This document shows positions 1-64,000 of a stretch of DNA of 64,000 bases, piece after piece (the first letter of the stretch is position 1; each line of letters starts with the position of its first letter). This DNA is from Georgenia sp. SYP-B2076. GTDB taxonomy: Bacteria; Actinomycetota; Actinomycetes; Actinomycetales; Actinomycetaceae. The position numbers were made by a program, and so were the translations under genes. Where the stretch lies: contig NZ_RXOZ01000011.1 in the NCBI RefSeq assembly GCF_003991205.1, positions 464,745-528,744 of the forward strand, written 5' to 3'. A model generated the notes under the pieces. It made no database searches. It was not told where the DNA came from and saw only the letters and a list, made by a program, of their open reading frames with translations.

Positions 1-84
1 GAAGTACACCTTGTCCGGGTTGCTCACCCGCACGGCGCGCCCGCCCACCTCGATCTCGACCGCCGGGGTCTTCGCCGCTGCCAT
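1..84 (-). CDS. LigD-type polymerase/primase domain protein (5' part only)
   Basis: Only the first 28 codons lie in the window; the gene runs off the left edge. The reading begins at an ATG whose complement is at 82-84 and gives a short leader followed by VEIEVGGRAVRVSNPDKVYF. That is the characteristic N-terminus of the polymerase (Pol) domain of bacterial LigD, which works with Ku in non-homologous end joining. A hexamer TAGCGT ends six bases before the ATG, so the mRNA is probably leaderless. It diverges from the DUF3866 gene. Whether this is a stand-alone Pol protein or a longer LigD fusion cannot be seen. Confidence 0.8.
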   Translation of the reverse strand, partial: MAAAKTPAVEIEVGGRAVRVSNPDKVYF

Positions 85-175
85 GGCCGAACGCTACCGC
101 GGGCCCAGCCGCGGGGCGTGGCGATCGGGCGCAGCACGCTCGGCGCCCTCACCGAGGGCCGGTAGCGTGACGGGC
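85..175. promoter_or_regulatory. Divergent leaderless promoters (TAGCGT in both directions)
   Basis: The gap between the LigD-type gene and the DUF3866 gene carries the same -10-like hexamer facing both ways. On the minus strand TAGCGT (complement at 91-96) lies 6 nt before the ATG at 84. On the plus strand TAGCGT (163-168) lies 7 nt before the GTG at 176. In actinobacteria TANNNT placed 6-7 nt before a start codon usually puts the transcription start on the codon itself. No clear -35 is visible on either side. Confidence 0.55.
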
Positions 176-1360
176 GTGATGATCTGGCGTGACGGCGTGG
201 TCCGGGCCCTTCGGGCGACCTGGGACGGGGCGACGGAGCTCGCGGTGGAGATCCAGGGGCCGCCGTCCGGCAGCGCACCGGACGACGCCCCGGACGGCGT
301 GCTCCCGCCCGGCGCGACGGTCCGGGCGCTGGCCTACCCGGGGCTCGTGGGCGAGCCCCGGGTGGGCGACCGGGTGACCCTCTCGGCTGCCGCCCTCGCC
401 CGGGGCCTGGGCACCGGGGGCTACGCGATGGTCGTGGCGCTGCCCGACCGGCTGCCGGCCGACCCCCCGGCGGGGCCCGGGCACCTCGTCAAGGGCAGGT
501 ACACGCCGCTGCAGACGATGGTCCTCGGCGTTGACGAGCAGGAGTCCGCCCACCATCACCTGCTCGAGGACGCGGACGACCTCGCCGGGCTGCCGGTCGT
601 CGTCGCGGACCTGCACTCCGCCGTGCCGGCCGTCGTCGCCGGGATCCGGAGCGCCGCGCCCGCGCTGCGCGTCGCGTACGTGATGACCGACGGCGGGGCG
701 CTGCCGGCGTGGTTCTCCCGCACGCTGGCCGGGCTGCGCGAGGCCGGGTGGCTGTGGGGGTCGGTCACGGTGGGTCAGGCGTTCGGCGGCGACCTGGAGG
801 CCGTCAGCCTGCACTCGGGGCTGCTCGCCGCGCGCCTGGTGCTGGGGGCGGACGTCGCCGTCGTCGCCCAGGGGCCGGGCAACCTCGGCACCGGCACCCG
901 GTGGGGCTTCTCGGGGACGGTGTGCGGGGACGCCGTCAACGCCGTCGCGACGCTCGGCGGCGCGCCCGTCGCCTCGCTCCGGGTCTCGGGGGCGGACCCG
1001 CGGGAGCGGCACCTCGGCATCTCCCACCACTCGATGACCGCCTACGGGCGCGTGGCCCTGGCCCCGGCCGACGTCGTCGTGCCGCACTTCGACGCCGGCA
1101 CCGACCTGGAGCGCGGCCTCCCCGCGGGGCTGGGCGCGCGCGTGCGCGAGCAGGCCCGGACGCTCGGCGCCCCGACCGGCATCCACCGCCTGGTCGAGGT
1201 CTCGACCGAGGGGCTGGCGGCGGCGCTCGCGGACTCGCCCGTGCGGCTGTCCACCATGGGGCGCGGCCTGGAGCAGGACCCGGCGGCGTTCCTCGCCGCC
1301 GGCGTCGCGGGGATGCACGCGGCGCGCCTGGCCGAGGGCGCCGCGGAACCACCGGCCTGA
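176..1360 (+). CDS. DUF3866 family protein
   Basis: The protein has 394 residues and matches the actinobacterial DUF3866 family, whose function is unknown. A glycine-rich stretch, GPGNLGTGTRWGFSGT, sits near residues 232-248, followed by a conserved block around LGISHHSMTAYGR. The family is cytosolic and no signal peptide or membrane segment is visible. I chose GTG at 176 because a TAGCGT -10 ends 7 nt upstream; the ATG at 179 is the alternative. The frame stays open further upstream, but that stretch is low-complexity and overlaps the divergent gene. The neighbour is a membrane protein of unknown function on the other strand. Family call good, function unknown. Confidence 0.8.
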   Translation: MMIWRDGVVRALRATWDGATELAVEIQGPPSGSAPDDAPDGVLPPGATVRALAYPGLVGEPRVGDRVTLSAAALARGLGTGGYAMVVALPDRLPADPPAGPGHLVKGRYTPLQTMVLGVDEQESAHHHLLEDADDLAGLPVVVADLHSAVPAVVAGIRSAAPALRVAYVMTDGGALPAWFSRTLAGLREAGWLWGSVTVGQAFGGDLEAVSLHSGLLAARLVLGADVAVVAQGPGNLGTGTRWGFSGTVCGDAVNAVATLGGAPVASLRVSGADPRERHLGISHHSMTAYGRVALAPADVVVPHFDAGTDLERGLPAGLGARVREQARTLGAPTGIHRLVEVSTEGLAAALADSPVRLSTMGRGLEQDPAAFLAAGVAGMHAARLAEGAAEPPA

Positions 1361-1368
1361 GCCCGGGG

Positions 1369-1989
1369 CTACGACCCGCCCGGCGAGCGTGGCGCCCGCA
1401 CGCCCCACCGGTCGAGCTCGAGCTCGGCGAGCGCCCTGACGACCGCGGGAGTGCCGGCGCGCCAGTCGCGGACGGGCGACGCGCTCACGGCGGCGAGCCG
1501 GCGCAGGGGCTGCCCGGCCAGCGCCCGCAGGGCGAGCAGGTCGATGGGCTCCGCCGAGGCGAGCATCGCGCGCAGCGCCCCCGCCTCGCGCGCATACCGG
1601 ACCCGCAGCACCAGCCACGGCACCACGACGAGGAGCGCGGGCACCACGGCGACGACGACGCCGAGGGTGAACGCGATGTCGCCGACGACGCGCACGAGCT
1701 GGTCGCCGGCGTCGCGCGCCTGCGCCCCGGCGCCCGCCACCGCCTCGAACGGGAGGCCGAGCCGTTCCCCCAGCAGCGGGATGCTGCCGGCCTGGCGCCC
1801 CGCCTCGGCCATGTTCGCGGCGACGCTCGCGCCGACGTCCGCGAGGCGCCGCCCCGGTTCCTGGGCGGCGAGGATGGCCGTGTGGACCGTGCGCCCGGCG
1901 AGGATGCAGATCACCAGCCAGGCGGCGACGGTGGCGTCGCCCAGGATCTGACGGGCGCGGCGTGCGGGCTGGTCGGCGTAGGGGGCCAT
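1369..1989 (-). CDS. Hypothetical membrane protein, two predicted TM segments
   Basis: The protein has 206 residues and I do not recognise its family. A hydrophobic segment lies near residues 19-42 and a stronger one near 105-130 (beginning IAFTLGVVVAVVPALLVVV). Between them is an Ala/Gly-rich, probably extracytoplasmic, region of about 60 residues. The C-terminal third is charged and cytosolic in character. The ATG at 1989 is preceded by GAGAGGG at good spacing and, further up, by TATAGA as a possible -10. It converges with the DUF3866 gene, leaving 8 bp between the two stop codons. Membrane location is well supported; no role can be inferred. Confidence 0.7.
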   Translation of the reverse strand: MAPYADQPARRARQILGDATVAAWLVICILAGRTVHTAILAAQEPGRRLADVGASVAANMAEAGRQAGSIPLLGERLGLPFEAVAGAGAQARDAGDQLVRVVGDIAFTLGVVVAVVPALLVVVPWLVLRVRYAREAGALRAMLASAEPIDLLALRALAGQPLRRLAAVSASPVRDWRAGTPAVVRALAELELDRWGVRAPRSPGGS

Positions 1990-2044
1990 GAGCCCTCTCT
2001 ATACCCCACGGCGCCCCCTCGGCGCAGCGTGTCCCGGAACCGTC

Positions 2045-2062
2045 GGTACTTGACCGCTCGAG
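2045..2062. repeat. TCAAGT-core repeat, site A (single arm)
   Basis: GGTACTTGACCGCTCGAG shares the core ACTTGACCGCTC with arms of the repeats at 42176-42281 and 63262-63327, and ACTTGACC with 57534-57587. Here only one arm is present, between two minus-strand genes just beyond the 3' end of the downstream one. I find no matching inverted partner within about 60 bp. Confidence 0.6.
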
Positions 2063-2070
2063 CCCCTCTC

Positions 2071-2523
2071 TCAGCCGCCCGTCGGCTCGTGCAGGGCGAC
2101 GAGGGTGGCGAGGCGCCGCGACTCGGCCACGCCGCGCGCGCCGTCGGCCCGCTGGATCGCCATGACGGCGAGCGTGTCGCCGTCGGAGAGGTCGAGCTGG
2201 ACCCAGGGGTTGCCCTCGCCGAAGGTCACGGAGACGATCTCCGCCCACTCCACGGTGCGGGTGTAGATGAAGTTGCGCACCGTGAGCCCGCGCTCGTCGG
2301 GCACCGCCCGCACGGCGCCCTGTCGCCAGAGCAGCCAGCAGATCACCGCGGCGAGCAGCGCCGTGCCGGCCTGGTCGGCGACGCCGAACCGCACGTTCTC
2401 CAGCTGGGGCACCGCGATCATGATGAACGCGGCGCCGGCGACGGTCATGACGCCCAGGACCTGCGTGACCCGGCGGGCCATCCGGGGACGGAACGGTGCG
2501 TGAAGGTCCTGGCGCGACGTCAT
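2071..2523 (-). CDS. PH domain-containing membrane protein
   Basis: The 150-residue protein has two hydrophobic segments, near residues 19-36 and 50-66. A bacterial PH-like domain follows, with the typical run TVRNFIYTRTVEWAEIVSV and a tryptophan-containing strand NPWVQLDLSD. Proteins of this type are commonly encoded right after hisG in actinobacteria, and here only 2 nt separate the hisG stop from this ATG. It is therefore probably the last gene of the hisE-hisG transcript. The biochemical role of these PH proteins is unknown and nothing ties it directly to histidine synthesis. Confidence 0.78.
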   Translation of the reverse strand: MTSRQDLHAPFRPRMARRVTQVLGVMTVAGAAFIMIAVPQLENVRFGVADQAGTALLAAVICWLLWRQGAVRAVPDERGLTVRNFIYTRTVEWAEIVSVTFGEGNPWVQLDLSDGDTLAVMAIQRADGARGVAESRRLATLVALHEPTGG

Positions 2524-2525
2524 GG

Positions 2526-3371
2526 TCAGAGGCGGCAGGCGTGGATGGAGGTCACGAGGATGGCGCGGGCGCCGACGTCGTACAGGTCGTCCATCACCTT
2601 GTTGGTGATCGCCTTCGCCACCATCGCGCGCACGGCCACCCAGGCGCCGTCGTGCAGGGGCGAGATCGTCGGGGACTCGAGGCCGGGCGTGATGGCCACG
2701 GCGCGCTCGACGTGCTCGACCGGCACGTCGTAGTCCATGAGCACGTACCGGCGGGCCACCAGCACCCCCTGGAGACGGCGGTCGAGGACCTGCATGGCGG
2801 TGGTGACCTCGTGCCCCTCGGGGTGGATGAGCACGGCGGCGGAGTCGAGGATCGGGTCCCCGAACGTCTCCAGGCCCGCGGCGCGCAGGGTGGTGCCGGT
2901 CTCGACCACGTCGGCGACGACGTCGGCGATGCCGAGCTGGACGGAGGACTCCACCGCCCCGTCGAGGTGGACGACGCTCGCGTCGATGCCCCGCTCGGCG
3001 AGGTAGTTGCCGACGAGGACGTCGTAGCTCGTCGCCACCCGCTTCCCGCGCACCTGCTCGAGCGTGGTGATCTGCCCGGCGGGGGCCGCGAACCGGAACG
3101 TCGAGCGCGCGAAGCCGAGGTCGCGCAGCTCGACGGCGGCGACGCCCGAGTCGAGCAGGAGGTCCCGCCCGGTGATGCCCACGTCCACCGTGCCCGACCC
3201 GACGTACACGGCGATGTCACGCGGGCGCAGGAAGAAGAACTCGACGTCGTTGACCGGGTCGGCGAGCACGAGCTCGCGGTTGTCGCGGCGCTGGCGGTAG
3301 CCCGCCTCCGTCAGCATGGTCGAGGCGGGCTCGGACAGGGAACCCTTGTTGGGCACGGCGATACGCAGCAC
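2526..3371 (-). CDS. hisG: ATP phosphoribosyltransferase, long form (HisG)
   Basis: HisG condenses ATP with PRPP to form phosphoribosyl-ATP, the first and feedback-controlled step of histidine synthesis. The 281-residue length is that of the long, HisZ-independent form with a C-terminal regulatory domain. The N-terminus [15 protein letters not shown] and the C-terminal VTSIHACRL are hallmark sequences; the PRPP-binding region is around residues 145-165. The start is GTG at 3371, with GGAG 9 nt upstream. It follows hisE after a 95 bp gap that holds a very strong hairpin, so its expression may be partly uncoupled from hisE. Confidence 0.96.
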
Positions 3372-3416
3372 TTCTCAGCTCCGTGTGGGGGTGGGGTCGG
3401 TCGGGGACGTACGCGG

Positions 3417-3455
3417 CAGCGGGCCGGGCGGCGGCAGCCGCCGCCCGGCCCGCTG
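3417..3455. terminator. 39-nt palindrome between hisE and hisG
   Basis: A 19-nt arm (3417-3435) is followed by its exact complement (3437-3455) with one base between them. As RNA this gives a stem of about 17 bp with a 5-nt loop. It lies after the hisE stop and before the hisG start, read on the minus strand. No U-tract follows, so it could be an intrinsic-like terminator or attenuator, or a stability or processing element. Confidence 0.55.
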
Positions 3456-3466
3456 TGGCGTTGCGG

Positions 3467-3730
3467 TCACAGGTGGCGGTACACGTCGTCGAGGGTCAGC
3501 CCTCGCGCGATCATCACGACCTGGAGGTGGTAGAGCAGCTGGCTGATCTCCATCGCCGTGGCCTCGTCGCTCTCGTGCTCGGCGGCCATCCAGACCTCGG
3601 CCGCCTCCTCGACGACCTTCTTCCCGATGGCGTGGATGCCGGCGTCGAGCTCCGCGACGGTTCCCGAGCCCTCGGGGCGGGTCTCGGCCTTGTCCTGGAG
3701 CTCCGCGAAGAGCTGTTCGAAGGATTTCAC
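3467..3730 (-). CDS. hisE: Phosphoribosyl-ATP pyrophosphatase (HisE)
   Basis: HisE hydrolyses phosphoribosyl-ATP to phosphoribosyl-AMP and pyrophosphate, the second step of histidine synthesis. The 87 residues match the usual size of the stand-alone enzyme. It has the MazG-like helical signature [18 protein letters not shown] and the conserved [14 protein letters not shown] chose the GTG at 3730, which gives the family-typical VKSFEQLF start. TAGGGT (complement 3738-3743) lies 7 nt upstream, overlapping the ribY stop codon, which suggests a leaderless promoter of its own. Another in-frame GTG at 3739 is less likely. It begins 10 bp after ribY, so read-through from the FMN-riboswitch transcript is also possible. 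Confidence 0.93.
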
Positions 3731-3740
3731 GGCCCCCACC

Positions 3741-4781
3741 CTAGTTGCTCGCTCCGGGCAGGAACTGGTCGGTCCATGCGGCGGCGGGGTCGACCTCTCC
3801 CCCGAGCAGGCCGCGGCTCGAGAGCAGCCCCACCATGGCGTCCCAGGTGGCGGGGTCGTGGGCGCCGAGCGCGGGCCCCGCCTGGAACAGCGGCACCGTG
3901 GCCTCGAGTGCGGCGAGGGCCGCCTTCTGCTGGTCCGGACGGGCCAGGTCGGGCACGTACTTGGCGGAGAGCTCGACGGCGGCGCCGGGGTCGTCGATGA
4001 CGTCCTGCACGCCGTGCAGCGAGGCGGCGACGACGGCGGCCACGTCGTCCGGGCGGGCCTCGGCCGTCTTGTCGAGCAGCCCGAGGCTGATGCCGACCAG
4101 CGGCACCGTGCCCTGGGCGTCGTCCGGGATCGCGATGGTGCGCACGTCCATGCCGGCCTGCGCGAACCGGACGGCGTCGTTGTTGACGAACCCCATGACG
4201 GCGTCGACGTGGCCGGCGGACAGCGCCGCCTGCTGGGTGAAGCCGATGTTCTGCACGTCGACGTCCGACTCGGTCAGGCCGGCGCTGCCGAGCAGGGCCA
4301 GCAGCCCGAAGTAGGTCTCGCCGAAGGGGCCCGGGATGCCGACGCTGTGTCCCCGGAGGTCGGCGGCGGAGGTGATGTCGGAGTCGGCCGGGACGATCAG
4401 CACGACGGGGTAGCTCTGGTACAGGGTGGCCACCGACTTCAGCGGCACCCCCTGGGAGCGGGCCTGGAGCATCTCGTCCCCGCCGGCGACGACGAGGTCC
4501 TCCTGGCCCGCGCCGATCGCGGAGAACAGGCCCTCGCTGGCCCCGTGGTGGCGCAGCGTGACGTCGACCCCGGCATCCTCGTAGTACCCGCGCTCCGCGG
4601 CGACGTAGAACGGCGCGAACTGGATGTCCGGGGTGTACGTGAGGCCGATCGTCATCGCATCCTGCCCGGCGCTGGCCGAGTCCGTCGGGGGGGCGCTCGT
4701 GTCACCGGACGTGGGCGAGGCGCACGCGGCGAGGGTCAGCACGCCGGCGGCGAGGGCGGCGAGGGCGGGGCGGACGGTCAT
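3741..4781 (-). CDS. ribY: Riboflavin-type ABC transporter substrate-binding lipoprotein (RibY-like, NMT1/THI5 fold)
   Basis: The 346-residue lipoprotein has an N-terminal signal ending in the lipobox LAAC (near residues 16-19), then an NMT1/THI5-type binding domain starting [20 protein letters not shown]. By sequence alone it resembles hydroxymethylpyrimidine-binding ThiY. The operon, however, is headed by an FMN riboswitch, which points to riboflavin, as in the RibXY transporters of Chloroflexi and other bacteria. The ATG at 4781 has an excellent site, AAGGAGAACCTCT. It follows ribX after 50 bp. No ATPase gene is adjacent. Binding-protein class is sure; riboflavin as ligand is inferred from the riboswitch. 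Confidence 0.85.
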
Positions 4782-4831
4782 AGAGGTTCTCCTTGGGCTG
4801 GGGGCTTGATGGTCGGGGGCGGGTGGACGTC

Positions 4832-5731
4832 TCACCGGCGCTCCAGGTGGCGCTCGACGGCGCGGAGCAGGCCGAAGATGGCCATCGCGAGGGCGCAGAG
4901 CACGAGGAGCGCGGAGAAGAGGCCGGTGGTGTCGGAGGAGCCGCCGCGCACGGAGAGCACCTGGCCCAGCCCCTCGCCGCCCATGACGAACTCGCCGACG
5001 ACGGCGCCGGTGATGGAGAGCGTGAAGCCGTTGCGCAGCCCGGTCAGCAGGCTCGGCAGCGCGAGCGGGAGCTGGATGGTGCGCAGCAGGGCCCAGCCGG
5101 CCGCCCCGTCCAGGCGGGCCGCCTCGACGACGTTCCTGTCGACGGTGCTCAGACCGTGGACCGTGGCGAGGAGGATCGGGAAGAAGACCAGCAGCGCGCA
5201 GAGCGTGGCGATGGGGAGCAGGCCGTAGCCCAGCCAGATGACCAGCAGCGGCGCGATGGCGACCGCCGGGATGGCCTGCGAGGCGGCGATGTAGGGGTTC
5301 AGCGCGGCCGCGGCCCAGCGACTGCGGAAGACCGCGTACCCCAGGGGCAGGGCGACGACGGTGCCCAGCAGGCACCCGAGCAGCGCCTCGACCAGGGTGG
5401 GCACGGTGTAGCCGAGCAGGCCGCCCAGAGTGAGGTCCTGCCAGAGCCTGACGGCCACGGCGGTGGGCGCGGGGAGGAAGAACGCCGGGACCGCCCCGGA
5501 CCGGGCGGCGGCCTCCCAGACCAGGAGGCCGAGGAGGCCGACGCTCAGGGGGGCGATCCACCGGGGGCGCGCGGCGGTGGCTGTGCGGCGGCCGGCCGAC
5601 GTGACGGGCGTCGTGTGCCCGGCTGCGACGCGGGCCGCCGTGGGCCCGGGCGACGCGGACGGCGCGCCGTTCGTCGGCGCCGTGCCGCCCGTCGGCGCGG
5701 TGCCGGTCTCTCGCGCTGCCTCGGTACTCAC
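4832..5731 (-). CDS. ribX: Riboflavin-type ABC transporter permease (RibX-like)
   Basis: A 299-residue integral membrane permease of the binding-protein-dependent family. After a Pro/Thr/Ala-rich cytosolic leader of about 50 residues come roughly six hydrophobic segments. The EAA loop, EAARLDGAAGWALLRTIQLP, is near residues 200-220 and contacts the ATPase. I chose GTG at 5731 because GGGGAGGA sits at proper spacing. An upstream ATG at 5809 would add 26 residues but lies inside a hairpin and has no usable ribosome binding site. It is the first gene after the FMN riboswitch and is followed by ribY. The missing ATPase must come from elsewhere, as is common for ribXY loci. Confidence 0.87.
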   Translation of the reverse strand: MSTEAARETGTAPTGGTAPTNGAPSASPGPTAARVAAGHTTPVTSAGRRTATAARPRWIAPLSVGLLGLLVWEAAARSGAVPAFFLPAPTAVAVRLWQDLTLGGLLGYTVPTLVEALLGCLLGTVVALPLGYAVFRSRWAAAALNPYIAASQAIPAVAIAPLLVIWLGYGLLPIATLCALLVFFPILLATVHGLSTVDRNVVEAARLDGAAGWALLRTIQLPLALPSLLTGLRNGFTLSITGAVVGEFVMGGEGLGQVLSVRGGSSDTTGLFSALLVLCALAMAIFGLLRAVERHLERR

Positions 5732-5799
5732 TCTGCGTCCTCCCCGTCCGGGCACGTGGACCGGGGACGACGAGGCGCGCGGCAGAGCCGTCACCTCTT

Positions 5800-5822
5800 C
5801 GGCACGCATCGGATGCGTGCCG
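5800..5822 (-). promoter_or_regulatory. Perfect hairpin directly after the FMN aptamer
   Basis: A 10-bp stem (GGCACGCATC against its complement, with small edge variation) with a 3-nt loop abuts the 3' strand of aptamer helix P1. The P1 strand contains GCACGC, which also occurs in the first arm of this hairpin. The second arm (GCGTGC) could therefore pair with either, giving mutually exclusive folds. This is a candidate expression platform. There is no U-tract, and the ribX ribosome binding site is about 65 nt further on. Confidence 0.5.
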
Positions 5823-5947
5823 CGTGCTTCCTCCCATCCGGACTTTTACCGTCGGTCCTGGAGTTCCACCAGGTCAACCGGCACCGTGAGGTGCGCGGCT
5901 CGCGGACTGTCACCGCCGGTTCGGACTCTCACCGACCCCGGAGCACG
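5823..5947 (-). ncRNA. FMN riboswitch (RFN element)
   Basis: Read on the minus strand, the segment contains the conserved blocks of the FMN aptamer in order: GGGGTCGGTGAGAGTCCGAA, CCGGCGGTGACAGTCCGCGA, GGTTGACCTGGTGGAACTCC, then AGGACCGACGGTAAAAGTCC and GGATGGGAGGAAGCACG. The outer helix P1 pairs CGTGCTC with GAAGCACG. The element precedes ribX on the same strand. FMN binding normally lowers expression of riboflavin synthesis or uptake genes, so ribXY should be switched on when FMN is scarce. Confidence 0.95.
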
Positions 5948-5963
5948 TGCTTGCTACCCGCGC

Positions 5964-5969
5964 ATAGTA
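5964..5969 (-). promoter_or_regulatory. Candidate -10 of the ribXY transcript
   Basis: TACTAT fits the actinobacterial TANNNT pattern. It would start transcription about 10 nt before the FMN aptamer, so the mRNA leader would begin almost with helix P1. No convincing -35 is visible. Confidence 0.4.
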
Positions 5970-5980
5970 ACGCGTGCGCC

Positions 5981-6005
5981 GCCCGCCCGGGTGGGGCGGG
6001 CGGGC
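5981..6005 (-). terminator. Terminator hairpin after pcaG
   Basis: GCCCGCCCG and its complement CGGGCGGGC form a 9-bp G/C stem with a 7-nt loop, 9 bp beyond the pcaG stop. It separates the pca transcript from the ribXY promoter. Confidence 0.55.
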
Positions 6006-6013
6006 CGCGGGGG

Positions 6014-6604
6014 CTAGACCGCGAAGAAGACGGTCTCGCCGGGTCCCTGGACCCGGATGTCGAAGCGGTACCCGTCGCCGTCGCGCCGGGCGATGAGCGT
6101 GCCGCGGCGGTCGGCCGGGACGGACTGCAGCACCGGGTCGGTGTCGTTGAGCGGCTCGCCGGGGAAGTAGATGCGCGTCACGCAGCGGTCGAGCATGCCG
6201 CGGGCGAGCACGTTCACGTCGATGTGCGGCGCCTCCACCGGGCCGTCGGCGCCGTCGACGTCCGCCGCGGGCAGCGCGCCGGGGCGCACCGTGTGCACGC
6301 GCCAGCTCAGGTCGTCCTCCCAGGTGGCGCTGCGGCCGAGACCGGTGAAGCCCTCCACCGTGCTCGGGCGCGCGCCGCGCGGGTCCTCGGGGGTGTCGAA
6401 CCGCCCCTCGGGGTCGGCCTGCCACGTCTCGACCAGGGCGTCCCGCATGGGCTCGCCGTCGCCGTCGAGCACCAGCCCGGTGATCCAGAACGCGCCCGGC
6501 GTGCCCTCGGGCACGACCATCCGGCCCTCCGCGCCCCAGTCCAGGCCGATGGCCAGGTACGGGCCGACGGTCTGTGACGGGGTCAGTCCGAGACGCTCAC
6601 TCAT
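6014..6604 (-). CDS. pcaG: Protocatechuate 3,4-dioxygenase, alpha subunit (PcaG)
   Basis: The alpha subunit pairs with PcaH in the intradiol dioxygenase that opens the protocatechuate ring to 3-carboxy-cis,cis-muconate. The 196-residue protein has the typical N-terminus TPSQTVGPYLAIGL, the domain core ALVETWQADPEGRFDTPED and the C-terminal IRVQGPGETVFF. As expected for an alpha chain, it lacks the full Tyr/Tyr/His/His iron set carried by PcaH. Its ATG at 6604 overlaps the pcaH stop by 8 bp, so the pair is translationally coupled. It is the last gene of the transcript. Confidence 0.95.
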   Translation of the reverse strand: MSERLGLTPSQTVGPYLAIGLDWGAEGRMVVPEGTPGAFWITGLVLDGDGEPMRDALVETWQADPEGRFDTPEDPRGARPSTVEGFTGLGRSATWEDDLSWRVHTVRPGALPAADVDGADGPVEAPHIDVNVLARGMLDRCVTRIYFPGEPLNDTDPVLQSVPADRRGTLIARRDGDGYRFDIRVQGPGETVFFAV

Positions 6605-7373
6605 CGTCCTCGTCCTCCTCTTCCTCGAAGACGCTGGCCTCGGGCCCGCGCAGCACGATGTCGAACTCGAAGGCCAGCGCCCAGGTGTCCTCGGTCTTGG
6701 CGTAGTCGAAGCGGGAGATCATCCGGGCGCGGGCCTTCTCGTCCCGGACCGAGTTGTAGATCGGGTCCTGGAAGAACAGCGGGTCGTCGGGGAAGTACAT
6801 CTGGGTGACGAGGCGCTGGGTGAACGCGCGGCCGAACAGCGAGAAGTGGATGTGGGCCGGGCGCCACGCGTTCGGGTGGTTCCGCCAGGGGTACGCGCCG
6901 GGCTTGACGGACGTGAAGCGGTACCTGCCCTCGGCGTCGGTCAGCATGCGCCCGACGCCGACGAAGTTCGGGTCGAGCGGCGCGGGCCAGGTGTCCCACA
7001 CGTGCGCGTAGCGCCCGGCCGCGTTGGCCTGCCACACCTCCACCAGGGTGTTCGGGACCGGCCGGCCGTCCTCCTCGAGCACGCGGCCGTGCACGATGAT
7101 CCGCTGGCCGATCGGCTCCCCCGGCCCGCCGTGGGCCACGGTGAGGTCGTTCTCGTTCTCCCCCACGCGGTCGTTGCCGAACACCGGGCCGGTGAGCTCG
7201 GTGAGCCGCTGCGGGAGCGCCCGGAGCGGCTCCTTGGGGTGCCGCTTCACGGTCGAGAGGTACTCCGGGCTGTCGAGCGGGGGGTGCACGTCCTGGGGTA
7301 TCGGGTACTGGGGGACCACCAGGCCGCCACGGGTGATGGCCCCCGGGGCGCGGAGATCGTGCAGACCGCTCAT
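6597..7373 (-). CDS. pcaH: Protocatechuate 3,4-dioxygenase, beta subunit (PcaH)
   Basis: The beta subunit carries the catalytic non-haem Fe(III). In this 258-residue protein the iron ligands are visible as a Tyr in GRYAHVWDTW and then Tyr, His and His in AYPWRNHPNAWRPAHIHFS near residues 175-193. The C-terminus is unusually acidic (EEEEDEDDE). The ATG at 7373 has AGGAGAGG upstream; an earlier in-frame codon would add 27 residues that do not fit the family. A good promoter lies about 90 bp upstream. It diverges from the uptake and pobA genes, which supply its substrate. Confidence 0.96.
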   Translation of the reverse strand: MSGLHDLRAPGAITRGGLVVPQYPIPQDVHPPLDSPEYLSTVKRHPKEPLRALPQRLTELTGPVFGNDRVGENENDLTVAHGGPGEPIGQRIIVHGRVLEEDGRPVPNTLVEVWQANAAGRYAHVWDTWPAPLDPNFVGVGRMLTDAEGRYRFTSVKPGAYPWRNHPNAWRPAHIHFSLFGRAFTQRLVTQMYFPDDPLFFQDPIYNSVRDEKARARMISRFDYAKTEDTWALAFEFDIVLRGPEASVFEEEEDEDDE

Positions 7374-7466
7374 GTCGTCCTCTCCTGGGTCACGTCCTCG
7401 TGCCGCACGCGCACCGGCCGCGAGGGACGTCCCTCGTGTTCCCCATGCGCACACTTGTTCCCGGGG

Positions 7467-7495
7467 ACGCTAACGGAGGCGCCGAGTGTCGTCAA
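7467..7495 (-). promoter_or_regulatory. pcaHG promoter
   Basis: On the minus strand TTGACG (complement 7490-7495) and TAGCGT (complement 7467-7472) are separated by exactly 17 bp, close to the sigma-A consensus. Transcription would start near 7460, leaving a leader of about 87 nt before pcaH. Confidence 0.65.
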
Positions 7496-7563
7496 TCACA
7501 TCTACCGGCCGGGAGCCGTCGAAAACCACGGTATGCCCGCGGCCAGAAGTACGCGCCGCCTGC

Positions 7564-7593
7564 TTGACGTGGGACCTACGTCACCCCTACGTT
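7564..7593 (+). promoter_or_regulatory. Promoter of the aromatic-acid importer/pobA operon
   Basis: TTGACG (7564-7569) and TACGTT (7588-7593) are separated by 18 bp. The -10 overlaps the first half of the GTTC-N7-GAAC operator pair, so a protein bound there would block or reshape RNA polymerase binding. Confidence 0.6.
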
Positions 7594-7624
7594 CTCCCTG
7601 CGAACTCAAGTTCCCATCGAGAAC
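7591..7624. promoter_or_regulatory. Paired 15-bp inverted-repeat operator, likely for the IclR regulator
   Basis: Two copies of GTTC-N7-GAAC, at 7591-7605 and 7610-7624, lie 19 bp apart start to start. Tandem short palindromes fit the two-dimer DNA binding known for IclR-family regulators of pca and pob genes. The first copy overlaps the -10 of the importer promoter. Binding by the IclR protein encoded at 12526-13332 is inferred. Confidence 0.6.
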
Positions 7625-7781
7625 GACGAGGCGCGCCTGTGCAACGCGGCGCAGGACCAGCCGGCCCCACCCCTGGCCATGACCGTACCGACGACGCCCA
7701 AGACAGGCTGAACGACAGCTGGACCGCACGAGCGGGGGCCGAGCCATCACCCCGCCGGCACCCCCGACATAAGGACCAAGA

Positions 7782-8774
7782 ATGCGAATGCGACGCACAC
7801 CGATGGTGCTGGCCGCCGCCACCGCCCTCATGCTCACCGCGGCCTGCTCCGGCGGGGGCTCCGACGAGACCCCCAGCGCGGCCGGGTCCAGCGACGCCGC
7901 CAGCGGCGGAGAGCTGACCTCCATCACGGTCGGCGTCCTGCCCATCGTCGACACCGCGGCCATCTGGCTCGGCAAGGACAAGGGCATCTTCGAGGAGCAC
8001 GGGCTGGACATGAAGCTCGAGGTCGCGCAGGGCGGTGCCGCCGTCGTGCCCGCCGTGGTCTCCGGGGAGTACCAGTTCGGCTTCTCCAACGTCACCTCGC
8101 TGCTCGTGGCCAGCGGCAAGGGCCTGCCCCTCAAGCTCGTGGCCCCGGGTAACTTCTCCACCGGTGACACGAAGTCGGACATCGGCGCCGTCGTCGCGAT
8201 GCCCGCCTCCGGCATCACGTCCCCCGCCGACCTGGCCGGCAAGACCGTCGCCGTGAACACCCTGAACAACATCGGCGACTCGACCGTGCGCGCGGTCGTG
8301 GACAAGGCCGGGGGCGACCCCTCGACGATCAAGTTCGTCGAGATGGGCTTCCCGGACATGCCCGCCGCCGTGGCCTCCGGCAAGGTGGACGCCGCGTGGA
8401 TCCTCGAGCCCTTCCTGACGATCACCAAGGAGCAGGGCGCGCAGGTCGTCACCTACAACTTCGCCGAGGTCGACCCCGACCTCATGATCGCGGGCTACTT
8501 CACCTCGCAGCAGTACGAGCAGAGCGACCCCGACACCGTCAGCGCCTTCACAGACGCCATGGAGGAGTCGCTGAGCTACGCGCAGCAGCACCCCGACGAG
8601 GCGCGCGCCATCCTGAGCACCTACACGGAGATCGACCCCACCGTGCAGGAGAAGATGGTCATGCCGCGGTTCGAGAGCGCCATCAACGCCGACAGCGTCC
8701 AGCTCCTGGCCGACCTCGCCCTCAAGTACGGCCTGGTCACCGAGCCCGTCGATGTGAGCAAGCTGCTGCCATGA
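7782..8774 (+). CDS. ABC transporter substrate-binding lipoprotein, probable aromatic acid
   Basis: The 330-residue periplasmic-type binding protein belongs to the NMT1/SsuA/TauA group. A signal peptide ends in the lipobox TAAC near residue 21, and the mature part begins ITVGVLPIVDTAAIWLGKDK. The start ATG at 7782 follows AAGGACC. It is the first gene of a tightly overlapping set with two permeases, an ATPase, pobA and an IclR regulator, and its stop overlaps the next start (ATGA). Gene context makes 4-hydroxybenzoate or a related benzoate the likely ligand. Sequence alone would also allow sulfonates or other anions. Confidence 0.85.
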   Translation: MRMRRTPMVLAAATALMLTAACSGGGSDETPSAAGSSDAASGGELTSITVGVLPIVDTAAIWLGKDKGIFEEHGLDMKLEVAQGGAAVVPAVVSGEYQFGFSNVTSLLVASGKGLPLKLVAPGNFSTGDTKSDIGAVVAMPASGITSPADLAGKTVAVNTLNNIGDSTVRAVVDKAGGDPSTIKFVEMGFPDMPAAVASGKVDAAWILEPFLTITKEQGAQVVTYNFAEVDPDLMIAGYFTSQQYEQSDPDTVSAFTDAMEESLSYAQQHPDEARAILSTYTEIDPTVQEKMVMPRFESAINADSVQLLADLALKYGLVTEPVDVSKLLP

Positions 8775-9616
8775 GCACCGCGGCCCTCTCGACGAACGCC
8801 GCCACCCCCGGCACGGCCTCTCCCCCGCGACGACGCCCGCGTCGTCGCGGGGGGAAGGCCGTGCTGGGCCTGGCGGGCATCCTCTGCGTGGTCGCGGTGA
8901 TCGAGCTCGCGCCGCGGGTCGGCATCGTCGACCGGCGCTTCCTGCCCCCGTTCTCGGAGATGTTCGCGGCGCTGGTCGCGCGGGTCCAGACGCCCGAGTT
9001 CTGGACGGCGTTCGGGCAGACCCTGACGACGTGGGCGGTCGGCCTGGTCATCGCGATGGCCGCGGGGATCGTCATCGGGATCGTCGTCGGCGGCATCCCC
9101 GTGCTGCGCGAGGCGACCTCGTCGACGATCGAGTTCCTGCGCCCGATCCCGTCCGTCGCGCTGATCCCGCTCGCCGTGCTCCTGTACGGCACCGGCATGC
9201 GCTCCACGCTCCTGCTGGTGGTCTACGCGTCCTTCTGGCAGGTCCTCGTCCAGGTCCTCTACGGGGTCCAGGACGTCGACCCGGTCGCGCGGGACACCGC
9301 GCGCTCGTACCGCTTCAAGGCGCTGACGCAGGCCCGCACGGTCATCTGGCCCACGGCGCTGCCCTACGTCGTCACCGGCTTCCGGCTCGCCGCCACGGTG
9401 GCGCTGATCCTGACGATCACCGGCGAGCTGATCATCGGCACCCCGGGCCTGGGCAAGCTGCTGGCCGTCGCCCAGCAGTCCGGCGCGGTGGCCTCGATGT
9501 ACGCGCTCGTGATCGTCACCGGGCTGCTCGGCGTCGCCGTCAACGTCCTCGCCCGGCTCGTCGAGCGCCGGGTCCTTCGCTGGCACCCCTCGGTGCGACG
9601 GGAGAGTGCCGCATGA
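8771..9616 (+). CDS. ABC transporter permease (first of two)
   Basis: A 281-residue inner-membrane permease of the SsuC/TauC type. A basic cytosolic N-terminus is followed by about six hydrophobic segments and an EAA-type loop around DTARSYRFKALTQARTVIWP. The ATG at 8771 overlaps the binding-protein stop by 4 nt. The next gene encodes a second, different permease of the same length, so the channel is probably a heterodimer. Confidence 0.9.
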   Translation: MSTAALSTNAATPGTASPPRRRPRRRGGKAVLGLAGILCVVAVIELAPRVGIVDRRFLPPFSEMFAALVARVQTPEFWTAFGQTLTTWAVGLVIAMAAGIVIGIVVGGIPVLREATSSTIEFLRPIPSVALIPLAVLLYGTGMRSTLLLVVYASFWQVLVQVLYGVQDVDPVARDTARSYRFKALTQARTVIWPTALPYVVTGFRLAATVALILTITGELIIGTPGLGKLLAVAQQSGAVASMYALVIVTGLLGVAVNVLARLVERRVLRWHPSVRRESAA

Positions 9617-10458
9617 GCACCACCACGACCCCCATCACCGCCCCGACCGTGCGGCCCGCCGGGCGCCGGGCCCGCCGGGGGATGTCCACGGGCAGGCGCG
9701 TCCTGCTCGTCGTCGCCCTGCCGGTGGTCCTGATCGCCGCCTGGTGGGTGGCCTCCGCCGGCTCGACGAGCTTCTTCTTCCCGCCGCTGCGCACGATCCT
9801 GGGCGTCTTCCCCGACACGTGGCTGACCGGCCGGATCGCCTCCGACGTCCTGCCCTCGCTGTTCCGGCTCGTGGCCGGCTATCTCATCGCCCTGGTCGCG
9901 GGGATCGGGCTGGGCATGCTCATCGGCCTGAACCCGCTGCTGCGCGCGTTCACCGAGCCGGCGCTGGAGTTCTTCCGCGCCATCCCCCCGCCCGTGATGA
10001 TCCCGATCCTCATGCTCTTCCTGGGCATCTTCACGCCCATGAAGGTCTTCGTCATCGCCACCGGCTGCGTGTGGCCCATCCTGCTCAACACCATCGAGGG
10101 GGTGCGCGGCATCGACGACGTCCTGCGCGACACCTCCCGCGTGTACCGCCTGGGCACCGCCGCACGGCTGCGGACCCTGGTGCTGCGCGGCGCCTCGCCG
10201 CAGATCATGACCGGGGCCCGCCAGGCCCTGTCCATCGGCATCATCCTCATGGTCATCTCCGAGATGTTCGCCGCGAACAACGGACTCGGCTTCACCATCG
10301 TCCAGTTCCAGCGCAGCTTCGCCCTCCCCGAGATGTGGACCGGCATCATCCTGCTCGGCCTCGTCGGCGTCCTGCTCTCCATCATCTTCCGCGCCGTCGA
10401 GCGCCCCGTCCTGGCCTGGTACACCGGCCTGCGGCGGTCCCAACGAGGAGGTAACTGA
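9613..10458 (+). CDS. ABC transporter permease (second of two)
   Basis: A 281-residue permease of the same family as its neighbour but clearly diverged. The cytosolic loop reads DTSRVYRLGTAARLRTLVLR, followed by a block with ILMVISEMFAANNGLGF. Its ATG at 9613 overlaps the preceding stop (ATGA), and its own stop overlaps the ATPase start (TGATG). Tandem non-identical permeases in one operon indicate a heterodimeric translocation pore. Confidence 0.9.
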   Translation: MSTTTTPITAPTVRPAGRRARRGMSTGRRVLLVVALPVVLIAAWWVASAGSTSFFFPPLRTILGVFPDTWLTGRIASDVLPSLFRLVAGYLIALVAGIGLGMLIGLNPLLRAFTEPALEFFRAIPPPVMIPILMLFLGIFTPMKVFVIATGCVWPILLNTIEGVRGIDDVLRDTSRVYRLGTAARLRTLVLRGASPQIMTGARQALSIGIILMVISEMFAANNGLGFTIVQFQRSFALPEMWTGIILLGLVGVLLSIIFRAVERPVLAWYTGLRRSQRGGN

Positions 10459-11363
10459 TGTCCACCCCCACCGACCGCCCCGCCCCCGGCTCCACGCTGC
10501 TCGACGTCCGCGCCCTCCACAAGGTCTACCCCGGCGCCGACGGCGGCACCGAGGCCATCCGCGACCTCACCTTCGAGGTCCGCGCCGGGGAGATGGTCTG
10601 CATCGTGGGCCCCTCCGGCGCGGGCAAGACCACGCTGCTGCGCTGCATCTCGGGCCTGCTCGCCCCCAGCTCCGGCCAGGTCGTCCTCGAGGGCACCGCC
10701 ATCTCCGGGCCGCCCAAGGGCATGGCCGTCGTGTTCCAGGAGTACGCCCGGTCCCTGTTCCCCTGGCTGACCGTGGCGCAGAACGTCGAGCTGCCCCTGA
10801 AGGAGAAGGGCCTGGGCAAGGCCGAACGCAAGCGGCTGGTCGCCACCGCCCTGGACGCCGTCGGCCTCGCCGACGTCCCCGCCTCCTACCCCTGGCAGCT
10901 CTCCGGCGGCATGCAGCAACGCGTCGCCATCGCCCGCGCCGTGGCCTACGAACCCCACATCCTCCTCATGGACGAGCCCTTCGCCGCCGTCGACGCCCAG
11001 ACCCGCGCCGACCTCGAGGACCTCGTCCGTGCCCTGTGGCACCGCCTGGGCGTGACCGTCCTGTTCGTCACCCACGACATCGACGAGTCCATCTACCTCG
11101 GCCAGCGGGTCCTCGTCCTCTCCGGCCGCCCCACGGTGATCCTCGAGGACGTCACGGTCAACCTGCCCGACGAGCGCGACCAGCTCACCACCCGCAACGA
11201 CCCCGAGTTCGCCCGCCTGCGCGCCCACATCTACGACCTCGTCCAGAAGGCCAAGCGCGGCTACCGCCCGGGCGACGACGTCTTCGTGCCCGCCGCCGGC
11301 GCGCGCGGCGACCTGCCCCCGACGGTCGGTGACGGCCCCTACGCCGGTCTCGCGGGCGCATGA
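10458..11363 (+). CDS. ABC transporter ATPase
   Basis: The 301-residue ATPase energises the importer. Visible motifs in order are Walker A GPSGAGKTT (about residues 51-59), Q-loop VVFQEYARSLFPW, signature LSGGMQQR, Walker B ILLMDEP and the switch histidine in VTHDIDES. The SsuB/TauB-type length includes a C-terminal tail after about residue 250. The start has a strong site, CGAGGAGG, and overlaps the previous stop by one base. Its own stop overlaps pobA, tying uptake and catabolism into one transcript. Confidence 0.94.
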   Translation: MSTPTDRPAPGSTLLDVRALHKVYPGADGGTEAIRDLTFEVRAGEMVCIVGPSGAGKTTLLRCISGLLAPSSGQVVLEGTAISGPPKGMAVVFQEYARSLFPWLTVAQNVELPLKEKGLGKAERKRLVATALDAVGLADVPASYPWQLSGGMQQRVAIARAVAYEPHILLMDEPFAAVDAQTRADLEDLVRALWHRLGVTVLFVTHDIDESIYLGQRVLVLSGRPTVILEDVTVNLPDERDQLTTRNDPEFARLRAHIYDLVQKAKRGYRPGDDVFVPAAGARGDLPPTVGDGPYAGLAGA

Positions 11364-12529
11364 GCACGGAGCGGACGCAGGTCGTCGTCGTCGGCGCCGG
11401 CCCCGCCGGCCTGCTGCTGTCACACCTGCTCCATGAGGAGGGCATCGCCACGATCCTCGTGGAGGCGCAGGACCGCGACTACGTCCAGGCCCGGGTGCGC
11501 GCCGGGGTCATCGAGCACGGCGCCGCCGACATCCTGCGCCGCGCGGGCGTCGGGGACCGGATGGACCGGGAGGGACTCCCGCACGAGGGCATCGAGCTGC
11601 GCTTCGACGGCACCGCGCACCGCATCGCCATGACGGACCTCACGGGGCGCCACATCACCGTCTACGGGCAGCAGGAGATCGTCCACGACCTGACCGAGCG
11701 GCGGCTCGCCGACGGCGGCGACGTCCGGTTCGCCTGCGGGCCGGCGGCGATCCACGACATCGACTCCGCGGAACCGTCCGTCACGTACACCGCGGACGGC
11801 GGCGAGCACCGCATCGTGGCCGACTTCGTCGTCGCCTGCGACGGCGCCCACGGCGCGGGCCGCCCCGCCCTCGGCGGCGCCCTGACACCCATCGAGAAGG
11901 TGTACCCGTTCGCGTGGCTGGGGATCCTCGCCCACGCCGCGCCGCGCATCCACGAGCTCGTCTACGCCAACCACGAGAACGGCTTCGCCCTCTACTCGAT
12001 GCGGTCCCCGACCGTCACACGGCTGTACCTGCAGGTGCCGTCCACCGACCGCCTCGAGGAGTGGCCGGACGAGCGCATCTGGGACGAGCTCGCGCTGCGG
12101 TTCAGCCTCGACGGCCAGCCGTGGGAGCCGACCCGCGGGGAGATCTTCGAGCGCTCGCTCGCGCCCCTGCGCAGCTACGTGGGCGAGCCCATGCAGCGCG
12201 GCAGGCTGTTCCTGGCCGGCGACGCCGCCCACACCGTGCCCCCGACCGGCGCCAAGGGCATGAACCTGGCGATCCGCGACGTCGACCTCCTCGCCCGGGC
12301 GCTCACCGAGCAGGTCCGCACCGGCGAGGAGGCGGGGCTGCGGACGTACACCGACCGCGCGCTCCGCGCCGTGTGGCGGGCCGAGTACTTCTCGTGGTGG
12401 ATGACCACGATGCTCCACCGCTTCGACGCCGACTCCGCCTTCGACCGGCGGGTGCAGACGGCGCAGCTGACCAACGTGGTCTCCTCGCGCGCCTACTCCA
12501 CGGCGCTGGCCGAGAACTACGTGGGATGA
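11360..12529 (+). CDS. pobA: 4-hydroxybenzoate 3-monooxygenase (PobA)
   Basis: PobA is an FAD enzyme that uses NAD(P)H and oxygen to turn 4-hydroxybenzoate into protocatechuate, the substrate of the divergent PcaHG. The 389-residue length is typical. The dinucleotide-binding motif VVVGAGPAGLLLSHLL is at residues 8-23, the DG motif is near residue 160 (VACDGAHG), and the flavin motif GDAAHTVPPTGAKGMNLAIRD is near residues 286-306. Its ATG overlaps the ATPase stop and its stop overlaps the IclR start, so all are co-transcribed. Confidence 0.95.
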   Translation: MSTERTQVVVVGAGPAGLLLSHLLHEEGIATILVEAQDRDYVQARVRAGVIEHGAADILRRAGVGDRMDREGLPHEGIELRFDGTAHRIAMTDLTGRHITVYGQQEIVHDLTERRLADGGDVRFACGPAAIHDIDSAEPSVTYTADGGEHRIVADFVVACDGAHGAGRPALGGALTPIEKVYPFAWLGILAHAAPRIHELVYANHENGFALYSMRSPTVTRLYLQVPSTDRLEEWPDERIWDELALRFSLDGQPWEPTRGEIFERSLAPLRSYVGEPMQRGRLFLAGDAAHTVPPTGAKGMNLAIRDVDLLARALTEQVRTGEEAGLRTYTDRALRAVWRAEYFSWWMTTMLHRFDADSAFDRRVQTAQLTNVVSSRAYSTALAENYVG

Positions 12530-13332
12530 GCGAGGACCCAGTGGTGGCCGAGCCGCGCGGCGCCGCCCCGCAGGAGCGCAGCACGAGCTACGTGCAGTCC
12601 CTCGACCGGGGCCTGGCGGTGATCCGGGCGTTCGACGCGGACCACGCCCGGCTGACGCTCAGCGACGTCGCCCGGCGCACCGGGCTCACTCGCGCCGCGG
12701 CCCGGCGCTTCCTGCACACCCTCGTCGAGCTGGGGTACGTCCACGCCGACGGCCGCCTGTTCGCGCTGCGCCCCCGCGTCCTCGAGCTCGGGTACGCCTA
12801 CCTCTCGTCACTGACCCTGCCCGAGATCTCCACCCTGCACGTCCAGCAGCTCGCGGAGACGCTGGGCGAGTCGGTGTCCGTCTCCGTCCTGGACGGGCGG
12901 GAGATCGTCTACGTCGTCCGGGTCGCGGGCCGACGGATCATGAGCGTGGACCTCGGCGTCGGGACCCGGCTGCCGGCGTACGCCACCTCGATGGGCCGCG
13001 TGCTGCTGGCGGCCTTGCCGGGCGACGAGGCCGCCGCCCGCCTGGGCGACCTGGAGGCGCTGACGCGGTACACGGTGACGGACCCGGCGGCGCTGCTCGC
13101 CGAGCTCGCCAAGGTCCGCGAGCAGGGCTGGGCGCTGGTCGACGAGGAGCTCGAGGAGGGGCTGCGCTCGATCGCGGCGCCCATCCGCGACGGCTCGGGC
13201 GCCGTCGTCGCCGCGGTCAACCTCTCGACGGCGGCGCGGCGCGGCCCCGCCGCGGCCCTGCTCAGCGACGTGCTCCCCCACCTCCTTCAGACCGCCCAGG
13301 CGATCTCGGACGACCTCGCCACCCGCCGGTGA
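12526..13332 (+). CDS. IclR-family regulator of aromatic catabolism (PcaR/PobR type)
   Basis: The 268-residue regulator has an N-terminal winged helix (LTLSDVARRTGLTRAAARRF, about residues 44-63), a linker, and a C-terminal IclR effector domain beginning near residue 110. The order YVQSLDRGLAVIRAFD before the HTH is typical of the PcaR/PcaU/PobR subgroup, which responds to protocatechuate, 4-hydroxybenzoate or beta-ketoadipate. The start overlaps pobA by 4 nt (ATGA). Its likely target is the paired GTTC-N7-GAAC site at 7591-7624. Whether it activates or represses is not clear from sequence. Confidence 0.9.
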   Translation: MSEDPVVAEPRGAAPQERSTSYVQSLDRGLAVIRAFDADHARLTLSDVARRTGLTRAAARRFLHTLVELGYVHADGRLFALRPRVLELGYAYLSSLTLPEISTLHVQQLAETLGESVSVSVLDGREIVYVVRVAGRRIMSVDLGVGTRLPAYATSMGRVLLAALPGDEAAARLGDLEALTRYTVTDPAALLAELAKVREQGWALVDEELEEGLRSIAAPIRDGSGAVVAAVNLSTAARRGPAAALLSDVLPHLLQTAQAISDDLATRR

Positions 13333-13369
13333 CGACGGGACGCTCGTGCGACGCCGCGACGACCGGCCC

Positions 13370-14671
13370 ATGACGACCGAGAGCGCCCGCCCGTCCCCCG
13401 GCGGGCCGGCCGCCCGCCCGGGCCTGGGCCTGCTGGTGCTCGCCGTCGTCCTGGTCGGCCTGAACCTGCGCGGCCCCATCGTGGGCATCCCGCCGCTCAT
13501 CGACCAGATCAGCTCGGACCTGGACCTGACAGGGACGACGGCGGGACTGGTCACCTCCGTGCCCCTGATCTGCTTCGCGGTCGGCTCTCCCCTGGTCGCG
13601 CTGCTCACGCGGCGCGTCGGCCTGGACCGGGCGGTGCTCCTGAGCCTGGTGCTCCTCGGCGTGTCGGTGGCGCTGCGGCCGTGGGGCGGCCTCGTCACGC
13701 TGCTGCTCGGCACCGTGGGCGTGGGGCTGGCTATCACGGTGGGCAACGTCGTCGTCCCGGTCCTCGTGCGGCGCGACGCCGGCGGGCGCACCAAGGAGGT
13801 CATGGCGGCCTCGACGAGCTCCTACGGGGTCGGCGCAGCGCTGGCGGTGGCGGTCGCGGTCCCGGTGGCCGCCGTCGTCGGCTGGCGCGGCTCGACCGCC
13901 CTGCTCGCGGTCCTCGTGGTGCTCGCGCTGGTGGTCTGGCTGGTGCGCATGCGCCGCGCGGCTGCCGCGCCCGCGGCGGGGCCGGCGGCGGGACCGACGG
14001 CCGGGCCCGCGCGGGCCGTGCCGGGTCCCGCCGCCCGTCCCGGGCGGGCCGACGGCCGCGGCCCGGCGGCCCGCCCCTCGGTGTGGACCCAGCCGGCCGC
14101 GTGGTGGCTCGCGCTCTTCTTCGGCCTGCAGTCGACGCTGTTCTACAGCTCGAGCGCCTGGCTCCCGCCGCTCGTGGCGGATCAGGCGGGCGTCACCACC
14201 GCCACGGCCGGCACTGCCGTGTCCCTCTTCCATCTCCTCGGCATCGCCGGGACGCTCGCCGTGCCCACCCTCCTCGCGCGGCTCGGCAACGCCCGCCGGG
14301 TCGCCGTCACGGTGGCCGCGGGCTGGGCGGTGCTCCTCGCCGGGCTGCTGCTCGTCCCGGGGCTGTGGCTCGCGTGGGTGCTGGTCGGCGGCGTCGCGCA
14401 GGGCGCCGGCATCGGTCTGGGCCTCACGCTCGTCGCCGTGCGCCCCGTCGACGCCGACTACGGACGCTCGGTCTCCGCGATGGTGCAGGGCGCCGGGTAC
14501 GGGCTGGCCGCCGTGGGCCCGGTACTGGTCGGCTGGTCGCACGCCGTCACCGACGGCTGGGCCACCCCGGTCCTGATCCTGCTGGCCGCCGCCGCCCTCA
14601 TGGGCGTCGCGGGGCTGCGCGCCGGGGAGGACGCGCCGATCGGCGCCCGGCGGGGCGTGCCGCACGGCTGA
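13370..14671 (+). CDS. MFS transporter, CynX/NimT-like
   Basis: The protein of about 433 residues has twelve hydrophobic segments and a cytosolic central loop rich in Ala, Gly and Pro (around residues 200-235). The first segment reads LGLLVLAVVLVGLNLRGPIVG, where NLRGP is characteristic of the CynX/NimT family. The start is uncertain: ATG at 13370 is preferred for its short hydrophilic leader, but GTG at 13346 is possible. It follows the IclR gene closely and may be co-transcribed, suggesting a second route for aromatic acids. Known CynX/NimT members also move cyanate, nitroimidazoles and other small solutes, so the substrate is open. Confidence 0.82.
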   Translation: MTTESARPSPGGPAARPGLGLLVLAVVLVGLNLRGPIVGIPPLIDQISSDLDLTGTTAGLVTSVPLICFAVGSPLVALLTRRVGLDRAVLLSLVLLGVSVALRPWGGLVTLLLGTVGVGLAITVGNVVVPVLVRRDAGGRTKEVMAASTSSYGVGAALAVAVAVPVAAVVGWRGSTALLAVLVVLALVVWLVRMRRAAAAPAAGPAAGPTAGPARAVPGPAARPGRADGRGPAARPSVWTQPAAWWLALFFGLQSTLFYSSSAWLPPLVADQAGVTTATAGTAVSLFHLLGIAGTLAVPTLLARLGNARRVAVTVAAGWAVLLAGLLLVPGLWLAWVLVGGVAQGAGIGLGLTLVAVRPVDADYGRSVSAMVQGAGYGLAAVGPVLVGWSHAVTDGWATPVLILLAAAALMGVAGLRAGEDAPIGARRGVPHG

Positions 14672-14737
14672 CGGCCGTGCGTCACGCCGACGCCGGGCCA
14701 CGACCCGGGTGGGGCGGTGGCCGGCGCCCCGGCAGGG

Positions 14738-15403
14738 TCAGTGCCGGTGGGCCTGCTGCGCGAGCCCGCGCAGCGCGTCGACCTCGGCGGCGGCGTCGTC
14801 CGCCTTGTACACCGCCGAGCCGGCCACGAAGACGTTGGCCCCCGCGTCGGCGGCCCGCTCGATCGTGGCGCGAGAGACGCCGCCGTCGACCTGGACCCAC
14901 ACGTCGAGGCCGGAGGCGGAGATCGCCTCGCGGGTGCGGCGGATCTTCGGCAGGGTGCCGTCGATGAAGGACTGGCCCCCAAAGCCGGGCTCCACGGTCA
15001 TCACGAGGATCATGTCGAACTCGGGCAGGAGGTCGAGGTAGGGCTCGATCGGCGTGGCCGGCCGCAGCGCCAGCCCGGCGCGGGCCCCGGCGGCGCGCAG
15101 GTCGCGCGCGAGCTTCACGGGCGCGGTCGCCGCCTCGGCGTGGAAGGTCACCGACGCGCAGCCGGCCTCGGCGTAGGCGGGGGCCCAGCGGTCCGGGTCC
15201 TCGATCATGAGGTGCGCGTCGACGGGCACGGGCGTGGCGCGGACGATGGCCTCGACCACGGGCAGGCCGAGGGTCAGGTTCGGCACGAAGTGGTTGTCCA
15301 TGACGTCCACATGCGCATAGTCGGCGCCGGCGATCTTGGCGAGCTCTCCGCGCAGGTCGGAGAAGTCGGAGTTCAGGATGCTCGGGGAGATGAGGATGCT
15401 CAC
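14738..15403 (-). CDS. rpe: Ribulose-phosphate 3-epimerase (Rpe)
   Basis: Rpe interconverts ribulose 5-phosphate and xylulose 5-phosphate in the pentose phosphate pathway. The 221-residue TIM barrel shows all family motifs: [36 protein letters not shown] and VQVDGGV, which supply the metal-binding His and Asp residues. The start is GTG at 15403, preceded by GGGGGA and, in the same spot, by TAGTCT six nt upstream, so it may be translated with or without a leader. In many actinobacteria rpe is followed by riboflavin genes and hisE; here an aromatic-acid module intervenes. Confidence 0.96.
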
Positions 15404-15609
15404 TCCCCCAGACTAGGGGCCGACCGTGCGGCGGGCCGGGCGTGCCGCTGTGTCGGTGGCCACCCGGGCGCCCCAGACCGGGCCCGGCGCCCCGAAAGCC
15501 CGCCAGCTGCGCCTTGGCATTGTCCCGGCGGGGCCGCGGGAGGACGATCGGGGTGCGACCTGAGGACGTGCGCCCGGCAGAGCGCACGAGGCCGCGCGGG
15601 AGGCCAGAG

Positions 15610-16194
15610 ATGGGCACGATGGACCCGCACGCACCGGTGCGCGCCCGGGCCGGGCCCTCGCGCCGGGCCCGGCTCCTCGCCGTCCTGGCGCTCGGGGTCG
15701 GGGTCGCGGTGGCGTTGGGTGTCTACGGCCGCCTGCACCCCGCCGCCGGCCGTCCGCTGTTCACCCTCGGCTTCTCGGGCATGCTCCAGATGAAGGCGTG
15801 GCTGGGCAGCGCGGCGGTGGCGCTGCTGCTGGTGCAGGTCACCACCGCACTGTGGATGTGGGGGCGTCTGCCGGGCGCCGGGACCGCCCCGCCCTGGGCG
15901 GCGCTCGTGCACCGCTACAGCGGAAGCGTCGCGTTCGTCCTCACCCTGCCGGTCGCGTTCCACTGCCTCTGGGCGCTCGGCCTGGCCACCACCAGCCCCC
16001 GCGTCGTCGTGCACGGGATCGCCGGGTGCCTGTTCTACGGCGCCTTCGCCGCGAAGATGCTGGGCCTGCGCGTCCGCCGGCTCCCGCGCCGGGCGATCCC
16101 GCTGCTGGGTGTCACTCTCCTGGCCCTGCTCGTGCTGGCCTGGCTCACCGCGGCGCTGTGGCTGTTCACGCGCCCCGGCATCCCGCTGACCTGA
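15610..16194 (+). CDS. DUF6529-type membrane protein, cytochrome b561-like layout
   Basis: The 194-residue protein has five or six hydrophobic segments. Histidines lie inside or at the ends of them: LVHRYSG, PVAFHCLWALG and VVVHGIAGC. That arrangement could bind haem, as in b561-type proteins. The sequence fits the DUF6529 family often encoded next to Rieske proteins. The ATG at 15610 has GGGAGG at good spacing. It leads a three-gene set with a Rieske protein (16 bp gap) and a 27-residue peptide. Haem binding is an inference from the histidines and the neighbour. Confidence 0.72.
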   Translation: MGTMDPHAPVRARAGPSRRARLLAVLALGVGVAVALGVYGRLHPAAGRPLFTLGFSGMLQMKAWLGSAAVALLLVQVTTALWMWGRLPGAGTAPPWAALVHRYSGSVAFVLTLPVAFHCLWALGLATTSPRVVVHGIAGCLFYGAFAAKMLGLRVRRLPRRAIPLLGVTLLALLVLAWLTAALWLFTRPGIPLT

Positions 16195-16210
16195 CCCGGA
16201 GGGCCCGCCC

Positions 16211-16657
16211 ATGCCGACCGGCACGATGTCCCGTCGCTCAGCGCTCCACGGCCTCGCCATCGCCGTGGCAGCGGCGGTCGCCGGCTACGTGGCCGCCAGG
16301 GTGGCCGTCGCCGGCCGCCCGCAGAACGAGGGTGGGGCGGCGAACGCGTACGGCATGACCGCCGCGCCCGCCCAGCGCCTCGCCACCCTCGACCAGGTGC
16401 CCCCGGGCGGGGGCCTCGTCCTCACCCAGAGCCGCATCGTCCTCACCCGCGACGCGGGTGGCACGGTGCGCGGGTTCTCCGCCGTCTGCACGCACCAGGG
16501 CTGCACCGTCGCGACCGTCACGGCGGAGGCCATCGTCTGCCCGTGCCACGGGAGCCGGTTCAGCCCCCGCACCGGTGCCGTGCTGGGCGGCCCGGCGCCC
16601 CGCCCGCTTCCCGCCGTGTCGGTCACGGTCCGCGACCGGGTCGTCTACACCCTCTGA
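16211..16657 (+). CDS. Rieske [2Fe-2S] protein, Tat-type export signal
   Basis: The 148-residue protein has an N-terminal SRRSALHGL twin-arginine signal followed by a hydrophobic segment (about residues 14-34). A Rieske domain follows, with CTHQGC near residues 93-98 and CPCHGS near 112-117; these supply the two Cys and two His ligands. The C-terminus closes the fold with PLPAVSVTVRDRVVYTL. It probably sits on the outer face of the membrane, anchored by the uncleaved signal. Paired with the DUF6529 protein, it suggests a small electron-transfer unit rather than the bc1 complex, whose cytochrome genes are absent here. Confidence 0.88.
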   Translation: MPTGTMSRRSALHGLAIAVAAAVAGYVAARVAVAGRPQNEGGAANAYGMTAAPAQRLATLDQVPPGGGLVLTQSRIVLTRDAGGTVRGFSAVCTHQGCTVATVTAEAIVCPCHGSRFSPRTGAVLGGPAPRPLPAVSVTVRDRVVYTL

Positions 16658-16666
16658 GGTGGTCCT

Positions 16667-16750
16667 ATGCGCTGGGTACAGGCCTTGCCGACGCTGCTGT
16701 GGCTGGTGGCCGCCGGGTTCACGATCGGTGCGCTCATCGCCCTGTCCTGA
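16667..16750 (+). CDS. 27-residue single-pass membrane peptide
   Basis: This open frame encodes only 27 residues, MRWVQALPTLLWLVAAGFTI followed by GALIALS. It consists of one hydrophobic helix after a short basic start. GAGGTGG lies 4-5 nt before the ATG and the gene begins 9 bp after the Rieske stop, so it is well placed for co-translation. Size and position resemble accessory subunits of membrane redox complexes. I know of no named family. Confidence rests on the ribosome binding site, spacing and hydrophobicity. Confidence 0.6.
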   Translation: MRWVQALPTLLWLVAAGFTIGALIALS

Positions 16751-16780
16751 GCGCCGCCGCGGGCAGGGCCGGGGTGCGGC

Positions 16781-18328
16781 TCACGCCGTCCGGCGGATGA
16801 GGGCCAGGAACATCGCGTCGGTCTCGTGCAGGTGCGGCCACAGCTGCACGAAGGGACCGTCGCCCAGGCCCGGCAGCGGGGTCACGGCCACGTCCTGGAC
16901 GGCGCGGACCGCGTCGAGGAGCTCGACGTCGTCCCGGCGGCGCAGGGCGTCCTCGACGACGACGCGGGTCTCGGCCACGTGCGGGGAGCACGTCACGTAG
17001 GCGACCACTCCCCCGGGCCGGACCGCCTCCAGCGCCGAGGCGAGGAGCGCGCGCTGCAGCGGGCCGAGCGCGGCGAGGTCGTCCAGGCTCCGGCGCCACC
17101 GGGACTCCGGCCGGCGGCGCAGCGCACCCAGGCCGGTGCACGGGGCGTCGACGAGGACGCGGTCGAACTGTCCCGGCCGCTCGGCGCCGAGCTCGCGGCC
17201 GTCGCCCGTGACGACGTCCACGGTGCCGGTTGGGATCGCCGCGACCGAGGAGCGGACCAGGCGGGCGCGGTGCGGGGCCACCTCGTTCGCGGTCAGGTGC
17301 GCGCCGCGGACGTGGGCGAGGGCGCCGAGCAGCGCCGCCTTGCCGCCGGGCCCGGCGCAGAGGTCCAGCCAGGCGGCGTCCGGGACGTCCCCCGCGGTGC
17401 CGGCGGCGTGCGCGGTGCCGGCGGGAGCGAGCGGCGCGGCGGCCAGCGCCAGGGCGACCAGCTGCGAGCCCTCGTCCTGGACGCCGGCGGCGGCGGCCCG
17501 CACCGCGGGCAGGTGCGACGGGTCCCCACCGTCCGGGACGAGGGCCTGCGGGGACCAGCGGCCCGGTGCCGGGTCGGCGCCGGTCTCGCGCTCGGCCTCG
17601 GCGGCCAGCTCGTCGACGGAGACGATGCCGGGCCGGGCGACGAGGGTCACCCGCGGCGCGAGGTTGTCCGCCGCCAGCAGCTCCGGCAGCTCCGAGGCCG
17701 GGCGGCCGTTCGCGAGGAGGGACTGGCGCATGGCACGGGCGATCCACTCCGGGTGGGAGGTGGTCACCGCGAGCCGCGCGACGGCGTCCGTGCCGGCCGG
17801 GTCCGCGGCGTCGGCGATCTCCGCGAGCCAGTCCTCCAGCGGCCGGCGCCCGATGGCGCGGAGCACCGCGTTGACCATGCCCGAGGCGCCGACGCCGACC
17901 GTGGCGCGGGCCAGCGTCACCGTCTCGGAAACGGCGGCGTGGGTCGGGACCCGCATGCCGAGGAGCTGATGCGCGCCGAGCCGCAGCAGGTCCAGGACGG
18001 GGGCGTCGAGGGTGTTCAGCGCGCGGCCCTTGGTGCACCGGGCGATGACGGCGTCGTAGCGGCCCTGCATCCGGAGGGTGCCGTACGCGAGCTCGGTGGC
18101 GAAGGCGGCGTCGCGCCCGACGATCCGTCGCTCGCGCAGCAGGCCGGGCAGGACGAGGTTGGCGTAGGCGTCGCTCTGCCCCACCTGCCGCAGGACGTCG
18201 AACGCGGCGCGGCGCGGCTCGTCCGGGGTGGTCGGTCGCTGCACCCGTGCCCGGGCGGCCCGGTCGCGGCCCGCCGCGCGGTCGCGGCCGGCCGGCGGGT
18301 GCGCGGCGCGGCCGGGGGCCTCGCTCAT
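16781..18328 (-). CDS. rsmB: 16S rRNA (cytosine-967-C5)-methyltransferase (RsmB)
   Basis: RsmB methylates C967 of 16S rRNA with S-adenosylmethionine. The 515-residue protein has an Arg-rich leader, a NusB-like RNA-binding domain (about residues 35-170) and a methyltransferase domain. The latter shows [37 protein letters not shown] and the catalytic cysteine in TCSPH. A Gly/Ala-rich insertion precedes the SAM motif. The ATG at 18328 overlaps the fmt stop by 4 nt, so the two are co-translated, a common actinobacterial pairing. Confidence 0.94.
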
Positions 18329-19263
18329 GAGCGGGCCCCCAGCGCGCTCGCGTCGGGGAGGTGGGCGCCGCGGGCCCAGGCCTCGGCCGGCATCCAGCTC
18401 TTCCCGGCGGGGGCCACCTCGCCGAGGGCGACGGCGTGCGACCCGGTGCCCACGAGCACCTCCCGCTTCCCGGCGCGAACCTCCCCCGGCCGCAGGTCGT
18501 CGACGTCGGGCCGGGGCAGGACCGGGCGGAGCTTGAGGCGCGCGCCGCCGGGCGCCGTGGTCCACGCCCCCGGGGCCGGCGTGCAGCCCCGCACGAGCCG
18601 GTCGACGGCCAGGGCCGGGTCGGTCCAGCGCACCTCCGCGTCCGCGGGCTCGAGCTTCGGGGCCAGGCTCACGCCGTCGGCGGGCTGCGCCTCGGCGCGG
18701 GCGTCGCCCGCGGCGACACCGTCCATGACGGCGGTGAGGAGGTCGGCGCCGGACACGGCCAGGCGGCCCAGCAGGTCCCCGGCGGTGTCACGGGGCCGGA
18801 CGGTCTCGGTGAGCGTGCCAAGGACGGGCCCTGTGTCCAGCCCGGCCTCGATCTGGAAGACGCTCGCCCCGGTGACCTCGTCGCCGGCGATGACGGCGCG
18901 CTGGACGGGGGCCGCGCCGCGCCACGCCGGGAGGAGGGAGAAGTGGAGGTTGATCCACCCGTGCCGCGGGACGTCGAGCAGGGCGGCCGGGATGAGGCCG
19001 CCGTAGGCGACGACCGCCGCGGCGTCGAGGTCGAGCGCGTTCAGCTGCTCCGGCACGCCCTCCTCGCGGAGGGTGCGCGGGGTCAGCACTCTCACGCCCT
19101 CCGAGCGGGCCAGCTCGGCGACCGGGCTGGCGGCGAGGGCCCGGCCCCGGCCGCGCGGCGCGTCGGGGCGGGTGAGGACGGCGACGACCTCGTGCTGCGA
19201 GGCGAGGAGGGCACGCAGCGAGGGCAGGGCGACCTCGGGGGTGCCGGCGAAGAGCAGGCGCAT
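18325..19263 (-). CDS. fmt: Methionyl-tRNA formyltransferase (Fmt)
   Basis: Fmt formylates initiator methionyl-tRNA using 10-formyl-THF. The 312-residue protein starts [20 protein letters not shown]. It carries the catalytic set in [20 protein letters not shown] (Asn, His; about residues 105-124) and the Asp of [17 protein letters not shown], then a C-terminal OB-like tRNA-binding domain. TAGACT lies 8 nt before the ATG, suggesting a very short or absent leader. Deformylase is not encoded in the window. Confidence 0.95.
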
Positions 19264-19274
19264 GGTGGACGAGT

Positions 19275-19982
19275 CTAGGCGCCGGGCCCGCCCGGGGCCG
19301 CGGCGGTGCCGGCGCCGGCGGTGGCGTGGCCGTCGATGACCGCGGGCGCGGCCGCGGGCAGGGCGAGGGGCAGGCCGAGCGCGAGGAGGTCGCGGCGCAG
19401 GGCGTCCGCGCCGGTGAAGCGCAGGGCGGTGATGCCGAGCGCGGCGGCGCCCGCGACGTTGGCCGGAGAGTCGTCGACGAACACCGTCCGGGCCGGGTCC
19501 AGGGCGTAGCGGCCCAGCAGGATGCGGAAGATCTCCGGGTCGGGCTTGACCACTCCCTCGCGGCCCGAGACGACGATGCCCTCGAGGTAGGCGATGGCCG
19601 GGGCTGCCGGCAGTGCGTGGGCGAAGGTGTGCGCCGACCAGTTGGTCAGGCCCAGGAGGGGCACACCGGCGTCGGCGAGCTCCGCGACGACCGCGGCGGT
19701 GCCCGGGACCGGCCCGGTCAGCGCCGCGGCGAAGTTCTCGCAGTAGCGCGCGAGGGTTCCCGCATGCTCGGGGTGCGCGCCGGCCACGCGGGACTCGGCC
19801 TCGGCGAGGGTGAGGCCGGCGTCCATCGCGAGGTTGAGCGCCGGGAAGTCGACGTCGGCCGAGAACCGCTCCCAGGCGGCGCGGTCGAGGTGGTCGGAGA
19901 CGGCGCCGTACGGCTCCCAGCCCACGAGCACCTGCCCCAGGTCGAACACGACGGTGAGCTCGGGGCCGGGGGTGCGCGTCAT
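19275..19982 (-). CDS. HAD-superfamily phosphatase, YihX-like
   Basis: A 235-residue cytosolic HAD-IA hydrolase. Motif I is [12 protein letters not shown] (about residues 11-22), motif [11 protein letters not shown], motif III the Lys of [10 protein letters not shown] and motif [14 protein letters not shown]. Motif I has DLGQ, as in YihX-like sugar-phosphate phosphatases. The C-terminal 30 residues are Ala/Gly-rich and probably disordered. GGGGGAGGA precedes the ATG at 19982. It lies between priA and fmt on the same strand. The substrate cannot be named. Confidence 0.82.
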
Positions 19983-20055
19983 GGCGCCATCCTCCCCCAC
20001 CGGGCGGGCGGCGGGGACGCACTCACCCGCCGGGGCGCGGCGGCGCGCCCGGTCC

Positions 20056-22188
20056 TCACCACAGGTCCGGCGGGTCCACCTGCACGCGCACCGCGCCGTC
20101 CTCCTTGCGGGCGCTGCGGGCCGCCGACGCGTGCGCCAGCTTCCGGCACAGCTCGGTGCCACGGCGCCGGTCCACGCGCAGCACCGCGCGGACCTCCGCC
20201 TCCGCGGCGGCCCGCGGGCGGCCGGGACGGCGCGGCGCGTCGGGCGGCGCGGCGTCGGCCCCGGGGGCGCCCGCGGGAACCTCGACCGGGCCGAGCACCT
20301 CGAGGTCCTCGAGCGGCTCCAGGTGCGCGAGGAAGGACCGGACCGCGCCGGGCGTCCCCTGGACGGCCGCGAGCCGCACCGCCGGCGGGAACGCCAGCTC
20401 GGTGCGCTCGGCGAGCTCCCGCTCCGCGAACCCGGCCGGGTCCCACCGCACGAGGGCCTGCGCGGGCACCGGCGCCGGCTGGCCGAGCAGCATGACCCGG
20501 CCCCCGCCGTCGGCGCCGCGCACGAGCGCGGCGGCGTTGAGCCAGCGCCGCAGCGCCTCCGCCGACGCCCAGAGCTCGGGCCGGGACGTGCTGGCGGCGC
20601 CGTCGAGGAGCAGGGCGGCGGCGTAGCCCCCGCTGGCGACGGGCTCCGCGCCGGGCGTCGCCACGACGAGCCGGGGCCGGTCGTCGACCGTCTCGACGAC
20701 GCCGTGGCGCGCCGTCGCCCCGGAGACGACGACCGGGACGGAGGGGAACGCGCGGCCCAGCTCCTCGGCGGTGCGCGAGGAGCCCACGCGGGTGGCGCGC
20801 AGGGCCGAGTGGCTGCAGGTGGGGCAGCTCCAGTCGACCGCGTGACGCCCGCACCACGAGCACGTCGGCGCCCGGCCGGCGCCCTCCAGCCGCAGGGGGC
20901 CGTGGCACGTGCGGCAGCGCGCGGGCTCGTGGCAGCGCGCGCAGGAGACCACCGGCAGGTAGCCGCCGCGGGCCACCTGGACGAGGACGGGCCCGACATC
21001 GAGCGCCTCCTTGGCGAGGCGCCAGGCGGGGTGCGGGATCCGCGCCGCGGCGGCGGCGCCCTCTCGGGCGAGGTCGATCTCGCTGGGCGCCTGCACGCGC
21101 GGGGTGGCCCGGCGCACCACCTCGCGGGGCGCCTGCACGGGGAAGGCCCACCGCTGCTCCAGCAGCAGCTGGGCCTCGACCGTCCTGGTGTAGCCGCCCA
21201 CGAGGAACGCCGCGCCCTCCTGCTCGGCCCGCAGGGCGAGGACCTGCCGGGCGTGCGGGTAGGGGGCGCGGGGCTCGGCGAGGCGGTCGTCGCCGTCGTC
21301 GAAGCAGACGCACAGGCCGAGGTCCGGCACGGGGGCGAAGGCGGCGGCGCGGGTGCCGACCACCACCCGCACCTCCCCGAGCAGGACCCGCAGGAAGCTG
21401 CGGTAGCGCTTGGCGGGACCGTCGTCCGCCACCAGGCGGACCACCGGCTCGCCCGGCAGGTGCGCGGCGAGCCGCTCGGCCACCTCGGTGACCTGCCGGC
21501 TGGTCGCGACGACGACGAGGACACCGCGCCCCGACGCGAGCGTGGCCTGCGCGGCCTGGGCGACCGCGGTGGCCCACGGCACCACCGCGGCCGCGTCGTC
21601 GTGGGCGGGCAGCGCGGTCCACACGGCGCGCGGGCCCTCCCCGGCGGCGAGGTGGCGCAGGAACGCCGGTCCGCCGGTGTACGGCCGCCACGCGGCGCCC
21701 TCCGGTGCGGGGACGTCGGGGCCGGCGTCGGCCCGGGGGCTGTGCTTCTCGAGGACGGACTTCTCGGTGGTCGCGTGGCGCGGCGGGACCGCGAGGCGGA
21801 CGACGTCCATGAGCGTCCCGGCGTACCGGTCCGCGACGGCCCGGCACAGCCGCAGCACGGCGGGCGACAGCACGGGCACCGGGGAGACGGCGCGGCGCAG
21901 CGGGGCCAGGGCGGTGCGGTGGTCCGTGTCGGCGCGCCGCTCGACCACGAACGCCGACCGGTCCTGGCCGGCGAAGCGGACCTGGACGCGCGTGCCCGGC
22001 AGCGCCGTCTCCGCCATCGCGGGCGGGACGAGGTAGTCGAAGGCGTGGTCGAGGTGCGGCAGGGGCACGTCGACCACGACGCGCGCGACCGGGTCGCTCA
22101 CGCCGTCCCCGTCGACGGGGACGGGACCGGGGGCGGGCAGGTCGAGGAGCGCGCCCTGCTGGGGGCGGGAGCGGCTCGTCGGGGTCAT
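20056..22188 (-). CDS. priA: Primosomal protein N' with degenerate helicase motifs (PriA)
   Basis: The protein has about 710 residues. The N-terminal DNA-binding domain is recognisable (ARVVVDVPLPHLDHAFDYLV). The zinc domain is intact: CARCHEPARCRTCHG followed by CSWCG and CPTC supply eight cysteines. The Walker A site is replaced by a region around RAVWTALPAHDD with no GKT, and the DEEH box reads CFDDGDD. Actinobacterial PriA proteins are typically non-helicase in this way and act as a replication-restart scaffold. ATG at 22188 is used; GTG at 22194 is equally possible. It follows metK after 56 bp, as in many relatives. Confidence 0.9.
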   Translation of the reverse strand: MTPTSRSRPQQGALLDLPAPGPVPVDGDGVSDPVARVVVDVPLPHLDHAFDYLVPPAMAETALPGTRVQVRFAGQDRSAFVVERRADTDHRTALAPLRRAVSPVPVLSPAVLRLCRAVADRYAGTLMDVVRLAVPPRHATTEKSVLEKHSPRADAGPDVPAPEGAAWRPYTGGPAFLRHLAAGEGPRAVWTALPAHDDAAAVVPWATAVAQAAQATLASGRGVLVVVATSRQVTEVAERLAAHLPGEPVVRLVADDGPAKRYRSFLRVLLGEVRVVVGTRAAAFAPVPDLGLCVCFDDGDDRLAEPRAPYPHARQVLALRAEQEGAAFLVGGYTRTVEAQLLLEQRWAFPVQAPREVVRRATPRVQAPSEIDLAREGAAAAARIPHPAWRLAKEALDVGPVLVQVARGGYLPVVSCARCHEPARCRTCHGPLRLEGAGRAPTCSWCGRHAVDWSCPTCSHSALRATRVGSSRTAEELGRAFPSVPVVVSGATARHGVVETVDDRPRLVVATPGAEPVASGGYAAALLLDGAASTSRPELWASAEALRRWLNAAALVRGADGGGRVMLLGQPAPVPAQALVRWDPAGFAERELAERTELAFPPAVRLAAVQGTPGAVRSFLAHLEPLEDLEVLGPVEVPAGAPGADAAPPDAPRRPGRPRAAAEAEVRAVLRVDRRRGTELCRKLAHASAARSARKEDGAVRVQVDPPDLW

Positions 22189-22244
22189 GCCCACATCACA
22201 TCACGGACGTCCCACACGCCGTCCCGCGGGGTGTGCGCCGGGGT

Positions 22245-23456
22245 TCACGCGACGGCCGAGCGGAGGTCGTCGACGCGGTCGGTGCGCTCCCACGTGAACT
22301 CGGGCAGCTCGCGGCCGAAGTGGCCGTAGGCGGAGGTGTGGCGGTAGATCGGGCGCAGCAGGTCCAGGTCCCGGACGATGGCGGCGGGACGCAGGTCGAA
22401 GACCTCGCGGACGGCGGCGACGATCCGGGGCACCGGCACGGTCTCGGTGCCGAAGGTCTCCACGAACAGGCCCACCGGACGCGCCCGGCCGATCGCGTAG
22501 GCCACCTGGACCTCGCAGCGGCGCGCCAGCCCCGCCGCGACGACGTTCTTCGCCACCCACCGCATGGCGTAGGAGCCCGAGCGGTCGACCTTGGAGGGGT
22601 CCTTCCCGGAGAACGCCCCGCCGCCGTGGCGCGACATCCCCCCGTAGGTGTCGACGATGATCTTCCGGCCGGTCAGCCCGGCGTCGCCCATGGGGCCGCC
22701 CACGACGAACTTGCCGGTGGGGTTGACCAGCAGCTCGTGGCCGTCGGTGACCAGCTCGAGGTTCGCGGCGGCGAGCACGGGCGCGACGACCTCGGCCGCC
22801 ACGGCCTCGCGCAGGAGGTCCTGGCGCACCCACTCGTCGTGCTGGGTGGACACGACGAGGGTGTCCAGGCTCACGGCCCGGTCGCCCTCGTACCCGATGG
22901 TCACCTGGGTCTTCCCGTCCGGGCGCAGCCCCGAGACGATGTTCTCCTTGCGGACCTTGGCCAGGCGCTCGGCGAGGCGGTGCGCGAGGTAGATCGGCAG
23001 CGGCATCAGCTGCGCGGTGTCGTCGCAGGCGTAGCCGAACATCAGGCCCTGGTCCCCGGCGCCCTGGACGTCCAGGGGATCGAGCGTTCCGGCGTCGTCG
23101 CGGCCCTCGAGGGACTTCGTCACGCCCTGCGAGATGTCCGGGGACTGCTGCCCGATCGAGACGGAGACCCCGCACGAGGCACCGTCGAAGCCGATCTTCG
23201 ACGAGGTGTACCCGATCCGGGTGACCTCGTCCCGCACGATCTGCGGGATCTCGACGTACGCCTTCTCGGTGGTGACCTCGCCGGCCACGTGCACGAGGCC
23301 GGTGGTGACCATGGTCTCCACCGCCACCCGGGCCTCGGGGTCCTGCTCGAGGATCGCGTCGAGGATCGAGTCGGAGATCCGGTCGCACACCTTGTCGGGG
23401 TGACCCTCGGTCACGGACTCGGACGTGAACTGACGCAGAGCAGGGGCAGAAGTCAC
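22245..23456 (-). CDS. metK: S-adenosylmethionine synthetase (MetK)
   Basis: MetK makes S-adenosylmethionine from methionine and ATP. The 403-residue protein shows [19 protein letters not shown] near the N-terminus, [12 protein letters not shown] near residues 135-146 and [16 protein letters not shown] near 279-294, the ATP- and phosphate-binding motifs. The start is the GTG at 23456, which overlaps the coaBC stop (GTGA), so translation is coupled. No SAM riboswitch is visible, which fits its place inside an operon behind coaBC. Confidence 0.97.
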
Positions 23457-24742
23457 CGGTCGATCGTAGTGGCAGCGCGGCGGCGGGCCGTGACCGCGTC
23501 CCACAGGCCGTCCGCGACGTCGTCCTTGCTGCCCTGCGCGCGGGCGACGACCTCGCCGTCGGCGTCGAGGATCGTCACGGCGTTGGGCACGTCGCCGAAC
23601 CCGAGGCCCGCGCCGACCTCGTTGACGGCCAGGAGGTCCGCGCCCTTGCGCCGCGCCTTGGCGCGCCCGTGCGCGAGGGCGTCGGCGTCGGCGTCGCCCG
23701 TCTCCGCGGCGAAGCCGACGACGACCTGGCCGGCGCGCAGCCGGTGGGTGGCGAGCTCGGCGAGGATGTCGGGGTTCTGCACGAGCACGATCGGGTCCGG
23801 TGTGGCGTCGGCCGTCTTCTTGATCTTGTGCCCGGACGTGGCGGCGGGCCGGAAGTCGGCGACGGCGGCGGCCATGACGACGACGTCGGCGCCGGCCGCG
23901 GCGGAGCGCACGGCCTCGCGCAGCTCGGCGGTGGTCTCCACCCGCTCGACGGCGACGCCGGGGTGCGCGGGCAGCAGCGCCGCCTCGACGTTGGCGGCGA
24001 CGAGCGTGACCCGGGCGCCGCGGCGGGCGGCGGCCAGGGCCAGCGCGATGCCCTGGCGGCCGCTGGACCGGTTGCCGAGGAACCGCACCGGGTCGAGGGG
24101 CTCGCGGGTGCCGCCGGCGGAGACGACGACGGTGCACCCGGCCAGGTCGGTCACGGGGCCCGTGCCGACGAGGGCCAGGGCCGCCGACACGATCGCGGCC
24201 GGTTCGGGCAGCCGTCCGGGCCCGGAGTCGGTGCCGGTGAGCCGGCCGGAGTCCGGGTCGAGCACCGTCACGCCGCGCGCCCGCAGGGTGGCGACGTTGG
24301 CCTGGGTGGCGGGGTGCAGCCACATCTCGGTGTGCATGGCCGGGGCGAGGAGCACCGGGCAGGTCACGGTCAGCAGGGTGGCCGTGAGGAGGTCGTCGGC
24401 CAGCCCGGCGGCGGCCCGGGCGAGCAGGTCCGCGGTGGCCGGCGCGACGACGACGAGGTCCGCGCCGCGGCCGAGCGCCACGTGGTCGACGTGCTCGGCG
24501 TCGTCGAAGACGTCCGTGCGCACCGGCTCCCCGGACAGGGCCTCCCAGGTGGGCCGGCCCACCATCCTCAGGGCGGCCTCCGTGGGGACCACCCGGACGC
24601 GGTGCCCCGCCTCGCGGAGCAGGCGCAGGACGTAGGCGGCCTTGTACGCGGCGATGCCGCCGGTGACTCCGAGGACGACGCGCAACGCGCCGCCCGTCCC
24701 CCCGGGGGTCGTGGCGGCGCGTGGGCCGGACTGCTCGGTCAT
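23453..24742 (-). CDS. coaBC: Bifunctional phosphopantothenoylcysteine decarboxylase/synthetase (CoaBC)
   Basis: CoaBC carries out two steps of coenzyme A synthesis. The 429-residue protein has an FMN-dependent CoaC half ([20 protein letters not shown]; active-site APAMHTEMW near residue 140) and a CoaB half ([20 protein letters not shown] near 205-224; lysines in KIKK). ATG at 24742 is preferred, with TAACCT 7 nt upstream, so a leaderless mRNA is likely; TTG at 24763 is the alternative. It begins 10 bp after the rpoZ stop, an order conserved in actinobacteria. Confidence 0.95.
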
Positions 24743-24752
24743 GCCGACGAGG

Positions 24753-25016
24753 TTAGTCCTCAATCCGCGTGAGGGTCAGCATGCCCTGGTTGATCTCCTG
24801 CATGGCGATCGAGAGCGGCTTGTCGTCCTGCCCGGAGGCCACCAGCGGGCCGACGAACTCCAGGAGGCCCTCCTGCAGCTGCGAGTTGTAGGTGTTGATC
24901 TGGCGGGCGCGCTTGGCGGCGTAGATCACCAGGGCGTACTTGGAGTCCACGCGCTCGAGCAGCTCGTCGATGGGCGGGTCGGTGATGCCCTCGGGGGCGG
25001 CGACGGTTCCGTACAT
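24753..25016 (-). CDS. rpoZ: RNA polymerase omega subunit (RpoZ)
   Basis: The 87-residue omega subunit assists assembly of the beta-prime subunit. The core [20 protein letters not shown] and [16 protein letters not shown] is diagnostic. It lies between gmk and coaBC, the usual actinobacterial arrangement, 94 bp after the gmk stop. Confidence 0.96.
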
Positions 25017-25110
25017 GGGTGACCTTCTTAGGGCTCGGCGGTTCGCGGTCGATGCGCGACGGCGACGCCTGGGGGCGCGGCGCGCATACAGCCCTCGATA
25101 CTACCCCGCG

Positions 25111-25701
25111 CTACAACCCCATGAGGGCCATGAGCTCGTCCGTGGCGCGTCCCACATCGTCGTTGACGACCACGTGGTCGAACTCCGGGACGGCCCGGAG
25201 CTCCTCCCGCGCGGTGGCGAGCCGGCGCTCCCGCTCCTCGGGGCCCTCGGTCCCCCGCCCGACGAGGCGGTGCACGAGCTCCTCCCAGGACGGCGGGGCG
25301 AGGAACACGAGCTGCGCCTCCGGCATCGCGCCGCGGACCTGGCGGGCGCCCTGGAGGTCGACCTCCAGGAAGACGGGACGGCCGGCCGCGAGCATCCGGT
25401 CCACCGGGCCCCGGGGGGTGCCGTACCGGTTCCGGCCGTGCACGACGGCCCACTCCAGCATCTCCCCCGCCTCGACGAGGGCGTCGAAGCGCTCGCCCGT
25501 CAGGAAGTGGTAGTGCACCCCGTCCACCTCACCGGGCCGCGGCTCCCGCGTCGTCGCGGAGACGGAGATCCACAGCTCGGGGCTGCGCCGACGAAGCTCG
25601 GCCATGATGGTGCCCTTCCCCACCGCCGTCGGTCCGGACAGCACCGTCAGGCGTGCGGGGCGGGTGGTCGGCGCGGAGGGGGCGGGGGCGGGCTCGGTCA
25701 T
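25111..25701 (-). CDS. gmk: Guanylate kinase (Gmk)
   Basis: Gmk phosphorylates GMP to GDP. The 196-residue protein has a short Pro/Ala-rich leader, the P-loop [13 protein letters not shown], and the GMP-binding segment [20 protein letters not shown]. These are followed by the lid region ([15 protein letters not shown], with Arg in place) and [11 protein letters not shown]. The ATG at 25701 has AGGA about 9 nt upstream; ATG at 25710 and an earlier start at 25731 remain possible. It follows mihF after 31 bp. Confidence 0.95.
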
Positions 25702-25732
25702 GACGGCCATCCTGCCAGCACCCGCCGGCACC

Positions 25733-26053
25733 TCAGCCGAAGCGCTTGATGAGGGCGGCGCTCTGGTGGGGGCCCAGGCCGCGGACGCGACGCGCCTCGG
25801 AGATGCCGAACTCCGCCATGAGCGACCGTGCGGTGGCCTTGCCGACGCCGGGCAGCGACTCCAGGAGCGAGACGACCTTGAGCTTGGCCAGCGCCTCGTC
25901 GGTGCGGGCCGCCTCCAGCACCTCGGACAGGCTGACCTGGGAGTACTTGAGCCTGCTCTTCACCTCCGCCCGCGTCGCGCGGGCGGCGGCAGCCTTCACC
26001 AGGGCGGCGGCACGCTGTTCAGGAGTCAACGGCGGCAGGGCCACGTCGGTCAC
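25733..26053 (-). CDS. mihF: Actinobacterial integration host factor (mIHF)
   Basis: The 106-residue nucleoid protein is found only in actinobacteria and is unrelated to proteobacterial IHF. The N-terminal basic helix ([20 protein letters not shown]) and the helix-hairpin-type motif [20 protein letters not shown] near residues 63-82 are characteristic. The start is GTG at 26053. It precedes gmk and rpoZ, the standard order. Besides DNA compaction, the mycobacterial homologue stimulates phage integrase. Confidence 0.95.
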
Positions 26054-26161
26054 CTCGTCATGTCACAGGGGCACTGCGTTGGAAGGTAGTTGCTCACCAC
26101 GCTACCGGCAACGGCTGTCGAACTGGTGGTGAACCGCACACGTCCCGGCGCCCTGAGGGGG

Positions 26162-26932
26162 TCACCCGGGCGGGTCGCCGCCGTCGGCACCGCCCCCGGC
26201 GAGGAGCGCGGTGGCACGCTCCACCGCGGCGGCGAGGCCCCGGCTGTGCGCGCCGCGCCAGAAGGGGCGACCGCAGCGGGCGCACCGGACGAAGTCGTCG
26301 TAGCTGCGCCGGGTGCCGGCGGGCAGCACGTCCAGCAGCGCCGCCTTCGCTGCGGGGACCAGCGGGCCGCCGCACGCCAGGCACCGGGTGAAGGGCGCCA
26401 GCACCGGCGCGAACCGGCCCAGCACGTCCGCCGTCTGCGCCTCGACCTCGGTGCCACGCACGAACGCGCCGAGCCGGGGCACCGGCTCGCCCAGGACGCG
26501 TCGCTTGAGCAGCTCGCGGTCGCGCGTGAGGAGCACCCGCGACTCGGCGAGGGCCAGCTCCGCGAGCTCGTCGTCGCCGGCGTCGGTGCGGTAGGCCACG
26601 TCCAGGCCGAGCAGGCGCAGGCGGCGCGCGAGGGAGCCGAGGTGGACGTCGAGGACGAAGCGCAGGGGCTGCGGCGCGGGCTGCGGGCGCGGCGCCGCCG
26701 GGACGGCGAGCCGGCGGCCGACCGCGCGCCGGGACGCCGCGGCCGGGGCACCGTCGAGCAGCAGGACCCCCACCTCCGTGAGCGGCACGCCGATCGACTG
26801 GACAAGGTGCCCGAGCGTGGCGGAGGGGTCCGCCGGGACGGTCACGGAGCCGCGCCGGCGCGGCGGCGGCAGGTGGAACCGCAGCTCCGGGTCGAAGACG
26901 ATCTCGAGGCCGGCGGCGCCCGGCTCCCCCAT
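26162..26932 (-). CDS. Mut7-C protein: ubiquitin-like domain plus Mut7-C RNase domain
   Basis: The 256-residue protein has two parts. Residues about 1-85 form a ubiquitin-like (Mut7-C ubiquitin) domain. From about residue 90 comes a Mut7-C PIN-like nuclease with FVLDVHLGSLARRLRLLGLD, DDELAELALAESRVLLTRDR and conserved acidic residues. A C-terminal zinc ribbon follows: CLACGG and CARCGRPFWRG. Homologues are thought to act on RNA, but no substrate is known. The ATG at 26932 starts the family-typical region. It follows pyrF after 23 bp and may share its transcript. Confidence 0.85.
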   Translation of the reverse strand: MGEPGAAGLEIVFDPELRFHLPPPRRRGSVTVPADPSATLGHLVQSIGVPLTEVGVLLLDGAPAAASRRAVGRRLAVPAAPRPQPAPQPLRFVLDVHLGSLARRLRLLGLDVAYRTDAGDDELAELALAESRVLLTRDRELLKRRVLGEPVPRLGAFVRGTEVEAQTADVLGRFAPVLAPFTRCLACGGPLVPAAKAALLDVLPAGTRRSYDDFVRCARCGRPFWRGAHSRGLAAAVERATALLAGGGADGGDPPG

Positions 26933-26955
26933 CGACCTCGCCCGCCTCGCCCCGC

Positions 26956-27866
26956 TCAGCGCGCCAGCGCCGTCCGCACCGTCGTCGTCACCCGCTCGGC
27001 GGCGGCGCGCAGGCTCGCGACGTCCGGGCCGGCGCCGAGCACGGCCCGGGACGTGCTCGCCAGGACCTGGTCGCGGGCGTCGCCGAAGACCTCGGCGAGC
27101 TCGGCGGGCCCGGCGCCCTGGGCGCCCACCCCGGGCGCGAGCAGCGGCCCGCGGACCGCGGCCAGGTCGAGGCCGAGGTCGCGGACCGCGGACCCGGTCG
27201 TGGCGCCGACCACCAGGCCGACGGGGCCGAGGGGGCCGTCGTCCCCCGAGGCGGCGGCGTCGGCGTTCTCGCCGCGGGCGCCGGCGACCATCTGGCCGGC
27301 CACGGAGAGCCCCGCGCCCCCGGCGTGCTGGACGCCGGCCCCCTCCGGGTTGGAGGTCAGGGCGAGGACGAACACGCCCCTCCCGTTCGCCCTGGCGAGG
27401 TCGAGCGCCGGGCGCAGGGACCCGAACCCGAGGTAGGGCGAGAGCGTGATCGCGTCGGCGGCCAGCGGCGAGCCGTCGCGGAGGTAGGCGTCGGCGTAGC
27501 CGGCCATGGTGGAGCCGATGTCGCCGCGCTTGACGTCGAGGACGGTCAGCGTGTCCGCGTCGCGGGCGCGCACGAGCACCTCCTCGAGGACGGCGATCCC
27601 GCGCGAGCCGTGCCGCTCGAAGAAGGCCGACTGCGGCTTGAGCGCGGCGACCCGACCGGCCAGGGCGTCGACCACGGTGAGGCTGAAGCGGCGCAGGCTC
27701 GCGACGTCGTCCGCGAGCCCCCAGCGCTCGAGCAGGCCGGGATGCGGGTCGATCCCCACGCACACGGGCCCGTGGGCGCTCATGGCGCGGGCGAGCCGGT
27801 GCCCGAACGGCGCCCGGCCGGCGGGGTCGCCGGTCCCGGCGTACCGCGCCGTGGGACCCGGCGCGC

Positions 27867-27870
<4 letters not shown>
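26956..27870 (-). CDS. pyrF: Orotidine 5'-phosphate decarboxylase, type 2 (PyrF)
   Basis: PyrF makes UMP, the last step of the de novo pathway. The 304-residue protein is of the type-2 group common in mycobacteria and other actinobacteria. Visible motifs are [41 protein letters not shown] and the catalytic [20 protein letters not shown]. The GTG at 27870 overlaps the carB stop (GTGA) and keeps the conserved PFGHRL inside the protein. An Ala/Gly/Asp-rich insertion near residues 190-205 is unusual but outside the active site. Confidence 0.95.
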
Positions 27871-31252
<3,382 letters not shown>

Positions 31253-31253
<1 letters not shown>

Positions 31254-32635
31254 CAGTGGGTCTCGCTCTCGGTGGTGGGGATGGTGGTGGTGGCGGACCC
31301 CGCGGCGGCCGGGGTGCCCGAGCCGGCCAGCGCGGGGGCGGCCGTGTCACCGGCGCCGCCGCCCCGGCGGGTCTGCATGAGGCGCACGAACCGGTCGAAG
31401 AGGTGCTCGGCGTCGTGCGGGCCGGCGGCGGCCTCGGGGTGGTACTGGACGGAGAACGCGGGGACGTCCAGGGCGCGCAGGCCCTCCACCACGTTGTCGT
31501 TGAGGGCCACGTGGGAGACCTCGACCCGGCCGTACCGGCCGCCGTCGTAGGGGGCCGTGGAGGGCTCGGTGACCGGGGCGTCGACGGCGAAGCCGTGGTT
31601 GTGCGCGGTGATCTCGACCTTGCCGGTGGTCCGGTCCAGGATGGGCTGGTTCACGCCGCGGTGGCCGTACTGGAGCTTGTACGTGCCGTAGCCCAGGGCC
31701 CGGCCCAGGAGCTGGTTGCCGAAGCAGATCCCGAAGAACGGCAGCCGGGCGTCCAGGACGCCCCGAAGGAGGTCGACCTCGTGCGTGGCGGCCTCCGGGT
31801 CGCCCGGCCCGTTGGAGAAGAAGACGCCGTCGGGCTGGTAGGCGAGGACCTCGGCGAGCGAGGTGCGCTGCGGCACGACGTGCACCCGCACGCCGCGCGC
31901 GGCGAGCTGCTGGGGCGTGCGGTTCTTGATGCCCAGGTCGAGGGCGACGACGGTGGCGACGGGGTCCTTGCCGGCGAACTCCCCGGCGGGCTCGACGACG
32001 TAGGGCTCGTCCGTGGAGACCTCCTGGGCGAGGTCGGCGCCGAGCATCTGCGGCGACTCTCGCACGACGTCGAGCAGCACTTCCAGGGCCTGGTCGGTGA
32101 GGTGGTCGGCGCCCGCGGGCAGCGCGGCGCCGGAGAAGATGCCGGCGCGCATGACGCCGCGCTCGCGCAGGTGCCGGGTGAGCGCGCGGGTGTCGACGTC
32201 GCAGAGGCCCACGATGCCCTGGTCCGCCAGCTCGTCCTCCAGCTCGCGCACCGAGCGCCAGTTGGAGGCGCGGCGGGCGGCGTCGCGCACGACGAAGCCG
32301 GCCACCCAGATCTGGGAGGACTCCGGGTCCTCGTCGTTGACGCCGGTGTTGCCGATGTGCGGGGCGGTCATCACGACGATCTGACGGTGGTACGAGGGGT
32401 CCGTGAGGGTCTCCTGGTAGCCGGTCATGCCGGTGGAGAAGACGACCTCGCCCACGGTGCGCCCGGTGGCCGCGTAGGCGCTGCCGCGCAGCACGTAGCC
32501 GTCCTCGAGCACCAGGAGCGCCGGCCCGCGCGCGGCGCCGCCGGGCCTGCCGGGCTGCGCGACCGCCGCGTTCTCGGCGGGCGTGCCCGCCGCGGGGTCG
32601 TTCACGGCCGGGGTGTTCGTGGCGGGCGCGCTCAT
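31253..32635 (-). CDS. carA: Carbamoyl-phosphate synthase small subunit (CarA)
   Basis: CarA is the glutamine amidotransferase that feeds ammonia to CarB. The 460-residue protein has an N-terminal CPSase small domain ([20 protein letters not shown]) and a class I amidotransferase domain. The latter has the nucleophile Cys in [16 protein letters not shown] and His and Glu in [15 protein letters not shown]. It is longer than usual (about 380-400): roughly 35 Ala/Pro-rich residues precede the first domain, and about 35 Gly/Ala/Thr-rich residues follow LMQTRRG. The ATG at 32635 overlaps the pyrC stop by 4 nt. Confidence 0.97.
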
Positions 32636-33950
32636 GCGCCGACCTCCTCTCGCGCCACGGGGGCGCCGTCGAGCACGGTGGCGCGTCCCCGCAGGAACGT
32701 CGCCATGACCTGGCCGGGGAGATCCATCCCGGCGTAGGGGGAGTTGTTGCTGCGGGTGGCCTGCGCGGCGGGGTCGACCACCCGGCGCGCGGCCGGGTCC
32801 ACCAGGGTCAGGTTCGCGGGCTCGCCGACGGCGAGGGGCCGGCCGTGGTCGTCCACGCGCCCGATCCGCGCGGGGGCGGTGGACATCACGCGCGCGACGT
32901 CGGCCCAGCTCATCCGGCCGGTCTCGACCATGACCTCCTGGACGACCGGCAGGGCCGTCTCCAGGCCGGTCATGCCGAAGGCACCGGCGGCCCACTCGCA
33001 GTCCTTGTCCTCAGCGGCGTGCGGGGCGTGGTCGGTGGCGACGATGTCGATGGTGCCGTCGGCCAGGCCGGCGCGCACCGCCTCCACGTCCTCGGCCGTG
33101 CGCAGCGGCGGGTTGACCTTGAACAGCGGGTCGTAGGACCGGGCGAGGTCGTCGGTGAGGACGAGGTGGTGCGGGGTCACCTCGGCGGTCACGTCGATGC
33201 CGCGGGCCTTGGCCCAGCGGACGATGTCCACGCTCCCGGCGGTGGAGAGGTGGCACACGTGCAGGCGGGAGCCGACGTGCTCGGCGAGGAGCACGTCGCG
33301 GGCGATGATCGACTCCTCGGCCACGGCCGGCCAGCCGGTCAGCCCGAGCTCGGCGGAGACGGCGCCCTCGTGCATCTGCGCCCCCTCGGTCAGGCGCGGC
33401 TCCTGGGCGTGCTGGGCGACGACGCCGTCGAGGCCCTTCACGTACTCCAGGGCGCGGCGCATGAGCACGGGGTCCGCCACGCACTTCCCGTCGTCGGAGA
33501 AGACGCGGACGCGGGCGGCGGAGGCGGCCATGGCGCCGAGCTCGGCGAGGACCTCGCCCGCCAGGCCCACGGACACGGCGCCGACGGGGTGGACGTCCAC
33601 CCAGCCGGCCTGCCGCCCGAGGTTCCAGACCTGCTCCACGACGCCGGCGGTGTCCGCGACCGGGGAGGTGTTGGCCATGGCGTGCACGGCGGTGAACCCG
33701 CCGAGCGCCGCGGCACGGGTGCCGGTGAACACGGTCTCGGTGTCCTCCCGGCCGGGCTCGCGCAGGTGGGTGTGGAGGTCGACGAGCCCGGGCAGCGCCA
33801 CGAGGCCGTCCGCGTCGAGGGTCACCACGTCGGGCGACCCGGCGGCCAGCCGCGCGGCGCCCTCGCCGACGGCGGCGATGACGCCGCCGCTGAGGAACAG
33901 GTCCGCCGGGTCCCCGCCGAGCGGACGGGCCCCCCGGATCAGGTAGTCGG

Positions 33951-33954
<4 letters not shown>
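32632..33954 (-). CDS. pyrC: Dihydroorotase (PyrC)
   Basis: PyrC closes carbamoyl aspartate to dihydroorotate. The 440-residue class I dihydroorotase shows the zinc-binding [10 protein letters not shown] near residues 57-66, [10 protein letters not shown], the FKVNPPLR substrate segment and [13 protein letters not shown] with the catalytic Asp. The GTG at 33954 overlaps the pyrB stop (GTGA). In many bacteria PyrC and PyrB physically associate, and their coupled genes fit that. Confidence 0.97.
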
Positions 33955-35599
<1,645 letters not shown>

Positions 35600-35780
35600 C
35601 CCCGGCGCGGCGGGTGCCCCGTCCGGCGTCCCGACGGCGAGACGCCGCACGACCGGGCGGCGCGGCCGTGCGGCGCGCCTGCGACCCCGCGCCGATACCG
35701 CCGCCCAGAATGGGGAATCGCCGGGCCGCATCGGCGCCGCGCGGGTGGCCGTGGCCAACGTCACCGTCCGAGGAGCATCC

Positions 35781-36542
35781 ATGCGCACCGTCGCACTCAA
35801 GAACGTCGTCCTGGGCGAGGGCGCCACGAAGGTCATCGTCCCCCTCACCGGGACCGACGCCGGGACGCTCCTCCGGCAGGCCGACGGGCTCGCGGGCCAC
35901 AGCCTCGACATCGTCGAGTGGCGCGTGGACCACTACGAGGACGCCCCCGACGCCCAGAAGGTGGTCGCTACGGCCCGGACGCTCGCCGCGCGGCTCGCCG
36001 GCAGGCCGCTGCTCGTCACGTTCCGCACCGCGGCCGAGGGCGGCCGGGCGGCCATCGAGGACGGGGCCTACGGCGACCTGCTCGTCGCCGTGGCGCGCTC
36101 GGGCGTCGCCGACGCCGTCGACGTCGAGCTGTTCCGCGACGAGGCGCAGGTGCGCCGCGTCGTCGAGGCCGCGCACGAGGCCGGAGTGCGGGTCGTCATG
36201 TCCAGCCACGACTTCGCCGGGACCCCGGCCGAGGACGAGATCGTCGCGCGCCTGCGCCGCATGCAGGACCTCGGCGCGGACGTCGTCAAGCTCGCCGCCA
36301 TGCCCCACGACGCCGGCGACGTGCTGACCCTCCTGGGCGCCACGTGGACCATGCACTCCGTGCACGCGGACCGTCCGGTCATCACGATGGCGATGGGCGG
36401 GGTCGGCGTCGTCTCCCGGCTGGCCGGGGAGATCTTCGGCTCCGCGGCGACCTTCGGCATGGTCGGTGAGGCCTCGGCGCCCGGGCAGGTCGACGTCGAC
36501 GCGCTCGGGCGGGTGCTGGAGCTCATCCACCGCGCCCGCTGA
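35781..36542 (+). CDS. aroD: 3-dehydroquinate dehydratase, type I (AroD)
   Basis: AroD dehydrates 3-dehydroquinate in the shikimate pathway. The 253-residue length and Schiff-base chemistry mark type I: the His of VVMSSHDFAGTP and the Lys of ADVVKLAAMPHD are visible, with EWRVDHYED and FRTAAEGG binding substrate. Many actinobacteria use the unrelated type II enzyme (AroQ), so this type is less common. The ATG at 35781 follows CGAGGAGC. It is convergent with aroE and divergent from pyrR. Confidence 0.94.
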   Translation: MRTVALKNVVLGEGATKVIVPLTGTDAGTLLRQADGLAGHSLDIVEWRVDHYEDAPDAQKVVATARTLAARLAGRPLLVTFRTAAEGGRAAIEDGAYGDLLVAVARSGVADAVDVELFRDEAQVRRVVEAAHEAGVRVVMSSHDFAGTPAEDEIVARLRRMQDLGADVVKLAAMPHDAGDVLTLLGATWTMHSVHADRPVITMAMGGVGVVSRLAGEIFGSAATFGMVGEASAPGQVDVDALGRVLELIHRAR

Positions 36543-36596
36543 GGGGCAGGCGCCGGCGGGTGGGCGCTGGTCGGCGCCGTCGGTGCCGGTGAGCGG

Positions 36597-37589
36597 TCAG
36601 GTACCGGGGGCCCGGGGGGCGGCATCCGCCGGGAGCGCGAACACCGCGGGCGAGGGGGGAACCTCTCCCCCGCCGGCGCGCCGGCCGAGCTCGGCGACCA
36701 CGGCCGCACGCATGACCTCGACGTCGGGCTCGTGGCCGGTCATCAGCTTGACCTGGACCTGGGCCTGGTGCAGCAGCATGACCCAGCCCGGCGCGACGGC
36801 GCCGCCGGCGTCCCGCCAGGCTCGGGCCAGCGGGCTGGGCCACGGGTCGTAGACGGCGTCCAGGAGCACCGTGCCGGCGAGGGCCGACGCGGAGCCGGCG
36901 AGGCGCTCGGTCAGGGCGGCCGCGACGGCGTCCGCCGCGCCGGCGGGGACCGTGGACACCACGACGTCGGCCCCCTCGAGCGCGGCCGCTGCGACGTCGG
37001 CCGAGGACCACAGGACGTTCTCGGTGGCCACGCCCATGCGGTGGGCGGCCGCCGGCGCCGCGCCCGGCCCCGCGAAGCTGCGGCCCACGACCGTGGTCCG
37101 GGCCGCGCCGAGCTCGGTGAGCGCGGCGACGGCGGAGGAGGCGGTCGCGCGGGCGCCCAGGATGGCGGCGTGCCGGGGTCGCCAGCCCGCCGGGGCAGTC
37201 TCCCGGACGGTGGCGACGATGCCGTGGACGTCGGTGTTGAAGCCGACGAGCGGGCCGACCCGCCCGGCGCGGCCGGGCTGCACGACGAGCGTGTTCACGG
37301 CGCCGGTGACCTCGGCGAGCGGGTCGACGACGTCCAGCAGCGGGATGACGACCTGCTTGAGCGGCATGGTCAGGGAGAGGCCGCCCCAGGTGGCGTCCAG
37401 CTGCGCCAGCACCGCGGGCAGCTGGTGCTCGGTGACGTCCTGGAGCCCGTAGCCCCACCCGGCCAGGCCGAGCCCGGCGTAGGCCGCCCGGTGCAGGGCC
37501 GGCGAGAGCGAGTGCGCCACGGGGTGCCCGAGCACCGCGCAGCGGCGCCCGATCCCGGGCGCGGTCAGGTCCTGACCGACGACGGCCAT
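36597..37589 (-). CDS. aroE: Shikimate dehydrogenase (AroE)
   Basis: AroE reduces 3-dehydroshikimate with NADPH. The 330-residue protein has the substrate loop HPVAHSLSPALHRAAY, GLSLTMPLKQ with the catalytic Lys, NTLV and FNTDVHGI with the Asp, and a nucleotide-binding loop ILGARATASS. It is longer than usual (about 270-290) by an Ala/Gly/Pro-rich C-terminal tail of about 30 residues. In the nucleotide loop an Arg occupies the position of the second glycine. The ATG at 37589 has AAGGAGG. It follows nusB after a hairpin. Confidence 0.92.
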   Translation of the reverse strand: MAVVGQDLTAPGIGRRCAVLGHPVAHSLSPALHRAAYAGLGLAGWGYGLQDVTEHQLPAVLAQLDATWGGLSLTMPLKQVVIPLLDVVDPLAEVTGAVNTLVVQPGRAGRVGPLVGFNTDVHGIVATVRETAPAGWRPRHAAILGARATASSAVAALTELGAARTTVVGRSFAGPGAAPAAAHRMGVATENVLWSSADVAAAALEGADVVVSTVPAGAADAVAAALTERLAGSASALAGTVLLDAVYDPWPSPLARAWRDAGGAVAPGWVMLLHQAQVQVKLMTGHEPDVEVMRAAVVAELGRRAGGGEVPPSPAVFALPADAAPRAPGT

Positions 37590-37611
37590 GTGCGTGTTCC
37601 TCCTTGGACGA

Positions 37612-37644
37612 CCGCCGCACCGCCGCGCTCGCGGTGCACGGCGG
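37612..37644 (-). terminator. Hairpin between nusB and aroE
   Basis: CCGCCG plus CACCGC pair with GCGGTG plus CGGCGG, a 12-bp stem with a 2-nt bulge and a 7-nt loop. It lies 10 bp beyond the nusB stop and upstream of the aroE ribosome binding site. No U-tract is present. Confidence 0.45.
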
Positions 37645-37654
37645 CCGTGCGCGG

Positions 37655-38083
37655 TCAGCCGAGCAGGGTGGGCTTGAGCTCCAGGATCCGGCCGAGCAGG
37701 CCGTTGACGAAGGACGGCGACTCGTCGGTGGACAGGTCGGCGGCGAGCTGGACGGCCTCGTCGATCGCGACGGCGTCGGGCACGTCGTCGTTGTACAGGA
37801 TCTCCCACACGCCAAGGCGCAGGATCCCGCGGTCCACGCCAGGCATGCGCTCGAGCGACCAGCCCTCCGAGTAGGTGCGGAGCAGCTCGTCGATCTCGAC
37901 GCGGTGCGCCGCCACCCCCTCGACGATCTCGGCGGCGTAGGCCGGGAAGGCGCCCTGCGCCACCGTCACCTGCTTGCGCTCGGCGAGCAGCGCGAGCAGG
38001 TCCTGGGACCTTTCCTCGCCCTTCTGGTCGGCCTCGAAGAGGACGTCCAGCGCCCGGCGACGGGCCTTGCTGCGTGCGGCCAC
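37655..38083 (-). CDS. nusB: Transcription antitermination factor NusB
   Basis: NusB binds boxA RNA with NusE during rRNA antitermination. The 142-residue protein begins ARSKARRRALDVLFEADQKG, and the C-terminal half has VDRGILRLGVWEILYNDDVP and AIDEAVQLAADLSTDESPSF, both diagnostic. The GTG at 38083 has AGGAAGGA upstream. It follows efp after 74 bp, the usual efp-nusB order, with a short tandem repeat in the gap. Confidence 0.96.
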   Translation of the reverse strand: MAARSKARRRALDVLFEADQKGEERSQDLLALLAERKQVTVAQGAFPAYAAEIVEGVAAHRVEIDELLRTYSEGWSLERMPGVDRGILRLGVWEILYNDDVPDAVAIDEAVQLAADLSTDESPSFVNGLLGRILELKPTLLG

Positions 38084-38100
38084 AAGGGTCCTTCCTAGTT

Positions 38101-38146
38101 CTGGTGCTGCGGTGTCCTGGTGCTGCGGTCGGCGGCCGCGGCCGCC
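38101..38146. repeat. Short tandem repeat and palindrome between efp and nusB
   Basis: CTGGTGCTGCGGT occurs twice (38101-38113 and 38117-38129, period 16). It is followed by the 16-bp perfect palindrome GGCGGCCGCGGCCGCC (38131-38146). The palindrome could form a weak terminator after efp. Confidence 0.5.
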
Positions 38147-38157
38147 AGCGGGGTGGG

Positions 38158-38721
38158 TCAGTCGTTGACGCGGCCGAGGTAGTCCCCGGACCGGGTGTCG
38201 ACCTTGACCTTGGTGCCGATCTCGAGGAACAGCGGGACCTGGATCTCGTAGCCGGTCTCGACGGTCGCGGGCTTGGTGCCCGCGGAGGAGCGGTCGCCCT
38301 GCAGGCCCGGCTCCGTGTAGGTGATCTCCATGACCACCGAGGCGGGCAGCTCGACGAAGAGCACGACGCCCTCGTGCGTGGCGACGATGGCGTCCTGGTT
38401 CTCGAGGAGGAAGTTCGCGGCGTCGCCGACGGTCTCGGACGCGATCGGGATCTGCTCGTACGTCGCGGAGTCCATGAAGACGAAGAAGTCGCCGTCGCGG
38501 TACAGGTACTGCATGTCGCGACGGTCCACCGTGGCGGTGTCGATCTTGACGCCGGCGTTCAGCGTCCGGTCGACGGTCTTGCCGGAGAGGACGTTCTTGA
38601 GCTTGGTGCGCACGAAGGCCGGGCCCTTGCCGGGCTTGACGTGCTGGAACTCGACGACGGACCAGAGCTGTCCGTCGATGTTGAGCACGAGGCCGTTCTT
38701 CAAGTCGTTGGTCGAAGCCAC
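38158..38721 (-). CDS. efp: Elongation factor P (EF-P)
   Basis: EF-P relieves ribosome stalling at polyproline stretches. The 187-residue, three-domain protein begins [20 protein letters not shown] and has the tip loop [13 protein letters not shown] with Lys where modified residues occur in other bacteria. It closes with [14 protein letters not shown]. No modification genes (epmA or earP) are seen in the window. The start is the GTG at 38721. It is followed by nusB. Confidence 0.97.
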
Positions 38722-38795
38722 TTCGGGAGCCGTCCTTCAGATCATGGGAGGCGGCCCGGCCGGAACCGTGGTCCGGCGGGCCGCGCGAGCGCCCG

Positions 38796-39182
38796 TCAGG
38801 ATACCCCGTACAGCGCCCAGACACCGAGGACGCCCCACAGCGCCGCCCAGATGTAGCTGGCCAGGGTCCCGATGATGAAGCGCTCCGCGGCGGGGCTCCG
38901 CTTGTCGGGGTGCGCCTCCCGCAGCTCGGGGTAGCGCCCGAGCCCCTTGACCGCCAGCACGATCGCCACGGCCTCGGGGAAGCCGGCCAGGACCGACCCG
39001 GTGATCGCGAGCCGCTCCAGCATGCCGATCCACGTGCCCCCGCGCAGCACGCCCGCCACGGCGGGGCCTGGCTCCACGCGGCGCAGGACCGCCCAGACGA
39101 CGAACCGGCCCAGCAGCACGGACAGGACCAGCGCGACGACGACGACGGCGCCCTGGACGCCCGGTCCCGTGGCAGAGATCAC
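38796..39182 (-). CDS. Small membrane protein resembling the C-terminal part of DUF3307 proteins
   Basis: The 128-residue protein has hydrophobic segments near residues 9-31, 50-78 and 105-125. The order GTWIGMLERLAITGSVLAGF, then AVAIVLAVKGLGRYPEL, then AERFIIGTLASYIWA matches the conserved tail of DUF3307 membrane proteins (IGxLER, AxKSxxRF, AEYxxIGTLxS). The GTG at 39182 overlaps the satD stop (GTGA), so the two are co-translated. DUF3307 genes also accompany satD in Firmicutes. This protein appears to be a shortened version; its function is unknown. Confidence 0.68.
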   Translation of the reverse strand: MISATGPGVQGAVVVVALVLSVLLGRFVVWAVLRRVEPGPAVAGVLRGGTWIGMLERLAITGSVLAGFPEAVAIVLAVKGLGRYPELREAHPDKRSPAAERFIIGTLASYIWAALWGVLGVWALYGVS

Positions 39183-39826
39183 TGCGCCTCCTTCTCGCCG
39201 GCGCGCACGGCGCCCTCGCCCTCGGCGCGCGCGATGAGCGCGGCCGCGAGCGGGCGTACCGCCCGCTCCTCCTCCAGCAGTGCCGACCGTACCCGCTGGC
39301 TGACCGCCTGCTCGGAGATGCCCAGCGCGGCGGCGACGTCCTTCTGCCGCGCCCCGGGGACGAGCCGGTCCGCGACCTCCCAGCCGGCCCTGGACCGGCG
39401 CCGGAGCACGGACGCGAGCAGCTGCACGAGGGCGGTGGCCTGCCCGGCCGCCTCGTCGTCGTCGCCGGCGACGACGACGGGCGCGGGCACGCTGCGCCCC
39501 CGGGCCCGCTCGACGGCGCCGCGCGCGTGGACGAAGGCCGGCCCCGAGCTCGCGCGCGACGTCTCGGCGAGCGGCTCGTCGACCGCCCCGGCGCCGATGC
39601 CCACGGCCCACTCCCCCAGGCGGACGAGGTGGAGCGCGAGGTCGAGGGCGGCGTCGGCGGTGCCCAGCACCGTCTGGACCTCGTCCCCCACGGTGCGCTC
39701 CAGCGGCCGGACGACGGCGGACGGGTCCGTGTGCGCGGCGGTCCAGCGGCCCACCTGGTCCAGCAGCGCGGCGACCTTGTCCCCGTGGCGGGTGCTGGCG
39801 TTCTGGTCAGCGGTCAGGACGAACAT
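39179..39826 (-). CDS. SatD family protein with helix-turn-helix
   Basis: The 215-residue protein fits the SatD family named from the streptococcal satCDE locus, which was linked to acid tolerance. An N-terminal region FVLTADQNASTRHGDKVAAL is followed by VGDEVQTVLGTADAALDLAL. A clear helix-turn-helix lies near residues 160-182 (KDVAAALGISEQAVSQRVRS). The ATG at 39826 lies 6 nt after a -10 hexamer, so the mRNA is probably leaderless. Its promoter is filled with alternating CCTTGA half-sites, suggesting autoregulation. It is translationally coupled to the small membrane protein. Confidence 0.75.
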   Translation of the reverse strand: MFVLTADQNASTRHGDKVAALLDQVGRWTAAHTDPSAVVRPLERTVGDEVQTVLGTADAALDLALHLVRLGEWAVGIGAGAVDEPLAETSRASSGPAFVHARGAVERARGRSVPAPVVVAGDDDEAAGQATALVQLLASVLRRRSRAGWEVADRLVPGARQKDVAAALGISEQAVSQRVRSALLEEERAVRPLAAALIARAEGEGAVRAGEKEAQ

Positions 39827-39829
39827 TGC

Positions 39830-39891
39830 TCAAGGCTAGGGCATTGACCTTGCAGGATCAAGGCACTGACCTTGATAAGGCCAGATCAAGG
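39830..39891 (-). promoter_or_regulatory. satD promoter with five alternating CCTTGA-type half-sites
   Basis: On the minus strand TTGATC (complement 39856-39861) and TAGCCT (complement 39833-39838) are exactly 17 bp apart, and the ATG follows 6 nt later. Five TCAAGG/CCTTG half-sites at 39830-39835, 39848-39852, 39858-39863, 39870-39875 and 39886-39891 alternate in orientation. The best pair is ATCAAGG-N6-CCTTGAT on the minus strand. The set covers the -35, the spacer, the -10 and the aroK stop codon. Confidence 0.65.
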
Positions 39892-40437
39892 TGCCGGGGG
39901 GCGCCCCAGCTCGGCGAGGACCGCGTGGGCGACCTCCTCCACCGAGAGGTCGGACGTGTCGACGACGGCCGACGCGCTGGCGGCGTAACGGGGACGGCGC
40001 TGCGCGGCCATCGAGGAGAACTTCGCCCGGGGGTTGCCGAGGCTGACCGGTCGCGGGACGTTGAGGCCGACGCGGGGCGCACCCGCGGCCAGGGAGACGT
40101 CGAGGAAGACGACGGTGCCCCCGGCCCGGGCATACCGCTCCAGGTCCGCGCCCGCGTGCTCCACCGCGCCGCTGCCGAGGGCGACGACGCCCGGCTGCGC
40201 GAGCACCTGGGCGACGACGTCGTGCTCGAGCTCGCGGAACCGCTCCTCCCCCACGTCGATGAACAGCTCGCCCACGCCGCGCCCGGCGCCTCCGGCGAGC
40301 ACCGCGTCCGTGTCGACCAGCGGCACGCCCAGGCGCCGGGCCACCAGCGCGGCGACGACCGACTTGCCGGCGCCCGGCGGCCCGACGAGGACCACGGCGG
40401 GGCGGGCGGCGGCTCCGCCGTCGGGGGCGGCCGGCAT
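39886..40437 (-). CDS. Second, stand-alone shikimate kinase-like protein
   Basis: The 183-residue protein is a shikimate kinase homologue: P-loop VLVGPPGAGKSVVAALVARR, VDTDAVLAG with the shikimate-binding Asp, and ERFRELEHDVVAQVL with the Arg. The third shikimate-binding motif, normally GGG, reads LGSGAVEH, and the lid is NVPRPVSLGNPRAKF. A complete kinase domain already exists in the aroK-aroB fusion just upstream, so this copy may be redundant or have another substrate. ATG at 40437 follows GGGAG; GTG at 40461, overlapping the fusion stop (GTGA), is equally plausible. Confidence 0.82.
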   Translation of the reverse strand: MPAAPDGGAAARPAVVLVGPPGAGKSVVAALVARRLGVPLVDTDAVLAGGAGRGVGELFIDVGEERFRELEHDVVAQVLAQPGVVALGSGAVEHAGADLERYARAGGTVVFLDVSLAAGAPRVGLNVPRPVSLGNPRAKFSSMAAQRRPRYAASASAVVDTSDLSVEEVAHAVLAELGRPPAP

Positions 40438-40457
40438 GCTCTCCCGCCCGTGGCGCG

Positions 40458-42101
40458 TCACGCGCTCACCCGCGCGTAGGCCTGCGCCAGGTGCTCGGTG
40501 GCGGGCGCGCGGAGGATGGTGGGGCGGCCCACGTCCTCGAGGACCACGAACCGCAGGGCGTTGCCGCGGACCTTCTTGTCGTGGGTCATCGCCTCGAGCA
40601 GCTCGGGCCACCGGTCGCCGCGGTAGGAGGTCGGCAGGTGCAGCATGGTGAGGATGTCACGGTGGCGCTGGACGACGTCGGCGCCGAGGACGCCCGCGGC
40701 GTGGGCGAGCTCCGCGACGAAGACCATCCCGACGGCGACCGCGTCCCCGTGCCGCCACCGGTAGCTCTCGGTGTGCTCGATCGCGTGGGCGAAGGTGTGG
40801 CCGTAGTTGAGGATCTCGCGCAGGCCGGCCTCGCGCAGGTCCTCTCCCACGACGCGGGCCTTGACGGCCACGGCCCGCTCCACCAGCTCGCGCAGGGCGG
40901 CCGAGCGCGGGTCCAGGGCGCCGAGCCCGCCGTTGGCCTCGATGATGCGCAGGATGTTCTCGTCGGCGATGAACCCGCACTTGACGACCTCGGCGAGGCC
41001 CGAGCGCAGCTGCTCGGCCGGCAGCGTGGTCAGGGCGTCGAGGTCGCACACGACCCCGGCGGGGGTGTGGAAGGCGCCCACGAGGTTCTTGCCGGCGGCG
41101 GTGTTGATGCCGGTCTTGCCCCCGACGGCCGCGTCCACCATGCCCAGCAGCGTCGTGGGGACGTTGACGAGGCGGACGCCCCGCAGCCACGTGGCGGCGA
41201 CGAAGCCCGCCACGTCGGTGGTGGCGCCGCCCCCGAGGGCGACGACGGCGTCCTCGCGCCCGAAGCGCAGCTCGCCGAGCAGATCCCAGCACGCCGCCAC
41301 GACGTCGATCGTCTTGGCCTGCTCGGCGTCGGGGATCTCGCGCAGGACCGCCGTGCGCCCGTCACGCTCGAGGGCCGCGCCCAGCCGGGCCGCGCGGTCG
41401 GCCAGCGCGGGGGCGTGGACGACCAGGACGCGGGAGGCCTCGGTGCCGACCATGGCCACGACGTCCTCGTCCAGCCCGTGGCCGACCACGACGTCGTACC
41501 CCGGCTGCGCCGCGACGTGGGTGCGGGAGGCGGGCGCGTGCTCGGCGACGGCCGCCCGGACGGCGCCTGCGTCGATCACCACCCGGCCGCGGCGGGCCAG
41601 CCCGAGCAGGACGTCCTCCGCGACCTCCTGCGGGCGCCGGTCGGTGGTCGGGACCTGGAGGGTGGCGACGCCCTCGTAGATCGGGCGCCGCTCCTGCATG
41701 AGGGCGTTGAACTTCGAGACGGGGTCGCCCATCAGCAGGGGGCGGACGCCGGAGAGGCCGACGCGCGGGAGCGCCTGCGAGACGTCGACGTCGAGGAAGA
41801 CCACCTCGTGGCCGCGCAGCGCCTCCTGGGTGCCGGGGTGCAGCACGGCGCCGCCGCCGAGCGCGATGACGCCGTCGTGCCTGCGCAGCGCGTCCGCGAC
41901 GACCTCGTGCTCGAGCTCCCGGAACGCCTGCTCGCCGCGCGCGAGGAAGAAGTCGGGCACGGACATGCCGGCGGCCCGTTCCACCTCGTGGTCGGTGTCG
42001 AGGAGCTCGACGCCCAGGACGCGGGCGACGAGGGTGCCGATGGTGGTCTTGCCCGCGCCGGGCGGGCCGACGAGGACGACGTGCGGACGGGGTTCAGCCA
42101 C
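40458..42101 (-). CDS. aroKB: Bifunctional shikimate kinase/3-dehydroquinate synthase (AroK-AroB fusion)
   Basis: This single 547-residue chain joins two shikimate-pathway enzymes. Residues about 1-175 are a full shikimate kinase: VLVGPPGAGKTTIGTLVARV, LLDTDHEVER, FRELEHEVVADAL and IALGGGAVLHPG, with lid VGLSGVRPLLMGDPVSKFN. Residues about 195-547 are 3-dehydroquinate synthase: AVVALGGGATTDVAGFVAAT, TTLLGMVDAAVGGKTGINTA, and zinc-binding ILNYGHTFAHAIEHTESYRW. No stop or frameshift separates the halves. The start is GTG at 42101, with TACCGT 6 nt upstream. In most relatives aroK and aroB are separate neighbours. Confidence 0.95.
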   Translation of the reverse strand: MAEPRPHVVLVGPPGAGKTTIGTLVARVLGVELLDTDHEVERAAGMSVPDFFLARGEQAFRELEHEVVADALRRHDGVIALGGGAVLHPGTQEALRGHEVVFLDVDVSQALPRVGLSGVRPLLMGDPVSKFNALMQERRPIYEGVATLQVPTTDRRPQEVAEDVLLGLARRGRVVIDAGAVRAAVAEHAPASRTHVAAQPGYDVVVGHGLDEDVVAMVGTEASRVLVVHAPALADRAARLGAALERDGRTAVLREIPDAEQAKTIDVVAACWDLLGELRFGREDAVVALGGGATTDVAGFVAATWLRGVRLVNVPTTLLGMVDAAVGGKTGINTAAGKNLVGAFHTPAGVVCDLDALTTLPAEQLRSGLAEVVKCGFIADENILRIIEANGGLGALDPRSAALRELVERAVAVKARVVGEDLREAGLREILNYGHTFAHAIEHTESYRWRHGDAVAVGMVFVAELAHAAGVLGADVVQRHRDILTMLHLPTSYRGDRWPELLEAMTHDKKVRGNALRFVVLEDVGRPTILRAPATEHLAQAYARVSA

Positions 42102-42107
42102 CCGTGC

Positions 42108-42113
42108 ACGGTA
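42108..42113 (-). promoter_or_regulatory. Candidate leaderless -10 of aroKB
   Basis: TACCGT fits TANNNT and ends 6 nt before the GTG start at 42101. No clear -35 is seen. The inverted repeat at 42176-42281 lies further upstream. Confidence 0.45.
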
Positions 42114-42175
42114 CAACGGCGCCCTGACACGGCGAGACGGGGTCTCACGCGACGCCCCCGGCGTGTGTAGGTGTT

Positions 42176-42281
42176 GAGCGGTCAAGTCCTCGCAGTGCGG
42201 GAACGTGATGCGCTCGGCGGGACGGGCGGGCGCGCCTGCGCCGAACCACCACACACCATCCCTGTCAGTACTTGACCGCTC
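42176..42281. repeat. TCAAGT-core inverted repeat, site B
   Basis: GAGCGGTCAAGT (42176-42187) and its exact complement ACTTGACCGCTC (42270-42281) bound 82 bp between aroKB and aroC. The arms match the repeats at 2045, 57534 and 63262. A partial second pairing (GTGTGTAGGTGTT with AACCACCACACAC) overlaps the left side. No gene is visible between the arms. Confidence 0.65.
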
Positions 42282-42300
42282 GCGGAATGTGGGAGCGGGT

Positions 42301-43515
42301 CTAGCGCTGGTGGGGCGGGATCGCCTCGAGGTAGCCGCGCAGGTTCCGGGCCGCCTCGTCGACGGAGTCGCCGCCCACCTTCTCCAGCAGCGCCTGGGCC
42401 AGCACGAGCGCCACCATGGCCTCGGCGACGACGGCCCCGGGCGGGACGGCGCACACGTCCGAGCGCTGATGGATCGCCGTCGCCACGTCGCCGGTGGCGA
42501 CGTCCACGGTGGCCAGCGCCCGCGGCACGGTGGAGATGGGCTTCAGGGCCGCGCGCACCCGGAGGACCTCGCCGTTGCTCATGCCCCCCTCGGTGCCGCC
42601 CGCGCGGTTGGTCCTGCGGCGCAGGCCGTCCTCGCCGGGGACGATCTCGTCGTGGGCGGCGGAGCCACGGCGCGCGGCGGTGCGGAAGCCGTCGCCGATC
42701 TCCACGCCCTTGACGGCCTGGATGCCCATGACCGCGCCGGCGAGGCGCGCGTCCAGGCGGCGGTCGCCCGAGACGTGGGAGCCGAGGCCCGGCGGGAGGC
42801 CGTACGCGAGGACCTCGACGACGCCACCGAGGGTGTCGCCGTCGCGCTGGCACTGGTCGATCTCGGCGACCATCGCGGCGGAGGTGGCGGCGTCGAAGCA
42901 GCGCACGGGATCGGCGTCCAGGGCGGCGACGTCGTCCGGGCCGGGGCCGGCGGCGTCCTCGGGGACGGCGACGGGGCCGATGGCGACGACGTGGGAGGCG
43001 AGGCGGACGCCCGCGACCTGATCGAGCAGCGCGGCGGCCACGGTGCCGAGCGCCACGCGGGCGGCGGTCTCGCGTGCGCTGGCGCGCTCGAGCACGGGCC
43101 GGGCGTCGTCGAGGTGGTACTTCTGCATGCCGACCAGGTCGGCGTGGCCCGGGCGCGGGCGGGTCAGCGGCCGGTTGCGGGCGATCTCCCGCTCGTCGCC
43201 GGTGCCGGCGTCGACCAGGAGCGACTCGCGGGCGACGGGGTCCGCGGACATCACGGTCTCCCACTTGGGCCACTCGCTGTTGCCGATCTCGATGGCGACG
43301 GGGCCGCCCATGGTGCGGCCGTGCCGCACGCCCCCGATGACGCGCACGACGTCCTGCTCGAACTTCATGCGCGAGCCGCGCCCGTGGCCGAGACGACGGC
43401 GGGCGAGCGCGTCCTGGATCTGGGCGGTCGTCACCTCCACCCCGGCCGGGACCCCCTCGAGGATCCCGACGAGCGCGGGGCCGTGCGACTCACCTGCGGT
43501 CAACCATCTGAGCAT
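42301..43515 (-). CDS. aroC: Chorismate synthase (AroC)
   Basis: AroC makes chorismate with reduced FMN, the last common step to aromatic amino acids. The 404-residue protein begins [20 protein letters not shown] and carries [11 protein letters not shown], the [13 protein letters not shown] signature, and [19 protein letters not shown]. The ATG at 43515 has AGGA at about 12 nt. It follows a prepilin peptidase after 61 bp and precedes aroKB, as in many actinobacteria. Confidence 0.97.
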
Positions 43516-43576
43516 GCCCGCGATCCTGCCATGTCCGCCGGGCCGGTCCCGCGCGCGTCCACCGCGGGCGGCGGTC

Positions 43577-44161
43577 TCACGCCCGGATCTGCGGCGCGGC
43601 GACGGCGAGGACGGTGGCCACGGCCGCGCCGAGGATCATCCACGGCCCGAAGGCGATGGCCGTGGTCCGCCCGGCCCGCCGCGTGAGCAGGAGGACGACG
43701 GCGAAGAACCCGCCGAGCAGGAAGGCGGCGAACGCCCCGGAGAGCACGTGGGCCCAGCCGAACCAGCCGAGCCACAGCCCCAGCAGGCCGCCGAGCTTGA
43801 CGTCTCCGAGGCCGAGGCCCGCCGGGTGCGCCAGCTTGAGCAGGAGGTACCCGACGAGGCAGGCGAGGGCGGCGAGCAGGGCGCGGCCCAGGTCCGCCCA
43901 CGCCCCGGTTGTCGTCGCCGCGAGCAGCAGGAGGGCGCCGGCGCCCGCGACCCCCACGAGGAGCAGCCGGTCGGGGAGCCGGTGCGTGCGGGCGTCGACG
44001 ATGGCCAGCGCCGTGGTCACCGCCGCGAGGAACGCCCCGGCGGCGGCGACGAGACCGGGCTCGCCCGCGAGGGCGACCACGGCGAGGGCGGCGGCGAGCA
44101 GGGCGGCCGCGGCGGAGGCGGGGTAGGGCCGCAGGGCCGCGCGGATGGCCGCCGCCGTCAT
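43577..44161 (-). CDS. Prepilin peptidase (A24), short form
   Basis: The 194-residue polytopic membrane protein has six or seven hydrophobic segments. The two catalytic aspartates of A24 peptidases are in [11 protein letters not shown] (about residues 58-68) and [14 protein letters not shown] (about 113-126). It lacks the N-terminal cytoplasmic methylation domain of full PilD, as is common in actinobacterial copies. No pilin or secretion genes are nearby, so the substrates are encoded elsewhere. ATG at 44161 is used; GTG at 44167 is also possible. Confidence 0.88.
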
Positions 44162-44175
44162 GCCCACGCCGGGGG

Positions 44176-45348
44176 CTACCCGCCCTGCCGCATCGACGCC
44201 CGCAGCTGGGCCACGTTGGCGTTGTGCTCCGCGAGCGTCGCCGCGAACTTCGTCTCGCCCGTGTCGAAGTTGACGGTGACGAAGTACATCCAGTCGCCGG
44301 CCGGCGGGTGGACGACGGCGTCGATGGCCGCCGTGCCGGGGGCGCCGATGGGCGTGGGCGGCAGCCCCGGGTGCGTGTACGTGTTGTACGGGTTGCTCGC
44401 GTCCGCGAGCTCGGCGCTGCTGGGCACGCCGCCGACCCGGCCGAGGCCGTAGACGACGGTGGAGTCCATCTGGAGGCGGCCCGCGACCTGCCCGGTGTCG
44501 GCGAGGCGGTTCTCGATCACGCGCGCCACCTGCCCGTAGTACTCGGGCAGGTTGACCTCGCGCTCGACGATGGAGGCCTTCGTGAGCACGGCCTGGCGCT
44601 GGTCGGCGGGCACGCCCCGCTCGTCCAGCCGCGAGACGGTCAGGGCCACCATCGTGCGGAGCATGGCCGCCGCGTCGTCGCCCGGCTCGAAGGAGTAGGT
44701 GGCCGCTGCGAGCCAGCCCTCGGGGTTGCCGCCCGCCTCGGCGGGCAGGGCGATGGCGGCGGGGTCGGCCGCCGCCGCCTGCACGTCGGCGAGCGGGACG
44801 CCCGCGACGTTCGCGATGCGGTCGTAGACCTGGCTCGCGTGGAAGCCCTCCGGCACGGTGATGGTGATCTCGGCCTTGTTCGCCGGGTCGAGGAGCGCGG
44901 CGACGGCGTCGCGCGCCGGGATCTTCTGCGGCAGCGTGTACGTGCCCGGCTGGATCCGGGAGGCGTTGACGTTCTCGGCGAAGGCCTTGGTGAACGCCCG
45001 GACGGAGGCGACGACGTCCTGCTTCTCGAGCTCGACGCCCATGTCGTTGCCGGTGTACCCCTCACCGATGACCACGGAGACCTCGCCGGAGCCAGGCCCC
45101 GGGTAGTCCTGGGCGGCCGACGGGCGGTTGGACAGGAGGTCGCGCACGTTCGGGACGGCGAAGGCCACGACGGCGACGACCAGGACGAAGGTGAGCGTCA
45201 TGACGATCCCGGTGCGACGGCGGCGCCTGCGCCGCCGTGCCTCGGCCGCGCGCCGGTGCTCGCGCCGCCCCCGGCGGGGCGGGTCCTCGGCGGGCAGCTC
45301 GGCGGCGTCCGGGCCGCCCGGCGGCACGTTCTCGAACAGGTCGTTCAC
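44176..45348 (-). CDS. mltG: Endolytic transglycosylase MltG
   Basis: MltG cuts nascent peptidoglycan strands and so sets glycan length. The 390-residue protein has an Arg-rich cytosolic tail of about 48 residues, one membrane segment (VMTLTFVLVVAVVAFAVP), a LysM-like region and the YceG catalytic domain. The catalytic Glu is in LTKASIVEREVNLPEYYGQV, and the C-terminal YNTYTHPGLPPTPIGAPGTA is diagnostic. GTG at 45348 overlaps the ruvX stop (GTGA). Confidence 0.95.
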   Translation of the reverse strand: MNDLFENVPPGGPDAAELPAEDPPRRGRREHRRAAEARRRRRRRRTGIVMTLTFVLVVAVVAFAVPNVRDLLSNRPSAAQDYPGPGSGEVSVVIGEGYTGNDMGVELEKQDVVASVRAFTKAFAENVNASRIQPGTYTLPQKIPARDAVAALLDPANKAEITITVPEGFHASQVYDRIANVAGVPLADVQAAAADPAAIALPAEAGGNPEGWLAAATYSFEPGDDAAAMLRTMVALTVSRLDERGVPADQRQAVLTKASIVEREVNLPEYYGQVARVIENRLADTGQVAGRLQMDSTVVYGLGRVGGVPSSAELADASNPYNTYTHPGLPPTPIGAPGTAAIDAVVHPPAGDWMYFVTVNFDTGETKFAATLAEHNANVAQLRASMRQGG

Positions 45349-45920
45349 GGGGTCGTCTCCTTGTCCGCAGCATCCGTCCCGGCAGCGCCACCGACCTTGA
45401 GCAGCTCACCGGCGGGGACCCCGGTGCGGCGCTCCACCTCGAGAGCCTGCTCCAGGATCACGACCGCGGCCACCTGGTCCACGACCTCCCGGTGGCGGCG
45501 TCCCGGCCGGCCGGACGCGTGCAGCGCCTGGTGGGCGCTGACCGTGGTGAGCCGCTCGTCGACCAGCCGCACGGGGACCGGGGCCAGCGCGGCAGCGAGG
45601 CGGGCGGCGTACCCGCGCGCCGCCGAGGCGGACCTGCCCTCCCGGCCGGACAGGCTCCGCGGCAGCCCCACGAGCACCTCGAAGGCCTCGTGCTCGTGGA
45701 CGAGCGCGATGAGCTCGCCGAGGTCGGCGCCGTCCTTGCGCCGGGCGACGGTGCGCACGGGCGTGGCGAGGATGCCCGCGGCGTCGCACCGGGCGACGCC
45801 GATCCGGACGGTCCCGACGTCGACGCCGAGCCGGACGCCGCGGCGCAGGGCGGGAACGGCCGCGGGGCCCTCGGGCCCTGTGGGGTCGCCGGCCCCGCCG
45901 GCCGCGTCGTGCTGGCTCAT
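45345..45920 (-). CDS. ruvX: Holliday junction resolvase-like protein (RuvX/YqgF)
   Basis: RuvX is an RNase H-fold nuclease needed for 16S rRNA 5' maturation and proposed to act on Holliday junctions. The 191-residue protein has RLGVDVGTVRIGVARCD, LVGLPRSLSGREG and RLVDERLTTVSA, which together provide the acidic residues. Extra Ala/Gly-rich stretches extend both ends. The ATG at 45920 overlaps the alaS stop (ATGA), in the usual alaS-ruvX-mltG chain. Confidence 0.95.
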   Translation of the reverse strand: MSQHDAAGGAGDPTGPEGPAAVPALRRGVRLGVDVGTVRIGVARCDAAGILATPVRTVARRKDGADLGELIALVHEHEAFEVLVGLPRSLSGREGRSASAARGYAARLAAALAPVPVRLVDERLTTVSAHQALHASGRPGRRHREVVDQVAAVVILEQALEVERRTGVPAGELLKVGGAAGTDAADKETTP

Positions 45921-48622
45921 GTGCCTGCGATCTTGCCGACCTCGGCGCGCACCGCGTCCAGCGCCCGGCCCAGCGCGGCGACGTCGGTGCCGCCGCCCTG
46001 GGCGACGTCGTCCTTGCCGCCGCCGCCGCCGCCGAGGGTGGTGGCGGCCGTGCGGACGAGGGCGCCGGCGCGGACGCCGGCCTCGCGCGCCCCGGCGTTG
46101 GTGGCCACGACGACCACCGGGCGCTCCTTGGCGACGCCGCCGACGGCGACGACGGACGGCGCGGCCTCGCCCAGGCGGGCGCGGACGTCCAGGGCCAGCG
46201 TGCGCAGGTCGTCCGCCGAGGAGACCTCCCCGGCGTCGTGCGTGACGACCAGGGACGGGCCCACCTGGGTGGCGGCGTCCACGACCTTCCCGGCGCCGGC
46301 GAGCAGCTGCGCCTGGCGCAGCGCCGCGAGCTCCTTCTCGGCCGCCTTGAGCTTGGTCATGATGGAGTCGATGCGCTCGGGCAGCTCCTCGGCCCGCCCC
46401 CCGACCAGGTGCGTGACCTGGCTGACGAGGGCGTGCTCCTTGGCCTGGTAGCCGTACGCGCCGGCGCCGACGAGGGCGTCCACGCGGCGCACGCCCGAGC
46501 CGATGGAGGCCTCGCCGAGCACGGTGACCAGGCCGAGGGTGCCGGTGCTGGGCACGTGGGTGCCGCCGCACAGCTCTTTCGACCAGTCGCCGCCGATGGA
46601 GACCACGCGCACGTTCCGGCCGTACTTCTCGCCGAACAGCGCCATGGCGCCGGCGGCGCGGGCCGCGTCGATGTCCATGACCTCGTCCGTGACGTCGAGG
46701 TCCTCGGCGAGCTGGTAGTTCACCCGCTCCTCGATCTCGCCCAGCACCGAGGTGGGCACCGAGGAGCCGTGGCGGAAGTCGAACCGCAGCCGCGAGGGCG
46801 CGTTCTCGGAGCCCGCCTGCGTGGCCTGGTCGCCGAGGAACTCGTGGAGGGCCTTGTGCACCATGTGCGTCGCGGTGTGGGCGCGGGCGATCGCCTTGCG
46901 GCGGGCGGTGTCGATGGCCGCCACCGCCTTCTCGTCCAGCGTGAGGGTGCCCTCGGTGAGGCGCCCGCGGTGCACGGACAGGCCCTTCATCGGGGCCTGG
47001 ACGTCCGCGACGTCCATGATGGCGCCGCCCTGGAAGGTGATGGTGCCCTGGTCGGCGAGCTGGCCGCCGGACTCCGCGTAGAAGGGGGTGCGGTCGAGGA
47101 CGACCTCGACGTCCGCGGGCGCGGTGGCCGTGGGCGCGGGCGCCCCGTCCACCAGCAGGCCCATGACCCGGCCCTCGGCCGTGGCGTCGGTGTAGCCGAG
47201 GAACTCGACGGTGCCGCCGAGGCGCTGCTGCAGGTCGTGGTACAGCGAGGTGTCGACGTGCCCGGTCTTCTTGGCCAGCGCGTCGGCGCGGGCGCGCTGG
47301 CGCTGCTCGTCCATCAGCGAGCGGAAGCCGGCCTCGTCGACGGTGACGCCGTGCTCGGCGGCCATCTCCAGGGTCAGGTCGATGGGGAAGCCGTAGGTGT
47401 CGTGCAGGGCGAAGGCCTCCTTGCCGGGCAGGACCGGCCTGCCGGAGGTGCCCGAGACGGCGCCCTTCGCCTTGGTGACGGCCGTGTCCAGGATCGTCGT
47501 GCCGGAGACGAGGGTGCGGCGGAACGCCTCCTCCTCCTCGTACGCGACGTGCGAGATCCGCTCGAAGTCGGTCTCGAGCTCCGGGTAGGAGCCCTTCATC
47601 GCGTCCTTGGAGGCCGGCAGCAGCACCGGCAGGGCCGGGTCGTCCACGCCGAGCAGCCGCATGGAGCGCACGGCGCGGCGGATCAGGCGGCGCAGCACGT
47701 AGCCGCGGCCGTCGTTGCCGGGCCGGACGCCGTCGGCGATCAGCATCATTGCGGAGCGGACGTGGTCGGCGACCACGCGCATGCGCACGTCGTCCTCGTG
47801 GCCGCCGGCGGCGCCGTAGGCCCGTCCGGACAGCTGCTGGGCGGCCTCGATGACGGGATAGGTCTCGTCGATCTCGTAGAAGTTCGCCTTGCCCTGCAGG
47901 ATGAACGCCAGCCGCTCGACGCCGAGGCCGGTGTCGATCGACTTGTGCTCGAGCTCGCGCAGGAGCGGGTAGTCCTTCCCGGCGCCCTCGCCGCGAAGGT
48001 ACTGGTCGAAGACGAGGTTCCAGATCTCCACGAACCGGTCGCCCTGCTTGTCGACCTCGGGGCCGCCGTCGGGGCCGTGCTCCGGCCCGCGGTCGTAGTG
48101 GATCTCCGAGGTCGGGCCGGCGGGACCGGGCTGGCCGGTGTCCCAGAAGTTCTCCTCGCGGGTCTGGAACTGCAGGCGCGACGCGGGCAGGCCGATCTTG
48201 TTCAGCCAGACGTTCTTCGCCTCCTCGTCCTGGTCCCAGCAGGTGATCCAGAGACGGTCGCCGTCGAGGCCGTACCCGCCCTCGTCGAGGCTGGAGGTCA
48301 GCAGGTCCCACGCGAACGTGATCGCCTCCTCCTTGAAGTAGTCGCCGAAGGAGAAGTTCCCGGCCATCTGGAAGAAGGTGCCGTGGCGGGTGGTCTTGCC
48401 GACCTCGTCGATGTCGTTGGTGCGGATGCACTTCTGCACGGACGCCGCGCGCGGCCACGGCGGCTGCTGGGTGCCGACGATGTAGGGGATGAAGGGCACC
48501 ATGCCGGCGATCGTGAAGAGGATCGACGGGTCGGGCGAGACTAGGGGGACGCTGGGCACGACGGCGTGGTCGTGCTTGGCGAAGTAGTCCAGCCAACGGG
48601 TACGGATCTCAGCGGTGCGCAT
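45917..48622 (-). CDS. alaS: Alanyl-tRNA synthetase (AlaRS)
   Basis: AlaRS charges tRNA-Ala. The 901-residue protein has the class II core (RTRWLDYFAKHDHAVVPSVP; SFGDYFKEEAITFAWDLL), the editing domain with zinc-binding HTATHMVHKAL (about residue 580) and CGGTHVPSTG (about 680), and a C-terminal oligomerisation domain rich in Gly. The ATG at 48622 has GAGAGGAACC; upstream in-frame codons add residues foreign to the family. No T-box is visible. Confidence 0.98.
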   Translation of the reverse strand: MRTAEIRTRWLDYFAKHDHAVVPSVPLVSPDPSILFTIAGMVPFIPYIVGTQQPPWPRAASVQKCIRTNDIDEVGKTTRHGTFFQMAGNFSFGDYFKEEAITFAWDLLTSSLDEGGYGLDGDRLWITCWDQDEEAKNVWLNKIGLPASRLQFQTREENFWDTGQPGPAGPTSEIHYDRGPEHGPDGGPEVDKQGDRFVEIWNLVFDQYLRGEGAGKDYPLLRELEHKSIDTGLGVERLAFILQGKANFYEIDETYPVIEAAQQLSGRAYGAAGGHEDDVRMRVVADHVRSAMMLIADGVRPGNDGRGYVLRRLIRRAVRSMRLLGVDDPALPVLLPASKDAMKGSYPELETDFERISHVAYEEEEAFRRTLVSGTTILDTAVTKAKGAVSGTSGRPVLPGKEAFALHDTYGFPIDLTLEMAAEHGVTVDEAGFRSLMDEQRQRARADALAKKTGHVDTSLYHDLQQRLGGTVEFLGYTDATAEGRVMGLLVDGAPAPTATAPADVEVVLDRTPFYAESGGQLADQGTITFQGGAIMDVADVQAPMKGLSVHRGRLTEGTLTLDEKAVAAIDTARRKAIARAHTATHMVHKALHEFLGDQATQAGSENAPSRLRFDFRHGSSVPTSVLGEIEERVNYQLAEDLDVTDEVMDIDAARAAGAMALFGEKYGRNVRVVSIGGDWSKELCGGTHVPSTGTLGLVTVLGEASIGSGVRRVDALVGAGAYGYQAKEHALVSQVTHLVGGRAEELPERIDSIMTKLKAAEKELAALRQAQLLAGAGKVVDAATQVGPSLVVTHDAGEVSSADDLRTLALDVRARLGEAAPSVVAVGGVAKERPVVVVATNAGAREAGVRAGALVRTAATTLGGGGGGKDDVAQGGGTDVAALGRALDAVRAEVGKIAGT

Positions 48623-48674
48623 GGTTCCTCTCGGGGCGTGCTGTGCGGTGGTGCGGGTCGGCCGGTGGTGCCGG

Positions 48675-48974
48675 TCAGTAGAACGAGTACGGCAGCTCGT
48701 CTGTTGCGTCGTCGGTCTCGCCGGGGGCGGTGCCACGGTGACGGGCCGCGCGGGCGCGCGCGACGTCCTCGCGCGCGGCCGCGACCGCGTCCTCGCCCGG
48801 CAGGAGCGCGGCGCGCAGCTCGGCCTCCCGCTCCCGGAAGGCCGTCGTGAAGTCCTCCGGGAGGCTGCGCAGCCGGTCGAGGAGCGACGGGGCGCGGCCC
48901 GCGACCATGGCCGCCGTCGCGGTCACCGCGAGGAGGCCGAGGCCGACGAGCCCGAGGACCAGGCGGGGGCGCAT
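48675..48974 (-). CDS. Small anchored protein upstream of alaS (DUF6167-like)
   Basis: The 99-residue protein has one N-terminal hydrophobic segment (RLVLGLVGLGLLAVTATAAM) and then a charged helical region, LRSLPEDFTTAFREREAELR, ending in Tyr-Ser-Phe-Tyr. Small proteins of this build, placed between a DUF948 gene and alaS, are conserved in actinobacteria as DUF6167. Its start is 1 bp from the DUF948 stop. Function unknown. Confidence 0.65.
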   Translation of the reverse strand: MRPRLVLGLVGLGLLAVTATAAMVAGRAPSLLDRLRSLPEDFTTAFREREAELRAALLPGEDAVAAAREDVARARAARHRGTAPGETDDATDELPYSFY

Positions 48975-48975
48975 C

Positions 48976-49329
48976 TCAGCGGCCCTTCCCGCCGCCGAGC
49001 ACGGAGCGCACGGCGTAGGAGAAGGCGGAGAGCTTGATGAGCGGGCCGCCCACGGTGGCCGAGACGAGCGTGGTGAGGGCGGAGACGTCCTCGGTCGCGC
49101 GCGCCGCCGACGTCGTGATCGTGTCGACCTTGCCCAGCTGCCCGTTGGCGGCGCGGATGGTCTCCACCGCCTCGTCGATCGCGGGCAGGGTGTGGCTGGT
49201 GAGCTCCTTGACGGTGCCGCGCGCCTCGTCGAGGACCTTGCCGAGCTTGAGCAGCGGGACGGCGAGGACGACGACGAGCGCGACGAAGGCGAGCGCGGCG
49301 ACGAGACCGGCGATGTCTCCGACCGACAT
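48976..49329 (-). CDS. DUF948 domain-containing membrane protein
   Basis: The 117-residue protein has an N-terminal membrane helix (about residues 5-26), then a long amphipathic helical region, LKLGKVLDEARGTVKELTSH, typical of DUF948. It ends with SAFSYAVRSVLGGGKG. The ATG at 49329 follows AAAAGGAGCT. Position between rpsD and alaS is conserved in related bacteria. DUF948 proteins are probably envelope-associated, with no defined reaction. Confidence 0.82.
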   Translation of the reverse strand: MSVGDIAGLVAALAFVALVVVLAVPLLKLGKVLDEARGTVKELTSHTLPAIDEAVETIRAANGQLGKVDTITTSAARATEDVSALTTLVSATVGGPLIKLSAFSYAVRSVLGGGKGR

Positions 49330-49450
49330 GGGAGCTCCTTTTCGGAAGACGTGGTGCAGGGCTGGGGGACGGACGGTGGCGGGTCATGCAGCTGACCAGG
49401 CACGGGGCGCCATCGGAACGTCGTGGACGAGGCTACCCTGCCGACAGCAA

Positions 49451-49487
49451 CGCCCCGGGCACCGGCACAGGCCGGCTGCCCGGGGCG
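49451..49487 (-). terminator. rpsD terminator
   Basis: CGCCCCGGGCA and TGCCCGGGGCG form an 11-bp stem around a 15-nt loop that can itself fold (GCCGG/CCGGC). It is followed by TTGCTGTC on the minus strand. It lies 24 bp beyond the rpsD stop. Confidence 0.65.
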
Positions 49488-49511
49488 CAGCGGTTCAGGA
49501 GTGTGAGGCGG

Positions 49512-50135
49512 TCAGCGCGAGTAGTACTCGACGACCAGCTGGACCTCGCAGGTCACGGGGACCTCGGCGCGCTTGGGGCGGCGGACCAGCTCGGCGCGCA
49601 GCTTCGTGAGCTCGACGTCGAGGTACGCGGGCAGGTTCGGCAGTACGTCGCGGTGGGCGCCCGCGGCGGCCACCTGGAACGGCGTCATGGCCTGGCTCTT
49701 GGGCTTGACCTGGATGACCTGGCCGGGCTTCACGCGGAACGAGGGGCGGTCGACGAGCTTGCCGTCCACGAGGATGTGGCGGTGCACGACGGCCTGGCGG
49801 GCCTGGGCGATGGTGCGGGCGAAGCCCGAGCGCAGGACGAGGGCGTCCAGGCGCATCTCGAGCAGCTCGACGAGCGACTCACCGGTCAGGGCCTGCTCGC
49901 GGCGGGCCTCCTCGAACACGCGCTGCATCTGCGCCTCGCGGATGCCGTACTGCGCGCGCAGACGCTGCTTCTCCTTCAGGCGGACCGCGTAGTCCGACTC
50001 GGTGCGGCGACGGGCGCGGCCGTGCTCGCCGGGCCCGTAGGGGCGCTTCTCGAAGTACTTGACGGCCTTGGGGGTCAGGGCGATGCCCAGGGCGCGGGAA
50101 AGGCGCACCTGACGGCGCGTACGGCTCACTGCCAT
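49512..50135 (-). CDS. rpsD: 30S ribosomal protein S4 (RpsD)
   Basis: S4 is a primary 16S rRNA-binding protein. The 207-residue protein shows RQVRLSRALGIALTPKAVKY, EKQRLRAQYGIREAQM, and the S4 domain ARQAVVHRHILVDGKLVDRP. It lacks the N-terminal zinc cysteines, as in the C-minus form. The ATG at 50135 has AGGAAG. It is monocistronic here, with a terminator after it and a leader of up to 139 nt that contains a small hairpin. Confidence 0.97.
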   Translation of the reverse strand: MAVSRTRRQVRLSRALGIALTPKAVKYFEKRPYGPGEHGRARRRTESDYAVRLKEKQRLRAQYGIREAQMQRVFEEARREQALTGESLVELLEMRLDALVLRSGFARTIAQARQAVVHRHILVDGKLVDRPSFRVKPGQVIQVKPKSQAMTPFQVAAAGAHRDVLPNLPAYLDVELTKLRAELVRRPKRAEVPVTCEVQLVVEYYSR

Positions 50136-50234
50136 GATCTGTTCTTCCTGTCGTTGTGACGTCACACCGCCCGGGTGGAGGTACCCGTCCGGCGTGGGGT
50201 CGACCGTGATGGCCAGGACCCCAGGTGGTTGGCG

Positions 50235-50249
50235 GCCCCCGTGGGGGGC
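50235..50249 (-). terminator. Short hairpin between rarA and rpsD
   Basis: GCCCCC and GGGGGC form a 6-bp stem with a 3-nt loop, 26-40 bp beyond the rarA stop. It could end rarA transcripts or form part of the rpsD leader. TAGGCT on the minus strand near 50270 is a possible -10 for rpsD. Confidence 0.4.
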
Positions 50250-50274
50250 TCGGCGCAACCGGGAAAGCCTAGCA

Positions 50275-51630
50275 CTACCGCTCGGAGAGGATCTGCCTGA
50301 TCCTGGTCAGCCGGGCTGTGATGTCGCGCTCGTGGCCGTAGGCCGTCGGCTCGTAGTACCGCTTGCCGACGAGCTCGTCCGGGGCGTACTGCTGCGGGGC
50401 GATGCCGTGCGGGTAGTCGTGGGCGTACCGGTAGCCCTGCCCGTGCCCGTGCTGCTTCGCCCCCGCGTAGTGGGCGTCGCGCAGGGGCAGCGGGACGGCG
50501 CCCGCCTTGCCGGCCTGCACGTCGGCGATGGCCGCGTTGATCCCGTTGTACGCGGCGTTCGACTTCGGGGCGGTGGCCACGTGGACCACGGCCTCGGCCA
50601 GGACGAGGCGCCCCTCGGGCATGCCGATGAGCGCGACGGCCTGCGCGGCGGCGACGGCGGTCTGCAGCGCGGACGGGTCGGCCATGCCGACGTCCTCCGC
50701 GGCGGCGATGACGATCCGCCGCGCGATGAACCGGGGGTCCTCCCCCGCCACCACCATCCGGGCGAGGTAGTGCAGGGCGGCGTCGACGTCGGAGCCGCGC
50801 ATGGACTTGATGAACGCGGAGATCACGTCGTAGTGCTGGTCGCCGTCGCGGTCGTAGCGCACCGCGGCCACGTCCACGGCCCGCTCGACCGCCTCAAGGC
50901 CGATCTCCGCCTCCTCGGCGGCGTCGGCGGCCCCGGCCGCCGCCTCGAGGATGGTCAGGGCCTTGCGCGCGTCGGCGCCGGCGAGGCGGACGAGGTGGTT
51001 CTCGGCGTCCGCGGCGAGGGTGAGCGCCCCGCCGAGGCCGCGCTCGTCGGTCAGGGCCCGCTCGACGAGCGTGCGCACGTCCCGCTCCCCCAGGGGGCGC
51101 AGCGTCAGCAGGAGCGAGCGGGAGAGCAACGGGGAGATCACCGAGAAGCTCGGGTTCTCCGTGGTGGCCGCCACCAGGGTCACCCAGCGGTTCTCGACGC
51201 TGGGCAGGAGCGCGTCCTGCTGGGACTTGGAGAAGCGGTGGACCTCGTCGATGAACAGGACCGTCTCCTCGCCGGAGGTGACGAGGCGGCGGCGGGCGGC
51301 CTCGACCACCTCGCGGACGTCCTTGACGCCCGCGGTGACGGCGGAGAGCTCGGTGAACCGGCGGCCGGAACCGTGCGCCACGAGGTAGGCGAGCGTCGTC
51401 TTGCCGGTCCCGGGCGGCCCCCACAGGACCACGGAGGACGGCGCGATCCGGCGTCGCCCCGTCTCCGCCGGCTCGACCAGGCGGCGCAGCGGCGACCCGG
51501 TCTCGAGCAGGTGCTCCTGCCCCACGACCTCCTCGAGGGTGGCCGGGCGCATGCGCACGGCGAGCGGTGTGCCGGCACGCGCGACGGGTACCCCGACGTC
51601 GTCCGCGCCGGCAGCCTCGAAGAGATCCAT
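50275..51630 (-). CDS. rarA: Replication-associated recombination protein A (RarA/MgsA)
   Basis: RarA is an AAA+ ATPase acting at stalled replication forks. The 451-residue protein shows Walker [21 protein letters not shown] near residues 66-85, Walker [21 protein letters not shown], sensor [16 protein letters not shown], and the C-terminal tetramerisation region with [20 protein letters not shown]-like spacing (read here as [17 protein letters not shown]). The ATG at 51630 lies 6 nt after TAGGCT, suggesting a leaderless mRNA. Confidence 0.96.
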
Positions 51631-51636
51631 CCGACG

Positions 51637-51642
51637 AGCCTA
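51637..51642 (-). promoter_or_regulatory. Leaderless -10 of rarA
   Basis: TAGGCT fits TANNNT and ends 6 nt before the ATG at 51630. No strong -35 is evident. Confidence 0.5.
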
Positions 51643-51692
51643 CGCATCCCGCGGGGGCCGGGCGGCACGCGCCCCGCGCCGCCCGTGCGCCC

Positions 51693-51802
51693 GTGCGCGT
51701 ACCCGGCGCGACCCGTGCGCGCGCCCGGTGCGCCCCATTCGCGTGCCCGGCGCGACCCGTGCGCGTGCCCGGCGCGCCCCGGTGCGTTGCCCGGGGCGGG
51801 CG
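51693..51802. repeat. 22-bp tandem repeat, five copies
   Basis: Units begin at 51693, 51715, 51737, 51759 and 51781, each close to GTGCGCGTGCCCGGCGCGAC plus two more C residues. Units 1-4 differ at only a few positions; unit 5 is more diverged. The array lies between rarA and the MMPL gene and ends about 24 bp before the MMPL start codon. Confidence 0.75.
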
Positions 51803-51825
51803 CGCGCCGGTGCGAGACTGTCCCG

Positions 51826-54120
51826 GTGTTCGACCTCCTCGGCCGCGCTGTCGCCCGGCATCCACGGACCATCGTCGGCGTCTGGGCGGTCCTCGCCCTG
51901 CTCTGCGGCCTCGGGTCGCTGACCGGGTTCGGCGGGCAGGGCCTGTTCGACCGCCTGCACACCGGGGAGCCGTCCGTGCCGGGCTCCGAGAGCGACGCCG
52001 GCCGGGACATCCTCGCCGGTGTGGGCGACACCCCGGACCAGATCTCCCTGCTGGTGCAGGGCACCGACCTCGCCGACCCGGCGGTGGCGGCCGATGTCGC
52101 CACCGCCCTGGAGCCCGCCCACGCCGGCCTGGCCGAGATCGACGGCGTCGACACCGTCGTCGACCCGTTCCTCCTGCCGGACATGCTCGCCAGCCCGGCC
52201 GCCGCGGGGCTCGTGTCCGCCGCGGAGGACGGCTTCCTCATGGTCGTGGTCCTGGAGGACAACCTCGACGACGACGCCCAGGGGGCCGCGCACGCCGCCG
52301 TCGTCGACCGGCTCCGGCAGGTGCCCGCGGACCTCGCCGGCGTCGCGCCGGGGGCCAGCGGCATCGCCAGCTCGGGCACGCTGATCGGCCAGAGCATCGT
52401 GGACCAGGTCCGCGAGGACCTCGTCACCGGGGAGATGGTGGCCCTGCCGGTGGCCCTGGTCATCATGGTGCTCGTGTTCGGCGGGTTCCTCGCCGCCGGG
52501 CTCCCGCTCCTCGGGGCGCTCGTCTCGATCGTGGGCGGGCTGGGCGTGCTGCTGGCGCTGAGCTACGTGATGAACGTCGACTCGTTCGTCGTCAACGTCA
52601 TCACGGTGATCGGCCTCGCGCTGTCCATCGACTACGGGCTGCTCGTCGTGTCGCGCTACCGCGAGGAGCTGCACCGGCTCGCCGCGGGCGCCGACGGCGT
52701 CGTCGACGCCGGCTCGCCGGCCGCCGGCCTCCCGACCAGGCGCGTGCGGCTTCGGCGGCGCGCCCGGCGGGACCCGCTCGTCGCTGAGGCCGTGCGCGCC
52801 ACCGTCGCCACGGCGGGGCGGACGGTGATCTTCTCCGCGATCACCGTGGCCCTCGCGATCACCGGCCTGCTGCTCATGCGGCCCGAGGTCCTGCGCTCCA
52901 TCGCCGCCGCCGGCATCGCCGCCGTCCTCTTCGCGGTCGCCTCCGCGATCACGCTCGTGCCCGCCGTGATCACGCTGCTCGGCGGGCGGCTGGGGCGCCC
53001 GTCGTCGCTCACGCGCGTGCCGGCCCTGCGGCGGCTCGTCGGGGCGCTCGGCGACGTGGCCCCGCGCGACGGGTTTTTCTCCGCGCTCGCCCGCCGCGTG
53101 CACGCCCACCCGTGGGTCGTCCTCGTCGGCACCCTCGCGGTGCTGGTGCTCCTGGCCTCGCCGGTCACCGGGCTGAGCATGCGCAGCTCGGGCACCGAGA
53201 TCCTGCCCACGGAGTCCGACCAGCGCGACTACATCGCCGTCCTCGCCGAGGACTACCCGGCGTCCGCCACCGCGGACCTCACCGTCGTGACCGACGCGTC
53301 CCCCGCGGAGGCGACGGCGTGGTCGCAGGAGGTCGCCGACCTCCCGGGCGTCGAGCGCGTCGACCCGCCCGTCGCCGCCGGCGACCACACGGTGCTCGGC
53401 GTGTTCTTGGACGCGGCCGACCCGGCCGGCGCCGAGGCCACCGCCGTCGTCGAGGCGGTCCGCGCCCTCGACCCGCCCTTCGGCACGTGGGTGGTGGGGC
53501 AGGCCGCGAGCCAGCTCGACTTCAACGACTCCCTGGTGAACGGGCTGCCGGCGGCCGGCGCCGTCGTCGTCGTGGCGATCTTCGTGCTGCTCTTCCTCAT
53601 GACCGGCTCGGTGCTGGTGCCCGTCAAGGCGCTCCTGGTCAACCTCCTCTCCCTGACCGCCTCCCTCGGGGTGACGGTGTGGATCTTCCAGGAGGGGCAC
53701 GGCGCCGGCCTGCTCGGCTTCACCCCCGTGGCCGGCCTGGAGTCCTACGTGGTCGCCATCGCCGTGGCGTTCGGGTTCGGCCTGGCCATGGACTACGAGG
53801 TGTTCCTGCTCTCGCGCATCAAGGAGTACTGGGACGCGGGCCTGAGCAACGACGAGGCCGTAGAGCGGGGCCTGCAGCGCTCCGGGCGCATCATCACCTC
53901 CGCGGCCCTGATCATGGTGGCCGTGTTCGCCGGGTTCGTCAGCGGGGACCTCATCGTCATCAAGGAGGTCGGGGTCGCGCTGGCGGTGACCGTGCTCGTG
54001 GACGCCACCCTCGTGCGGATGCTGCTCGTCCCGGCGACGATGACGCTGCTCGGGCGGTGGAACTGGTGGGCGCCGGCACCGATGCGCCGGATGTACGAGA
54101 GGTTCAAGCTGGTGCACTGA
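51826..54120 (+). CDS. MMPL family transporter
   Basis: The 764-residue RND-type membrane protein of the MMPL group has about twelve hydrophobic segments arranged in two halves. Each half begins with a membrane helix and a large extracytoplasmic loop (the first after RHPRTIVGVWAVLALLCGLG-like sequence, read here as ARHPRTIVGVWAVLALLCGL). Conserved membrane motifs include LSIDYGLLVVSRYREEL and FGLAMDYEVFLLSRIKEYWD. GTG at 51826 follows GAGACT by 6 nt, so it may be leaderless. Actinobacterial MMPL proteins export lipids, pigments or drugs; no biosynthetic genes nearby indicate the cargo. Confidence 0.9.
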   Translation: MFDLLGRAVARHPRTIVGVWAVLALLCGLGSLTGFGGQGLFDRLHTGEPSVPGSESDAGRDILAGVGDTPDQISLLVQGTDLADPAVAADVATALEPAHAGLAEIDGVDTVVDPFLLPDMLASPAAAGLVSAAEDGFLMVVVLEDNLDDDAQGAAHAAVVDRLRQVPADLAGVAPGASGIASSGTLIGQSIVDQVREDLVTGEMVALPVALVIMVLVFGGFLAAGLPLLGALVSIVGGLGVLLALSYVMNVDSFVVNVITVIGLALSIDYGLLVVSRYREELHRLAAGADGVVDAGSPAAGLPTRRVRLRRRARRDPLVAEAVRATVATAGRTVIFSAITVALAITGLLLMRPEVLRSIAAAGIAAVLFAVASAITLVPAVITLLGGRLGRPSSLTRVPALRRLVGALGDVAPRDGFFSALARRVHAHPWVVLVGTLAVLVLLASPVTGLSMRSSGTEILPTESDQRDYIAVLAEDYPASATADLTVVTDASPAEATAWSQEVADLPGVERVDPPVAAGDHTVLGVFLDAADPAGAEATAVVEAVRALDPPFGTWVVGQAASQLDFNDSLVNGLPAAGAVVVVAIFVLLFLMTGSVLVPVKALLVNLLSLTASLGVTVWIFQEGHGAGLLGFTPVAGLESYVVAIAVAFGFGLAMDYEVFLLSRIKEYWDAGLSNDEAVERGLQRSGRIITSAALIMVAVFAGFVSGDLIVIKEVGVALAVTVLVDATLVRMLLVPATMTLLGRWNWWAPAPMRRMYERFKLVH

Positions 54121-54134
54121 GGGTCGGGTGGGTC

Positions 54135-54157
54135 GGGGCGGGGCCCTGCCCCGCCCC
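54135..54157 (+). terminator. Terminator after the MMPL gene
   Basis: GGGGCGGGGC, a 3-nt loop and GCCCCGCCCC form a perfect 10-bp stem 14 bp beyond the MMPL stop, followed by a pyrimidine run TCCC. Confidence 0.65.
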
Positions 54158-54216
54158 TCCCGGCCGTCGCTCACCTGCCGCCGCCCGCGCGGTCCTGCCC
54201 CGCGTCAGCCAGACCT

Positions 54217-54222
54217 TAGGCT
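54217..54222 (+). promoter_or_regulatory. Leaderless -10 of the MFS gene at 54229
   Basis: TAGGCT is identical to the rarA hexamer and ends 6 nt before the GTG at 54229. This supports that GTG as the start. Confidence 0.5.
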
Positions 54223-54228
54223 GCGGCC

Positions 54229-55515
54229 GTGCCCCTGCTGCTCGACCTGACGCCGCTGCGCGTCAACGCGTCCTACCGTCGGCTCTGGACCGGGTTCACC
54301 CTCTCCGGGATCGGCACGCAGCTGGCGACGACGGCGATCGGGCTGCAGGTCTACGAGATGACGGGCAGCTCGTTGGCCGTCGGGCTGGTGGGCGTGTTCG
54401 CACTGGTGCCCATCGTGGTGCTGGGCCTGTACGGCGGCGCCCTGGTCGACACCCACGACCGGCGCACCGTGGCGCTGGTGGGCGGGGCGGTGCTGTGGCT
54501 GGCGGCGATCCTCAACACGGTCCAGGCGTGGGCGGGCAACACCGAGCCATGGGTGCTCTACGTGCTCGTCGTGGTCTCGAACGCCGGCTTCGCCGTCGTC
54601 TCCCCGGCGCGCTCCGCGATCTACCCCCGGCTGCTCCCCGACGCGCTCCTGCCGGCCGCCAACGCGCTGAACGTGGGCGCGATGAACGCGGCACTGACCG
54701 TGGGGCCGCTCCTGGCCGGCGTCCTCATCGACCAGTACGGGTACACCGCGACCTACGCCCTGGACGCCGCCATGTTCGCCTTCGCGATGTGGGGCCTCCT
54801 GCGCCTCGAGCCGGTGCCGCCGGCCGGTCCGGACGGCGGCCGCCCGGGGGCCCGCCGGCGGGCGCCGGGCCTTACCAGCGTGCTCGACGGCCTCAGGTTC
54901 CTCGCGACCCGGCCCAATGTGCGCATGACGTTCCTCGCCGACTTCTGCGCGATGATCCTGGCGCAGCCCCGCGCCCTGTTCCCCGCCGTCGCCCTCTTCG
55001 CCTTCGGCGGGGGCGCGGCGACGGTGGGGCTGCTCAGCGCCGCGATCGCGGTCGGCGCGATGACGGCGATGATCTTCTCGGGCCGCCTGGGGGCGGTCGT
55101 GCACCAGGGGCGGGCGGTCGTCGTCGCCGTCGCCCTCTGGGGTGCCTCGATCGTCGGCTTCGGGATCGCCGTCCTGACGGCCGGGCGGGCGATCGAGCGA
55201 GGGCTCGCGCTCGTGCTGGCCGCCGTGTGCCTGGCCTGCGCGGGTGCGGCGGACTCGGTCTCCTCCGTGTTCCGCAACACGATCCTGCAGTCCGCCACCC
55301 CGGACCACCTGCGCGGACGGCTGCAGGGCGTCTTCATCGTCGTCGTGGCGGGCGGCCCCCGGCTGGGCGACCTGGTCTCCGGGTCGGCCGCGACCCTGTG
55401 GACGGAGTGGGGCGCCGTCGTCGCGGGCGGGGCGGCGTGCATCCTCGTCGTGCTCGCGCTGGCACGGTGGCAGCGCGGCTTCCTCGCCTACGACTCGCGC
55501 CGCCCGGCGCCCTGA
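54229..55515 (+). CDS. MFS transporter, EntS-like
   Basis: The 428-residue protein has about twelve hydrophobic segments and the N-terminus LRVNASYRRLWTGFTLSGIG, typical of the EntS/TMEM-type exporters. The cytosolic loop GGALVDTHDRRTVALVGGAV is the family A-motif, and VVSPARSAIYPRLLP follows. A basic Gly/Pro/Arg loop lies near residues 200-220. The start is the GTG at 54229, 6 nt after TAGGCT. It lies between a terminator upstream and the convergent nagZ. EntS members export siderophores, but no siderophore genes are present, so the substrate is unknown. Confidence 0.86.
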   Translation: MPLLLDLTPLRVNASYRRLWTGFTLSGIGTQLATTAIGLQVYEMTGSSLAVGLVGVFALVPIVVLGLYGGALVDTHDRRTVALVGGAVLWLAAILNTVQAWAGNTEPWVLYVLVVVSNAGFAVVSPARSAIYPRLLPDALLPAANALNVGAMNAALTVGPLLAGVLIDQYGYTATYALDAAMFAFAMWGLLRLEPVPPAGPDGGRPGARRRAPGLTSVLDGLRFLATRPNVRMTFLADFCAMILAQPRALFPAVALFAFGGGAATVGLLSAAIAVGAMTAMIFSGRLGAVVHQGRAVVVAVALWGASIVGFGIAVLTAGRAIERGLALVLAAVCLACAGAADSVSSVFRNTILQSATPDHLRGRLQGVFIVVVAGGPRLGDLVSGSAATLWTEWGAVVAGGAACILVVLALARWQRGFLAYDSRRPAP

Positions 55516-55539
55516 CCGCGGCACCCCCGCGGGGCCGCC

Positions 55540-56865
55540 CTACGGGGAACCCGCCGCCGCGCGCAGCGCCCGCACCGCCTCGGCCGCCGACCCGACGTCC
55601 TGCGGCCGGGCCGGGCCGGCGCGCTGCGCCAGCGTGTCCTGGTACGCCATCATCGCGATCACGCGACCGGCGGAGGCGTCGACCGCGTCCCGGTCGAGGG
55701 TGCCGTCCTCGATGGCGGCGACCACCGCGGCGTGCGCGACCGCGTTGTCGGCGGGGCTGAGCAGGAGGTCGGCGCCCGCGGCCAGCGCCGCGACGGCGAC
55801 GTCGCCGGGCCCGCCCACGCCCCCGAGCGCGCCCATCCCGAGGCTGTCGGTGACGCTCACGCCGCCGAAGCCGAGGTCCTCCCGCAGCACCCGGTAGGCC
55901 CGCGGTGACACCGACGCCGGCGTGCCCGGGTCCCACGCCCGCACGTCGACGTGGCCCATCATCACCATCGGCACCTCGGCCTGCACGGCCGCCCGGAACG
56001 GCGGGAGGTCGTGGGCGCGGAGCTCGGCGTCGGTGGCGTCCCGGACGGGCAGGGCGACGTGGGAGTCGGTGGTGAGCGCGCCGTGGCCGGGGAAGTGCTT
56101 GGCGGCGGGGAGCACGCCCCCCGCGAGGAAGCCCTTGGTGGCGCGGGCGATGGTACGGGCGACCACGGCCGGGTCGGTGCCCGCCCCGCGGGTCGCGATG
56201 GTGACGTCCGCCCCCGGCACGGTCACGTCCGCGACCGGCGCCCAGTCCACGGTGACGCCGGAGGCGCGCAGCTCGGTGGCCATCGCCGCGTAGGCGTCCG
56301 TGACCACCCTCGCGTCGTCGACCTCGCCGGCGACGGCGAACGGCGGGAACGTCGTCCAGGGGCCGACGTCCCCGGACATGCGCTGGACGGCGCCGCCCTC
56401 GTTGTCGGTGCCCACCAGGCCGGGCCAGTCCCGCCCGTCGGCGGCCACGGCCCCGTGCACGCCGGTGGACAGGGCCAGCACCTGGTCGAGGCTCGCGACG
56501 CTGTCCCCGGTGACCATCACCCCGGCGAGGTGCAGGTCACTCACCAGGTCGACGGCGGTGGCGGGGTCCGTGCCGCGCAGCCGTCCGACGATCAGCTGCC
56601 CGGCGACCTGCTCGGGGGTCATGGCGGCGGCGCGCCGGGTGGCCGCGACCACCTGGTCCGGCGTCGGGCCCCACGGCGCGGCGGCGAGCTGTTCGGCGCG
56701 GACGTCGTCGAGCGCGGAACGGGCGGAGGTCTCGGCCGCCGCGGGGCTCTCTCCCGCGCCCCGCACCGCCGTGCCGCCGGCGCAGCCGGCGAGCAGGGCC
56801 GCCAGGCAGGCCACGGCGGCGGCCCGGCGCGCCCGGCCGGCCGCGCGGGACCGCCGCGGCGTCAC
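55540..56865 (-). CDS. Glycoside hydrolase family 3, beta-N-acetylhexosaminidase (NagZ-type lipoprotein)
   Basis: The 441-residue GH3 enzyme starts with a lipoprotein signal (AVACLAALLAGC near residue 28). The catalytic domain shows NEGGAVQRMSGDVGPW, KHFPGHGALTTDSHVALP with the His of the NagZ acid/base dyad, and VTDSLGMGALGGVG with the nucleophile Asp. It removes N-acetylglucosamine from muropeptides or related glycans outside the membrane. GTG at 56865 overlaps the stop of the upstream YciO/Sua5 gene (GTGA). Confidence 0.9.
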   Translation of the reverse strand: MTPRRSRAAGRARRAAAVACLAALLAGCAGGTAVRGAGESPAAAETSARSALDDVRAEQLAAAPWGPTPDQVVAATRRAAAMTPEQVAGQLIVGRLRGTDPATAVDLVSDLHLAGVMVTGDSVASLDQVLALSTGVHGAVAADGRDWPGLVGTDNEGGAVQRMSGDVGPWTTFPPFAVAGEVDDARVVTDAYAAMATELRASGVTVDWAPVADVTVPGADVTIATRGAGTDPAVVARTIARATKGFLAGGVLPAAKHFPGHGALTTDSHVALPVRDATDAELRAHDLPPFRAAVQAEVPMVMMGHVDVRAWDPGTPASVSPRAYRVLREDLGFGGVSVTDSLGMGALGGVGGPGDVAVAALAAGADLLLSPADNAVAHAAVVAAIEDGTLDRDAVDASAGRVIAMMAYQDTLAQRAGPARPQDVGSAAEAVRALRAAAGSP

Positions 56866-57482
56866 AGGAAGCGCGCGGGGTCACCGGCGCCGACGCGAAG
56901 CACGTCGGGAGCGCCGGAGGTCAGGTCCACCACGGTGCTCGGCTCGGCCGAGCCGACATCGGAGTCGATGACGACGTCGACGGCGTCGCCCAGCTCGTCC
57001 TTGACCTCCCAGCCCTCGGCCAGCGGTTCCTGGCGGCCCGGGAGGATCAGCGTGCTGGACACGAGCGGCTCGCCGAGCTCGGTCAGCAGGGCCTGGGTGG
57101 GTCGGTGTGCGGGGATCCGCACCCCGACGGTGAGCTTCTTCGGGTGGAGCATCTGCCGCGGCACGTCCTTGGTGCCCCGCAGGATGAACGTGTAGGGCCC
57201 CGGCGTCGCCGCCTTGATGAGCCGGAAGACCGCGTTGTCGACGACGACGAGCTGCCCGAGCTGGGCGAAGTCGCTGCACAGGAGCGTGAAGTGGTGCTTG
57301 TCGTCCAGGCGCCGGATGGCGCGGATGCGGTCCAGCCCCGTCTTGTTGCCCATCGTGCACCCGAGCGCGTACCCCGAGTCGGTGGGGTACGCCGCCAGCG
57401 CGCCCTGCCGCAGCAGGTCGACCGCCTGGGTGACCAGGCGGGGCTGCGGGTCCTGCGGGTGGATCTGGAGGTAGCGCGTCAC
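56862..57482 (-). CDS. YciO/Sua5-family threonylcarbamoyladenylate synthase-like protein
   Basis: The 206-residue protein has the YrdC/Sua5 fold: QPRLVTQAVDLLRQGALAAY, PTDSGYALGCTMGNK, then the nucleotide-binding Lys-Arg region around IRRLDDKHHFTLLCSDFAQL and PGPYTFILRGTKDVPRQMLH. The subfamily features resemble YciO rather than canonical TsaC, so a full role in tRNA t6A synthesis is uncertain. The coupled neighbour is nagZ. The start is at 57482; no good ribosome binding site is seen. Confidence 0.82.
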   Translation of the reverse strand: MTRYLQIHPQDPQPRLVTQAVDLLRQGALAAYPTDSGYALGCTMGNKTGLDRIRAIRRLDDKHHFTLLCSDFAQLGQLVVVDNAVFRLIKAATPGPYTFILRGTKDVPRQMLHPKKLTVGVRIPAHRPTQALLTELGEPLVSSTLILPGRQEPLAEGWEVKDELGDAVDVVIDSDVGSAEPSTVVDLTSGAPDVLRVGAGDPARFL

Positions 57483-57533
57483 GAGAGGTGAGTCTTCCGC
57501 ACCGGCGCGACATGCGCCCGCCCCCTGGAGCGC

Positions 57534-57587
57534 GACAGGTCAAGTCCTAGCAGCCGGGTCGATCGGGTTGCTAGGACTTGACCTGTC
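57534..57587. repeat. TCAAGT-core inverted repeat, site D (19-bp perfect stem)
   Basis: GACAGGTCAAGTCCTAGCA (57534-57552) and its exact complement TGCTAGGACTTGACCTGTC (57569-57587) flank 16 bases. This is the longest perfect member of the repeat family; GCGC on both outer sides can extend the stem with a bulge. It lies between the YciO/Sua5 gene and aspS and may double as the aspS terminator. Confidence 0.75.
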
Positions 57588-57604
57588 AGCGCCAGAGGGA
57601 GGGG

Positions 57605-59428
57605 TCAGGACTGGGTGGCCTCGGCGGTGGCGCGGGCCTGCCGGCCGTTCGCCTCACCGTCGCCGGTGTCCTTGGGCTTGGCGTCCACGCCGGCCTCCTT
57701 GCGCTGCTCCGGCGTGATCGGCGCCGGCGCCTGCGTCAGCGGGTCGTAGCCGCCCCCGGACTTGGGGAAGGCGATGACGTCGCGGATGGAGTCCGAGTGC
57801 GTCAGGAGGGAGACGATGCGGTCCCAGCCGAACGCGATGCCGCCGTGCGGCGGGGCGCCGAGCTTGAAGGCGTCGAGGAGGAAGCCGAACTTCTCCTGCG
57901 CCTCCGCCTCGCCGATGCCCATGACCGAGAACACCCGCTCCTGGACGTCGCGGCGGTGGATACGGATGGAGCCGCCGCCGATCTCGTTGCCGTTGCAGAC
58001 GATGTCGTAGGCGTACGCCAGGGCCTCGCCCGGGTCCTCCTCGAAGCGGTCGATCCACTCCGGGGTCGGGGACGTGAAGGCGTGGTGCACGGCTGTCCAG
58101 GCGCTGTGGCCCAGGTCCACGTCGTCGTCCTCGCCGGCCGGCTTGAACAGCGGGGCGTCGACGACCCACACGAAGGACCACGCGTCCTCGTCGATCAGGC
58201 CGACGCGCCGACCGACCTCGAGGCGGGCGGCGCCGAGGAGCGCGCGGGCGTCCGAGGCCTTGCCGGCGGCGAAGAAGACGCAGTCACCGGGCTGTGCGCC
58301 GACGGCGGCGGCCAGCCCGGCCCGCTCGTCGTCGGAGATGTTCTTGGCGACCGGGCCGCCGAGGGTGCCGTCCTCGCCGACCGTGACGTAGGCCAGGCCC
58401 TTGGCGCCGCGGGACTTCGCCCAGTCCTGCCACGCGTCGAAGGTGCGGCGCGGCTGCGCGGCCCCGCCGGGCATGACGACGGCACCGACGTAGGGGTTCT
58501 GGAACACGCGGAAGGGGGTGTCCTTGAAGAACTCGGTCAGGTCGGTCAGCTCGAGGCCGAAGCGCAGGTCGGGCTTGTCGGTGCCGTACCTCTCCATCGC
58601 ATCCTTGAAGGTCATCCGGGCGATGGGGCGCGGGATCGACACGTCGATGAGGTTCCAGACCTCCGCGAGGACCTCCTCGGCGACGGCGATGACGTCGTCC
58701 TGGTCCACGAAGCTCATCTCGACGTCGAGCTGGGTGAACTCCGGCTGGCGGTCGGCGCGGAAGTCCTCGTCGCGGTAGCAGCGGGCGATCTGGTAGTAGC
58801 GCTCCATGCCGCCGACCATGAGGAGCTGCTTGAACAGCTGCGGCGACTGCGGGAGGGCGTACCAGGATCCCGGGGAGAGCCGCGCGGGGACGAGGAAGTC
58901 GCGGGCGCCCTCCGGGGTGGAGCGCGTCAGGGTGGGGGTCTCGATCTCGACGAAGTCCTGGCCGTCGAGGACGCGGCGCGCGGCCTGGCTGACCTTGGCG
59001 CGCAGGCGCAGGGCGTGCTGGGGCGCCTTGCGGCGCAGGTCGAGGTAGCGGTACTTCAGCCGCGTCTCCTCCCCCACCTGGCCGGCGTCCTCGGCGTGCT
59101 CGGACACCTGGAACGGCAGGGCGTCGGCCTTGTTCAGGACGACGACGTCGCTGGCGATGACCTCGACCTCGCCGGTGGGCAGGTTGGGGTTGGCGTTGCC
59201 CTCGGGGCGGCGCTGCACCTCGCCGGTGACCTGCAGGACGAACTCGCTGCGCAGCTCGTGGGCGACCTGCTCGTCGCGGATGACGACCTGGGCGATGCCG
59301 GAGGCATCCCGCAGGTCGATGAAGGCCACGCCGCCGTGGTCACGGCGGCGGTCCACCCAGCCGGTCAGGGTCACGGTGGTGGAGATGTCGCTGGCGCGCA
59401 GGGAGCCTGCGGTGTGTGTGCGGAGCAC
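57605..59428 (-). CDS. aspS: Aspartyl-tRNA synthetase (AspRS)
   Basis: AspRS charges tRNA-Asp. The 607-residue bacterial-type enzyme has an N-terminal OB fold ([20 protein letters not shown]), class II motifs including [20 protein letters not shown] and [18 protein letters not shown], the GAD insertion around residues 290-410, and the motif 3 region [21 protein letters not shown] charged tail follows residue 570. GTG at 59428 has GGAAGGA. No asparagine synthetase or gatCAB genes are nearby, so discriminating or non-discriminating use cannot be decided. Confidence 0.97.
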
Positions 59429-59584
59429 GGGGTTCCTTCCGGATCGGTACGGGCGCACCGCTAGACGGGCGGGCGCTGGGGCGATCTTAGTTCCCCGGTC
59501 CGCCGCCCCGTCCCGGCGGGCCGGCCCGCCGGGTCGGCGCGGGCGAGGTGGCCCGGTGCGCCCCGCGTCGGGGATGATCGGGCG

Positions 59585-61018
59585 GTGCGTGCGCAGACCT
59601 CCCGGACCAGCGCCGGCCCGGGGCACCCGGACCGGCGTGCCGGCGACCGCCCCGGCGCGGCCGCGCCGGACCTCGTCCGGCTCCTCCTGCTCGCCTCCGT
59701 CTCGTTGATCACGCTCGTGGCGTTCGAGAACCTCGCCGTGGGCACCGCCATGCCGCGGGTGGCGGAGGAGCTGGACGGGCTGCGGCTGTACGCCGTCGCC
59801 TCCGGCGTCCCGCTCGCGGCGCAGCTGGTGGGCACGGCGGTCGGCGGCGGCTGGTCCGACTCGCGCGGGCCCCGCGGGTCGCTGGTGGCCGGCATCGGGC
59901 TGTTCTGCGCCGGGCTCGTCGTCGCCGGCCTCGCGCCGACCATGGAGGCCCTGGTCGTCGGTCGCGCCGTGCAGGGCTTCGGCGGCGGCCTGCTCCTCGT
60001 GCCGTTGTACGTCCTGGTGGGCTCCGTGGTGCCCGCGTCCCAGCAGCCCCGGTTCTTCGCGGCCTTCGCGGCGGCCTGGGTCGTGCCCGGCCTCGTCGGG
60101 CCGGGGGCGGCCGGGCTGGTGGTCGAGCACACCTCCTGGCGGTGGATCTTCCTCGGCGTGCCCGCGCTCACGCTCGCCGCCTCCGCGCTCCTCGTCCCCC
60201 TGCTGCGCCACCTCGGCCGCCCTCCCGCCCCGCCGGCCGGGGACGCCGGGGCGCGACGGCGGACCAGGCGGCTGCTGCTCGCCGCGCTCGGCGCCGGCGT
60301 CGCGGCGGCCACGCTGCAGGTCGCCGGCGCGGAGCCGGGTGCGTGGACGCTCGGCGCGGCCGCGGCGGCCGTCGTCGTCCTCGCGCTCTGCTCGCCCGTG
60401 CTCCTGCCCGCCGGCACCGTGCTGCTGCGCCGGGGCGTGCCCGCGGCGGTCGCCTGCCGCGGGCTGCTCAACGCGACGTTCATGAGCGCGCAGACGTTCC
60501 TGCCCCTGCTCCTGGTGCGCGAGCACGACTGGTCCGTGGCCGCCGCCGGCCTCGTGCTCACCACCAGCTCGGTCACCTGGGCCCTCGGCTCGCAGCTCCA
60601 GGGCCGGGTCCGCGGCCCGCGCGGCCGCGCCCGCCTGGCGTGGCTCGGACCGCTGATCCTGTCCGCCGGCACCCTGATGACGGCCGGGGCGACCCTCCCG
60701 GGCGTCCCCGCCTGGGCCGTCGTCGTGGGCTGGACCGTCGCGGGCGCCGGGATGGGCCTCGTCTTCCCCGCCCTCGCCGTGCTCGTGCTCCAGGCCACCG
60801 CGCCCGAGGAGCACGGCCGCGTGAGCTCCTCGCTGCAGATCTCGGACGCGCTGGGGGCCGCCCTCGGCCTGGCGGGGGCCGGCGCGCTGTTCACGGCGCT
60901 CGTCGGCTCCGGCGGCACCGGCGCCTACCTCGCGGGCCTGCTGCTCGCGACCGTCCTGGGGCTGCTCGCCGCCGCCGCCGGTGCCCGGGCGGTCTCCCGG
61001 GACCGGCCTGTGCCGTAA
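59585..61018 (+). CDS. MFS transporter, DHA2/EmrB-like
   Basis: The 477-residue protein has a polar leader of about 30 residues and roughly twelve to fourteen hydrophobic segments. [20 protein letters not shown] and [20 protein letters not shown] are typical of drug:H+ antiporters, and [20 protein letters not shown] is the A-loop. GTG at 59585 is preceded by GATGAT at 6 nt, a possible leaderless promoter. It is divergent from aspS and upstream of the DEAD-box gene. Substrates unknown. Confidence 0.86.
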
Positions 61019-61195
61019 CTCACCGGCCCCCCACTGTCGCCGCGGCGGTCCGCACCGATAACCTGGTCTCTCCTGGAGTGCACATACCGCTACCGGGCCC
61101 CGCGCGGATGTTCGCATGGCCGGGCCCCTCGTGCGGACGGTGCTTCGCCCACCTGGCGAAAATCACCTCGCTCCGCATCTGATGAGGGGTTCCCC

Positions 61196-63166
61196 TTGAC
61201 CATTCATGCCATCGACCATGCCCGCACGCTCGACGACGACGTCGTGGCGGACCAGCCCGTCCTCGCCGCCGTCGAGGCCGACGCGGCCGAGCCCGAGACC
61301 ACCGACGCGGTGACCTTCGCCGACCTCGGCCTGCCGAGGGACCTCCTGTCCGCGGTCGAGGACCTCGGCTTCACCATCCCCACCGACATCCAGGCCGAGG
61401 CCATCCCGGTCCTGCTGAGCGGCCGCGACGTCGTCGGGATCGCCCAGACGGGCACCGGCAAGACCGCCGCGTTCGGCCTCCCGCTGCTCGCCGCCGTCGA
61501 CCCGAGCCGGCGCGAGGTGCAGGCGCTCGTCCTCACGCCCACCCGCGAGCTCGCCATGCAGGTCTCCGACGCGATCGCGTCCTTCGGCCACCGCACCCGC
61601 GACCTCACGGTCCTCTCGGTCTACGGCGGCTCGAGCTACGTCCCGCAGCTGCGGGCGCTCAAGGACGGCGCCCAGGTCGTCGTCGGCACCCCCGGCCGTG
61701 TGATGGACCTGATCGAGCGCGGCAGCCTCAGGCTCGGCGCGCTCCGGTTCCTCGTGCTGGACGAGGCGGACGAGATGCTGCGCATGGGCTTCGCCGACGA
61801 CGTCGAGCAGATCGCCTCGCACGTGCCGGACGACCGCCGCACGGCCCTGTTCTCCGCGACGATGCCCGCGGGCATCAAGAAGGTCGCCGCCACGCACCTG
61901 ACGGACCCGGTCCGGATCGCGACCAGCCGCGCCGCCTCCACCGTCGCCACGGTGCACCAGACCTACGCGATCGTCCCCTTCCGTCACAAGATCGGCGCGC
62001 TGGCCCGGGTGATCGCCACCAGCGAGGCCCAGGCGGCCATCGTGTTCGTGCGCACCAAGGGCACCGTGGAGGACGTCTCCCTCGAGCTCGCCGGCCGCGG
62101 CATCTCCGCGGCGGGCCTGTCCGGCGACGTGCCCCAGAAGGAGCGCGAGAAGCTCGTGGACCGCCTGCGCCACGGCACCCTCGACGTCCTCGTGGCCACC
62201 GACGTCGCCGCCCGCGGCCTCGACGTCGAGCGCATCGGCCTGGTCGTCAACTTCGACGTCCCGCGTGAGGCGGACACCTACGTCCACCGCATCGGGCGCA
62301 CCGGCCGCGCTGGTCGCACCGGCACCGCGCTGACGTTCCTCACCCCGCGCGAGCGGGGCCAGCTCAACCAGATCGAGCGGCTCACGGGCACCAAGCTCGA
62401 GGAGATCACCCTGCCGACCCCGGCCGACGTCTCCGCCCACAAGGCGCAGCAGCTCTTCACGAAGGTCGCCGGCCGCCTCGAGGGCGGGCGCCTGGAGATG
62501 TACCGCGACGCCGTCGCCGGCTACGTCGAGTCCACGGGCGCCGACGTCGCCGACGTCGCCGCCACCCTGCTCGCGCTGGCCGTGGGCGACGAGGGCCCGC
62601 AGCCCCGCACCGACGGGGACGACCACCGCACCCGCCACGACGAGCGCATGGACGACGACGGCACGTTCGTCGCCGCCCGCTTCGACGCCGGCCCCTCCCG
62701 CAACCACACCGTGGGCGGGTCCCGCGGGCCGTCCGAGCGCGGCGGGCGCCGCCCCCGCGTGGCCGGCGTGCGCTACCGCGTGGAGGTCGGGCACAAGGAC
62801 GGGGTCCAGCCGGGCGCGATCGTCGGCGCGATCACCGGCGAGGGCGGCCTGCGCGGCTCCGACCTCGGCAAGATCGACATCTTCCCGAGCTTCTCGCTCG
62901 TGGAGATCAGCGGCGACATGTCCCCCGAGACGACCCGCCGCATCGGGCTCGCGAAGGTGGCCGGCCGGCCCCTGAAGATCCGCCCGGACGAGGGCCCGCG
63001 CGGCGCCGGGGACCGCAAGGGGCACGGCGACCGCGGTGGCTACGGCGACCGCGACCGCGGTGGCGACCGCGACCGCGGCAGCTACGGCGACCGCGACCGC
63101 GGCGGCTTCCGCGCCTCCCGGCCGTCCTCCGGCGGGGCCGGTGCGCGCCGCACGTACGGACACTGA
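61196..63166 (+). CDS. DEAD-box RNA helicase with DbpA-type RNA-binding domain (DeaD/CsdA-like)
   Basis: The 656-residue cold-shock-type helicase has Q-motif FADLGLPRDLL, AQTGTGKTAAFG, PTRELAMQV, GTPGRVMDL, VLDEADEML, SATMP, and HRIGRTGRAGRTG in order. A DbpA-like RNA-binding domain (VRYRVEVGHKDGVQPGAIVG, about residues 530-600) follows, then a Gly/Arg/Asp repeat tail (GDRDRGG units). The only sensible start is TTG at 61196, with GAGGGG 6 nt upstream; no in-frame ATG or GTG follows nearby. A 177-bp leader precedes it. Confidence 0.95.
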   Translation: MTIHAIDHARTLDDDVVADQPVLAAVEADAAEPETTDAVTFADLGLPRDLLSAVEDLGFTIPTDIQAEAIPVLLSGRDVVGIAQTGTGKTAAFGLPLLAAVDPSRREVQALVLTPTRELAMQVSDAIASFGHRTRDLTVLSVYGGSSYVPQLRALKDGAQVVVGTPGRVMDLIERGSLRLGALRFLVLDEADEMLRMGFADDVEQIASHVPDDRRTALFSATMPAGIKKVAATHLTDPVRIATSRAASTVATVHQTYAIVPFRHKIGALARVIATSEAQAAIVFVRTKGTVEDVSLELAGRGISAAGLSGDVPQKEREKLVDRLRHGTLDVLVATDVAARGLDVERIGLVVNFDVPREADTYVHRIGRTGRAGRTGTALTFLTPRERGQLNQIERLTGTKLEEITLPTPADVSAHKAQQLFTKVAGRLEGGRLEMYRDAVAGYVESTGADVADVAATLLALAVGDEGPQPRTDGDDHRTRHDERMDDDGTFVAARFDAGPSRNHTVGGSRGPSERGGRRPRVAGVRYRVEVGHKDGVQPGAIVGAITGEGGLRGSDLGKIDIFPSFSLVEISGDMSPETTRRIGLAKVAGRPLKIRPDEGPRGAGDRKGHGDRGGYGDRDRGGDRDRGSYGDRDRGGFRASRPSSGGAGARRTYGH

Positions 63167-63200
63167 CTCCCGCCCGGGCCGCTGACGCCCGGACGACCAC

Positions 63201-63233
63201 GACGCCCGCCCCGCCTCGAGCGGGGCGGGCGTC
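63201..63233 (+). terminator. Terminator after the DEAD-box gene
   Basis: A perfect 13-bp G/C stem (GACGCCCGCCCCG with its complement) and a 7-nt loop lie 34 bp beyond the stop, followed by GCCGTCTCC. Confidence 0.75.
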
Positions 63234-63261
63234 GCCGTCTCCCCGGCCGCCCTCCGCCCGC

Positions 63262-63327
63262 GAGCGGTCAAGTACTAGCTGCGACGTCACGAGCGCCAGC
63301 CACGGAGGGACGCGGGCTTGACCGCTC
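63262..63327. repeat. TCAAGT-core inverted repeat, site C
   Basis: GAGCGGTCAAG (63262-63272, continuing TACTAGC) and CTTGACCGCTC (63317-63327) flank 44 bp between the DEAD-box terminator and the convergent last gene. The arms equal those of site B. Confidence 0.65.
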
Positions 63328-63347
63328 GGCGCACAGGGGCCGGCGGG

Positions 63348-64000
63348 TCAGCGGGTCAGGTGGGCCAGGGCCGCGTGGAAACGCGCGAACGCCGCGAGCT
63401 GGGACTCGAGCGGGTCCACCACCTGCTCGCGCACCGAGGCCGCGACCACCGCGCGGAGCCGGTGCTCCACCCGGCGGGCGCGCCGGCGCGCGCCGGCGCG
63501 GGCGGCGAGGCCGCCCAGCAGCGCCAGGACGAGCCCGACGGCCAGCCCGCCGGCGAGCAGCACCGTCGGCCACGGCACCGGGCCCGCCATGGGCGTCACG
63601 AGCTCCGGCAGCCGCAGGTAGGCCATGACGGCCAGGACCCCCAGCCACGCGCCGCCGACGAGGGCGGCGAGCACGAACAGCCACTGCGCCGCGCCGAAGA
63701 CCCGCCACCACGCGGGCCGGCGATCCTGCTCCAGCTCGGTGCCGGCGATCTGCTGGTCGAGGGAGTCCACGAGCGACGGGATCCGCGCGCCCACGTCCTC
63801 CAGCACGTCGGCGCGCCACGGCCCGGGCAGGTGCGTGGTGCCGGCGGCCGCCAGGGCGTGGGCCGCCGAGCGGACCGCGGCCTCCTGCACCGGCGTGGGG
63901 CCGGGCAGGGACGTGCGCACCAGGCGCGCGTCGTCGGTGGGCGCGTCGAGGTGGAGGCGCCTGAGCGGGTCGGGCCGCAGGCGCGCGAGCCAGCGCACGG
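63348..64000 (-). CDS. C-terminal part of a probable YfjP-type GTPase/membrane protein (5' end outside window)
   Basis: About 216 residues are in the window and the frame remains open to the right edge. Two or three hydrophobic segments lie in the middle (AQWLFVLAALVGGAWLGVLA; PWPTVLLAGGLAVGLVLALL), followed by a basic helical tail. The stretch RWLARLRPDPLRRLHLD is typical of the region after the GTPase domain in YfjP-like actinobacterial GTPases, which is why I read this as the 3' part of a longer gene. The GTG at 63998 is not a convincing start. Class tentative. Confidence 0.6.
   Translation of the reverse strand, partial: VRWLARLRPDPLRRLHLDAPTDDARLVRTSLPGPTPVQEAAVRSAAHALAAAGTTHLPGPWRADVLEDVGARIPSLVDSLDQQIAGTELEQDRRPAWWRVFGAAQWLFVLAALVGGAWLGVLAVMAYLRLPELVTPMAGPVPWPTVLLAGGLAVGLVLALLGGLAARAGARRRARRVEHRLRAVVAASVREQVVDPLESQLAAFARFHAALAHLTR

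Follow-up and report, generated by a model that had tools for sequence, protein, structure and literature searches.

Known riboflavin importers and the locus of Georgenia sp. SYP-B2076

The closest described counterparts of the locus analysed here are the RibXY transporters of Chloroflexus aurantiacus and the actinobacteria. RibXY was first named, and its missing ATPase in Chloroflexi noted, in PMC3766115. It is already known from PMC4418817 that RibXY stands under FMN riboswitches in Actinobacteria, with and without riboflavin synthesis. The same paper reports that an E. coli ribB mutant carrying C. aurantiacus RibXY regains growth at low riboflavin, sets an initial RibY criterion of more than 38% identity to the C. 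aurantiacus protein over 80% of its length, and cites a ribZ ATPase gene in a few Chloroflexi. PMC6593275 places RibXY in both prototrophs and auxotrophs. A related arrangement appears in PMC5301498: in an acI-A4 actinobacterium the sole FMN switch precedes a putative pnuC/PnuX gene, the rib operon is absent, and the organism is a predicted auxotroph.

The locus of Georgenia sp. SYP-B2076 shares with RibXY the FMN riboswitch, a permease paired with an NMT1-type protein, the lack of an ATPase gene in the operon, and occurrence in lineages with or without synthesis. It differs in having hisE-hisG behind ribXY, in its position in the slot between rpe and hisE, and in a second FMN switch before a synthesis operon 10 kb off. 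With acI-A4 it has in common a transporter gene under an FMN switch, whereas the transporter family is another and the Georgenia strain is not predicted to be an auxotroph.

We found no publication on this locus among titles and abstract openings on riboflavin in Actinomycetaceae, Actinomyces or Georgenia and on FMN riboswitches and auxotrophy in Actinobacteria, a scope with most subscription literature outside it. As far as the literature found shows, what is added here is the pattern of a fixed regulatory address with exchangeable cargo, together with family-wide numbers.

Throughout, the window is the whole stretch of 64,000 nucleotides that was analysed, and C1 marks contig coordinates of the same genome (G000, 99.8% complete). 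Further G numbers denote the other genomes compared and L numbers the sequence stretches, or loci, that were read. The small set comprised 59 genomes including G000, 37 of them within the family (Actinomycetaceae) and 22 outside it; the order is Actinomycetales. The large set comprised 213 family genomes, 199 of which were good, with completeness of 90% or more and contamination of 5% or less.

An FMN riboswitch in front of ribXY

A reading of the sequence without database searches had described a complete FMN aptamer upstream of a permease gene and a gene for an NMT1/THI5-type binding protein, and the searches bore out both elements. An Rfam scan matched the FMN riboswitch aptamer (RFN element, RF00050) at 5821..5949 on the minus strand over its full length (positions 1-138 of 138), scoring 93.6 bits (gathering score 66.2, E value 2.9e-20); no further RNA family match in the window reaches gathering score. 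Behind it on the same strand lie the adjacent genes ribX and ribY. The longest ribX frames begin within the aptamer or just past its end. Because a GGGAGG-like element and a start codon match the GTG at 5731 across 11 aligned leaders, we consider that codon the likely start, over the ATG at 5809 or a still longer frame, and took ribX as 4832..5731, encoding an ABC permease of 299 amino acids (PF00528, 114.4 bits on the longer frame 4832-5809). The ribY gene (3741..4781) encodes a lipoprotein-type substrate-binding protein of 346 amino acids that matches PF09084, the NMT1/THI5-type family, with 146.5 bits; its Cys20 is invariant in 22 of 22 aligned RibY sequences and is inferred to carry the lipid anchor. 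The listed frame of hisE (3467..3739, minus strand; NF001610, 158.3 bits) opens 1 base past the ribY stop, hisG follows at 2526..3371 (minus strand; TIGR00070, 183 bits), and a bPH-domain gene comes after the two.

From the switch, the domains, the conservation of Cys20 and the phyletic pattern below, we hold with high confidence that the unit at 3741-5949 encodes a riboflavin importer of the RibXY type, in a genome with riboflavin synthesis of its own, and the identification of such an importer under FMN control in the sequence-only reading stands.

Phyletic pattern and substrate

Because the nearest solved relative of RibY by sequence is the pyrimidine-binding, ThiY-type protein 3ix1, it is the switch and the phyletic pattern that carry the substrate assignment. 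For the latter we called RibY in the 213 family genomes with profile A1 at E <= 1e-40 and used lumazine synthase as a stand-in for the whole riboflavin pathway. RibY was present in 197 genomes and lumazine synthase in 53; 39 had both, 158 RibY only, 14 lumazine synthase only, and 2 neither, both of these being less than 90% complete. The corresponding counts in the 199 good genomes were 37, 149, 13 and 0. Since the genomes are related, Fisher p values do not count independent events, and the point is the empty class: no good genome lacks both RibY and lumazine synthase, which supports riboflavin import by RibXY. We predict that most family genomes, namely those with RibY and without lumazine synthase, are riboflavin auxotrophs; G000 is not among them.

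In the small set lumazine synthase is absent from 23 of the 59 genomes; GTP cyclohydrolase II is missing as well in 21 of these, all but G008 and G015. Among the 80 named loci, an FMN switch lies upstream of ribY on the same strand in 58. It was not found in the other 22, three of which are too near a contig end (L112, L134, L184) and 19 of which come from Streptomyces, Kitasatospora or Saccharothrix. Four switch-bearing loci are titled Ktedonobacterales or Chloroflexi (L150, L163, L168, L191), with a match of 47-53%.

Two other substrates can be weighed against this evidence. RibXY might mainly import a different flavin, such as FMN, breakdown products or a flavin analogue, and not riboflavin itself: PMC4418817 cites binding of flavins, in the plural, by C. 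aurantiacus RibY. The same paper also has C. aurantiacus RibXY supporting growth on riboflavin. Riboflavin uptake would need flavokinase, and the retention of this enzyme in 58 of the 59 genomes, among them every one of the 23 that lack lumazine synthase (it is missing only in G014), therefore counts against a different flavin, which we consider improbable.

ThiXYZ pyrimidine importers, which draw their binding protein ThiY from the same family as RibY (PF09084), are preceded by a TPP riboswitch and include an ATPase gene in their operon. This kinship, and the fact that the best PDB match by sequence, 3ix1, is a formylaminopyrimidine-binding protein, would suit a pair that imports a thiamine pyrimidine precursor, with the FMN switch reflecting flavin control of something else. 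Such a reading is very unlikely, since the ThiXYZ features are absent at ribXY: the aptamer is of the FMN type, no TPP riboswitch reaches gathering score anywhere in the window, no ATPase gene lies beside ribXY, and the neighbours are hisE-hisG and pca genes. Nor is RibY ever missing where lumazine synthase is missing in the 199 good family genomes.

Riboflavin synthesis outside the window

The preferred reading, riboflavin import in a genome that also makes riboflavin, draws its second half from beyond the window. A second FMN riboswitch of G000 lies at C1:460752-460881, about 3.9 kb to the left of where the window begins, and behind it on the same strand is a complete ribD-ribE-ribBA-ribH operon (about C1:457146-460881, with the lumazine synthase gene ribH at C1:457182-457589). 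All four are open frames; for ribD, ribE and ribH the score exceeds the curated cut-off of one or more NCBIfam models, and the two halves of ribBA each exceed their domain cut-off. Flavokinase is present as well. The two switches of G000 are thus about 10 kb apart, one before ribXY and one before the synthesis genes, so that synthesis and uptake would form two arms of one FMN regulon.

The suggestion of the sequence-only reading that synthesis had been lost and that the organism might be an auxotroph was plausible yet produced by a window edge, and is corrected here: that G000 lost synthesis and put RibXY in its place has next to no probability, because, even with ribXY and not the rib operon in its rpe-hisE interval, as in many relatives without lumazine synthase, the complete operon with its own FMN switch just outside the window refutes auxotrophy at the gene level. 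Two FMN switches and lumazine synthase occur in seven of the eight congeners; the remaining one, G008, which would lend the discarded view support by analogy, has a single switch, no lumazine synthase, and the ribXY-hisE-hisG block.

Divergent from the ribD riboswitch is a flavin monooxygenase gene (C1 about 461125-462564; L004:5126-6565, plus strand) that scores 893 bits against a cut-off of 800 with the NCBIfam rifampin monooxygenase model.

The rpe-hisE slot

Outside the family, 19 of the 22 genomes had an FMN match, and 17 of these were read (20 loci; G051 and G057 were left out). Five of the 17 (G039, G040, G050, G052, G058) have the order rsmB-rpe-switch-rib genes (ribDE(BA)H)-hisE-hisG. 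This actinobacterial locus has the same flanks (rsmB, rpe, hisE, hisG) and the same switch position as the RibXY slot and differs from it in cargo, which is synthesis in the one and uptake in the other. G049 shows rpe, the switch and then a contig end inside ribD. The rib operon lies elsewhere in three further genomes, where the slot holds ribXY (G048) or a PnuC-like gene (G041 and G046; TIGR01528 with 33.3 bits, under the cut-off, and 44.0 bits, over it). Five genomes (G037, G042, G043, G053, G055) have rib genes at a switch, with neither rpe nor hisE within the stretch, and in G045 ribXY runs opposite to a nearby hisG. None of the query genes follows the switch in G038 or G054. The G038 stretch (L065, 9580-13017) has an FMN switch before a gene resembling an ECF S component, together with a long frame read as an ECF ATPase plus transmembrane parts.

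Within the family, rpe is at most 200 bases upstream of the switch in 18 of the 33 RibXY loci read and 1.8-8.8 kb away in six; it was not found in the stretch read in the remaining nine. That uptake replaces synthesis at the rpe-hisE slot therefore holds at the level of the lineage, as had been proposed: five of 17 order genomes carry rib genes there, 18 of 33 family loci have RibXY close to rpe, and in 149 of the 199 good family genomes RibY occurs in the absence of lumazine synthase. The locus offers a natural series, from synthesis only through both to uptake only, in which to study the replacement of a vitamin pathway by uptake under a single riboswitch.

For G000 itself, the placement of the pair between rpe and hisE-hisG was right on one side. 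The hisE-hisG genes are directly downstream; rpe is not adjacent and sits 8.8 kb upstream of the switch as an open frame at 14738..15403 (minus strand; PF00834, 245.8 bits). The interval contains an aromatic-catabolism cluster (6014..12529) with pcaG (6014-6604) and pcaH (6597-7454) on the minus strand and, on the plus strand, a second NMT1-type ABC transporter operon (7782-11363; binding protein, two permeases, ATPase) and pobA (11360-12529), along with two frames whose translations we read as those of an IclR-type regulator and an MFS-type transporter. Because rpe is 47 bases from the switch in G010, and 1.8-8.8 kb away in six family genomes including G000, the slot seems to have received the cluster by insertion. 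The operon at 7782-11363, beside pobA and pcaGH, probably encodes an importer of aromatic acids; an operon of this type adjoins ribX in G021, and the stretch read there has no pcaGH match.

History of the importer and the synthesis operon

In a tree of RibD, RibE, RibBA and RibH (27 rows, quick method), G000-G005 form one group (98), while G006 and G007 fall with G016 and G021 (100). The rib operon of G006 and G007 is also at another place relative to a gene labelled WYL-type from its translation (no NCBIfam match). In the tree of RibX and RibY the same two genomes stand beside G015, inside a group with all Georgenia rows. From these two trees and the operon's place, it would seem that the importer has stayed put and the synthesis operon has moved; the latter may have been regained or exchanged. 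A HisG and Rpe tree, in which six of 39 inner branches were starred, had support too poor for use as a species tree.

We also considered, and rejected, a recent duplication of the riboswitch inside G000. Its own two aptamers match each other at 85%, whereas its ribX aptamer matches that of G005 at 98% and its ribD aptamer that of G016 at 94%. In G001 and G003-G007 the nearest aptamer likewise precedes the same gene. The pattern is less clear in G016, G021, G036 and G011; the ribX aptamer of G016 is nearest to that of the PnuC-like gene of G041, at 86%. Mean aptamer identities in the family are similar in all combinations: 75.5% between RibX aptamers, 77.1% between RibD aptamers, and, between RibX and RibD aptamers, 73.4% in different genomes and 79.2% in the same genome (11 genomes).

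Taken jointly, we give an even chance to the following composite picture. The slot switch would be a fixed regulatory address in the order, with exchangeable cargo in the form of a synthesis operon, RibXY or a PnuC-like carrier. Within the family the importer would be stationary and nearly universal, and the synthesis operon lost, moved and possibly regained, with roughly three in four genomes predicted to be auxotrophs and a rib operon of other ancestry at another site in two congeners. RibXY would use the ATPase of another ABC system.

Leader anatomy and proposed control

An RNA model (R1) with just 24 pairs served for detection only. Directly after the aptamer a hairpin at 5801..5821 (minus strand, as are all leader features) is formed in MFE folds of the G000 leader and has at least 6 pairs in 7 of the 11 leaders folded. 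In alignment 57.1% of its cells are paired, and the pair count gives it no support; that count says little, because the leader alignment (A3) seems misaligned there. A second hairpin, at 5742..5766, has 8-10 pairs in the MFE folds of all 11 leaders and covers part of the Shine-Dalgarno-like GGGGAGG of ribX (5739..5745), 7 bases before the GTG at 5731; we propose it as the expression platform. There, 94.9% of cells are paired, with nearly no covariation. The two-helix structure has one pair changed on both sides, a value reached by 195 of 500 shuffles, and the G000 leader fold is not unusually stable against shuffles (z -1.17). No alternative pairing linking the aptamer and the Shine-Dalgarno hairpin was established in the ribX leader.

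This anatomy suggests that control of ribX is translational. A scan of 3300-6700 gave one terminator-like site, inside ribX, with 0.4 expected. The nearly gapless succession of hisE-hisG after ribXY would fit translational and not transcriptional control. FMN made from riboflavin would bind the ribX leader and close the aptamer, and the bound state would most likely favour the hairpin over part of the Shine-Dalgarno sequence. Translation of ribX would then drop and import fall when flavin is plentiful, with transcription presumably continuing into hisE-hisG.

The ATPase of RibXY

In the importer RibY would act as the binding protein, probably lipid anchored, and RibX as the permease; the ATPase is probably encoded elsewhere and shared with another system. 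The operon in the window has no ATPase gene beside ribXY, and a search of the 80 named loci with one ATPase query gave three matches above 45 bits, none adjoining ribXY (in L115 the match is in a separate NMT1 operon; in L156 and L175 it lies away).

The window's ATPase at 10458-11363, which belongs to its own NMT1-type operon, served as a NitT/TauT-type query. In six small RibXY-only genomes (G017, G025, G027, G031, G032, G033) the best matches reached 130-157 bits, the same range as the 132-142 bits in three family genomes without RibXY (G019, G034, G035). Larger RibXY-only genomes have closer ATPases: 579 bits in G008, for its copy of the NMT1 operon, and then 299. The match of G010 has 270 bits and a stop inside. 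In five of the six small genomes the best matches resemble PotA/PhnT2, UgpC, MetN or ProV. In G027 (L196, 211-3649) the ATPase is NitT/TauT-like, with a permease gene on one side and a further binding-protein gene behind it, and we read it as part of a complete ThiXYZ-like operon of its own. Genomes this small have few candidates, and in them the missing ATPase of RibXY becomes testable.

Other flavin genes

G000 encodes a fusion of GTP cyclohydrolase II with the C-terminal reductase domain of RibD (G000:C15:4465-5898; L104, plus strand). The fusion was also found in G008 (L105), G015 (L106), G007 (L109) and G021 (L110). In G008 and G015, both of which lack lumazine synthase, it is kept at 77-79% identity and may thus serve something other than riboflavin. 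Retention for F420 synthesis was considered and set aside: the cofH cut-off was reached by none of the 37 family genomes, and only G014 matches (41.4 bits).

The ribBA homologue in the rib operons of G005, G006, G007, G016 and G021 (L048, L049, L050, L055, L056) has 221-268 residues and corresponds to RibB without the RibA half. Each of these genomes has GTP cyclohydrolase II just once, presumably in the fusion, to which G007 and G021 have a near full-length tblastn match. In Streptomyces sp. APSN-46.1 (L142, about 3634-6903) the order is FMN switch, RibBA-like match, ribY, and RibX is matched on the opposite strand.
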